Shown: positions 1 to 64,000 of the stretch, piece after piece
How positions within the stretch are numbered: the stretch's first letter is position 1
Layout of the letters: each line of letters starts with the position of its first letter
Assembly (NCBI GenBank): GCA_022393335.1
Contig: JAJEKB010000415.1
Location: 198,123-262,122 of the forward strand
DNA: 64,000 nt
Origin: Macrotrachela quadricornifera
Taxonomy: Eukaryota > Rotifera > Eurotatoria > Philodinida > Philodinidae
Reading direction: 5' to 3'
Translations under genes and position numbers: made by a program
Notes under the pieces: model-generated
Told to the model about the DNA's origin: nothing
Seen by the model: the letters and a program-made list of their open reading frames with translations, nothing else
Databases searched by the model: none

Positions 1-56
1 AATAAAGAAAAAAATTATAATAATAATGATTTTATAAAATAAAATGATTTTTATAC

Positions 57-664
57 CAGCTCGTATTTGTGAAAAATGTTCAGCAGCTGATAAAATTTCT
101 TTTTTAGCTAGATAAACATCTTCTTTTCGACCAGTTATTATAAATACAGGTTGATCACCTCGAACAGGAGTTTTTATATACGTATTTGTTTTTGTCCGAA
201 GTGCTTTTATTTTACAACCTAAAATAAACAAAAAAATAAGTAAGTTTTTTTTTTATTGTTTTTTTTTATTATTTACCTTGTCGACCAACGATTTCGGCAA
301 CATGTTCTGAACTTGGCACCGGTACACATTCGGTCATATTTTGACTCTTTTTTCCAACAGAATCATATGTTGATGATGATAATAATGATGGTGGTGGTGA
401 TGATGATAAGTTTTGTTGATGATCAAAACAATATGATAAATCATTCATATCGTATTGTTGACAAGCAGCTAGAAGAAGTGTTGATGATAATGAAGAATTT
501 GACGATGAACGTTGAAAATCACTTATTATTGATGCACTTGGCATTATTTAGAAAATAAAAATAAGAAAAGAAATTAACCTAAAAAAAATACATATATATA
601 TATATATTATTCATAAAACCGCAATATTAAATGAAGCACATTATTATTATACGTATAGACTTAC
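57..664 (-). CDS. MEX3: MEX3-family KH-domain RNA-binding protein, 5' part
   Basis: Partial gene running off the left edge. Coding exon 1 is 544-277 and exon 2 is 218-57, with an intron of 58 bp and GT/AG ends; a further donor at 56 leads out of the window. Exon 1 encodes about 65 low-complexity Ser-rich residues, then [20 protein letters not shown], the start of the first MEX3 KH domain. Exon 2 continues through [17 protein letters not shown] and the phrase [17 protein letters not shown] to [10 protein letters not shown], which is the MEX3 signature. MEX3 proteins bind mRNA 3' UTRs through two KH domains and act in translational control and RNA decay, often with a C-terminal RING finger; the second KH domain and any RING lie outside. 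The ATG at 544 has a stop two codons upstream. A 5' UTR intron is likely from a GTAAGT donor at about 663 to an acceptor at 579. Confidence 0.9.
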
Positions 665-699
665 CGCTGTGTGTCCAGTCGACGACGAAATGTGAATAT

Positions 700-1687
700 G
701 ATGATTAACGCTTACATGCTCGACCCTTTCTCCTATTTATTAGTAGACACACAGAGAAAGAGAGAGAGCGAGAGAGAGAAAAAATGAGAAAGAAGAAAAA
801 AAAAAGAAAAAAAGAGCGAGAGAGAGAGTATTGCACGAAAGAACGGTAAAGAACGAATGGAAAATGTGTACAACCTCTCTCTTCCACCTGAATGGTAGGT
901 CGGTACATTTTATTATATACTCTTTTTTTTCCTCAAAACTTTTTTTTTTCTTTTTCTATCTAATGAACTTTGAACTCCAAACCGATCTGAATAGTTCGAT
1001 ATCAATACCAAAAAATAAAAAAAAAAGAAAAGAATAACTATAGAAAAATTTTGTTAATTCTTTTTTTAATTAAACTCTAACTGTGTTAATACCCTAAAGA
1101 AAAAATTTACACATTATATTGTATATCAAAGAATGATATGTATATCTATCGTTACTAATTGATTTTCATAGAAATGTCATTCAATTATTCGTTGAATTGA
1201 TGCTTTTGTTTTAGTCTTTCTTTGTTACTTACTCCTAATGATAAATAGTTACAACAACAACAACAATAACAACAACAAAAAAACAAAGATCGTTTTAAAA
1301 TTTTTATCTAATATGGCAGAAATTTGATTGAATAAAAAAAACTTATATAAGGAATGAAAAGAACGTGAGACTATGTTATGTATAAAATCAGTTAATTAGA
1401 TAATCGAAATGCGCGATTTGTTCTTATCTATAGAAATATAAAATAAAAAACATTCTTAACAAATAATCGTCTAATAAAGATAAATTAAAATGATATATAT
1501 ATATACATATTGTTTTTATAATCTAAAATAAAAAGTTAAAATTCGATTAATAAAACACATGCCTTTAAATTGTTCGATGAGAAATTTTTCAAAAAAAGAA
1601 AGGAAATATACAAAAAAAAAGAAAATAATAAAACACTAAATTAAATAAAAATTTTTATGAGATTTGATATTGAAAAAAAAATTTTTA
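700..1687. other. Intergenic: MEX3 promoter side and TMEM115 3' flank
   Basis: No supported gene. It holds a purine-rich GA microsatellite-like tract at about 750-832, long A and T runs, and an AAC/ACA trinucleotide tract near 1249-1280. Short open frames here are low-complexity and have no homology I recognise. Confidence 0.6.
750..832. repeat. GA-rich simple-sequence tract
   Basis: Alternating GAGA and AGAAA units over roughly 80 bp, just upstream of the MEX3 5' UTR exon. Simple-sequence DNA; a promoter-proximal role is possible but not shown. Confidence 0.6.
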
Positions 1688-3902
1688 TCATGATGTTGTT
1701 TGCTGTTCAGTAGTATCAAAATAAGGTTGATTTGATTCTTCTTTCGTTGAAATTGATGTGAGTTCATTTGAATTACTCATGTCAATAGATACAGATGAAT
1801 TTTGTATTTCATGAGTTTGAGCAAGTAATGCTGTTTGTTGATTTTCATCAGCTTCAGTCCAATTTTCATTTATTGTTTCTTTTGTTTTCATACGATCATT
1901 TAAAGCTTTTAGAGCTTTTTGTCTAAAATTAAATTTGTTAATAAAAAAAAATTTCAATTTAAACAAAAAAAAATTTGTCAAACCTTCGTCTATCTGCATC
2001 AATAGCATCAGGGCCTGGAATTGTAATTGTTATATTAGATGATGATGATGCAACATTATATTTTTTAATAAATGGTTTACATAATTTTATTTTAACTAAT
2101 AATTCAAAAATTGTATTGGCAAAAACACTTATAATCGGTGAAATAATTGATGGAAAAAAACTAAATAAAAATAATAGCCGATTAAGATTTTAATCATAAG
2201 AAAATGATTAATTGTATTAACCTAGCAAATGAAAATGATGCTGATGTATCACCTATTGTTCCGTTTTGATGTGGTTGAAAAAATCTAAAGAATATTTGTT
2301 TATTAAATACAAGAGTTGTATCAGTGTCTATGTATAGTCTGTACAGCCCTCTGTCTATAGATATCATAAGCTCTGTTGAATTACACATACATATGAAAAT
2401 ATCCGAATACATTGTAGACTACTATTTATACAGTAATGTAAAATCAAAAATTTTGAGTATTATTCAGTGATAAAAATTTCTTGCTTCGAGAGTCTATACT
2501 TCATTTAATATTTATGTTTATATAATAACAGTGTATGATGATCGATTATCTATGACTTGCTACAATTATCAAATCGAATCGTTTTTGTTATGACTGATTA
2601 TCATATATTAGTAACAATACATATGTAAATAGCATAATCCTTATTAATAAGAATAACATAACTATTGAAACTTTTAGAAGTTTGATGATCGAAGATAATC
2701 GAATTACTTCTGGATAAATAATAGACACTATTAACATTCTAAATTTATAGTGCATAGTATTTTATATGATCAATTATATATGACGAAAGTCAGTTCACGA
2801 AAATATCATATTCGTTAACGTTATGTGAATAATGCATCGAATCATACCTAAAACCATTATTAATATTTCATTATTCATCGTGAGAATGACAGGCTTATTC
2901 ATATATCGTAATATATGATAGAACAGTATCACTGTAAACTATCATCATATATTCATAAATATTGGATCGTAACTATTCTTTCAAAACATAAAGCTTTGTT
3001 ATAGTTTTTAGTTTTCTGTCAGTAATTTTCGTATATATGTGTTACTCAACTGAGCTTTTATGATGTCTATTGATAGAGAATTGTATGAACTACACACATG
3101 CATTAATATAATAAATACAATGGTACTTCTTCTTGTCTTTTTAATAAAACTAGTTTGGATCCTTTTTTGAACACACGACATATTTTACAAAAGAATTTCA
3201 ATTAATTTTACCTTAAATAAGTCCAACTAATAAAAATTCCAAAACTTAACATTATTAAAAAATGTATTGGTACAGCATGTAAAAGCCAAAGTATAATTGA
3301 TATAAATACAATTAATAATGGTACTTGATCTTGTTTAACTTTAAAAAATGGTGTTGTTGCTAAAATTGTATCAGGCATTATTTGTTTAATAACAACTGAA
3401 TAAGCACCAATAAATGCAGCTAAACCATAAATAGGTCTTTCAAATAAATAATCATCATTAAATGTAAAACCATAAAAAACAAAATAAATACATGTTGCAA
3501 ATAATGCATTTGGAATGGTAACAAGAAAATAAAAACGTAAAAGTTCTTTCGTACCCCATAATGGTTCAATCATTTTTGAATAAAGAAAGACAACAATAAC
3601 ATCGATTATTGTATGCCATATATGTAATTCAATAAAACTATGTGTTAAAAATGTCCTAATAAAGAAATAAACAAAAGAAATAAATTATAATAAATTATAT
3701 AAATATAAACAAACCAAATCCAAAAATTAGGTGGCATTACACGTCCTGGAATGACAGCAAGTACACGTACACATTGTGGACTGAATGAAAGAAAATATCC
3801 AATAATACAAAATAAACATATTAATTTTGTTGTAAGGCCTGAAGAGAATACAGCGGACTGTAATTGACGTCCAATATCTTGAACAAATGTTTGTTTCATC
3901 AT
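1688..3902 (-). CDS. TMEM115: Transmembrane protein 115 (Golgi rhomboid-like membrane protein)
   Basis: Five exons on the minus strand: 3902-3715, 3655-3212, 2284-2222, 2160-1984, 1922-1688; total 368 residues, close to the 351 of human TMEM115. The first exon gives MMKQTFVQDIGRQLQSAVFS and a membrane segment ending in PPNFWIW, and exon 2 continues TFLTHSFIELHIW and EPLWGTKELLRF, all family landmarks of this rhomboid-like multi-pass Golgi protein. Exon 3 carries FFQPHQNGTIGD, exon 4 FFPSIISPI, LLVKIKLCKPFIKKY and ITIPGPDAIDADRRR, and exon 5 QKALKALNDRM, matching the conserved cytosolic tail. All phases join without a break. TMEM115 helps retrograde Golgi-to-ER transport by association with the COG complex. 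Intron 3 (2285-3211) is about 930 bp, far longer than the other introns, and I see nothing recognisable in it. The start ATG sits directly after an acceptor-like TTTAG. Confidence 0.93.
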
Positions 3903-6900
3903 CTAAATTAAAAGAATATATTCAAATAGACGACAATATATAAAATATTATACTTTGTTTATAATAATCTATTTACATAATAACACAGTTGAAATAGTCT
4001 AAAAACCAATTAAATTTAAAAACTATTTATTACTCATCACAATTGAAGACGTAGACAAATACTGATTATTTTTTGTACTATTTAATTGTATGATAGACAT
4101 GATATTTAATGGATCTTTAACAGTTTATAGTCTATAGCGACAAGCATCTTTTTACAGATGGCAGTATTATATAGCACTAGAACGATCACTTTTACTTATT
4201 GTCACAAATGACAATTGTTTAAATATATCTTTTCACTCAATTATTGATACATACCAATCTAAAGCGTTTGTTTTTAATGCGATGTAATGGATCTATATCA
4301 TGGTACATCACAATTTTTTATTCATTATTAAAGTTCACTAAAATCGTGGCATGTTTATCATGCTACGTCTTCATTTCTCTCTCAATGGACTTTATTTTGT
4401 CCGTTGAACGTATATCCTTGCTTCTATATATATGTATACATAAGTTGAGCTATACGTTATATTATATTTTTCTCTGTTTAAATGTAGCATTTATAGCACA
4501 TTCGATGCAGTAGAAGTAATTAGATCGATACCTAATAAATATTCGTATTCAGTTAGTATAAGTCATAATTTTCCATTTCTCGCCGTCGTTAAACAGATGC
4601 AAGCACATACGTATAAAATCAGTGTTCATCACTTGACTGTGTTGAAGAGTGAATGTAGACTAATTTGTTGGCTGTAATAAATATATATTTTCTGTCTGCT
4701 GTTCATTACCGTATAACCATGAATATTTGCAAACAGAATGCTTGAAGGAGATTTTATAACTATTAGAATGAGAACGAAAATCTGAGATAGACATCCAGTA
4801 TTAATTATATGAATTGATTGTAAATCCAGAGTAGCATTCTTAAAAAGCATCGTTCATTTGAAACTAGTATAACTATAGTTTTTACTGGAAAGTGTACAGC
4901 TTTATGATATTTCGTTGCATGGCTTTCAACTCATGTTGCTCGCTATTTTTAATGTGATAGAGATAGAGAAAAAGATTGTTGTTTAAATCTGTCACTTCTT
5001 CCACTCTACAGCTTGTTCGCTCTCATTCAAGTAAATATTTTCGAAGCTTAAATATACATCATTTCAATAGTTTCTCTGCCAGCCGCATTAGTGTGTTCAA
5101 GCATAAAACCAGATCTACGAGCAATCGAAATTCGAACGATATATATTTGATAATAGATTGTTCATAACTATTTATTGTGTGAAAATATTTATGGATGTTT
5201 TAAATATTTACCGTCTTTCTGATCTTGTGAATTCGAAGCAGTGAGTGTACATCAAACAGATTCTCTCCTTCTCCTAGCGGAATTTCAGTATCGTCTTGTA
5301 GTGATTTTCTTGAATGTTCAGCGATCAAGATTGTTCACTGATTTGTGCTCAAATCTTTACTGTATTGTTAGAGAGCACCTTTTTCAAGTATCACTATTGA
5401 CTTTAACAAAAGGATTTACTTTTCCACTGATAGGAAAAAACAATGTACGATGAAGAAGAACCAATTTACTGAGATAATACATAAATGCTCATTTATATTT
5501 CTTTTCTTATTTAGTAAATACATGTCATAATCCGTTATTGACGTGAAAGAAGGAATACTAGCATGCAGCAATGAACATATTTCATTATATTTTCAAAAAT
5601 AAATGAAAAATATTTTAATGTAATTGTTCAAGTTGTTTGCCGTTTGCATTCATATACATTTAATATCGATCAGCTATAGAACAACAAATTGCTTGCCATA
5701 ATTCAATATCATTATCGAACGCTGCAGTCTTATTTATTTAAGGATTTTAAACAGTTAAATTATGAATGTTTTGTGCATAGATATAGTCTTTTATGATTCT
5801 TTCATAATGAGAAGTGGAGAGATAGCAGATGAACATGACTAACAATATGCGAGAAAAAGGATAGACATCGTGCAAATGATCTATATAGACTATATTAGAG
5901 CAATAAGAGAAAAATAAGAACAGGAAAGATGTATGAATGAATGACACGTGGTATTCAAAACATCATTTCATTTTTTACATTTTAACTTGATAAATTGACT
6001 CTTCTTCGCTATACTTTATTTTCTCGGAATTAAAGTTTATAGTGATACTTAGAAAAAGATTCCCTTTAGCTTTATCTTTATGAATATGGAATATGGACAT
6101 GCCTTTACTACTCGTAAAAAACATCAACCCGTATACTCGTGGCATAACAGAGGTATTCGATTATTTCTCAGTAGTGTGAATTTTAGGTCATACTGTATTT
6201 ATTTTTCGGTATTTTTACTATCGATATTCTGATTTTCACACAAGTGGATAATGTTACAAAATCTAGCCTCTCGTAGAACAAGTCAATCTGTAAAGATCAA
6301 ACACTCCATTTTCAAGACTATTTTTTCCTAAACTAAAAGGTTCTTTTTAGAAAAATGTTTAGATATTTCTTTGAAAATCAATTGTGTTTTATAGGATTAT
6401 TTTTTGCATTTCAGATAACACATTTCTCAAACTGCGTATATAAACGTTAAAATGTTGAAAGAGTTGAAGCTGCGGCTTTCTTGATGTTAATCATCTTTTT
6501 CATAATGCAATACATGTTAGACAATTCTAAATGGTTCACCAACAACCCTCTAGAGAAGGATGATCGCCCTGAATGTTGACACCAGCCGATCTTTCTGTCT
6601 ATTGCATGTCAAGAGTAGACCAAGCAATCTGGACACCAATCGGCGATTATTTCATAGCCGATAGACCATGAGGAAAGCAACCATTAGTAATTATCATAAA
6701 TAACCTATTCTGATACAGACAACGGGCAAGACGATCTGAGTTACGATTATCTATCGCAATGGTCAGTTGTATTCTGGCACGTATCAAAACATTCAAGGAC
6801 CCAGATGCGAGATTTCAGAAAGATAGCAGGAAAGCTAACGCTATCCTTATCAAGAATTGACGTTGAACCAACATCAGAAACAACATTTAATCAAGTCACC

Positions 6901-7555
6901 GCGATACCAACATCATGACTAGCTCAATCAAGGTCAGCATTTTAACGATCATTTACAACGTTAATATAAGAATGAAGGGTTTCCCGAATGATAATGATAA
7001 ACTAAGCAGCTACAAATTACCAAATCTCTACCTGTTAGACAAAAGTAACAGTGGCAATGATAAACCTTTATATAAGCAGATTTCTCTTTGTATTTTAGAC
7101 TATTATTGTTAATAACTCCAGTTAGTTCGATAACACGCAACTGAAATTTTTAATAGGTAGAATAAACATTCGAGAATAGATGACATTTATTAAGCCGTGT
7201 TTTGTTGTAATCTTATGTTTTTGATAACTGCATTTAATAAATATACATTAGATACTGATTAATGAGAATATAAGGATGAACATTGAATAAAAGTGAAAAA
7301 AATCATATTCATACAGTACTGAACGTGACATCGATTATGAGAACACTGTTCAATCGAAAGTACTTATAACACCCATATGTTATGGCAAGATTGTTTCTTT
7401 TCGTACATATTCACTTGAATTGAGTTAAGATCCTCCATCACCAAACGTGACGAATTGTATGAGTCGAGCACAAATAACTTTGAGCTCAAAATGAGCTAAA
7501 TCTTGATTAATACATTGACGTATCCACCATCGAATGTGATTGATGATAATTTCAT
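3903..7555. other. Gene-poor interval
   Basis: About 3.6 kb with no supported gene on either strand. Open frames are short and show no family wording. Composition is less T-tract-rich than in the genic parts, and 6480-6900 looks visibly richer in G and C than its surroundings, which could be a decayed mobile element or old exon material; I could not identify it. Confidence 0.5.
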
Positions 7556-8612
7556 ATTATTAATTTTATTATCTTCATTCAAGATTTGTTTTGGATAAAA
7601 TTGATCAGGTCCAATTGGTTCTTTCTAATAGCATTCAACCCATGTAATGTTACAGAAAAGAATAAACACTTGTTCGTCTTTCTTTAATAGTCTTCCACTA
7701 GCCAGTGATTGATCGTCAACTAGAAGTGTTCGTATAGTGCCAACTAGTGGTGGTACAAAACGAAATAATTGATGTAGAACACAATCTAAATAGATGAATG
7801 AATCGAGTTGTTCAACGGAGAAGCATTGTTTATTGTATTCAGCCAATTCTGCTTTGATTTTCGTTTGTATTCGAGGATGTTTACTTATCAAATGAATAAA
7901 CTATGTCAAAGCAGCTGTCGAACTTGTTCTATATTCAGCACTAATTAAGGACAAAATTTCATCAAGTATTCCCACATATAAAAGTTCTAAAAAAATACAA
8001 ATAAATATCTAAGAGAACGATTTTTAATAAAACTATTGATCTGTCTTTTCTTCTTCTGGCTTTGTTGCTTTAGATGATTCGTCTGATTTCATTGAAGTAA
8101 CTATAATGATATAATCAAGCCTTTTCTCTTTTGTTCAATTCTCATCGTTTCTAGTTGTCTCAATTCTTGATTGATCATTTGGTATGCATAGCGACTAACG
8201 ATTATCTTTGAGTGTCGAAACTTATAATTTAATAATAAATGGATTTGAGATAGGATGACGACTAATTTTACGATCGTTAGAAATGCGGCAAGATAATTAT
8301 GCAACTAGAGGTGGAAGTTCATTCTTGTAGTTACCATTCGTATCATCCAATGTCTGTAAATCAAAGTCGAAAGCAATGAAACCGAAAAATAACCAAAAAT
8401 AGCAAGAAGTTGTTCGGTTTGTTCAACTATATCTAAATGAACCTCATTTGGATCAGTATAATGAGTACTCCATCGATTCAGCAACATATCCGTATAATTA
8501 ATAATTGTATATCTAAATGTGGAACAATTTTATCATAACGAAATAAAAAACTAATCATACTTGTATGACGTTTATATTCAACATCTGCAACATGCCATTG
8601 ATATTAAGAAGA
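7556..8612 (-). pseudogene. Cytochrome P450 pseudogene
   Basis: A degraded minus-strand P450 of the CYP3/CYP4-like animal type. Reading from 8612 downward: EYKRHTSMIS and RYDKIVPHLDIQL (the stretch after the C-helix), then a frameshift to NYTDMLLNRWSTHY, then LLNYKFRHSKIIVSRYAYQM, a charged loop KPEEEK, VGILDEILSLISAEYRTSST (I-helix), and HPRIQTKIKAELAEYNKQ followed by LDSFIYLDCVLHQLFRFVPP (K-helix; the usual ExxR is altered to HQLFR) and GPDQFYPK. In the I-helix the Trp expected in the phrase ALTWFIHL is a TAG stop; more stops follow after WVEC and near 8305. No heme-binding Cys loop follows. The mix of nonsense codons, a frameshift and a missing heme loop supports a dead gene, not a misread intron. 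Wording resembles bdelloid rotifer P450s, from memory. Confidence 0.8.
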
Positions 8613-11600
8613 AAAGATCGGAGGCATAGTTATCATGAAGGTTCGCTATTATATCAAGAGTTTAGATTCAGGTAAACATTTTCATACTACAAAATACAAT
8701 GATTAATGTGAAAATTTTCAACGCCATTCGATATGTCAAAAAGATATATTAATGTTGACATTAAATGATCTATGAGTATGAACTATTTTTCCTCTTCTGA
8801 AAGTCAATATGCTATTCAAATAATAAATCTTTAATTTAAATGTTTATCATTATTAAAACAATCAATTTAGAAGCAAACGTGAAGTTTAACTTATTTCAAT
8901 ACATTTTAATTTTTCAAAAAAAATCTACGTTTTCTCACGCATTTTTATTAAAATTTATAAAATGTTCATAAGTGCAAATGCCAGCAAAACTTTTATTTTT
9001 GTATCTATTCGGATAAAGACCGTTGAGTTAATATTGTTTTTTGTTTAAATAGATCTGATTGATCGGATAAACAGCTAGATAAGAGAAAATTGAATAGTTT
9101 ACAGTATAGGAATTTCACTAGTCTTTATAGAAATAATGGATTTTTCTGAATTATACTTCGCTCTTGATCCATGATTAGAAGATTGTCCAAGGTAATTGAT
9201 CGAAGCAGAATGTTTACAAGTTGTATGTGCAATTTAACATGCTCAATAATAATGGCATGTATGCAAACAAGGAAAAGTTGTTTTTTTATAGTTTGACCTC
9301 ACCTTTTAAACAAATAAGCGCATTAGAATAGATAAGACTGAAAGTTTTCACAAATAGATTTCCTTGATTGTACACACATTGATGATTAAAAATATGTTGA
9401 ACATCTTCAATATTGCTAACAGCAATAACTCATGTAGAATCCCAGCCAAAATTGAAAAATGTCACTGAATTTAACTTATAATTTTAGAAATACCATGGAC
9501 AACGATTCAACTTTCTCAATAATAGCAGTTTGTAGTTGATTACCAACGAGAAACTGGAATGATAATCCAGGCAATGAATCATTTAATATTTCTACTCTGG
9601 GGGTTTTTCGTGAAAAAAAAAGATATATGCACTGATTAAAAATGCATCTGAAACGGTAACATTGGACTAGAGAACAATTCTTCTGTTCTTGTCAAGTAGA
9701 AAAAAAAACAAGGATAGTATGTCTGTATATGATTCAAAAATATTTCCTCCTTCTATTCTTTTTCTTTCTCTCTCAGTTCACTATGTGTTGCATATGAAAA
9801 AAAAAATATTGACAATAATGATAAGTGTATGAAAGAAAATGAAAGATGATACTCGTAAAAATCAGTTGATCTTATCTTCATGAAAAATGATTTGAAGTAT
9901 CTTTCAGTTTTTACAAATATTGTCAGATACAGTACTATTGAAGTTTAAATACATCAATAAATACAAACAATTGAGATAAGCTAATGTACATACACAAAAT
10001 CAACATAAAATAGAATGTATTTGATCAATCAATTCAGCCTTTTTCAAAGCGAAGAAGTAAAAAGAATGCGTGATGACAATCAATTATGAATACTTCTACA
10101 TATTCTCTATTATACTTTGTGATACTAAGTGCAAATATTTATAACATCATATGAAACAAGCACTTTAAAGATACGATTGATAAAATGAAGTATAAATTAT
10201 TGACGTTCAAGATTCTTTATAAATATCCGACTCATCTGTATATAGTGAAAGAAGATGAAGTGGTAGAAATGACTCTTTGTATAATATAGTGATCAAAGAA
10301 CGACGAAGAGAAGAATAAAACATGCAAATAAATTATGAAAGTGATGGCTGTCAATGTGATATATCTGTAATAACTTGACGACTCATCCTATTCTTTCTGG
10401 AACTGTTGACTCATAACGTCATTACTTTTTCTCCAATTTCCAACTTCTTCTTTCTATATGTCATCATTCGTTCTATTGTAACCTCACAATAACCTGTCTG
10501 GTAATCATCATTTCACTATTTCTAGCAATGATGTAATGTACGAATATCTTCTATTTTCATTCTTTTCAGTCAAATTTGTACACTTAAGGAATACAATAGT
10601 TATAGCAATAGAGTTGTCCTCTAATTCTCTTTTCTCTATCAAATATTTTATTCAAAAAAGATATGATTTTCGAAACTGCTTATTTCCCAAATTATATCCA
10701 TATTAATTTGTTTTTATGAAAAACATGATAAAATAAAAAACAACTTGCATAAAAAAAATGATATACTTTACAATGACGGTAGATTTTATTTGGATATAGG
10801 CAATTTACGAGCCTCAGATTGTTTTTTTTTGTAAAAAAATCAATTGCACATGAATCGACAAAAATGTTGTTTGATTTTCTTATTTACAACCAGTATATTC
10901 CTAATATATGCTTTACAATCTTTTATTAATCAGACAATCATTACAAGATTATAAAATTTTTGTAAAGTGGATGAAAACAGTTATAAATCAGGAGATGATT
11001 TAAACTGTTGATCACAACAGTATTTAATATGTTAGAGATAAAATTAATCTCTTTTGCACTATTTGCCAGTTGTATCGGTTACTGCAGTCCCACTAAAAGG
11101 TTTTCTACTAATTAGAACACGGAACTATTTATCTATCAATGTAATTAGTAATCTTATTGTTAAGGTGGGATGAAATACAATTTTGTTCTATACATTCCTT
11201 GAAAATCAATATCATATGTCATTTGATACGTTGTACTCTTTGGAATCCGACATTCATTTGTTATTCTCTGCCAACGACAACGAAGCCCAATATATGAAAG
11301 TAACATATATAGGCAGCAAGTTGATCAATTGAACTCACATGTAACCCGACATTTACATTACTTATCGATGATATTTGTTACCATGATGAAGCAAAAGAAT
11401 CAACTGAAGAAACTGTAATTAGATTCGCTAAGGTCAGATACACTGTGTGAAGGATCAAGCATACATAAAATGAAAATGAATCATTATACGATCTGTATGA
11501 ACCTCAGATATACAGTAATCATCACATGTACTTTGAGTAACTTTATTATTCGAAAATCTTTTGGATATGATCACTGATGATTCCAGTGCACCCTACTGAT

Positions 11601-12312
11601 TTCTACACACGTAACGCTTGAGATGCGAAGTTCCATTTAATGTCATATGTGTACAACATTCAAATGAAATTAACTAGTGTTCCATGCAAATTCCAGGTGA
11701 CCGTGAAGGAGTTAAATACGGGTACAGACATATACGCTTAAGTATACAGTTGTTGAATGATAATTTTGCGATCGTGAGGTGACTCTGTTACGACTGTTTA
11801 CAAGTAGCACACTTTTTTTGTGAACGGCATTGTTAAATACGATCGTATTACAGTGGATCGATTTATTTATGATAAAGTTTTGGACGTAATGATTATATTT
11901 CAAATGTAAACTGGAATATACGTTTTCTGATTCGATTATATAAAATCGTTTTCGTCAGCTGTACCATTACATCTGGACAATTTTTAAGACCAAACTCTCA
12001 TCGTGCATAAATTCATGTTCCTAAATCAAGCAATAGAGATAGCTATTTTGGTAAAGTTGAGAACAAGGATGTGAGATATACTAATTTTGTCTGCATTGGT
12101 TTAAAGAATTCTTTTATAATAGCTCATTTCAATCTTTTCATTGCATATTAATACAAAAATCATATCGTTTATTTAAAATCACATTTTGCTAATTCAATCA
12201 TATATAAATAAATCTAGCAATAAATACAAAAATTAATAAAAATCATTATTCCAAAAAAAACAAAACAATCATTAAAAAACTAACAAAACAACATTAATCT
12301 TTAAAATTTTTC
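8613..12312. other. Gene-poor interval
   Basis: About 3.7 kb without a supported coding region, RNA gene or clear transposon ends. Open frames are short and unstructured. It separates the P450 pseudogene from the 3' end of TGFBRAP1. Confidence 0.5.
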
Positions 12313-15300
12313 TTATTTTGAATTCAATTGCTTAGCACAATGCACATGAACTTGACTTCCATCTGGATAAATAACACTTGATGTTTCATAGAATTGTTGT
12401 AAACAATGTTTACACCGTTTATATTCATCTATAATTGCGTATGAACGTTTTAATTTGGCTAATTTTATATTTAATTTTTCATTTTGTACACGAGTTAAAG
12501 CTAATTCAATTTTACTTGAACGTTGTGTATATGAACATGTACGTACAGCACGTAAAAGAATTTCTCCTAATAATGATATCGACCAATATGATGGTAAACG
12601 TTTTAAAACTTCAAGAAAATCAAATTCAATTTCATTATTACAAAGAAGACGAAGTAGTGCTTCGGTTATTTCATTTGGATGTCTAAATTAATATTATTTT
12701 AAATTGAGAATTATAAACAAAATCTCAAAAACTTGTCTACGAAATAATCGTGTATATTTATACTCCAAAATGTATTTAAAAAAAAACAGTAATATAATAG
12801 AAATAGTGAATGTAAAATAAAACTTTCAATAGTTATTAGCATGTATGATTGATATCGTGTTATTTCAATTGAGAAAACTTATCTTATTTTTCTTCTTGGA
12901 ATAAATTTAATTTATTGCCAGAACTAGAATTAAGTAGAGTTTAGTGTAAGATGAATAACTCGAGAACAACAATAGTTAGTAGCCTACGGTTTTCAACATT
13001 TGAAAGAGACAAAGTCCTTTTAAAGCGAATCATTTTTGAACAATATGCAAAATGATCTTTGATTTATATAAAGAGGCTTGAAATCTATAGTTCAAGATAC
13101 ATTACGCATTCTTACTTTCCGTTTCATTATTCATCAAAATATCAAGCTATTATGGTAAAAAATGCGAATATTTTGTAAAATATTAGCAAAATCACCTATT
13201 ATTTCCGGATATAAATACATGATTCCATTTGTTCAGCGTTAGAATGTAATAAAAGAAGCATATGAATTCTATCTTCAACTATAGATTTCAAGTCATTCCA
13301 TCTAAACGTCTTACATCCAGTCCTACTTAGTTTTGACGTTGATAATAGTAGGATAAAAGTATAAAAAGAATTAGATGCCTAATACTTAAAAAGTATAATT
13401 TAGCCCACAAGATAACTACGCACCTTCTCATCAATTTATATCTTAATGCAATTAAAAAATTTGTCTTCTCAATGTCTCACTAAGTCATTTTTGGTTTTTT
13501 TGAGGCATAAATATAAGCTTTTACTTTGTGCATAAGATTAGCTATGTATATTTTTCGTAGATTAAGTCTTAACTTACTTATCTAATGCAGCAAGAAAGAT
13601 TTTAAATAAGACATGAGCAATCATTTTTCTATCATTACTAGATTTTTCATACGATAAAATAACACAATAATTTTCTGCATATTGAAAATCTTCAAGTTCA
13701 TCAACAAGTATTCGAAATGCTTGTTCAAAATCATTCATCTTTAAAAAAAATAAAACGTAAAAATAATAATTCTTTTTATTTTTTAAAGATTTACTTTGCC
13801 ATAAAGAAGAGCAACTTCACGTTTTAATTTATTTGTTTGATTAATTCTATTAAGTATTGATTGAATTCGATATGAATTTGATTTAATAAGAATTTCCTGT
13901 AATTTAGATCTAAAATTAAATAGAATAAATTTTAGAAAAAAAAAAAATTTTATAATCAAACCGAATATTTTCATTATAAGATTTCGATAAAATTTCATCC
14001 AGATAAACATTTACTAACATTGTATGAATATCATCACTCTAAAAAATATAAATAAATTTATTATTTTAAATAATAATAAAAAAAAAACTCATTGTTTACA
14101 TTCTTACTTCAATCATTAATTTAAATACAGCTTGTTCAAGATAATTTCTCAATGCTGTTGGATATGATTTTAATAAATTAATAACATGATCTGAACAAAA
14201 TGGATCATTATTTAATTCATTTTGATATTTACTAATAAAAATCTAAAGAACAAAACAAAAACAAATATTTTATTTAATTAAATATCTTCTTTTTTTTTTT
14301 TAAACTTTTATTGCAAGTTCTTCTTCATTGTGTTCTAATAACCATGTTGCAATAGAAAATTCTAATGAACGATTAAGATTTCTTTCAAGTATATATTTTC
14401 CAATAATCCATATACCAGGAAATGTATCATCATTAGAATATTCATTCAATACAATTCTACACTAAATGAAAAAGAAAAAGAAAATTTTTAAATAAAATAT
14501 TATTCAAATGCATTACTTTTTCCATATATCAATTGTTTGTTCATGTTGATTATGTGCAGAATAAAGTATAGCTACACCATGATAAAGTTTAGAATGAAAA
14601 AGTAAATTATGATATTCAATTGGTATATATATAGCATTTTTTTCAAGAAATTCTATAATCATTTCAGGAGGTTTTATTATTAAATATGCTTTTAATAATG
14701 ATGGATAATAATCCTTTAAATATTAAATAAAATAAAAAATAAAAAAAATTTTTTTCGTTTGTATAACTTACAGAATAATGAGAAAATTCTAGTAATCGTT
14801 TTGTCATATAATCAGAAAAACCAGTTAACCATTGAATATATTGATTTTTAGTATTATTATCAAAATCTGGCCATGGAGAATTTAATGGTAAAAAATTTGG
14901 AATTTGTGATATTATTTCATGAAAATCTAAATGAACATCATCAAATAAATTTAATGCACGAATAACATTCATTGCATGAAATTCAATAAGACCAACACGT
15001 TTTTTTGTTGATAATATAAGAGAATTAGTACGACGTTTTTCAATAGATAAACAATTATTTTCAGCTAATGTTAATGCTTCTTGTAATCGATATGTATTTA
15101 ATAATTGATCAATTTGTTCTTCTATTTTAACTGATTCAAGTAAATAAATATTATCTTTTGTATTTATTAAAATATTATTTATATTTTCTTGAGGAATATT
15201 TATTAAATGTTGACAATTGTTTAAAGATATTTCTTGTTTTAATTGATCATCTAAATAACTATTTAAAAAAAAATTTAAATTAGATAATGTTATTTTATTA

Positions 15301-18300
15301 TTAAATACCTATAAATATGAATATAATCTTTAATAAGTACAAGTAGATATGGATGTGAATAAATAAAATTATTTGGTTGACTAATAAACATTATTGGAGC
15401 ACGTTGACTTGTACCTTCAAGAGTTGTTGTTATACCAATATTAGGACCATTGAAAAGATATTCACCCTAGAAATAATATTTATTTTTATATTATAAATCA
15501 ATTAAAAATAGTTCATGTCTCAAACTGAAATAATAATATATATTTTCGTAATTATTTAAAATATAATTACCAATGTAATATTAGTAAAACAAGTTGGTAT
15601 ACTAGGATCGTGTAATGTAAATATAGTTTTTAAAGAACCTGATGATCGACGTTCGGTATTTGTCGTTGAAATATATGCAAAATAATTTGTTTCTGAACAT
15701 GCTAAAATACCACATTCATCCATTCCCTAAAAATAAATAATAATTAATATAAAATATTTGATTATTATAAAATATACAATTGATATTAATGGTTCTTGTA
15801 CAGATATTTCATGTATTAAATTAATATTCGTTCGATCAAGACGATAAATTTGTAATTTATTACGTTTTGTTGATATACACATCTATATTTATATAAATAA
15901 AAAAAGTTTCATTATATAAATGTCTCATAGGTCCATCACCAGAATCGATCTAACCAATTTCTAAAATTGAAGTTTGAACTAGTTCAAACTCAAATTTTAG
16001 AATAGTCTAGATTATTCTGATATATATATATATTTAAATTTTACATCAATTGATGCTCCTGGAATAAATGTATTTGAAACAGTAAATGTTATAATATTTT
16101 TTAATTTTATATTTGGTATAAACTAGAAAAAAATAAATAAAATAATTTTTTTAAATAAATACCAAAATTTCTTACTTGTAAATTATCACTATTAAGAATT
16201 TGAATAAGATTATCACTCAATGTAATTATACGATGAAGAGATAAAGCAACAACTTTTAGTTTAACTACTGATTTACGCTAATTAATTAAATTGAATATTA
16301 GAAAATAAAGATTATATTTATCTTACAGTTCCTAGATTAAGACTGCCCATATAATGACATTCCAATTCTTTTGTTTCGGAATTTGGTAAATTTTTTTGTA
16401 AACAAAATTTATGGACAAAACTAAATACAAATAAAAAAAGATTATCAAATCAGCACATATTTCTTTAGTATTTGAAGATCAAATCAACTTGACATTTATT
16501 TATAATGAAAGGTAAACTTTTTTTTTCCAGTTATTTGATATATATTTTATAAATTAGTTTAAACAAAATCATACAGAAAAAAATCACTTTATAAAGTTTC
16601 ATAATTAATAAATTAAACTTGTCATTTACTGTTGAATTATTTATTCGTTCTCGGACAAAACATATATAAATATATATATAAAGAGATAGATACAAAGTAA
16701 AGGGTGTGACCGTGTCATTTCATTGATTGATTCTCTTAAAAATGGACTATCACATACATCCATTATGTTAAATCGATAACATGAACAATATGTGTTATTA
16801 AAATGTCATTCATATAAAAGGTTAAATATCTATTTAAATATAACAATAATGAATGAATGATCGATTGATTAAATGAATCCGTTTTTTTTTTTCTTTCCAA
16901 TCAATTTATCACGATAACAGGTGGTTTTAATATCCTTATTTTCTTATCAAATAATATCATATTAGACATTAAAAATGCTTCTAGCTTATATATAACAACG
17001 CCTATTTTATACACGACTAAATCATGTAGACGATTAATCATATTCTTCTATATGTTTTTCCTCTTTATATAAACACAACAGCAGTAAAACTGAACGAGAC
17101 ATCAATACCCTGCAGGGAACTATAATTTAGCCGCATAATCGGTTAATCGAACTGTATGGTAAGGCTTTTTTTTTTATTTTTCGTATGAATGATTGAAAAT
17201 TTATTGACATAAGTTCTTTTTCTACGTTCAAGAAATGAACATATATACACACATACACACATACACACACACGTATATTGAGTTCAATTACCACTTGGCT
17301 AGCATCGATTATTTATCTTGATCATAGAGTACTAGGCAAATATCATTTAAAAGTATTGAACGTGTTCATAATCTATATGTATATTCGACATATATATGTA
17401 TTCAATTGATACAGCAATGAGAATAATGAACGTCTGACGTTGATAGATATTCGTATAATATATTTCACAAGTAAAAAAAAAAAAGAAATCACCGGATTAT
17501 ATCAAGTGAAATTATTTCTATTTTTTTTTTCTTCAAATAAATGATAATAAAATTGATATAATAAATAGAAAATATATTATTAAATAATTAGTATTTAATT
17601 TTAATGATGGTGATGATGATGTATCTATTGATGAATTAATTGATTCTAATGATAAAGTAATACCACATGATTCATATTCATTTTGTTTAGCTTTTTTATA
17701 TTGATGTTTAAGTTGTATTGTTAAACATTGTGTTTCATCAAGTAATGAACGAAAACAATCACGTAAACGTGAATATATATTACAATCATTATCAAGTTGA
17801 TCAGCATATGAAGAATCTTGAATACAATTTTCAAATTTAAATTGACAATATTGAGAACGAAATGGTTGTAATGAACCAACAATATTAAATAATTGATTTG
17901 ATGTTTGATCTTGTTGTTGATGAATTTCGGAAAAAATATTTTTTAATATCGTCATTATGACGAAAAATTTATATAACATATTTAAAGTTCGAACAATAAT
18001 CATGAAAGAAAATAATAATATTCAATTGTAATGATAAATGAATATATATATGTACACAGAAAGGAGAGTTCTAATTTACATTGCTATCGCTGTGAAGTGC
18101 ACAACATGTCAAGAAAGAAACAAGACGAGACAATGATGATGAAGAATGGCGAGGCAGAAATATGATAGAGCTTGTCTTTCTCCTTCTCTCCACCTCGCAT
18201 TTTCTCTCTTTTTCTGTGTTCTGTTCAAACATTAGAGAAAAAGAAGACAAAAAAAAACCGTCCACTCTTAGGTTCACTATGATTATATAGAAGAATTTGC

Positions 18301-20524
18301 ACCATACTAACTAGTGATTATGATGAATGACCAACGGCAACGGTTATTCTTTATTCCATGTTAAAAATAGACAAAGGAAATTCATTACATCACAGCATGA
18401 AATAGAATCCGTTTGGAAAATATTATTTTTAATAATTAAAATTTCATCTTAACCCTAATCAATGGTGTATTATCATTCTTTTTATAAAAATCTAATCATT
18501 ATTTATTTGTTAGATTTTTTCTTTTTTTTTTTGTTTGATAAAATAATTGAGTAATTAACTTTCTTGATGACACATTTTATGAGCGAATACCTTTTGATCT
18601 GTTAACATATTATAGGTTATTTCCTGTTCTCGTTAACAATGGCTATTAAAATGTCAAGTATGACTCTTTTTTTATAGACAATCAATATATATTTTATATG
18701 ATAATCACGTACTCATCATAAGTAATAAACACTTTCATTCATTGATAAACTTTCAAGTGACTAACATATATAATAATACAACAAACGAATAGGTGATCGA
18801 AATCATTAAGATGAATTAAAAACCTTGCATGACAAAATATGATTGACAATGACAAAAGAAAAAAAGAAATATACATCAAACAAATGTATGATAGTTCAAT
18901 TTGTTTCATTCTTATCTTTTTTCTTTTTCTTCTCTTTCAAGGATTGTCCGACATTTTTCTATTTGCTATTTAAATAGAAGTATCAGTGCATCTTTCTTTT
19001 TTTTTCTTATGATAATGTCAACACTTCGAAGGTATTGTTTAATATGTAAATTGTTAAAATATATACGTATAAAAAGGTATACTTATATATATATAACAAA
19101 TAAAAAAAAAAAGATAGAAGAATAACTGAAAATCTTGATTAAATGTAATATGTATGTCATTCGTTTTCTTTATTATATAAGATATCGATTTTTATTCTTC
19201 CATCGAGACGTTTGACTCTTAATCATATATGCTGTACATCATTTTATCGCTTATCGATCATGGTCAAACAGAAAGAGAAAAAAAAAATCTGATATATATT
19301 GTGATGAGAATGGTACCATCGCTTTAATATATCTGTAATTTATCTTCATAAAAAAAAAAAGAATAGAATGCAACATATGTACAAGTGCAACACGTACGTT
19401 TGGATGTGTCTCAGCAGGGAAAAAATGCTTTTTCTTTTTCTACAATGCACAGAATGGGTAATTATTAATACTACAACTTGCTAGACAGTTCATTCGACTG
19501 ATAACTTTTGTTCATGTTTCCCTTATCGACAAATCTTATTATATTGATAAAAATTTAGAGAAATGATATCATTAGATGTTTTTTTTTAACGATGAAAAAT
19601 TTGTTGTCAAAATTATTCTATATATATATATATATATTAATTAGATATGAGTTATCAATGTGACAAAACAAAATTTTTGATCTAGGTTAGTTGACGCATA
19701 ATGAAAGTGTATGGTAGATAAAATCGATAAATTAATAGTCAATCTATTTAACATTACATCTGATAGTTTCTAAAAGTTTGTATTATTTGATTGAGAAAAA
19801 TTTGAACTTGAATAAGTTTCATTGATAGTTTTGTTTTCATATTCCATAGTAATTCTTCAAGGATAAATATTTCATTTAAAATCGATTTAAATTTTAAATC
19901 AAATTCATCGTTTATATGAAGAAACAAATAAAATGCAAGAGGAGAAGACGACGAAAAAAAAATGAAATGACAATATAAGTTAATTATTCTATAATCCAAT
20001 GTTTATATTAAGAAGCATTATACGAGTATAATCGAAAAAAACCAAAATCTGATCTTTATGACCTCTAAATAGAATTGAATATCATTCATCGCTATCGAAT
20101 AGAAAGAAAGGCAAATCACTATTGATGATAGTATATTGAATGATCATATTGTTCATCACTTATTTACTGAATAAATCAATAAGAATAACTTACCCATCAG
20201 TAGTTCCAATATATAAATCATTGGTGCGAGTAAAAAATGAATTCGATGATGATGATGATATTGAATCATTGTTTATATCAAAACATTCAATCTAATGAAA
20301 AAAAAAAAGAATTTTTTAATCAAATATATTCATTGAATTTTAAGTAGATTTTTTTTTTCTTTAGAAATAAATCTTCTATTGAAATTTTAAAGTAAAATTC
20401 ACTTTGATATTATGTAAAAATATTTTTGTGATAAAATATAATAATTGATTACCTCTCCAATTTTGACATCTGATTGTTTAAATCGAGACCAAATAGAGGT
20501 TAATGAAAAAATATTAAGTGTCAT
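12313..20524 (-). CDS. TGFBRAP1: TGF-beta receptor-associated protein 1 / VPS3-like CORVET subunit
   Basis: Sixteen exons, minus strand: 20524-20453, 20291-20194, 16420-16327, 16277-16176, 16122-16045, 15882-15778, 15726-15571, 15466-15309, 15258-14772, 14713-14517, 14456-14306, 14242-14108, 14038-13962, 13909-13795, 13738-13578, 12682-12313. They join in frame to 851 residues (human 860). The N-terminal CNH domain runs through NDLYIGTTDG, FVHKFCLQ, NLIQILNSDNLQ, CISTKRNKLQIYRL and GTSQRAP. The middle is a helical solenoid. The C-terminal Vps39-type domain has LKRLPSYWSISLLG, CKHCLQQF and VIYPDGSQVHVHC, with Cys/His pairs. The protein is the Vps3 counterpart that helps CORVET tether early endosomes with Rab5. 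Exon 10 to 11 uses the second of two tandem acceptors, because the first would give a stop. Intron 2 (16421-20193) is about 3.8 kb and contains a nested gene; intron 15 (12683-13577) is about 0.9 kb with nothing recognised. Confidence 0.93.
17533..18003 (-). CDS. Small secreted six-cysteine protein, probably GPI-anchored (nested gene)
   Basis: Intronless open frame of 156 residues lying inside the large second intron of TGFBRAP1, on the same strand. I do not recognise the family. The N-terminus has a hydrophobic stretch (about residues 9-23, MLYKFFVIMTILKNIF) fitting a signal peptide. The mature part has six cysteines at 53, 60, 74, 83, 93 and 113, which could form three disulfides. After a Ser-rich spacer (about 121-135) the protein ends in a hydrophobic tail (139-156) with no charged residue after it, the layout of a GPI-attachment signal. 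Codon use is like the neighbouring genes (A/T-ending), which supports real coding. Function unknown; a surface or secreted protein is the inference. It needs its own promoter, and a CT-rich stretch lies upstream at about 18160-18210. Confidence 0.65.
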   Translation of the reverse strand: MIIVRTLNMLYKFFVIMTILKNIFSEIHQQQDQTSNQLFNIVGSLQPFRSQYCQFKFENCIQDSSYADQLDNDCNIYSRLRDCFRSLLDETQCLTIQLKHQYKKAKQNEYESCGITLSLESINSSIDTSSSPSLKLNTNYLIIYFLFIISILLSFI

Positions 20525-22389
20525 ATTAATAATGAATCTAAAGAAATATATTAGTTTTAATAAATTCTATTTTTTAGTCATATTTATAATAGAATTTAGA
20601 TTAAAGATTTTTAGAAACATTATTTATTATTTGTTATTGAAAATAGCTATTTTAAAATGCTTGAAGATATTCAATCATTCTTATATCAAATCAATAACCT
20701 AAGATGATAATAGACTAAAGTTTATACTATAACAAGATATATGAGATTTCCAGCTCCACTAAAATATTCGTTTCATTTCAGCGAATGATGATGATTTTAG
20801 AAAAGTAGAAAGTTATGGAATTGTAGTTCAATCTTCAACAATATCATTACCAATTTTTTATATGACAAAACACTCTTCGAAATATGATTAAAGACAATAA
20901 GATCCTGTTCTATCGTTGTAGTGTAAAAATACTTGATTTTGGCTGGCGAGTAGCCTTTGTTCTCATGTTAATGAAAACAGCTGGTGCCTACTGATAGGAA
21001 ATATACGAAAATCTATGAAACAAAAAATTTGTTAATAAATAAATTCAGTAGTGTTACGACCGAGTAATCTCTTGCTCAACTTAGACTGAGCATAACCTTT
21101 TCTTAGTTAAACAAGCTATAAATTAGTAAACAATGATTGTACATGTAAATGTAATAAATTGCCCAAAGAAAATGGCACAACCTTTGACAGACAATTTTTC
21201 ACGTTAGATTGGATTAAAACGTTTTGTTCTAATTCTAACAGATAGAAAATTTTGTGTAAATTTAATTGATAGGATTTTTTAAAATAAGCATCTTTCACTT
21301 TTTTTTCTAATACTAAAAATACTTGATGTTGCGAAAGTGTCACTTGCTCAATTATAAAATGGAAAAGCTTTGTAAGAGATATAGAATTCTTCAGTATATC
21401 TACTGGTATGGTGACGTTTAAATACTTAATTATTTTTCGTTTGAAAAATGTAAAACAGTACCATAGAAATCTCGTCCAATGAAGTCATACGTGTCTTTAG
21501 CAATTTTCTCGAAATTCGAATTAATCAAGATTATTTTTTTTTAATATCAAGAGGCAGAGAAGTTCAAACTCTACAATATCCTCTTCTTTGTAATGGCTGA
21601 TTTGTTTTTTCAAAATGAATGAATAAATTGAAATATTTTCCTTCACCTAAAAGGTGTCAAAACTCAATAATTATGATCGAATTTATACTAAAAGACCATT
21701 GGAAAAAAATGCTTGAAACAATTATAAGCATTTTATCCAACGATCTACGTTTAAAATAGTAACATCTTGTTTAAAAAATTAATTATATGTCAATAACAAA
21801 TATGTTTCTCTACTTTTTTTTATGGTATATTTAAATAGCGTATGCTAAATTATTTAGTAAGTAAAATTGGTATATTTTTCTAGGAAACTGCTGACCAAGT
21901 GATATTTTTGTAGTATCCAGTACTTTTACTACTACAAAAAAACCGGCAAATGCTTGTTTTAGAAAAGAATGCGCCAATAAAATCTACACAAAATTCTTTC
22001 TCATTTCATCTAACTTTAGAAAGAACCCTTCAAAAGTCGTTTCATTTTCTCTGGCCAATCCGTTATATCAGATATAACAATGAATTAATTTTCACAATGA
22101 GCACAAATTTTTGACACAAAGCAGCATGTATTCAAATTTATTTTACTAAATTTTTTACTAATATAATTATATTTATATACAGCTAGCAAAATTTTTATTT
22201 TAATTCAATATAAATATACGCAATTGATTGATAAGAGCTTTAGCAAATTTTTGATACTTGTCATTAATACTTGTAGAATAGATTGAATAATATAAGACGT
22301 GCATTTATAATAAAAACATAAAATAATGAGTAATTGAAAAGTTTTTTTGAGAAGATTCTCTTTATTCTTATGCAAATATTTGTAAAAAA
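20525..22389. other. Intergenic, upstream of TGFBRAP1
   Basis: No supported gene. A splice-acceptor-like TTTCTTTAG ends about 13 nt upstream of the TGFBRAP1 ATG (at about 20538 on the minus strand). The rest is AT-rich with short meaningless frames. Confidence 0.5.
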
Positions 22390-23690
22390 TCAAAAACGTT
22401 TTTATGCTCTTTTCGTATATAGGTAATTCCGTAGGAAATCTACCATGATATACAAGAATATCTTTAAATCGTGTCAAACTTTCAGAGTTTGTAGAACTTT
22501 TTATGCTGATCAATTTGACTAAAAAGACAGTTTAGACTTGCAATTATAATAATGGAGAAAAAATTTGACGATTTTTATTAGAAAATCATGTTTTTTTCAC
22601 TTTACACAATACACAACTTCATGATTTTATAATCATAATCGTCTTTTAATGTGTTAGTGATAAAATTTCACTCGTAAAATAACTCTGAAAAGGGGTCCAC
22701 AAAAGAAAATATTTTCTTTTTTGAATGGATATTTGTATGAGACCTCAACTATAATATATAAAAGCTGCCTTCGATTTCGTAAAATTTCCAGCATTTGTAG
22801 GGCTTTTGGTTTTAAGCATTTTGCTAAAAAAACATTTTCGAAACAGTTTTGTGTTGACAAAAATATATTCAAAATACTGGAAGCAATAAAAAATCAGAAT
22901 AATTTTTTTCTATGAAAATTACTGGTAAACAGTTTTTTATAGTTTTCTCTATCGAAACAACGTCAAAAATCAAATCCAAGACCATATTCGAATTCCTTGT
23001 AACATAGTGCATCAGAACACACTAAACATGACTTTACTTTTAAGGATAATTATTTCAATTTGGGATAATCTTTCATAAAGGTTAGTAATATGTTGACTCG
23101 TTAGTTAACATTCAGGACTCTAATAGAAACAGTTTTCGTTAAAATGGAAGTCAGGTTTAATGTGTTCTGATGCACTGTGTTACAAGGAATTCGAATATGG
23201 TCTTGGATTTAATTTTTGACCTTGTTTCGATAGAGAAAACTATAAAAAACTGTTTACCCGTAATTTTTCATATTAGAATTAAAAGCTCTACAAATGCTGA
23301 AATTTTTATATCAAAATCGAAGGTAGTTTTTGTATATTATAGCTAAGGTCTCATACAAATATTTATTCAAAAAAGTATACATTTTCTTTGGTAGACTTAT
23401 TTTCAGAGTTATTTTACGAGTGAAATGTTATCACTGGCAAATTAAAGGACGATTATGATTAGAAAATCATAAGTTGTGTATTGTGTAAAGTGAATAAACA
23501 TGATTTTCTAATAAAAATCTTCAAATTTTTTCTTCGTTATGATAAGTGGAAGTCGTACCTTTTTTATAGTCAAAATGATCAGCATAAAAAGTTCTACAAA
23601 CCCTGAAAGTTTGATGCGATTTGAAGGAGTTCATTGTAACAATGGTAGAATTCCCACGGAATCATCCATATAAAATCACAAGTTTTATGC
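22390..23690. repeat. Large imperfect inverted repeat (foldback element)
   Basis: The left arm (about 22390-23045) and the right arm (about 23137-23690) are diverged reverse complements around a central loop of roughly 90 bp. Matching landmarks include the phrase GGAATTCGAATATGGTCTTG near 23187 against its complement near 22979-22998, TTTTTATAGTTTTCTCTATCG in the left arm against CGATAGAGAAAACTATAAAA in the right, TTACGAGTGAAAT against ATTTCACTCGTAAAA, and CTTTCAGAGTTTGTAGAAC against its near complement close to 23590. No transposase frame survives inside. Small indels and substitutions show it is old. It could be a foldback-type DNA element or two copies of one repeat inserted head to head. 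Confidence 0.8.
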
Positions 23691-24686
23691 CAGATTTTGC
23701 TTTCAGATATTAAATCAATCTTTGACAGAACATATCTGTACAACAAATGTTTCAATGTCTTTCAATTACCATCATTGGAGTCTAAAATTAATAATTAGAA
23801 TCTTCGTTTACATATATTAGTTTGTCAAGAAAAGAAAAACGATCTGTAGCAAAATGGTTATAGCTTAATATTTGAGTAAATGTTAAAATTTATATCAATA
23901 TCATATATTGTAAAGAAATATTCGTTCTAATGAATAATTTTCCGCATTTCTTCAAACAAATCTATATTAACTAGCAAAAGCATATTTTTTTAATTCTTTC
24001 GACGGTTTAGTTGCTATTTAAAAGCAAAATTTGACATAAAACTTCTAATTTTCTACTTGAAAAAAACATAAAATTGCGATTCTAACACATAATTTTTAAT
24101 ATTTCTCAAATATCTACAAGTGAATAAAGAAAATATAAATATATTATAAAAAAATTTGTCAATATATCATTTATTTTAATTAAACTAAATACCTTAAAAA
24201 TCTGTCTTTTCAAATTATCTATTTTGTATTTTATTAATTGGTTATTTCCTAACCAATTAAAAATGATTATTTAACCATTATTTATTTATCTGCATAAATC
24301 ACTTAAGAAATTCTTCAATATCATATAAAAAAATTCAAATTTTTATTTAATTTCATTTAAAAATAAAAAATCTAAAAAATTTTCTATAAATTTTTGAAAA
24401 TATTTTTCGTTGTATATTTATCTTTTTTCCTTCCTAATATCTGTGACGTCATTCGCTAAAAATTATTGTACGCGTATCACACATTCTTCTTCTTTCGTCG
24501 TCTTTACTTTTCACAAAGATCATCTATTCTATCTTTCGTTATATATCCCCCCTCTCATCATCCTTTTTCATATTCGATATATATTTATTTATATAAAATT
24601 GTTAGTTTAATCTCTTTAATTCAGGTGAGATTTTTTCATTGTGTTTTTTTTTCTTCTTCGTCTTCGTCTTCTTCATTCAAAAAATT

Positions 24687-25241
24687 ATGACCTTTTTGGC
24701 TAAAATTAATAATATTCTAATACGTCGTCCATCGACATTTGTATATCAATTTCTAAAACAACTTTCACTTGATTATCGTGATACATTAGTTGATGCTGGA
24801 AAAAAAATTGTTAAACATCCAATAAAAACAATATTTTATTCAACAAATACATTTTTATTAGTATATGCATATCAAACAATGCCATCATTACAAGCATATA
24901 AAAATGATTTAGTTGAATTTCGTCAGCAGCAACTATTAACATCAAATCTTATACGTAATAAACAAATTGAAGTATATATTAATACAATGGAACAATTATT
25001 ATTACGTGAACAAATACATTTAGTTGATTGTTATCTTTTTTCATTAATTATTTATCGAAATCAACATTCTTTAAATGATAATTCATATAGATTTTATGAA
25101 AATTTATGTTCATATCTTCATTTAAAAAGACATTCAAGACTTATTGATATTGGAGCATTTAATCGATGGTTTATATTAAATAAAAAATTACAACAAGCTG
25201 ATATACTTGATGATATTAACAGTGAAAAAATTGCTTTGTAA
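24687..25241 (+). CDS. TIMM29: Mitochondrial inner-membrane translocase subunit Tim29
   Basis: Single-exon frame of 184 residues from the ATG at 24687. A longer reading from 24639 would add a run of Phe encoded by a T-rich leader and is unlikely. One membrane segment lies at about residues 47-63 (TIFYSTNTFLLVYAYQT). The C-terminal half carries the family landmarks: a Tyr-containing RFYENLCSYLHLKRHS, then RLIDIGAFNRWFILNKKLQQ and an acidic DILDDI, comparable to the RVLDVGFVGRWWVL region of human TIMM29. The family supports the TIM22 carrier-import complex of the mitochondrial inner membrane. It is shorter than the human protein (260), mainly at the C-terminus. It lies upstream of vigilin on the same strand. 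The identity rests on recalled family motifs and is probable rather than certain. Confidence 0.75.
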   Translation: MTFLAKINNILIRRPSTFVYQFLKQLSLDYRDTLVDAGKKIVKHPIKTIFYSTNTFLLVYAYQTMPSLQAYKNDLVEFRQQQLLTSNLIRNKQIEVYINTMEQLLLREQIHLVDCYLFSLIIYRNQHSLNDNSYRFYENLCSYLHLKRHSRLIDIGAFNRWFILNKKLQQADILDDINSEKIAL

Positions 25242-25750
25242 TGAAAAAAAAAAAAAAGAAGAAAAAGAATGAAACAAAAAAAAAAGAAAAAAATTCGATT
25301 ATCATTTCTTTTGTTCTCATTGCAGATAGAGATAAAGAATAAAACAGAAAAAATATCGGTCGTCACCCTATTCATCGTCATCACTATCGTCGTCACTGCG
25401 AACATATGTTTTTTAGTGCTTTTCTTTCTTTATTCTATATATCTTTATTTTCACTCGTGCGCTTTCTTTTATTGATATCATATCGACCTTATAAATACAT
25501 TTGATGTGCATGTATGTGTGTGTGTGTGTGTGTGTGTGTAAAGAAGAAGAAAAAAAAAATTGTTCGTCTATTGGTGAACAATCGATGGTATTATGTTTAA
25601 ATTCGAACGTGTTTTCTTTGTCGACATACATCACATTTATTGTTATGTTAACTTTATTCTTTTCTCATTTAAACAAAAGCATATATATATATATTTATTT
25701 TGATGAAATATTTAATTATATATGTATTTTTTTTAAGGACTAAATAAATC
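25242..25750. other. Intergenic / vigilin leader
   Basis: 3' flank of TIMM29 and 5' leader of vigilin. Contains A-rich and T-rich runs and the TG microsatellite listed separately. A TTTTTTTTAAG acceptor-like sequence ends about 13 nt before the vigilin ATG. Confidence 0.6.
25513..25540. repeat. TG dinucleotide microsatellite
   Basis: An uninterrupted run of about thirteen TG units in the vigilin leader region. Confidence 0.9.
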
Positions 25751-28700
25751 ATGGCCACGGCAATGGATGAAAATGGTCTTAACGATACAACTGGAATTGT
25801 TTCACCATCAACATTATCAAAAAAACATGATATGGATGATGTACCGGATTATAATGAAGCATTTCCTATTTTAAAATCAGCTGGACAAGTTGATATTAAT
25901 CGTTCGAATACATTTTTTTCATCAGCATTTCCATTATCATCATCAAATGGAAATAATACAACAGGTAATGCCATGGCTAATACAACAACATCATTGTATT
26001 CAAAAACAAAACAAGATGAAGAACGACAACGTAAATTAGCTATTCATGCATCATCAGTTACAACTAAAATTGTAAATATTTAAATTTTAAATAAGAAAAA
26101 ACAAAATTTTTCTTTTCTTATATTTAAAGATTGAAATTCCTCCTGATGAACGTGCATCGGAAAATAATCGTCGTGGTGGTAATAATCAATTATCACGTAA
26201 TACTGGTGCTTCAACTAATGGACAACCAATACAAAAACTTTGTACACGACTTCAAAAAGAAACATGTAATATAAACAAAAAAAAAAAACAAATTTTTGTT
26301 AATTTTTTTCTTTTTTTTAGCTACAAATATAACATTTTTTTATAAAGATCAAACATTAATAGTGACAATAACTGGTCGACCTGAACAAGTTCGTTTAGCA
26401 CAAGTACAACTTCTTCGTGAAATTCAAAAACCAGTAGAATTATTAGTTAATATACCATTGGATTTTCATCGTTTTATTATTGGTCCACGTGGTACAATAT
26501 TAAAACAATTAGAACAAGATACATTAACACGTATTACTGTACCACGACAAGATAGTCCAATAAATGCAATTACTGTAATTGGTGCAAAAGATAATGTTAA
26601 ATTATGTGAACAAAGAATTCTTGATTTATATCATACACAATTAAATAAAGGTTTTGAACGTTTATCAATACCATGTTTATATCATCCATGGATACGTAAT
26701 CAACTTGTTGAGAATTTACATCAACAATTCAATGTAACAATTGATTTACCACCACCAATTAAACAAACCGATGAAATAACAGTACGTGGTGAACGTGAAC
26801 CAGTTGACCAAGCTAAAGCTAAAATTTTACAATTTTATAAAAATTTGGTAAAGAAATAAAATAAAATAAAATTTTAAAATTTATTTATTTTTTTTCTATT
26901 TTAGGAAGGAAAAATTATGACTTTTCCACTTGAAATTCCTTGTGAACAACATCGATTTATTTTAGGTAAAAAAGGTGCTGGTTTAAAAGAAATTTTTGAT
27001 AAAACAAATGTTATTGTTCGTATACCAAATCAAGAAGAAAATTTACCAACAATTCAAGTTATGGGTGAAACAGCTAATATTGGTGAAGCTATTACAATGA
27101 TATATAAAATGGTAAATTAATCATTTTTATTTTCAAAAGAAAAAAACAAATATTTTTTTTATTAGGCTAATGCATTAACAGCTGTACAAATTGATGCACC
27201 ACGTTGGATGCATGGTGCTGTTAAAGGTGAACGTAGTAATCATCTTGAAAATTTTCGAAAAACGTATCCAGATGTACGAATTTATTTTCGTGATGAACAT
27301 ATTTCATTAGAAGGACCACCTGAACAAGTTGAACATGTTCGAAGTCAAATTCAAACAGCTATTGATGAATTAAAAAATAAAAATACAACATATTTAGAAG
27401 TCGAAATTGATCCACAATATTATAAACAATTAATTGGAAAAAATCAAATACGTTTACTTGAAATGCAAGAACAAACAGGATGTGATATTAAATTTCCTTA
27501 TGATGATGGTCGATTAGTTAAATTAATGGGTACAAAAGAAAATGTTGAAAAAGCACGACAATTGTTAAATGAACGAGCAAAAAAATTAGTAAGATTTTTC
27601 ATAAAATATAATTTAAGGATAGTTAAGCATATTTATTATACAATTATTTGTCTGTATGCAAATCTTTATCTTGAATATCGAAGAAAAAAAAATATATATA
27701 TATATATGAGAATGCTAGTAGATTTGAAGAGAAATTTTTTTCGTTTAACATATGTTCAATGAATGGTAATATATTTCTTTTTAATAGAAATGTAATTGAA
27801 TAATTCCCAAGAGTTTATAATAATTTTCTTAAAAGTTTTCAAATATCCTAGAGATTTCCTTTTTAAATTCCCTTGAGTTTTGTTTTTCTATTCCCTAAAT
27901 GAATTTTCTAAATCAAAATAACATAGATTACTCATAAATTTCTTTTTTCAAAATCAAGATTTATATTAATATTCAAATAAATTAAATAATTTCTTTTAAT
28001 TTAATTCTAGTCAAATGAACGTACAACTGATTTAACTATTGATCCACAATATTATCCACAAATAATTGGTGCTAAAGGTAAAAATATTGAAGAAGTACGT
28101 TCAAAATTTCATAATATTCAAATAACATTTCCGGATGCAAATGATAAAAGTGGTAAAGTTATATTACATGGTGATAAAGATGATGTTGAAAAATGTTCAA
28201 AATTTTTACAACAAAAAGTTAAAGATCTTTATTCAGTTGAAATTGATGTACCAAAACGTTTATATCCAATGTTAATCGGTAAAAGTGGTGCAAATATTCA
28301 ACGTATACGTGATAAAGTATCTGATGTTCGTATTGATATACCATCAATTGATGATAATAAAGAATCAAAACATATACGTTTAAGTGGAAAAAAACCTGAT
28401 GTTGATAAAGCACGAAAAATTCTTGATGAACATATTGCACAATTAAATATTTCAATGGAAAATTCTATTGAACAATATATAACAATTGATTCAAAATGGC
28501 ATAATAAATTTTTTCAAAGTCAACGTAAATTATTAAATGATTTACAACAACAATATGGTGATATGTTAATTAAATTACCTGAACGTAATACTAATTCTGA
28601 TCAAGTTTTATTACGTGGACCAAAAGAAACTATTGAACAAGTACGAAAACGTTTAGAAGAATTAATTGATACATGGGAAAATACAATAACTAAAGAAATG

Positions 28701-30248
28701 ATTATACCACATCGTCATCATGGTTATTTACTTGCTCAAGGTGGTACATATGTTCAACCAATACAAAAAGAATATAATGTACAAATTAAATTTCCACCAC
28801 GTACTGGAAATAATCAAAAAGATGAACAAGAAACAACAACAACAGCAACAACAACAACTACAAATGATGATGATAATCAAAAAGATATTGTTCGTTTAAT
28901 AGGTCGTACCGATGATATTGATAAAGCAATGGTTGCATTAGAAAAAATGATTCCTATTGAAACAACAGTTGATATACCATCTGAAGTTCATGGTTCATTA
29001 GTTGGTAAAGGTGGAAGTAATCTTCAAGCATTAATAAAACAATATCCAGATGTACAAATAACATTTCCACCCGTTAATTCAGGACAAAATACAATACATT
29101 TAAAAGGAAAACGTGAACAAGTTGATGGTGTACGAAAAGAATTAATTGAATCGAATGAAAAATTTCAAGCTGATCGTCAAGCACGTTCATTTGAAATACG
29201 TTTTACAATAAAACCAGAATATCGTTCATTATTATTTGGTTTTCGTGGTAAAACAATAAATGGTTTAAGACAAAAACATGATGTTAAAATTGATGTTATT
29301 AATAATCAAACACCATCATCAGCTGTTGTACCAACACCAAATGTATCAAATGATAATGATAATGATACATTAACTGAACAACAAGATGATCAACAAGCAA
29401 CACCACAAGATAATGTATTATTACCAAGTGAAACAACAAATTTAAATCAATTATCTGATATTGAAATTGTTATAACTGGTTATGAAGATAAAGCATTAGC
29501 ATGTCGTGATGATATATTACAATTAATTAAAGAATTTCAATCTAAAATAACAATGGAAATTGAAATTGATCCACGTATACATGCACGTATTATTGGTTCA
29601 GGTGGACAAAAATTACAACAAATTATGAAAGAATATAATGTTGAAATTAAATTTCAAGCTAATAATCAAGCTGATAAAGTACATGTTATTGGTTTAGATC
29701 AAGATAAAATTGATGCTTGTATTGATCATTTATTAATATTAGAAGAAGATTATGTTCAAGATCTTCCATATAAACCATCAACAAATACACAAAATCAAAA
29801 TGAACCAACATCAGGTCAACAAGTATCAAATACCCAACAACAAGAAGTTCCATCAGGGAATAATAAATCAACAAAAAATGATCATAAAACAAAACAACAA
29901 CGACAAGCACCATTTCAAGTTAAAAATGCACCATGGACTAATGGAAATGAACATGAGAATGATTATCAACAAAATAATTCTTCAAAACAACGTCATAAAC
30001 ATGATAATTCACCAAAAAAATCAACACCTATGGCACCTAATTTAGATGATTTAGGTAACGATTAATTAATTGATTTTTAATATTAATTAGAAAAAAAAAA
30101 CATTATTTATTTTTCTTCTTTTTAAGGTGAATATCCATCATTCGCTAATGGTCTTGTATTACCAACAGATAATAGTTCATCACAAATGCAACAAACAACA
30201 GTGAATCCGTTACCAGTTATTTGGGGTCCTCAAAAACGAAATAAATAA
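25751..30248 (+). CDS. HDLBP: Vigilin (multi-KH RNA-binding protein)
   Basis: Seven exons: 25751-26071, 26130-26265, 26321-26847, 26905-27111, 27166-27588, 28011-30054, 30127-30248; 1259 residues (human 1268). The N-terminus has DVPDYNEAFPIL, the conserved vigilin start. Successive KH domains follow for most of the length, recognisable by GxxG loops such as IIGPRGTILKQL, ILGKKGAGLKEI, LIGKNQIRLLEM, IIGAKGKNIEEV, LIGKSGANIQRI, LVGKGGSNLQAL, FGFRGKTINGL and IIGSGGQKLQQI; some domains have degenerate loops (for example HNKFFQSQRKLL), as in other vigilins. The C-terminus is a low-complexity Asn/Gln tail ending VIWGPQKRNK. Vigilin binds mRNA and tRNA, associates with ribosomes at the ER, and promotes translation of secretory and CU-rich messages. 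Exon 6 alone encodes over half of the protein. Intron 5 (27589-28010) is longer than usual. All exon phases agree. Confidence 0.97.
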
Positions 30249-31616
30249 GAGCGACACAATAAAATAAAATATAAAAAAAAAAAAGAAAAGAAACAATATT
30301 CGTATGTCTTGTCCCTATTGTCACGTCGAAAAAACTGTGATTTGTTCTTTTTTTTTCGTCCTAACATTATTTATATAAATGTCAGTGTTTGCTCAACTTG
30401 TCTGACTCTTTAAAAGAAAAACTTTTCTTATTCTTCTTTGTTTTGTTTTCCTTTTTTTTTTTGCCCATCTTATTTTCTATCTGTATCGATGTTTTTTTGT
30501 TTTTTTTTGTGCGTTATTCTCCATCTACTTTATAAACATATTATACTTTATTCTTATTGGGTTTGTTGTGATTTCTATGTTTATTTGAACGTATGAGAGA
30601 AAAAAAAAAGAATTTTTAAGGGTGAACTATCGGTTATCATTATGCAATACTATACTTTTATTTCATTTTTGTTTTTCTCTCTCTCACTCATCAGTTCTTT
30701 ATTCGCGCTCTTCTCATTATGTGTAAATACCATTTTTGTTTTGGTTAAACTATTCTGTTTTCTTTTTGTTTTCTTTTGGATTGTTCACGAACTCGTTTAA
30801 AACAAAAAAAGCGTCGATCTCTTAACATTTGTCCCGTTGAACTATATATGTGTGTGTATGTGTGTGTGTAAGCACGATCTTGCCCATTTGTTATTTGTTT
30901 TGTCGGGGATTATTTCTGTTTTTTTTGATTTATTATTATGTGTGTATACTTAAGGGGTTTTCTTTTTCTTTTCGTTTTTTTTTAAAAACATAACCATCTA
31001 TTATTTTATATCAATTGTGTGCCCCGCGTGCTCTTATCAATGAGACTTTATTTGTCTCTTTTTGTTGTTTGTTTTTGAAATAACTTGAGAATGATTATAT
31101 CGATATATGTATGTCTCAAGAGATACAAAAAAAACACATGAAAGGTTAAGATTTGTTAGTTGTACGCGTTTTTTTCTTTTCTTTTAGTGTTCGTTTTTTT
31201 TTTTTTTTGTTTTTTATTTAAAGGATCCTTATATTATTCTATAAGCCTATTCAACCATTATACTGTTATGAAATTGTTGTTTGTTTCTTTTTTTGCAGAC
31301 TTGCGCTCGCTCTTTTATCTCGTTGTTTGATTTTTTTTTTCTTCAAAAAAAAGACACAAATAAATGGTTATTGAAAGATATCACAACCACCAAAATGATC
31401 GAGTCTTTTTACTTAAGATAAACAGAAATAATTGATAAAAAAATTTGTCTTTGTATATTCGAAATATCAGTATAAAAATGAATGTATATTGTTTTCTAAT
31501 GTTTTATTTAGAAAATATATATTATCGAGAAATAAGTAAGATTTGATTATGTTATATTTATTTATTAATAAAAATTCATTACAGAATTTTATATTTCTAC
31601 TATTAAATTTTTGTAG
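30249..31616. other. Vigilin 3' UTR and GPN1 5' flank
   Basis: About 1.4 kb with no second gene seen. The first part is T-rich with many TTTTTTGTTTTT runs, as expected for a long 3' UTR; AATAAA-type sequences occur soon after the stop and again at about 31360. A possible 5' UTR intron of GPN1 runs from GTAAGA near 31536 to the acceptor ending at 31616, directly in front of the ATG. Confidence 0.5.
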
Positions 31617-32717
31617 ATGGAAACTGACTCAATAGAAGATCCATTACCAACAACAACAACAACCGAAAGTGTTGAATCGAAACTTCCAGTATGTATAGTT
31701 GTACTTGGTATGGCTGGTTCAGGAAAAACAACATTTATACAACGTTTAAATGCTTATTTACATAGTGAAAAAACACCACCTTATGTTATTAATCTTGATC
31801 CAGCTGTTCATGAATTACCATATCCATGTAATGTTGATATTCGTGATACAGTTAATTATAAACAAGTTATGAAACAATATAGTCTTGGTCCAAATGGTGC
31901 CATTGTAACATCATTAAATTTATTTTCAACAACATTCGATCAATTATTATCAATATTAAGTAAAAATCAAACAAAACATCGTTATTTTCTTTTTGATACA
32001 CCTGGTCAAATAGAAGTATTTACATGGTCAGCATCAGGTACAATAATAACTGAAGCATTAGGTGCAACTTATCCAACAATTATTGTTTATGTAATGGATA
32101 CACCACGTTCATCAAATCCAATAACATTTATGTCAAATATGCTTTATGCTGTATCAATACTTTATAAATATCGTTTACCATTTATAGTTGTATTAAATAA
32201 AACAGATATAATTCATCATCGTTTTGCACTTGAATGGATGAATGATTTTGAATTATTTCAATCAGCTATTGAACAAGAACATTCATATTCAACTGATTTA
32301 TGTCGATCATTAAGTCTTGTATTAGATGAATTTTATTCAAATTTACGTTGCGTTGGTTTTAGTTCAATGACAGGTGATGGTTGTAAAGAATTTTTAGATG
32401 CTATTAATGATGCATGTCATGAATATGAACATGTTTATAAAATTGAATATAATAAATGGCAAGAAAGAAGATTAAAACGTGAAAATACTAAACGTGAAAA
32501 AGATTTAAAACGATTAAAAAATGATTTAAATACCGATGAAAGTCTTATTGGTGAAAAACGTATTCGATATGATGATAAGGATAATGATGAAGAAACCGAT
32601 GATGATGATGATGATAGTGATGATGATAAGAATAATGGCGATGATGAACGAGAAGATGATTCATTTCAACAATATATAAAAAAACATGGATCGAATATTA
32701 CTACTATGGACACATAA
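31617..32717 (+). CDS. GPN1: GPN-loop GTPase 1
   Basis: Single-exon gene of 366 residues (human 374). The P-loop is GMAGSGKTT at residues 31-39, the switch region is [19 protein letters not shown], and the family-defining GPN loop is GPNGA at 91-95. [10 protein letters not shown] follows at about 126-135 (the G3 DxxG), and VVLNKTDI is the NKxD base-recognition motif. After the GTPase core comes a charged helix ([15 protein letters not shown]) and an Asp-rich tail (about 325-350). GPN1 with GPN3 is needed for nuclear import and assembly of RNA polymerase II. The acidic tail with a following hydrophobic FQQYI is comparable to the export-signal-bearing C-terminus in other species, by inference. 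The ATG is directly preceded by TTTTTGTAG, an acceptor-like sequence. Confidence 0.96.
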
Positions 32718-33172
32718 AAATTTGTATGAATAAAGAATAAAATCCGTGTGTTTGTATTTATTTGAGAAGCAAATAAATCGAAAAAAATTTTTTTCTAGTT
32801 AACTCCAGAAACGAAATAATTTAATAATAATTTCGGTTTTTTTTTATTTCAATGCTAATATAAGACAAGCAGAAACAACAATGTTGGAAATTCAATTTGA
32901 TATTGTTTTTTTTTTCAAATTTTAACTACCTATCGAAAATATAGATGTTGATAGTAAAAAAATGAAGCTGGTATATGAATTTTAAACATCATGAAGGATA
33001 TAGAATTAGTCTAACAATAGAAAGAAACACATAGATTGCATGATAAATATTGATGAATGATAATTATAGAACATCTCGGTATGTATTCAACAGAGTTACA
33101 GAAAAAATAATCATGATCTAATTTTTGTTAATCAATCGTAACGCAATACAATATCATTCACAATAGATTCGT
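32718..33172. other. GPN1 3' flank
   Basis: AT-rich 3' UTR and spacer up to the transposon. AATAAAG and AATAAAA motifs occur at about 32729-32740. No gene seen. Confidence 0.5.
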
Positions 33173-34449
33173 TTAGGGGGAACCCCCCCCCCCTCCGAAA
33201 GTTGATTTTTCAAAAAACATATAATCTTATAGCCCTGAGTGTCCTCTTTCAGAATATATATAAATTGTAGATGAATGATACATATTTTGGTCAGTTTTGG
33301 CGCATTTATATGAAGCCATAGAGAAAATTGTCTAATTTTAGTGACTTTTCCCTTAGTTACCATGAACTGATATCGTTCAAATTTTTGTTTAAGCATTAGA
33401 AAACCATCCTACTATCAAATAATATGTTTCGAAGCGGTTTGAGTGGCTATACGAAGATTTTGAAAGTCGTTTTCGCGCAGCTAAAGCTTTGTATATCTAA
33501 ACGCTAGCCATTATTTAGTTTTATCACCAGAGCTAGGGATGCAAGACTAGTAGTGTACTGCCAGCGTAGCGATATAGGTTGTTACTGATCGTTAACAGTA
33601 CTGGACAATACTTGAGCTGATCAGTACCAATATAGGTCAATACCGATACTCCAGTGTTATAATATTACTTTCGTATGGCTGCTTAGATGATGAAAGCTAG
33701 ATCGTAACAATTTCATTTTAACACAAAAAACGAGAAATGATAAGCGCAATTTTAGAAAAAGTGGCGCTACAATAAATTTAATTTTCCAAATCTGTTTTAT
33801 TTTTTCTCGAAAATAACATGAACTGGTAGATCTTTTTACACGCTTTCCAATGATATATAACCTGTCACAAATATGTGCACTGGAACACCATGAAACACTC
33901 CCCAATGTTGTGACTCGTTGTTCTCAGCTTCACTTTCTTCTTGTTTTCTGACCATTACGGAACATTTTCCCGATCCATCCCTCAATGTGTATTACTGGTT
34001 TTTTTTTATTCAAAAGATCAAAATTTTTTCTATAAATTGCAGGGACAGATTTTTTCAAATATGTATCTCTTATTGAGATATACGAAAATCTCTGAAAGAG
34101 CTCAAAACAGTTTTCGCGATTCTCAAATTGAAATCGTGACTACACTTCAACGAAAACGAATTTCAAAAAACTGTTTCGGCAATTTCTAGATAAAAGATTT
34201 GTCTTCATTTTGAAACAAAGTTTAACATTTTCAGTTCTACCGCGTCTCTGGAAAATGTTCCGTGCCAAAAGCCCCGTTTTCATGAGTAAGTTGAGTATAA
34301 CTTCCCAATTATCAAAATTGATTGGTTCAAATTTTTTATCAAATGCTAGTTACATTAGCTTTTCTATTTCCTGAAATTTTCATCGAACTCACTTCTATCG
34401 TTTAGAAGATAAGTTTCGGAGGGTGGGGGGGGGAGGGTGTTTCCCCTTA
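33173..34449. mobile_element. Non-autonomous DNA transposon with GC-rich TIRs (PIF/Harbinger-like)
   Basis: The element spans 33176-34446 (about 1.27 kb). Its left end starts GGGGGAACCCCCCCC and runs into CTCCGAAAG. The right end, read on the other strand, starts GGGGAAACACCCTCCC and runs into CCCTCCGAAAC. These are imperfect terminal inverted repeats of about 30-40 bp, unlike anything else in this AT-rich window. The flanks are TTA on both sides (33173-33175 and 34447-34449), a 3-bp target duplication. TTA duplication with GGG-starting repeats is the habit of PIF/Harbinger elements; that family assignment is inferred. No transposase is readable inside; frames are short and broken. The interior at about 33540-33660 has repeated ACTGATC/GATCAGT-type words. 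Confidence 0.75.
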
Positions 34450-35900
34450 CACATGAAAAAACATACGAATGGTCTGCCCAAAGTGTACCGCTCAAATGGA
34501 TGGAAGAACCGCTTCAATTGATTGATCATGCTTTTAAATCATTATAGACTCATTTTTCTAAAAAATTTGTTTGAGTTGTCAATAAAGCAATAATTGTTTT
34601 TCCTTTTTGCAAAAGTTAGTTGTCAATAAAATAACATGAACTTGTGTCCTTATTGTGAAATGTTGATATGCATCTGTTGTATGGTTTCAAATAATCATAT
34701 TCCAGAGTACAAAATTGACTTGTGTGTGCTTACATGTGTTGGAGGGCATTTTTGAAGGATTAGTTACTGTAAATTAACAGCAATCATAAAAATCATTTAC
34801 GTTTTGTATTTGTTTTTCATTTGTAAATGTCAATGAATACTTTAGATTTTAAAGAGTAAGAAAATTTGCATATAAAGAACAGGTCACATGTTTTTATTGT
34901 GATTGAAATCTTTGTCCAGGTACGGTAAAGAATCGGTGCAAAAGCAAAACAATATTTTAGGTAATACATTCAGAATGAGAATAATTGAGAACAAAATGAC
35001 GAAATTTTTTCAAAGCCAATGTAATTGTAATACAACAATGAATGTTGTTTATGCTAATGAACAAGGGCTAGATCAGTAGATTTTTACTGTTGTTTATCTA
35101 TCACTTTCACTTTTAAACAATTCTCATATGTCATTTTCTTTAGCGCTGTTTCTGTTTGTGTAATTCTGATACAAATGCTCTGATGATTTATACATAGTGA
35201 AGCATTCAAAGATAAGTTTTCTGATTGATTAAGCTTCTATATGATAGAAGTTATTGGAAACTAAAAAAAAAATTTCAGAAAATCTTGTAGATGTAATTAC
35301 TGATGATGGATGATATGTTAGATTAAATAAAAATGATGGTGAAAATAAGTTTATGATGTTACCTTTGTTCATATCTCTATAAGATCAGAAAGATCACAGA
35401 AAATGAGAATATTCGTATGATTTGATTACAAAATATAAATTTGTAAACATAATTTGAATAAGGCTTAAAGTATGTATAGATACATTTTCCTCTGCCGAAA
35501 GTTTAAAGAAAAACATAATGATCTCTTGTTTTATTAATAGGAAAAATTGTTAATGACTTTGTACTTCGTAGGTGAACATCTTTTACTTTAGCAGCAGACT
35601 CTGCAAATGCTGCCATATTCTTTTTCATGAATTCTGATTGAGAGAGAAAATATCTTTAGATTATAGACTATGCCATATGCTCTATAATCTAAATAAATAA
35701 ATAAATAAAATTATGGCAATGTTTTGTTAGTCTGAAAAATCGATTTTCTAGGGAAATTAAAGGGTATATCTTGTACTCATATTCAGTATTGGCATATTCG
35801 ATAACTTGTAGTACAATAACATCTATTAAAAAGTCAATTATCACTTGAAAGGACTTCCTTATGACTTAGAGTTCAAGAAGTATTTTCAATAGAAGTAGGA
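34450..35900. other. Intergenic
   Basis: No supported gene. AT-rich sequence between the transposon and the small foldback element; it includes a short AAAT/AATA tandem tract near 35690-35710. Confidence 0.5.
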
Positions 35901-36000
35901 GAAAAATTTCGGTACTTGTTTGTTATCTCCCCCTCACCCATTGTTTTTCTATATTGTAAAGAAGGGTGGGGGGGAGATAACCAACAAGTACCAAAATTTC
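35901..36000. mobile_element. Small foldback (MITE-like) palindrome
   Basis: Two arms of about 38-40 bp (35901-35940 and 35963-36000) are inverted copies around a loop of about 22 bp. The left arm contains GGTACTTGTTTGTTATCTCC and then CCCTCACCC; the complement of the right arm reads GGTACTTGTTGGTTATCTCC and then a C run ending CCACCC. The arms would make a nearly perfect hairpin. The C-rich stretch is odd for this genome and is reminiscent of the C-rich ends of the element at 33176. I did not find a clear target duplication. Confidence 0.7.
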
Positions 36001-36467
36001 AGTAAACAAGTAAGGAATTGATCGATCCGTTCGTACTGATTTGTGATTTATCTTTCATGGTAGCAAAGAAATATTTTATCTAATTTTCCATGAAATACCT
36101 ATTAACCAATCAATATTAAGCAGCACAATCATCGAAAAAAATTCCTTCGCAACCATAAATAATTTTCTTAATTATTGAAAAAAAATTTTCTATAAAATTT
36201 ATTTGAATATTTAAAAAAAAAACTTTAATTTCTAATGATTCATAATTATCATCAATCAGAATGAGAGAAAACGAGAGAGAAAGAGTCTAAGTGAAGGAAG
36301 AAGAGAAAAATAAGTTAAATTATATACGTATGGATGTGTAATATTGCTTCTCACGCAACAGTGAACACGACACACATATACATATGTACATATATTCAAA
36401 TAGTGTAACCATTCTCTTTTTTTTGGTATATTTTAGATTTATTTCATTATCTTTATTGAATATAATT
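36001..36467. other. Upstream region of the HP1 gene
   Basis: Promoter and leader side. Contains a GA-rich patch at 36250-36310 and an acceptor-like TATATTTTAG ending at 36436, about 31 nt before the ATG, suggesting a 5' UTR intron or a spliced-leader site. Confidence 0.5.
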
Positions 36468-37298
36468 ATGGGAAAACATCCTGAAAATTCAGTTGACGAT
36501 GATGATGAAGAAGGTGAAGAAAATGAAGAATTAGATGAAACAGAATTTATTGTTGAAAAAATTCTTGATAGAAAAGTAATGAATGGCGAAGTTTATTATT
36601 TTTTAAAATGGAAAGGTTTTGATGATACAGAAAATACATGGGTAAGAAAAGAAAAAAATTTCCAAAAATAAAAAATATTTATTTTATACTTTTATTTAAT
36701 AAAAAAAAGGAGCCTGAAATGAATCTTGATTGTCCAGAATTAATTGCTGAATATCATAAACGTTCAAATACTCAATCAAAAAAATCTTCAAATGAATCAA
36801 ATATTGAAAATAATACAACAAATAATAATAATAATAATAATTCAAATAAACGACCAGTACATGATAGTATTGAACAACAACAACAACAACAAGAATCATC
36901 AGATGCATCAAAAAAAAGTAAACGTGCAAATGATTTTGGTTATGGACGTGGACTTGAAATTGAAAAAATTCTTGGAGCAACTGATGTCTATGGTGAATTA
37001 ATGTTTTTGTAAGAAAAATGAAATATATCTTTCTTTTTTTTTCAAAATTTTAAAATATATTTTATTTTATTTAATTAGAATTAAATGGCAATCAACGGAT
37101 AAACCTGAATTAGTGCCAGCAAGAATTGGTAATAAAAAAAAAAAGAAATTAAATTTTTTGTTTTAAATTTATTTTATAAATCTCTTTTTGTTTTAAGCTA
37201 ATGTTAAAAGCCCTCAACATGTCATACGTTTTTATGAAGATCGTTTAACATGGGCAAATACAGATGAAAATACATCAATTAATCAAGACAAACAGTAG
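36468..37298 (+). CDS. CBX: Heterochromatin protein 1 (chromobox)
   Basis: Four exons: 36468-36641, 36710-37008, 37079-37128, 37198-37298; 207 residues, close to the usual HP1 size of about 180-200. After an acidic N-terminus ([17 protein letters not shown]) comes the chromodomain at about residues 28-80: [33 protein letters not shown] (with aromatic-cage residues Tyr, Trp and Phe) and [14 protein letters not shown]. The hinge (about 83-130) is rich in Asn, Gln and Lys. The chromoshadow domain (about 138-200) reads [34 protein letters not shown], and ends [12 protein letters not shown]1 binds H3K9-methylated nucleosomes through the chromodomain and dimerises through the shadow domain. The start ATG gives a normal HP1 N-terminus; a frame extending upstream to 36384 is leader sequence. 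Confidence 0.95.
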
Positions 37299-39472
37299 AA
37301 GAATCTTGATGTTTTGTTTGCAATGGCTTTACTCTTTTCTTTGTCTTTAAATTACGATCTTTGTGATATGAACAATTGAATTTTCTTCTTTTCTTTTTGA
37401 ATATATAAATATGTACGATTTAAATATCATTTCATTTATGTATTTGTGTTTTTTTTTCTCCTTCCTTCTATGATAGTTGAAAGGGGAAAGTAAAATCAAC
37501 ATTAAAACTAATCAAATAGAAAATTTTTGAAAATCTATGTGTTTTGCGGTTCTTTACCGTCCACTATTCTCATTCACATTCTATTGATCTGTTTTTGTGT
37601 GTTTAATTGTGATGATGAAAAGTAGGATTTTTGTCATTTAGTATGCCATCAAGATTATACATTGTTTTTTCTTCTTTTTCTTTCTTGTGTTTTGTAATAA
37701 AATAAATATATATACATATATACATATATATATATATAAACATTTAATGAGAAAGAAAAATAATCGAGAAATAATAGATTTCAATAGGTACAATAAATAA
37801 AATCTGTTTCGTTTATGTAATAAAAATGTATGATAATGATGAAAATTAAATGTTACAATATAAAATTTATATTTATGAAAGAGAGCATCATTCTATGAGA
37901 TATATTCTTCATATAATTAAAAGCTTTTTTTCTCTACGATTGTTAATTATATTTTACTACTATTACTATCATATCATTAAGTACAAAATTACATAGACAA
38001 AACAAAAACCAACTTGGCATTATCTTTGTTCTATTTTTATTGATACTAATAATTGCCATTGGCGTTACCGTTGTTTTTTTAAATAAAAATCAAAAGATCA
38101 AATGCAGACAAAACATATCATATTACATCGGATAAATTCAACTATTTTCCTATCGATCAAACACATATATTTATTCATATGAAAAATCAAATCAGTGACT
38201 GATTATATCGACAATACATTCATATGAGAGACATTTGACAAAAAGCAGTCGTGTTCAATAATATAGAGAAAAAGTTGATAAAAAAAAAAAGAACACTTAA
38301 TGGCTTTGTTATGTAAATTGAAGCTGTCGAATGCATCTGAAAAGAGAAGCACTAGTCAGTATTTTAAATATGATGTGAATTACATCACGTAGTTTTTATA
38401 AATAATAGAGGCAAAAATAAGACAATTTCTCTTCAACAATTTCCAAGATATGAACAAACAATTCAATAAGATTAAAAGGTTTCTTTAGGCAATAAATTAT
38501 TCATCATAAAATAAATTATTAAAATTTATTTAACTTTTATCAACATCCTACACAATATCTTATACATCTGATTCGTCTTTTTTTTTATCATACATTCTTT
38601 ATTCTATCACACCTTGTAAATTCAATACACATTTTGTATTTAATTGATTAGCAATCACGATGTAGAGACAACCTATAGACATAGACATATATACTCGAAG
38701 AAAAAAAAACAGAAAAGAATATGCATATTCTTGCCAATATGCTGAAGTACATCTTGAAAAAGCTTTTTAGAACATGTTAGATATACTTATCAATTCAATA
38801 CAAAAGAAGGAGAATAACATTCATGCTGCTTTTGAAATTCAACAAAAAGAAAAATATTCATTAGAATTACTATATTCTCATTTAAATATATCTTTCAAAT
38901 AAACAGGAAAAGAAAAAGATTTTATTTTCAATATTGTAACAACTTGTTACAAGGTTATTTTCCTATGTTATTTCTATTATTTTTATTGATTAATTATTAG
39001 GTTTTTTTTTTCTTATGTAAAGTTTTTCTTCCTTTCTGTCTGCTATATGAAATGCAGCAGAAAACTTTAAAGATATGATAGAGTAGAAAAGAAGAAAAAT
39101 AAAGACAGAACAACAATAGTCAAAAATTTTTCTTGTACACATTACGCATACGATTCATTTCGCTGTTGTAAATAGAGAAAATTCAAGTTTATCTTTTGCT
39201 GTTTGTCTAATTCGTACAAACACACACATACATACAAATAGTAATAGTAACAATAAGAAGTAGAGAATGAATTAAAGAAGAGAGTGAAAAAGAAAACTAA
39301 GCTCAAGTAATGAATATATTCATTCGAATGAAATGAATTATAGAGAAAAGAGAAGAGAGAAAAAAAAATACAAACCGTGTAAGTACAAGCCACAAAAAAA
39401 AAATAAAGAAAAATAAATTGCACGAGATGAGAAAGAGAAAGGAAATATATTATTTATGTTTATTTATTGAAT
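37299..39472. other. Intergenic between converging HP1 and PLK1
   Basis: About 2.2 kb containing the 3' UTRs of both convergent genes. Several AATAAA motifs (for example near 37700 and 37795) and an imperfect ATATAC/TATA tract at about 37705-37740. No coding region supported. Confidence 0.5.
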
Positions 39473-43162
<3,690 letters not shown>

Positions 43163-43778
43163 TCTCTACTCGTATTAATCAATAAATTCTATATTCAATA
43201 TAATATTCAATTATATGTATATATATATATATTCAGAGTTGTTATTATAGTTGCTCGTGAAAGAGAAGCGGTATGGTCATCTAGAATGGTGATGTGTAAC
43301 TGTATGAATAGTATGTTTATTAGACGTGCAACGATTATTTTCGTCGGAAAGAGAGAAAAGACATTTGCCGGCAGACATATATACTAACCAATGATTTTTA
43401 TTTATACATACAGACATGTGTATGATATGATATGCACTTTAAAATAGCTCGATTTGAATTTTCTTTATCGTGGTATTATACAACGTGCTTTTTTTTTCAT
43501 TCTTTTTTTTTTGTCAGTGTCGACCTCGATATGAGGATAAAACCTCATATGATATGACTCTATTTAAGATTTTGTAAACAACAACTCTTTGTTTATTCGA
43601 AGACCAATGAACCATCATTTTAAAATTTAAATGTCGCTATTGTTTGTTTATTATAATTATAGAAGATGACAAGAAATAAGATAAAAGAATAATAGAAAAA
43701 AAAAACACATGAATTATCTTATTTTTCATTTTATAAATGAAAGAAAGTTTTAACATATATATCAGAAATAATTTAATA
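43163..43778. other. PLK1 upstream region / DNAAF1 3' flank
   Basis: Short spacer between two minus-strand genes. A run of TATA repeats at about 43215-43232. No gene supported. Confidence 0.5.
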
Positions 43779-45608
43779 TTATAATTCTTCAATTAGTTTT
43801 CGTGTAGTTGATGTTTGTTTTGTAGAATCGCTTGATGGTTCTTGAAAATTATCTAAGAAAGAAAAAAAAAAAGTTCATTACTATAATTGATATCATTCAG
43901 AAAATGAAATGAATACATACCAGTTTGTGGAGTATCCTCATCGATATCATCCATATCAATAATTTTCAATCGTACTGATTTTTCATTTGCGTTATTATTG
44001 ATTTCTACAAGAGAGAAATATATTCAAATAAGATTAAATAATAATTGGTATTTGTATACTTTGAGAATCTCCGAATATTGTATCAAATGATGAACGACTA
44101 ACAACATTTTCTAATGGTGGTCGAATAAATGGAATATCTAAGAAATAAAAAATTTATATTTATTTGTATAATTTATAAAAATCTACCAATATCATCATCT
44201 TTTGGCTTTTCATTTGTTATACTATCATTAGTAATTAATTGAATATTTTCATTTTCATTTTCATTTGTTATATTATCATTAGTAATTGATTGAATATTTT
44301 CATTTTCATTTTCATTGTCATCTTCTATTTCTAATTCACTCATATCTTCAAGTGGTGGTGGTTCATCATCTTCATTATTAATTTGTTCTTGTTCATCATT
44401 TTGATTAATTAGATCTGTTTCTCCAACTATTTCATTTTCACTTTGTTGAATATCAATTTCATTTTCACCACGATCACCTAAATAATGACGACGCATAAGT
44501 AATAAATCTAAATATATATATATATATGTACATATCAACAATAATAATATTTAATTACCATTAACAGGTTTTGTACTACGTTTTCGTTCAGGTGTTTCCC
44601 ATAATTGACGTTCTTCACGTTCAGCTTCTCGACCACCACGAGCCCTAATTAACAAAAAAATTCTCTAAAATTCCTTCAAAAACGAAATTCTTACCATGCA
44701 TTTGCACATGCTCGATCTCTTGGAAATACTGGTCGATCATCAAGATAAGTTAAATTAACCTAAAAAAAGAATCCAATAAAAAAAAAAAATTTTTTTCTTA
44801 AAAAATAAATAACATACACATCCGAGTGTCATTGTTCGTCGATAGTCTTTAACATTTTTTAATAATGAATTACCCATAAGATTAATAACACGCTAAATAA
44901 ATAGATAAAAATATGATAATAAAAAAAAATGTTTTTTTTGGTTAAAATAACTTACGACACTTTCCATTTGACTAAAAACTTGTGCAGCATCAGGATCATC
45001 AATAAAATTATGTGATAAATCCACAACACTTAAACTTTTACATTCTTTTAAATGTTCAATATCTTCAACTGTTTCAAGTTTATTATGTGATAAATAAAGT
45101 GAATTTAATTTTGGTAATTTTGCTATAAAAAAATTTATATATATTTAAATAAATCTAATTTATTTCTTAACTTACATAAATTTTCAATTTTATTTATATA
45201 ATTATTTGATAAATTAATTGTATCTAAATATTGTAAATGATCTAAATTTTCAATTTTACTTATTAAATTTTGATGTATATAAAGACAACGTAATTCTAAT
45301 TGTTGTTCAAGATTTTCAATACGTTGAATACCATTTGATTCAAGCCAAAGACATTTTAAACCAGTATATTCTTCTAAATTTTCAATACGACCAAAACCTT
45401 TAAAATGTAAATAAAGAACATCATTTAAATATGGTGTTTGATATAATTTATGTTCTTTGCAATGTTTTTTAATAAATTCTTTTGTCATACGAGGATAACG
45501 TGTTTCATCTTTTTTGGATATATCATTTGTATTAATTAATGAAGATGAAGTTAATTTTGCTGGTATAAGCATTTTATCAACAATTGTTTCGACTATTTCC
45601 GATGGCAT
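43779..45608 (-). CDS. DNAAF1: Dynein axonemal assembly factor 1 (LRRC50)
   Basis: Nine exons, minus strand: 45608-45176, 45122-44956, 44892-44818, 44759-44695, 44644-44559, 44477-44187, 44137-44060, 44004-43921, 43852-43779; 450 residues (human 725, much of the difference being a repeated acidic tail). The N-terminus has [20 protein letters not shown], then leucine-rich repeats of the SDS22 type from about residue 65 to 200 ([78 protein letters not shown]). The LRR cap is [27 protein letters not shown] and [15 protein letters not shown], diagnostic for DNAAF1. The tail is acidic and holds a tandem 17-residue repeat. DNAAF1 is cytoplasmic and preassembles axonemal dynein arms, so the animal has motile cilia. 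Exon phases all agree. Confidence 0.95.
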
Positions 45609-48600
45609 TTTAAATGTATGAAAAATTTTATCGAGATTCTTGGAGAATGGTTACCATTATAATTTAGAATTATGTTTGGTAACTAAGGAAAATATAGAAA
45701 AATTTATTTGGTTATATTTTTTTTGTGGAATTTATTAATAAAAATTTTAAATTATAGTTTATTAAAATATCTTCATTTTATTTTAAATAATTAATATATT
45801 ATTGAGAGATAGAGAGCGTTAACGTTGATAAAAAGTTTTTTTTTAATTGATTGATACAAAAACCAATCATATTTCTTTTGTTGCTATAGATGTAACTCAG
45901 CATCTAAAGCAAAAAGTGTAGGCGCTTATTAATATGAATATAGTGCATATTTCATTGGAGCGAACATTTCTGTGTTAGTATCTTTATTAAAATAATTTTT
46001 CTACGCTTACAAAATCGAATCCTTTGTAAATAAAGAAGAGTGTTAAGTTAATATGGTCAAAGGTGATTAATTGTTGGTCTTTAAGTATAACAGTTCAACT
46101 GAGAAAATTTTCAATTCAATATTAGTATAAAATGGGAACTCATTAGTGAACAATATAAAAAGTGATTTTCTATTGTCTATGTCGCCGTTGAAGGCAACCA
46201 TGTTCTGATTCTTTACGATAGAATTTGACTATGAATTTAAAAGAAATAGTAGTTTATATCTTGTTTCAGGTAAATCAATGAAGATAAAGAAAGAATTGTT
46301 AACTGGAAATATAATTGAGAAACCTACTTATTCATCAATCATTGATTATTAGTTTTACTATTTAGATATTTACTCTATCAATTTGTTTACATATATACGA
46401 ATGTTATCATGTTCTCTTGTATCAAATGTATGTCTTATTTGTTTCTAGAGTTAGCACATAACAAAGAATCTTACGGTAAAATTTCATCACATCTACTAGG
46501 AAATAAGTCGAATTAGAATGAGTTTGGCTTGCATATGTACTATTCTTGTTTTTGAATCAAAACTAAACATCTCTAACAGGAAAGAGGGTTCTCAAATGGC
46601 GCAACAGAGTTTCGGAATAGTCAACAACTTGAGAATGTTATAATCTTCTTTTTGTAGATGTCAAATTTTGTTATATTTTATGGAGTACAAAAACAGTTTT
46701 CATAATTGAAAGGATATGACATATCTTTTATACCTCTTCTATTTCATGATTTTATACATAATTACAATTTATTTTTATTGTGTTTATTATTGAATCAAAA
46801 TAAATTACGAAATAATCTTTGTTAATTGGATTAGTAGGAAATATTAATTCGGTATAATAGAAAAGTTTTTTTTTATTAGATCCCAATGTATTTTTTTGTA
46901 TGGATATTTTCTGTGATTGGTCATTGGTAATCAAGATATATGTTTCCTGATTATTGTTTAAGTTACATGGACTAAAATTTCACAATAAATATACCGTATC
47001 AAAACTATTGATATCAGTCTTATTAAAAAGTTGTTAAGGTCTACTATTGGATTTTAGTTCGAATAGATTTGAAAATTGGAGTTTCTGCGAAAAATAAGCC
47101 TCTTTATTCAAAAACTATTAATTAGAAAGTATGTCAGTTATTCTTTTCAGAAACTATGTACAAAATTTGTTAAAACAGAAAATTAACAAAAAAATTATAT
47201 TTTAATAGCATCTTGCAAGAGCTTTTTTTTTTGAGGTACTTACTTTTTGGTTTTTTTTCTCCTTTTTAGATAATTATGGTTGAAGATGTTAATGATTACT
47301 TTATCATCATACGTTATGTTGAATACAATTTTGTTTGTATTAACGATTATAAGAAAATAAAATTTTGAGATCGTCAAAGTGCGACCTCTATTTATTTATT
47401 GGAGAAATTATTAATTCACATATGTCATACGAAAATGATTACTCATGAATAAATACTTTTAATAGATATTTAGCAAAATGAAAACTAAAGTGAAATAAAA
47501 TGGTTAATATTTTCTTTTTATAATTCTAATTTAATAATAAATTTATCTATTTAGTCGATTAATACACATATGTTTTATCATTATTTCATCTTTGGAGAAA
47601 ATCATTTACAAAAATTTATATTTTTGAAGTAAGTATAAAACAGAAATGTTTTTAAAATGATTATAGAATATTTATTAAGTACGGTTTATTAGGCTTATTA
47701 ATAGTATAGAATGAGATATTTTATGATCATTTTACGTATTTGAATTTTATTCAGATAAAATATTAACGAAACTTCTTCCTGTAAATTTTGCTTGAAAATT
47801 TTCTCAAAAACTACAAATTATGCATACATGTTTTATTTCAGAAGTTGAGAAATAATTGTCATCTTGGCTGTTTTCTTATTCCTTAATAACGTTTTTTTCG
47901 AACTGTTCACTGTTAAGAAGAAATCAGAATGATATTCGATTACAGTACTATTCACCATAAAGAATGTCAAATTTTAATATAATAACATGCTGCTTTCATC
48001 ATAGACAATCAATCGCCTTCAGTTTTTTCTATTATACTATGTATTAATATAAAAAGCTGATCTTTTTTTATCAAAATATAGAATATTCTTTTGATAGATT
48101 TAAAATGTATGGAATAGTGGTTCAGATTACGAAAAAACATTGTTACTGCTCGTAATAAGTCGATATATTTTTAAAAGATTGAGAAAGATTTTTCGTCAAT
48201 AAAATTCACAATGATCCATTCAAATTTCTGAAGTGATTCTATGAACTTTATTTTTCTTATCTATGACTAATAAACTTGAAAATTTTTGATTATATCTTCA
48301 TAAAGGAAAAACTGATCCTATAATTTATACGGCGGCTAAAATCTGTTGTCTTTTCTGATTATTAGAAAAAAATTTACATTATATTCGTTCAAATTCTATC
48401 ATATCCATGCATTGTAACATTAAATCATTCGAAAATACCTTTTTTTCTATTCTAATCTTATTGCATTACTACTGCTAAGCATTTATGTCTAAATTGAGAA
48501 ATGATATATTACAGACAATAATATTAGTTTTCAATGTGTACAAAAGGTACTGACTGAATTTTTATACTTTTAATTGAACTAGGTCATTCTTTTTATTTTT

Positions 48601-49455
48601 TTCTTTTGTTCTTTTTTCTTGTATTAATCTATCAGAAAGAGAAGTTAGAGAAAAGACAATGAAAGATTGTAGTCATTATTCTTGATATAGAACAATAAAG
48701 AGAGGCAAAGAGAAAAAGAAATTAGAGTAAAGTTTTGTTCTGGCCTCAACTTTGCTTCTTTTCTCTTGATGATGTGTACGTGTGTTTTTATGCGATGTTA
48801 TATCCATTCATTGATCGCGCACAACCATACATATATGACTGAACTGTTACGCGAAAAGGAATAGAAAAGAAAGAGAAAACTGGCTTGTACTCTTTCTCCC
48901 CTCTTTTGCGTATGTATATATTTGAGCAGCTCCAAGGTCATTTTGACGTGAACAACTAACGACGAGTAAAAATGAACGGGCAGAAAAAGACGGAGAGAAG
49001 GAGAGAAAAAAAAAGAGAAAAAGGTAATACGAACGAGTAGAGAACCCTTGTATATATACATCGATCGGGCACACTGTTCTCACTATTGTTGATCATTGGG
49101 CATTATTGCAAGAACAGAACATACGTATATATTCATCGAGATAATCACTACTACAGCTGTCACTTTTATAAAATGATGACGTTGATCGGCTAATCGTATC
49201 CATATGATGGTGAAATTATATTTTGTTTATATAATAACTATTTTGAATAAATAAATGAATGAAATCTATAAGCCAAATAACCCTATATCAACGGTCAGGC
49301 CGTTGGTGAGTTCATTTTATTAGTTTTGGCACGTATTCATTCCCTCGAAATGGAAATAAGGAAATAAAAAAAAAATAAAACAAGAGATAATAATAGTAAT
49401 ATTATTTATCTAGTTTGTTTTCTTTTTCTGCTGTATTTTTTACATTACATATACA
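45609..49455. other. Gene-free interval of 3.8 kb
   Basis: No coding region, RNA gene or transposon ends that I can support. It separates divergent DNAAF1 and the Gln/Ser-rich gene, so promoters for both must lie here. GA-rich patches occur at 48640-48730 and 48980-49025. Confidence 0.5.
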
Positions 49456-50983
49456 ATGGAATCGATAGATCAGGTGATTAAAAAAAATAAATAAGAATTT
49501 TTTTTAATATTATTCTTTATTTTTAGACTTCATCACAATCAAAACGAAAATTAGGTAGTGACGATAATCATGAACATTTTTATTCATTTGATATAGAACA
49601 TGAACAATCAACAAAATCATTTTGTTGTCGTTCACCACCAATAACAACAACAATTAATCCTAATCATAATAATTTATTAACAAATTATCAACAAACAACA
49701 AAAATTATTCAAGAATTTAATATACAACAATCAACAACAAGTGATATAACCGTTAGTTCAACAATAAATATAAAATCAACACCAAAACAACAAATGAAAA
49801 TAGCAAATAATGATTTATTAAGTGAAGCAGATTTTCAACGTGTTGTACAAGATATAACACCAGCTGATCGAGATTTATTTGATGAATTTCTTAATGGAAT
49901 TAAACAAAAAACAGATGATTATTTATTTTTATCATCATTTGATGATTTACCATTATCATCATCATCATCATCTCAAGAACAAGATATTATTTCACGACGA
50001 CATTCATCATTATCATTACCTTCACAAACATCTTCAATAACATCATCTGATCGACGAAGAAATTCAATTCCACGTGGTTCAAGTACTATTCATTATAGTC
50101 CACATTCAATGCCTATATCAAATCGTTCATCAGCAGTTGCTGCACAAACACTTAAACAAATGGCTGTTCAACATCAACAAAGAATTATGTATAATCATCA
50201 TCAACAACAACAACAACAACAGCAACAGCAACAAATAACATCATCATCATATTCAAATTATCCATATAATAATTCAACAAGACAATATTATCAACAGTCA
50301 CAAGTGACATCAGAAAATGATAATCTTATAGATCCTGTAAGTTAAATAGATACATAAAGATTTAGTAAGACTTAACATAGTTTTGAAATTATTCAATAAT
50401 CATTTTATTTTATCTTGTAAAAAAAGAGGCAAAAAAGATCTTGAATAAAATTTTTTCTTGTTAGATCAAGAAAACATGTAGTTTTATATATAAAATTTCT
50501 TTAACAAAATATTTCTATCTTTCAATTTATATAATTTAATCATATTTTTTATTTTTTTCACATACAACTAATGAATAAATTAATTTTGTTTATCATTTGA
50601 AGTCTATATCAGAATATTTTATTCCTCTTACTTATAATTTGAAAAAAAAAAACATATTAAAGTTACACTAATTATAATTCATTTAGAATACATATTATCA
50701 ACCAATGTGTTATCCACCTAGTCAACAGACAACATTATCTAGTTACAATCATAATTCTCAGCAACGTGCAAATATTTATGATATTCAAAATTATTCTTAT
50801 CAAACTTCATCAACATTTTATCAACAACAACAACAGCAGCAGCAACAGCAGCACCAAATACCTACATCTTCTTATTCAATGACTAACTATTCACATTCAA
50901 ATAGTCTTCCATCAACTACTATTACACTTCCATCTTCTCCATTTTATTCTCAAGAAGATAATCTTCCTATACTTGATTTGTAA
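49456..50983 (+). CDS. Gln/Ser-rich protein, possibly mastermind-like
   Basis: Three exons: 49456-49473, 49527-50336, 50687-50983; 374 residues. Exon 1 gives MESIDQ; the intron that follows is 53 bp. The protein is low-complexity: Thr/Asn-rich N-terminus, a short ordered-looking block (DLLSEADFQRVVQDITPADR and DLFDEFLNGIKQKTDDYLF at about 98-140), then Ser-rich and Arg/Ser phosphorylation-like sequence (SRRHSSLSLP, RRRNSIP), two polyglutamine runs and many Tyr/Pro/Ser. The words AAQTLKQMAVQHQQ are reminiscent of the LKQMA-type motif in mastermind-like Notch coactivators, but the N-terminal helix that binds Notch and CSL is not visible. The exon-intron structure and constant A/T codon bias support a real gene. 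A nuclear coactivator-type protein is only a guess. Confidence 0.6.
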
Positions 50984-51450
50984 TATATATATTCTTCAAA
51001 CAAAAACAAACAAACTATGTCAGATCTTTTTTTTTTGTCTGGTCAACAATTATGCGCGAATTTTTTTCAAAAAAAAAACAAAAATCAAAGTTCAGATATT
51101 TTCCTTTATTATATGCTTTTGTTTTCTCTATCTATTTCTATTTCTTTTCATTTTTTTTTTGTACAAAACAGTAATAGTCATTCACATCTACACTATTTTA
51201 CTGTGTGCAATAGAACAATATTACAAAAAAAAATTACAATAAGAAATAAAACAAAATGTGTGACATTTATATATAAAATAAAAATATTTGAGAAGAATGC
51301 AAATAAATTATATTTATTTCTTATATTCTCTTTTATTTTTATTTTAATTTAATATAAATATTTTCAATATCTCATAGATGACAAAATAATAATAATAGAA
51401 GAAAATATAAATAATTTATTTAAAAAATTTTATTTTAATATTTATTAATT
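50984..51450. other. Spacer between Gln-rich gene and TMEM41A
   Basis: 3' UTR and leader sequence, T- and A-rich. An acceptor-like TCTCATAG lies at about 51370-51377. No gene supported. Confidence 0.5.
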
Positions 51451-52773
51451 ATGAGACAACAACATGATTCTGAACTTGAAATGGAATTAATTCCACGACA
51501 AATAACAATTGGAATGGATTCACCAACTACAATATCTCCATCATTATCATCAATATTTTCACCAATAACAAAATCATCAGTAAATTTAATGAGTATGAAA
51601 AATTTTATATTCTATTTTTGTATTTTTTTTATATATAAAATAAATATTCTTTTTATAGATAGTTCTTATACTGTTTGGTTCATTCCATTAATATTTGCAT
51701 TAGCAACATTTTTTATGTATATTTTATCGACAAATGCACCACCATTAATTGAACAGAATGACAAGTAAACTATTTTTATGTATCAAGAAATATAGTTCAG
51801 TTTTATATTCACAAATAACATTAAATTTCGATTTTTTTAAAATCGTAAACATAAAGAATAGAAACACTGTCTTTGATTTTTTTTTATAAGTACATTTAAA
51901 ACATTAATATTTTTATCTTTTTTTTTTTATAATAGAGCTTCACTTCAGTTTCCACGAAGTATTGAAGGATTAAAAAATTTATCAAATACTTTACAACATT
52001 ATCGTGATGATCATCTTGCTTATCTATTATTACTCTATTGTTCTGCATATATATACAAGCAATCTTTTTCATTACCAGGTTCAGCTATACTGGTATGATT
52101 TATTTTATTATATGAATATTTATTTATTTTTTTTTATCTAATTATTATTTAATAGAATTTACTTAGTGGTGCATTATTTGGTACATGGATTGGTTTTCCA
52201 CTTTGTTGTTTTTTAACAGCAACCGGTGCAACTTGTTGCTATTTAATAATATTTAATTTTGCTCGTAATTTAGTTATTAAATGTTGTTATAAAAAAATTC
52301 TTATGTTACAAAAGAAAGTAAAATTATTTTTTTATATTAAAAAACAAAAAAAAATTTTTTTAATTTGTCTTTATGAAAAAAAGGTTGAAGCTGGTCGAGA
52401 TCATCTTTTCTTTGTTTTACTTTTTATGAGAATGATCCCAATGAGTCCAAATACACTTATTACAATTACATGTCCAATATTAAATGTACCAAAAAAAATA
52501 TTTTTCTTCTCTATTTTCTTCGGTTAGATTAAAAAGAAAAATAATTTTATTTAAATATTTATTTGTTTTTTGTTTTTGTTTTATTTAGGTATGGCTCCAT
52601 ATACTTTTATAACAGTACAAACTGGTTCATTTCTGTCACAATTAAATAGTTTTGATGATTTATTTACATGGAAAACATTGCTTACACTTGGTCTTATAGC
52701 TTCCGTAGTCGGTTGTACCGGTTTAATTGTAGCACGTGTACGACGAAGAATACCACAAACAGTGATAAATTAA
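51451..52773 (+). CDS. TMEM41A: TMEM41A-like VTT/DedA membrane protein
   Basis: Six exons: 51451-51592, 51659-51764, 51936-52092, 52156-52317, 52384-52522, 52589-52773; 296 residues (human TMEM41A 264). Landmarks of the VTT (SNARE-associated, DedA) domain are present: SLPGSAIL, NLLSGALFGTWIGFPLCC, TATGATCCYLI, KVEAGRDHLFFVLLFMRMIP, MSPNTLITITCPILNVP and PYTFITVQTGSFLSQL. The last phrase (VQTGSxLSxL) favours TMEM41A over TMEM41B. The family consists of multi-pass membrane proteins, and relatives TMEM41B and VMP1 are lipid scramblases at the ER. The first exon donor (GTATGA at 51593) was chosen because the nearer GTAAAT would break the frame. The N-terminal 50 residues are Ser/Thr-rich and probably cytosolic. 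Confidence 0.88.
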
Positions 52774-52911
52774 GCATTTTAATCATATCAAATATTTCTA
52801 GTCTCCATGTTGTTGTTTTTTTTTTATTATAAATAAATACAGAAGTACTTAAGTCAATAAAAATCAATTATCTCATTTTAAATATTAATTTTCGTTTTGA
52901 ACTTAAGTATT

Positions 52912-52921
52912 NNNNNNNNNN
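52912..52921. other. Assembly gap (10 N)
   Basis: Ten consecutive N, at the edge of a coding tandem repeat. The fixed length suggests a placeholder gap of unknown true size. Confidence 0.99.
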
Positions 52922-53979
52922 TGCTGGGCGGTTTTCCTCCCAGTTTGAATCCTCATCAGACACAAACATCGCCATTGCCTCCGCTGCCTCCATCGTCAAA
53001 TAATCCTCCGCCAATGCTGGGTGGTTTTCCTCCCAGTTTGAACCCTCATCAGACACAAACAACACCATTACCTCCACCGTCAAATAATCCTCCGTTACTG
53101 TTAGGCGGCTCTCCTCCTAGTATGAATCTTAATCAGACACAACCACCACCGCTACCTCCATCGCTAAATAATTCTCAGTTTCCTATTAATAAACTTTTTC
53201 CTACTATGAATACTAATCAAACGTCAGCACTCCCAGCAACATTCAATTCACAGACGTCTACAACCGGTTTACCATTAGGTATGAATACACAATCAGTCCC
53301 TTCAACACAAATTCCTCAGACAAATGCTTCAATTAATTCCATGACCACTCGACAAGGACCTACAACACAACATATGTCATCATTTCAAAATCAACCAGAT
53401 ACTGATGATAATGTATCTCGTCTCGAAGTTGATTATCCAATTGAAAATGTTCTAATTGATGCAAATATTCCAGCATCAACTGCTATTAAAATTAATGAAA
53501 CTGTTGAACAAGATCGTCTTGGTAATGCTTATCATATTTATCATTATACATTTCAACCACCAACACAAAAAATACGTTTTGGTAATGATCAATATATTAA
53601 TCGTCGTTTAGTTGAAAATTCTCCTCATGGGGGTACAAGACACATACGTGAAATTAATAACAATAATCAAAATTTAACATTTGATGATATGATGCATCCT
53701 CGAAAAACACATAAAAATCATCGACGACATCGTCATTATTCTGAAACATCATCAGATTCATACATTGATCAACTTCTTCATACACCAGGTAATACTAATA
53801 TCCTAAGTTATGACTACAATGGTTTACAACAAATACTCGGACCAAATCTATTAAATAATCAAATAACACCAACACAACTATCAACGAATCCCCTTCAATC
53901 AAATACTATTACTTTTGAAAAACCTATTTCCTATTATACAGCACTTGCCCTTCCCAATGATCCAATGCGACATTATTAA
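52922..53979 (+). CDS. Orphan Pro-rich protein, 5' end missing at gap
   Basis: Open frame entering from the N gap and ending in a stop at 53979; about 352 residues are visible and the start is lost in or before the gap. I do not recognise the family. It begins with tandem copies of a Pro-rich unit (LGGFPPSLNPHQTQ, then Pro-Leu-Pro runs and SNNPP), continues with a Thr/Gln/Asn/Ser-rich stretch, and then a better ordered region (RLEVDYPIENVLIDANIPAS, NAYHIYHYTFQPPTQKIRF, NRRLVENSPHGGTRHIREI). A basic His/Arg patch (KTHKNHRRHRHYSE) and SDSYIDQLLH follow, and the end is ALALPNDPMRHY. The ordered part has no Cys and no membrane segment. The sequence gives no function. Confidence 0.7.
52924..53130 (+). 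repeat. Coding minisatellite, about 84-93 bp unit
   Basis: Units start at about 52924, 53017 and 53101 with CTGGGCGGTTTTCCTCCCAG-like words, giving the Pro-rich protein repeat. The first visible unit abuts the N gap, so further copies are probably missing from the assembly. Confidence 0.85.
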
Positions 53980-55104
53980 AATAAAATAAAATACAAAAGA
54001 AATTTTAATTATTTTAATAAAAAAAATAACAAAATATTTATTGTCGCATTGTTTATATACTATTAAAGACATCATTAATAGTACAATTAAAATGATATAG
54101 TTTTTCTTCTTACTATGCAATGAATTTTCATTTGACAAAAATTTTTGTATAATATATTATATTATTCTTCTAATAAATTTTCGACATATTAATTAACAAA
54201 TATAAAGATTAACTACTTTTACAATCAAATTTATTTTAATGACTAAATTTCAACGATTATCTTTTGATGTATTTTGTCGAATACATATATACAAACACAT
54301 TGGTTTTTTAACTGTTGAAAGACTTGCAACAATGAAATAAAATAATTACCTGCATATTTTCTTATACTATTTTTATTTGAACTTTTTGAAAATTATACTC
54401 TCATAAAAGTAATGCCAAACGGTACCTAAGATTGCATATGGAAATATTATTTAGATCATATTAACAATTTTTCTTTCAGAGGTACTCTTTCTATAATACT
54501 ATTTGTTACATCATGTACTCACTACTTTATTTAAAGTATCCGCTGAAGCAGCTTGGAAATCGAGAGTAATGGTTAAGTTTCTTATAATCGTGTCACTATC
54601 TCACATAATCAAGCACAGGTGCACATACAAGTATTTTTAATTAAACTACAAAAAACAACAACATTTTTATGGGATCCGTATTAAACATCATAAATAGATA
54701 TTAATATCATATCAATTATGAGAAAAAAAAGGCGAAAGAGAAGTTCAGAAAATGTGCCATATTTTTAGCTGAATATATTCAATCATAAGATTAAAAATCT
54801 TGTACAGACGTATTCCGAATTTACCAAGTTTCTTTTGTAAATCGTGTCCTACCAATATATATTAGTAGAATAATGAGGGTAGCATCAGGAGTGGCAGCCG
54901 TGTATATTTTTCTTAGAATTTCATGATAATATTCTTCTCCATTCTCTTTAAATACATATCTGGATATTAGCGTCATCTGTATTACTTCTCAAATTTCGAT
55001 TTGTGTATTTGATCAAATAAGATTTTTTTTACTGTCTATTCGTCTCTATCATGCATGCTGTTCATTATAAAATCGGATCGATCTTTTAAGTAATTTAAAT
55101 AGAT
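53980..55104. other. Intergenic
   Basis: No supported gene. AATAAA-like motifs just after the stop at 53979 (about 53980-53992). An acceptor-like AAATAG ends 2 nt before the ORC2 ATG. Confidence 0.5.
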
Positions 55105-57320
55105 ATGACAACAAATCGTTCAATACCAATTGTAATTATATCATCAGAAAATATTCCAAATAAAATTCGTAATATCGATGATATTGAATATGAATTATCA
55201 CAAAATTTTCTTCCATCTAGTAAATTAAATATAAAACTATAATATAAAAGAAATTAAAATCTTTTATTTTATTAGAATCAACACCAACACGTAAAAGTAA
55301 AGGTCGATCTTTAATAAAATGTAAATATTCTTTATTTAAAAAAGAATTTATCTTAAAATTTTTTTAATTATATCTTATTTATTAGATAAAAGTGCTCCAC
55401 CAATTTCAACAATTAATGATGAAAATAATGATATAAATGAAAATAAAACTACACATTTACATATTATTTCACATGTATTACCTCGATTTCCTATTCGACA
55501 TGGTTAGATATTTATTTTATATTATAAAAAAAAATTGTTTTTTTTTTTGTATTTTTCTTTCAAGGTATTCTTAAACAAAAACGTAAAAATAAATCCAAGA
55601 AAAAGATTTTAGCTGAAAAAAGTAAGTAAAAAATCTTTAATATTTATTTTTTAATTAAATTTTCTTTTTTTTTTTGTTAAGCATCAGATAATATTATACG
55701 GCAAGAAAATATGGATAAAATTCTTCATGAATCAAATGTATCAATTGATGATGTAATATAAAAATAAAAGATTATTTTCATTTTTTTATTTTTCTTTATC
55801 AATTTTATTTCTAGATTGATACAAAACAAAAGAAAAAATTTAAAAGTAATTTAATTCAATTAACACCAGATGATCTTTATCAAGTTGGAAAACAAATACA
55901 AGAAAAATCATTTCATGGTAAAACTAAAGATTATTTAATGATTAATGTTCTTCATGGAAATGAATTTGATGAATGGTTTAAATATTTAAGGTGAAATTTT
56001 TTTTTCTAAAATGTTTCTTCTCTATATAATCTTTTCTATATTTCTTATTATTAGAGCAGGTTTCAATATTCTTCTACATGGTGTTGGTTCAAAAAAATCA
56101 CTTATTTCACTTTTTTTTAATAAATATTTAAAAAATGAATATCTTACATTTATTATCAATGGTTTTATGCCAAATATTACAATTAAACAAGTATATCTAT
56201 TTATTTATAACAAGATTTTCTCGATTTTTCATTTGATTGAAATATAGTATCTTTCTTTTGATAAATGAAGAAAATTTTTGTATATACTAAAACTATAATT
56301 TATTCTATGCTATTCTTTAGATTCTTCAAACTATTTGTTTATGTCCAGAGATTAATATTAATTCATCAAATAATAATGATGAATGTATACAAGATATTAT
56401 TAAACGAATTGAAGATAAAAGTAATTAGTTTATTTAAGAAAAAATAAAACAAATTATTCTGAATTTTTAGAATTACATATTTATTTATTAATAAATAATA
56501 TTGATGGAATGAATTTTCGTAATACTAATGTACAGAATATATTTCAATCAGCAGCTCAATGTCAATATATTCATATTCTTGCTACTATTGATCATATACA
56601 TGGTCCATTAAGTAATATTAAACAAAAAAATAAATTTTTCTTTTTTTTTGATTTGTTCTTTTTTTTTAATAGTTTGGAATCAACAAAGTCTTACTAATTT
56701 TCGATGGATATGGTATGCTGTTCATACATGGTAAATTTATAATTCTAAAAAAAAAAACAAAATATTAGTTTATAAATCAGGTTACCTTATATTGATGAAA
56801 CAACAAATGAAAGATTGAATACAATTCGTTCAAAAACAAGTAAAAAGAAAAATATTAGATAAAAATATTTTTTTGAAATTTAATATTTAGGTCAATTATC
56901 AATTAGTGCTGTTGAACATGTTATTGAAAGTTTAACACCTAATGCTCGACGTATTTTTCGTTTACTTATTGAAGCATTTTTATCAAATAATAATTCAAAA
57001 GATTATGAAGGTAAATTAAGTTGTGGAAGAATCTATATCTATTTTTAGACAAAGTTTTACTTTTCGTTGATTTAATTTCAATAAAACATGTTTGTTTGTT
57101 TGTTTATTTTTTTTAAGGCATGAAATTTACTGAATTATATGAACAATGTAAACGTTCATTTTATGTAAATAATGAACAAAATCTTCGTTTACAATTAATT
57201 GAATTTATTGATCATCGTCTTATTAAACTTGTTAAAAGTACAAATGATGGACAAGAAATAGTTCGATTACTTATTGCTGAAGAAGATATTGTTAAACAAT
57301 TATTAGATAAACTCAATTAA
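55105..57320 (+). CDS. ORC2: Origin recognition complex subunit 2
   Basis: Thirteen small exons: 55105-55219, 55276-55320, 55386-55502, 55565-55621, 55682-55752, 55815-55990, 56055-56190, 56321-56420, 56471-56611, 56673-56730, 56781-56839, 56891-57010, 57118-57320; 465 residues in frame (human 577, with a longer disordered N-terminus). The AAA-like core is clear: EFDEWFKYLRAGFNILLHGV followed by GSKKSLI, FIINGFMPNITIKQ, LHIYLLINNIDGMNFRN, HILATIDHIHGP, NFRWIWYAVHTWLPY and a winged-helix end with SAVEHVIESLTPNARRIFRL and MKFTELYEQCKRSF. As in other ORC2 proteins the P-loop is degenerate (GVGSKKS). ORC2 is part of the complex that marks replication origins and loads the MCM helicase. Nearly all introns are 45-70 bp. 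Confidence 0.95.
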
Positions 57321-57505
57321 TAATATATATATATATATGTATAGTAAAACAAAATAGATAATGGATATCAGATAGTTATTTTCTTTTTTCTTATGATGAA
57401 TTTCTTTTTTTTTTTTGTTGTTCTTATTTGTATCTATGTGCAATAAAGAAAAAATAAATGGATATAAAAACAAAAAAAACTTTTTTTTTTCTTCTAGATG
57501 AAAAT

Positions 57506-59603
57506 ATGAATATTGAATTACTTTCAACATTTCAACAAAATTATCCTGAAGAATTCGATGGCATACTTGATTGTGCATCGACGGCTGTTTGTTGTGCTTT
57601 TAATAAAGTTGGTAAATATTTCTTAACAAAAAAAAAAAGTTTTTTTCTCTTTTTAATATATATATATTTATATTCTATATAAAAGGTTCCATGTTAGCTG
57701 TTGGTTGTTCCGATGGTCGTCTTGTTATATGGGATTTTTTAACACGTGGTATAGCTAAAATAATTTGTGCAGATTGGTCACCAATATGTTGTATATCATG
57801 GTCAAAAAAATCTGATTTAATAGCAACATCATCAACAGATAATACTGTTTGTATATGGTATACATCAACAGGTCGTTGTCGTACACGTATATCATGTATA
57901 CATTCACCAATACTTAAAGTTCAATTTCATCCACGTAATCCAACTTATTTACTTATATGTCCAATGAAACATCCACCTGTTTTAATTGATAATAATGGTA
58001 AACATACAATAGTTACAATTGATGATGAATCAAATGATATAGTATCAACATTTGATAGAAAAGGTGAACATATTATATTAGGAAATAGTCGAGGTTTAAT
58101 TGTTATTAAAACATTTTCGGATTTAAAAACTATTTCATCATTTCGTATTACAACTGGAACAAATACAAATATGGTATTAAGACATATTGAAATTCCTCGT
58201 CGAGGTAAATAAAAAAAAATTAATTTTTTGTATAGTAAAATAATTATTTTATTTAATCAATATTTGCTAATCAAAGCATGTCAAACAAAATATAATGAAA
58301 AATTTTTCTTTTTATAGGTCAATATTGTCTTGTTAATACAAGTGATAGAATAATTCGAATTTATAGTTATACTGAAATGTTATCATGTGGTATTAATCGT
58401 GATCTTGAACCTAAACAAAAACTTCAAGATCTTGTTAATAAATCTTTATGGCGTAAATGTTGTTGGTCAGGTGATGGTGAATATATTTGTGGTGCATCAT
58501 CTCGACAACATTCTTTATATATATGGGAAACAATATCAGGTAATTTAGTAAAAATTTTACATGGTACAAAAGGTGAAACATTATCTGATGTATGTTGGCA
58601 TCCAGTACGTCCAATAATAGCAAGTATATCAACTGGTGTTGTATCAGTATGGTCTCATTCTCAAGTTGAAAATTGGTCAGCATTTGCACCAGATTTTTGT
58701 GAACTTGAAGAAAATGTTGAATATCATGAACGTGAATCAGAATTTGATATAAAAGATGAAGATAGAAGTTTAGATGGTTTAGATTACATTGGTTCATCTA
58801 ATAAACGACAACGTTTAGATCCAAATGGTAATTTAAAAAAAGATGATGATGATAATATTGAAATAGATGTTCTTACTGATCAACGTATTGAAGCATTAGT
58901 ATCAAGTGATGATGATGATATTAATGATCAACTTGTTTATTTACCTGTTGCACCAGATATTGAAGATCCTGAAATTGAATGTCCAACACCTGTATCAAAT
59001 ATACCAAAAACTCGTGTAGCAAGTCCATCATTACAAACACGTGTTGAAGCTGATGAAATATTTGAAATTCCATTAAAAATTCCGCATGTTCATGATGCTC
59101 ATCCATATTTTGGTGGAACAAAACAACCAAGATCAACAGTAAATACATTAATAAATACTCAAGAATCTCTAAATAATAAACGTGATATAAAAAATCGACG
59201 TAAAGGACATCATCATCATCATCACCATCATCATCATCATTCAATTCAACATCAAAATTCTTTAATACAACACGATCAAACTGATCAACAAACTATTTTA
59301 TTACCAAAATCAATTGATGCAGCTGTAGCAACTGTTGCAAATAGTCAAAAACGTCCTTTATTAACACAAACATCTGAAGTTAAAGGACAACGAGCACGTT
59401 CAGCTCGTCTTGAAGGAAAAAAAGCAGCAGCAGCAACAACAACAACAACCACCACAACAACAGCAACACCAGTTATACTTAATACACAAACATCCGTAAC
59501 AATAACAACTACTACTGAAGAAATAATTAGTACATCACGTACTAAACGTAGTAGTCATCATTCACATTCAACCGATAATGATACTGACTTTATACCGCAT
59601 TAA
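57506..59603 (+). CDS. RBBP5: Retinoblastoma-binding protein 5 (COMPASS/MLL core subunit)
   Basis: Three exons: 57506-57611, 57686-58204, 58318-59603; 636 residues (human 538). Start MNIELLSTFQQNYPEEFDG matches the conserved RBBP5 N-terminus; an upstream frame from 57458 passes through a T-rich leader and is rejected. WD40 repeats follow: MLAVGCSDGRLVIWDFLTRG, SPILKVQFHPRN, CPMKHPPVL, DRKGEHIILGNSRG, SDRIIRIY, LWRKCCWSGDGEYICGASSR, QHSLYIWE, GNLVKILHGTKGE, WHPVRPIIASISTGVVSVWS. The activation segment is QVENWSAFAPDFCELEENVE then YHERESEFDIKDED, and an acidic stretch gives the link to ASH2L, followed by LVYLPVAPDIEDPE. RBBP5 is a core subunit of MLL/SET1 H3K4 methyltransferase complexes. The tail is longer than in vertebrates and has a run of eleven His residues (about 59208-59240), polyThr and polyAla. 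Confidence 0.96.
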
Positions 59604-60103
59604 ACTATCTTTATATAAACATTTATTTGATTTTTCAGTTTTTCTTTTTCTGTTTAGTATTAAAATCTTTTTGCGAGTGAGAGTTTGTTAAGATTTATTC
59701 TTTACATTGTACAGTTTTGTTTTTTTCTTTTTTCTTTTTTCATTCAACGTACAGAAATGATTCGTGTTTAGAGAAAAATTATTTTATCTTATTTTTAAAC
59801 GTAGGATAAACATATGATTAAGTAAGAAAGATATTATTCGATTGTTAGAATTATAAAGCATATTGAAGATATAGAAAATCGAACGGATTTTATATTACAT
59901 CCTAACTAAATCAACATAAACTTGATATTTCAATACATTTTCTAATTCTATATCGGATTTCAATTATCTCTATGAGTTGATTTTGAACATATTGTATAAA
60001 ATAAAAAAAATTCTTTTTTTTTTGGTTTAATTAAATTTCCTAAATATTATAATTGAAAAAAGAAAATTTTTTTTTTTTGTTTCTCTTGAGTATTATTTAA
60101 GAT
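59604..60103. other. Spacer RBBP5-TSFM
   Basis: 3' UTR of RBBP5 and leader of TSFM, with T-rich runs. An acceptor-like TATTTAAG ends 2 nt before the TSFM ATG. No gene supported. Confidence 0.5.
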
Positions 60104-63100
60104 ATGTTTATCTGTCGACGATTTATTCATACAAGTATACCTCGATATTTAGCTCAATCACCTGCTCCTTCAAATTCTTCATCACCATTAAGTATTTTAC
60201 GAAAAAAAACTGGTTATTCATTATCATATTGTCGAGCAGCACTTCAACAATTTAATGATAATCTTGAACAAGTAAATTATATTAAAATAAATATAATAAT
60301 ATAAATTTTGAATAAATTATTTAAGGCTGAATTATGGCTTCATCAACGTGCTCAAGCTGAAGGTTGGAGTCGAGCAACAAAATTACAAAGTCGTACTGCA
60401 TCTCAAGGTTTAATTGGTATTATTACTAATAAAGATACAGCTGCAATGGTTGAGGTTTGTTAAAAAAAACAATTTAGATTAATTATTAATAAATATTTAT
60501 ATAGATAAATTGTGAAACAGATTTTGTTGCTAAAAATGAAAAATTTCAACAACTTGTTTCTCAAGTAACAAATAGTTTATTAAATAATCAAAAAGAAAAA
60601 ACTAAAGACAAGGTTTTTTTTATTTTTTTTTCTTAATTTTCATTCTATAATTTTTTTTTTTAAAAGATATTTTTTGATAAAGATACTCTATCAACATTAC
60701 CTAGTATTGATGATCGTTCAAAAACATTAGCTGATATAACAGCTTTATGTGTTGGTACACTTGGTGAAAATGTTGTTTTAAGACGTGGTGTTGTTTTTAA
60801 TGCTACACATAATCAATTATTAGCTAGTTATTGTCATGGACAAGTTAATAGTACAAGTTCTGATCTATGTCGTATGGGAAAATATGGTGCTATTGTTAAT
60901 TATTCTCAAATTGATTCAATAACAAATGATACTGAAGTATATAAATAATTTTCTTTTCTTTTTATAAATTAAATTTTTTTTTTTTTGGAGAATGAAAATA
61001 CTTCATCACCAACTATACAAACTCGTTCATATCCATTACGAACAATTTGTCAAAATAATATTGAAAAACCTATTGAATTAAGTACATATCTTGATAATGA
61101 AGATGAATCTAATCAATTACATGAATATCTTAATGGATATACATATGGATTACCATCACGAGAGAGTACATATGATTTAATAATAAAAAATATTATAACA
61201 CAAATTGAACAACAACAATTAAAAAATCTTTATATATTACCAAAAGATATTCGTATACAAACACCTGATCCAATATATATTTATTATCCAGGTTTATGTC
61301 TTAGTAATCAACCAGCAAAAATTGATCAAGCAATAACACGTGAACCTATTGTTATTATTGAACTTATTACACCAACAACTGAACGTTTAATATTACATGA
61401 AAAATCATTTAATTATCAACGTATACCATCATTAAAAGAAATAATTTATATTTGGCCAAATTTAAAAATAGCTCATGTAGATTTTCGTGATGACGATACA
61501 CTGAAATGGACAAGAAAATATTATGGTATTCAAGATAAAATTCCATTACCACAATCAATGGGTAATGGTGAATTAATACTTTCTAATATTTTTGATAATA
61601 TGGTAAGTTAAATATTTAAGTTTCACATTTCATATAAATCATTTTAGCACTTTGATAATAAAAAAAAAAGGAATCAAGTTTTCTTTCTTATCATAAATCA
61701 TTGATTCTATTATTTATCTAATCTATTATATATCGTCATGATGTTTCATACTACGCAAATTTAACTATCTGAATAGAGTGCAATTTACCTCATAACATGT
61801 AATAAATGTTTCTTATTGAAACAAAAAATTTTGATTCTCTATTCATAGATAGAATATTTTCTATCATATCTAGACATTCAATATTGATCTTTTATTTAAA
61901 CTCATCTGTTTTTTATCAACATAAGAAACGTTATTATCTATTATTAAAATAACTCGATTGTATTTCATCTTTAAATCTTCTAGATTATTTCAAGACCTTT
62001 TTTTTTAAGTATATGACATATGAATAATCACTCTCAAATAGTCTTGTTAAATCGATAAATAATATTTCTATATCTATAACAATATTGTTTAAACCCAGAC
62101 GTAAACATTACTTATAAATCCAATTGTCAACTATAAAATTTCATCAATTTTTAATCAATAAAAATAATAAATTTTAATTAAAAATAATTACTGAGTATCA
62201 TTATTTTTTACATGAGTAAAGATATAATAAATAAAATTAGTCGAGTGAAAAAAAAAAATTTTCTAACTATTGTGAATTAAGCCTGTTTATTATAAAATCA
62301 TATGTTCAAAAAAAAAACATGACACAGAAAAACTGAATCATTCATTCATTTGTTACTAATTTACCACCTATGGAATAAAATGTAACATGTGCTTCTTGAA
62401 TTCCACCTGTTCGTTCATCATATACATTACAATGATCATATGGTGGTATATATAAATGTAAAGTAACAGCTGTATCCGTATGACTTGGATTTTCAACACG
62501 ATGTAAACCAATTGAATCATTTATATAAGCAACTTGTCCTTCTTTTAATTCTGTACGACATATAATACGCATTGGTTCTTCTTTATTATCATCTTCATTA
62601 TGTGGCCATTCATATTTTGTTTCAACTAAAGTTCCTTGAATACATTTCATAAAACAATGTGAATTTGTATGATTATGTATTGATGAACCCTGACTTTCAG
62701 CCCAACATAACATCATTAAATTAAATTTACCATTACCAGCATCAACTAAATTTCTTGTATATTTATTTGGTTGAAATTTAAAATATGGTAACCATTCTTT
62801 TAAATTACCTTTATAATTAGTCATTATAGTATGAAGATAATCAATATTAACTTCATTTGTAGCAAATGCTTGATGAAGTAAATCAATTAATTCATTTAAT
62901 GAATTTGGTTGTGTTGATAAATGTGTTGTATTATCAATATATCTCTTACGAATTGTTTGAATATTATTTGTATTATAATTAACAAGTGCTTCCGTCATTG
63001 AATTTTTGTATTATTATGATTGAGTACAAATCGAATGTTATATTTATTGAAGATGAAAAAGATGTATCTTTTCTTTTTCGATTTGATGGATTAATCTTTT

Positions 63101-63527
63101 CGTTTTTCCGTTGTTTACATCGGAAATATATATATATATAACCTTAGTCAAACACACCCTCTTTTTGTTTATCAAGATATAACAAAGTCTAATCTCTAAT
63201 CGAAATAATACGAAAAAAAAACGAAATTTAATCAATAATATTGACGAACCATAACAAAATAAAAAAAAAAGTTCAAGGATTTTCGTTTTTTTTTTATTTT
63301 TTTAGATAAAACAATTAGGTCATTTGATTGCCCAACATATTGTTGCAACACGTTCGAAAACAATTGGTTTAAATGAAAAAAAACAAATAGGAAATGATGA
63401 AGATCGTTTATTGTATCAAAAATGGATGCATACAGATGATAAGAAAAAAACTGTTGAATTATTTCTTAATGAAAATCAATTAAATGTTAATGATTTTGTT
63501 CGATTTGAATGTGGAGAAGAAATTTAA
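60104..63527 (+). CDS. TSFM: Mitochondrial elongation factor Ts (canonical splice form)
   Basis: Canonical form from five exons: 60104-60271, 60326-60454, 60505-60612, 60667-60936, 63306-63527; 298 residues (human 325). The N-terminus (MFICRRFIHTSIPRYLAQ) is Arg-rich without acidic residues, as a mitochondrial targeting peptide. Next is the UBA-like N-domain (LRKKTGYSLSYCRAALQQF), then the EF-Tu contact region INCETDFVAKNEKFQQL, the core LADITALCVGTLGENVVLRR, and KYGAIVNYSQID. The last exon holds LGHLIAQHIVATRSKTIG and ends VNDFVRFECGEEI, the typical TSFM C-terminus. EF-Ts recycles GDP from EF-Tu during mitochondrial translation. The last intron is 2369 bp and contains a Uma2-like in-frame exon (60991-61602) and the CDO1 gene on the other strand. 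Both exon 4 and the last exon are at phase 0, so skipping or including the Uma2-like block keeps the frame. Confidence 0.92.
60991..61611 (+). CDS. Uma2-like (DUF820) domain, in-frame exon within TSFM
   Basis: About 205 codons open, ending at a TAA at 61609-61611; a GTAAGT donor at 61603 would instead let it splice in frame to the last TSFM exon. There is no in-frame ATG before residue about 190, so it needs upstream coding sequence or a non-AUG start. A 54-bp intron (60937-60990, GT...GGAG with a T-rich tract) joins it in frame to TSFM exon 4. Domain features of the Uma2 family (bacterial, PD-(D/E)XK fold): NQLHEYLNGYTYGLPSRES at the start, YIYYPGLCL where the family has YPD, EPIVIIELITPTTERLIL for the EVLSPSTE motif, HEKSFNYQRIPSLKEIIYIW for EKxxxYRxxPSLxEY, and LILSNIFDNM for the family's C-terminal LxxIY. 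The Asp of YPD is Gly here, so catalysis may be lost. A bacterial origin is inferred. Codon use now matches the host, suggesting an old transfer. Confidence 0.7.
   Translation, partial: NENTSSPTIQTRSYPLRTICQNNIEKPIELSTYLDNEDESNQLHEYLNGYTYGLPSRESTYDLIIKNIITQIEQQQLKNLYILPKDIRIQTPDPIYIYYPGLCLSNQPAKIDQAITREPIVIIELITPTTERLILHEKSFNYQRIPSLKEIIYIWPNLKIAHVDFRDDDTLKWTRKYYGIQDKIPLPQSMGNGELILSNIFDNMVS
61612..62341. other. TSFM intron sequence between the Uma2-like exon and CDO1
   Basis: About 730 bp, AT-rich, with no further coding signal. It is both inside the long TSFM intron and the 3' flank of CDO1. Confidence 0.5.
62342..62998 (-). CDS. CDO1: Cysteine dioxygenase type 1
   Basis: Single-exon gene of 218 residues on the strand opposite to TSFM, wholly inside the last TSFM intron. 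It is a cupin enzyme that oxidises cysteine to cysteine sulfinate with ferrous iron, the first step of taurine and sulfate formation. The iron ligands are present: His108 and His110 in SIHNHTNSHCFMK and His166 in IGLHRVENPSHTD. Cys115 (the Cys of the Cys-Tyr cofactor) and Tyr183 in LHLYIPPYDHC are also kept, so the crosslinked cofactor can form. Substrate-site features NKYTRNLVDAGNGKFNLMML and CWAESQGSSIH match the family. It is slightly longer than the mammalian enzyme (200), with an extra 20 or so N-terminal residues and a small acidic insertion (HNEDDNKEEP). Lack of introns in a gene of this size is unusual for the window and may reflect retroposition or simple intron loss. Confidence 0.96.
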   Translation of the reverse strand: MTEALVNYNTNNIQTIRKRYIDNTTHLSTQPNSLNELIDLLHQAFATNEVNIDYLHTIMTNYKGNLKEWLPYFKFQPNKYTRNLVDAGNGKFNLMMLCWAESQGSSIHNHTNSHCFMKCIQGTLVETKYEWPHNEDDNKEEPMRIICRTELKEGQVAYINDSIGLHRVENPSHTDTAVTLHLYIPPYDHCNVYDERTGGIQEAHVTFYSIGGKLVTNE

Positions 63528-63742
63528 ATGACCAAAAAAAAAAAAAAAGAAATTTATCTATTTTTTTCTTTTTGTAGTATCATTGCTGTCTAGTTTTCAT
63601 TTTTTTTTATGTTAAACATCTTTGTTTAGGTAAAAGTTTATTATTTCTATTCTTTTCAAAATCAAACATAAACTTTATTAAAAATAAATGTTTGTTTTTT
63701 TTGATTACAATTAAGAATTTTTATTTTCGTTTTTTATTTCAG

Positions 63743-64000
63743 ATGGCATCTATTGCCTCTAATTCAATGGATTTTGAAGAAGAGGCAAAAAAAGCACGTG
63801 AATATTATATGTGTAAGAATATATTGATAGAAAATTATTTTAAAATAAATAAATATATTCTTTAGATGGTGATTATAGTAAAGGTATAACATTTTATAAA
63901 TTAGCTATTGATAAACTTCGACGTTATTGTCAAACATTATCTAATACAAATGAAAAAAAAACGTGCTCTTGAAGTTTGTTATATTAATTTTTAATTCGAT
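63743..64000 (+). CDS. Katanin p60-like AAA protein, N-terminal fragment
   Basis: Starts at the ATG at 63743, directly after a TTTTTATTTCAG acceptor-like sequence. Exon 1 is 63743-63812 and exon 2 starts at 63866; the gene runs off the right edge. The sequence FEEEAKKAREYYMYGDYSKG and ITFYKLAIDKLRRYCQTL is the MIT-like three-helix N-domain of katanin p60 (compare KxAREYALLGNYDSxxVYYQ). That family consists of microtubule-severing AAA ATPases; the ATPase domain would lie outside. In exon 2 a run of nine A at about 63953-63961 throws the frame to a stop (TGA about 63970), whereas eight A would continue EKKRALEV. This could be a homopolymer assembly error or a real frameshift. Other MIT proteins (spastin, VPS4) are possible but fit less well. 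Confidence 0.6.

Follow-up and report, generated by a model that had tools for sequence, protein, structure and literature searches.

A Uma2-type domain as a probable additional exon in mitochondrial EF-Ts of bdelloid rotifers

Acquired genes are common in bdelloids. The locus described here raises the question of whether a Uma2 domain of bacterial type, lying within the gene for mitochondrial elongation factor Ts (EF-Ts, TSFM) of Macrotrachela quadricornifera, belongs to that gene and, if it does, whether it ends the protein or sits inside it. We analysed a window of 64,000 nucleotides, the whole stretch of DNA to which all positions refer, and compared the locus with its other copies in the genome, with other bdelloids, and with bacterial Uma2 proteins.

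The EF-Ts gene and its additional exon

A base-level check placed the mitochondrial EF-Ts gene at 60104-63527 on the + strand (the strand of all features below unless stated otherwise), with the five expected exons and one non-EF-Ts exon. Exon 1 (60104-60271) matched Pfam EF-Ts_N (PF25025; E 1.6e-9 on 60107-60271, over the cut-off), and its start resembles a presequence, with several Arg and no acidic residues among the first 30; a mitochondrial location of the product is predicted. Exons 2 (60326-60454) and 3 (60505-60612) are colinear with animal EF-Ts, and exon 4 (60667-60936), the first part of the core, matched Pfam EF_TS (PF00889; E 1.1e-6 on 60670-60936, over the cut-off). The C-terminal exon, exon 6 (63306-63527, including the stop), matched the end of the EF-Ts profile (Pfam EF_TS, E 5.9e-5, 23.2 bits, below the cut-off of 27), is an open frame, and would keep the frame if joined to either of exons 4 and 5. 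The introns measure 54, 50, 54, 54, and 1703 bp and are in phase 0 throughout. Upstream of the gene, at 57616-59603 on the + strand, lies another whose wording resembles that of what we take to be a WD40-repeat protein.

The additional exon is a 204-codon, 612-bp open block (exon 5, 60991-61602). The sequence-only reading had a 54-bp GT...AG intron in phase 0 leading into this block, and intron 4 (60937-60990, GTATAT...GGAG) bears that out; six bdelloid gene models have the same join. A GTAAGT donor follows the block at 61603-61608, where unspliced reading gives V-S, and an in-frame TAA lies past it at 61609-61611. Intron 5 (61603-63305, 1703 bp by the base-level check) encloses a single-exon cysteine dioxygenase gene on the - strand (62345-63010; Pfam CDO_I, E 1.7e-61). 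The intron-4 donor GTATAT and exon-5 acceptor GGAG are not strong; taken together, the predicted splice sites of the gene are well supported.

Joined without the block, exons 1-2-3-4-6 give 298 aa and align gap-free at the 4|6 junction with mollusc, annelid, insect, vertebrate, and Brachionus EF-Ts. Reading exons 1-4 and the block through to the stop at 61609 gives 431 aa, and joining all six exons gives 502 aa. The gene is like other mitochondrial EF-Ts (PF25025 + PF00889) in that exons 1-4 and 6 align with it, the query being 39% identical to Brachionus across 97% of its length. It is unlike mitochondrial EF-Ts elsewhere in that exons 4 and 6 are separated by 204 residues from a different family, which Brachionus lacks.

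The block is unlikely to be open by accident, the chance of a 204-codon open frame being ~7e-9 (one frame, local non-coding base composition). Its G+C by codon position (0.41/0.31/0.03) is similar to that of EF-Ts exons 1-4 (0.45/0.41/0.04). In-frame ATGs occur only at codons 190 and 204, so the block has no usable start of its own, as the sequence-only reading had stated.

The same reading had assigned the block to Uma2, and profile comparison agreed. Pfam Uma2 (PF05685) matched the window block at E 9.3e-6 (25.7 bits, profile positions 3-143 of 172), just below the cut-off of 27; a second copy of the block in the same genome (contig C4853) scored 30.9 bits, above that cut-off, and 29/35 aligned homologues matched the profile at E <= 0.01. 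Bacterial Uma2 proteins matched as well, with homology spanning block residues ~18-33 to 204 at about 20-31% identity. Among plasmid proteins, 12 records were similar at E <= 0.1, of which 11 are annotated "Uma2 family endonuclease" and 1 is unannotated; the best (9e-11, residues 18-204) is from Rubrobacter. There were no matches to the block in NCBIfam or in a PDB sequence search; a Thermus plasmid Uma2 used as the PDB query returned 9y1l. Together with the bdelloid homologues and an AlphaFold2 model described below, these comparisons support the reading that mitochondrial EF-Ts contains an exon encoding, in frame, a Uma2-type domain.

Copies in the genome and in other bdelloids

A search of the 450-Mb assembly (5695 contigs) located three contigs that each carry exon 4 and the block: C310, C311 (the window), and C4853. 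No second copy of EF-Ts exon 4 or the Uma2 block with a comparable score was found elsewhere in the assembly, where the block gave only weak matches (E 0.99-6.83). The genome search found a single EF-Ts locus, and the Uma2 exon is present in each assembled copy. The block is open in all three, and GT/AG at 60937, 60990, 61603, and 63305 are identical among them. The C310 block is identical to that of the window, and the C4853 block differs at 8/612 bases (4 silent, 4 not), too few haplotype differences to show selection. The C310 frame is broken in exons 1 and 6 by length differences of one base, with a stop in its exon 6; these differences are probably homopolymer assembly errors. The three copies are also mosaic: C310 equals C311 mid-gene and equals C4853 at the upstream gene, the cysteine dioxygenase gene, and exon 6, reflecting either assembly phase switching or gene conversion.

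Whether the same exon occurs in EF-Ts of other bdelloids was clear from the 431-aa query, for which the top matches were Adineta steineri, A. vaga (I4U23_008519), A. ricciae, Rotaria sp. Silwood1, R. socialis, and Didymodactylos carnosus. The models of these six species are 430-451 aa long, share 59-83% identity across the full query, and each contain PF25025, PF05685, and PF00889, so that the EF-Ts/Uma2 join is present in all six; it was also seen in row P0007. PF05685 occurred among the 120 matches listed only in the six named bdelloids and in rows P0007, P0008, and P0010. With the canonical EF-Ts as query, the same six bdelloids ranked first among the matches listed, together with P0009, and no complete bdelloid EF-Ts lacking Uma2 was found among the best 120 matches. 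P0009 is a bdelloid-like sequence of 239 aa without Uma2 that ends a few residues beyond exon 4 and looks like intron read-through. The EF-Ts of Brachionus plicatilis (P0032) had no Uma2.

Mean pairwise identity among seven sequences (21 pairs) was 0.81 for EF-Ts and 0.71 for the Uma2 block, and the two were correlated (r 0.94). The open frame in six species and the co-varying identities indicate that the block is old, vertically inherited, and constrained. That constraint would have acted since the split of Adineta, Rotaria, and Didymodactylos.

In the wider comparisons below we used 36 rotifer-type rows, which are 90% clusters, many of them metagenomic, assigned by similarity and not independent species. 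Six JGI metagenome fragments labelled Uma2 family endonuclease (P0129, P0131, P0132, P0139, P0140, and P0145) were 66-89% identical to the rotifer block and, judging from this similarity, very probably derive from bdelloids despite the bacterial name.

The end of the block and the competing readings

Two ends had been offered for the block, a splice at 61603 and a stop at 61609. We compared the block end across the 36 rotifer-type rows, dropping P0144, which has no end motif, and counting 35. The last conserved residue is Met in 33/35 rows and otherwise Val or Ile; the next is Val in 34/35, and after this Val comes Ser in 31 rows, Arg in 2, and Gly in 1. Across the two donor codons pairwise identity reaches 0.94 and 0.79, and one position further on it has dropped to 0.09. 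In other species the donor is read from protein letters; the window itself codes the pair as GTAAGT. Tails after the donor run to 0-101 residues, the stop position varying accordingly among homologues, and are partly recognisable between close relatives, as would be expected for the start of a related intron. The exceptional row, P0142, an A. steineri model, exits the exon exactly at Met204. Conserved V-S/R/G followed by lost similarity is what a conserved GT donor read into an intron produces, and a conserved stop would not explain it. The 61609 stop is probably intronic, and exon 5 is most likely internal, its splicing to exon 6 at 63306 placing Uma2 inside an EF-Ts of 502 aa. None of the six named gene models extends to exon 6, all of them stopping at the donor or in the variable tail beyond; the other bdelloids were compared as proteins, and exon 6 is known here from the window species. 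The 1703-bp intron 5, with its antisense cysteine dioxygenase gene, may easily be missed by gene finders.

We consider it likely that intron 4 of mitochondrial EF-Ts received a Uma2 gene, which is now an included exon spliced to exon 6 and whose product is a pseudo-nuclease that acts by binding. Since a 54-bp intron of usual size precedes the block and the gene's best-looking donor, GTAAGT, follows it, inclusion is likely to be the default, and canonical 298-aa EF-Ts might possibly still arise through exon skipping. The sequence-only reading had instead favoured a half EF-Ts with a Uma2 tail made beside normal EF-Ts. Its chimeric join stands, being present in the six bdelloid models, and the tail arrangement is less likely than Uma2 inside EF-Ts. 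As an alternative terminal exon, the block would give a 431-aa protein of that kind alongside canonical 298-aa EF-Ts spliced through 60936|63306. This arrangement fits the ends of the six gene models, those of A. vaga and A. ricciae lying directly after V-S as in the window, and it fits the in-frame exon 4|6 join, colinear with EF-Ts of other animals. What is conserved, however, is the donor codons and not the stop position or the tail, and a complete bdelloid EF-Ts without Uma2 is missing from those best 120 matches. We regard a terminal exon as unlikely, and the splice from 61603 to 63306 fits the comparison better than the 61609 stop despite the six models that end there.

A regulated cassette exon, with 502-aa and 298-aa forms in comparable amounts and Uma2 switched in or out, seems to us more doubtful again. 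The block is a multiple of 3 in length, both of its boundaries are in phase 0, and the 4|6 join is colinear, but no skipped gene model appeared among the 120 matches listed, and skipping would need a 2369-bp intron in place of a 54-bp one. We rejected the block as an independent intronic gene because it has no usable start and its join is conserved. An independent gene or pseudogene within the EF-Ts intron, with the gene models as prediction errors, would suit an intron-less block of bacterial type, and automatic models can fuse neighbours. Yet there is no in-frame start ahead of codon 190, a phase-0 acceptor directly precedes the block, six species and P0007 share the join, and the frame is open at 0.71 mean identity, which together make this reading highly improbable.

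Origin, residue loss, and possible role

For the origin of the block, we built a tree of rotifer-type and bacterial Uma2, in which the rotifer-type rows were the only eukaryotic members. It had 100 rows, comprising 12 of the 36 rotifer-type rows, picked by us, and 88 bacterial rows, 2 others having been dropped as too short. A single branch (100/100, length 2.49) separated the 12 rotifer-type rows from the rest, and the position of this long branch among the bacteria is weak (44/82). One entry of Uma2 into bdelloids is likely. The prokaryote and virus collections, searched for bdelloid DNA that would show exon 6 and the splice sites of other species, contained none. A single fungal Uma2 case is mentioned in PMC4102429.

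Under the preferred reading of an included exon 5, a bacterial-type Uma2 gene would have inserted, in the bdelloid stem, into intron 4 of the nuclear-encoded mitochondrial EF-Ts and become a coding exon with phase 0 at both ends. This exon would be included by default and spliced to exon 6, giving a mitochondrial EF-Ts of 502 aa with a Uma2-fold domain between the two parts of the core. The domain would have lost the PD-motif Asp and the second Asp and retained its fold residues, one Glu, and the family Lys.

The residue loss was seen by comparing the 36 rotifer-type rows (16 of which do not reach residue 45) with 90 bacterial rows, of which 80 were retrieved from genomes by the pattern HEY[LVI][ND]G (the best 80 of 424) and 10 came from plasmids. 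The pattern fixes His44, Glu45, and Gly49 in those 80 rows and leaves D101, D134, E124, and K138 free. The PD-motif Asp is D in 87/90 bacterial rows and never in the rotifer-type rows, which have G (31) or S (5). The second Asp is D in 88/90 bacterial rows, and I (33) or V (3) in the rotifer-type rows. The second-motif Glu, E124, and the following Lys, K138, are each present in 36/36 rotifer-type and 87/90 bacterial rows. The block is like Uma2/DUF820/COG4636 (PF05685, PD-(D/E)XK clan) in homology over the whole domain and in the shared positions His-Glu-Tyr, E124, K138, Y142, and W173. It is unlike bacterial Uma2 in missing both Asp residues (36/36), in lying within a eukaryotic gene, and in having no start.

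The PD-motif Asp is presumably a metal ligand in the PD-(D/E)XK superfamily, and with it lost no cutting is predicted. For the nuclease-fold protein that the sequence-only reading had suggested for mitochondria, working nuclease activity is judged unlikely, the Asp being absent from all 36 rotifer-type rows. From these residues we predict that the nuclease is inactive and has been retained for some other function. The AlphaFold2 model of the block (pLDDT 79.3, pTM 0.70) has a predicted alpha/beta core. We infer a pseudo-nuclease that may act through binding, of nucleic acid or of a partner, near the EF-Tu/EF-Ts machinery. More tentatively, and in our view improbably, EF-Ts in bdelloids could always be chimeric with no canonical form, the dead domain binding mitochondrial RNA or DNA and thereby tying the EF-Tu exchange factor to nucleic acid.

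PMC1913061 assigns DUF820 to the PD-(D/E)XK nucleases with 1wdj as representative, and an earlier genome paper gives its function as unknown and suggests DNA binding (PMC1274311). Fusions of this general kind have been described in arthropods, with 104 chimeras of host and acquired sequence reported in PMC13389597, where the acquired domain of oskar is described as lacking key hydrolytic residues and binding mRNA. The bdelloid gene is like these chimeras, with oskar as example, in that an animal gene is fused to horizontally acquired sequence, here a putatively acquired one. It differs in occurring in Rotifera (rotifers are not mentioned in the text of that paper), in being an internal insert, and in having an essential mitochondrial translation factor as host. 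We found no paper on an EF-Ts/Uma2 fusion in bdelloids or rotifers among the open-access papers searched; databases carry the bdelloid fusion under the name elongation factor Ts.

The finding is a warning that in databases the EF-Ts models of bdelloids are misread, as are the Uma2 labels given to environmental fragments. For the organism, it means that an acquired sequence would have become an exon midway in an organelle translation factor that is normally essential and found at a single locus, and would have been retained across several genera. It would exemplify cleanly how an acquired enzyme domain can lose its putative active site and nevertheless be conserved. If EF-Ts is indeed always chimeric, the domain could, for instance, stop or shield translation in mitochondria when the animal dries and its DNA breaks. 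With Adineta, an animal that can be cultured, the role of a so far unstudied domain family becomes testable.
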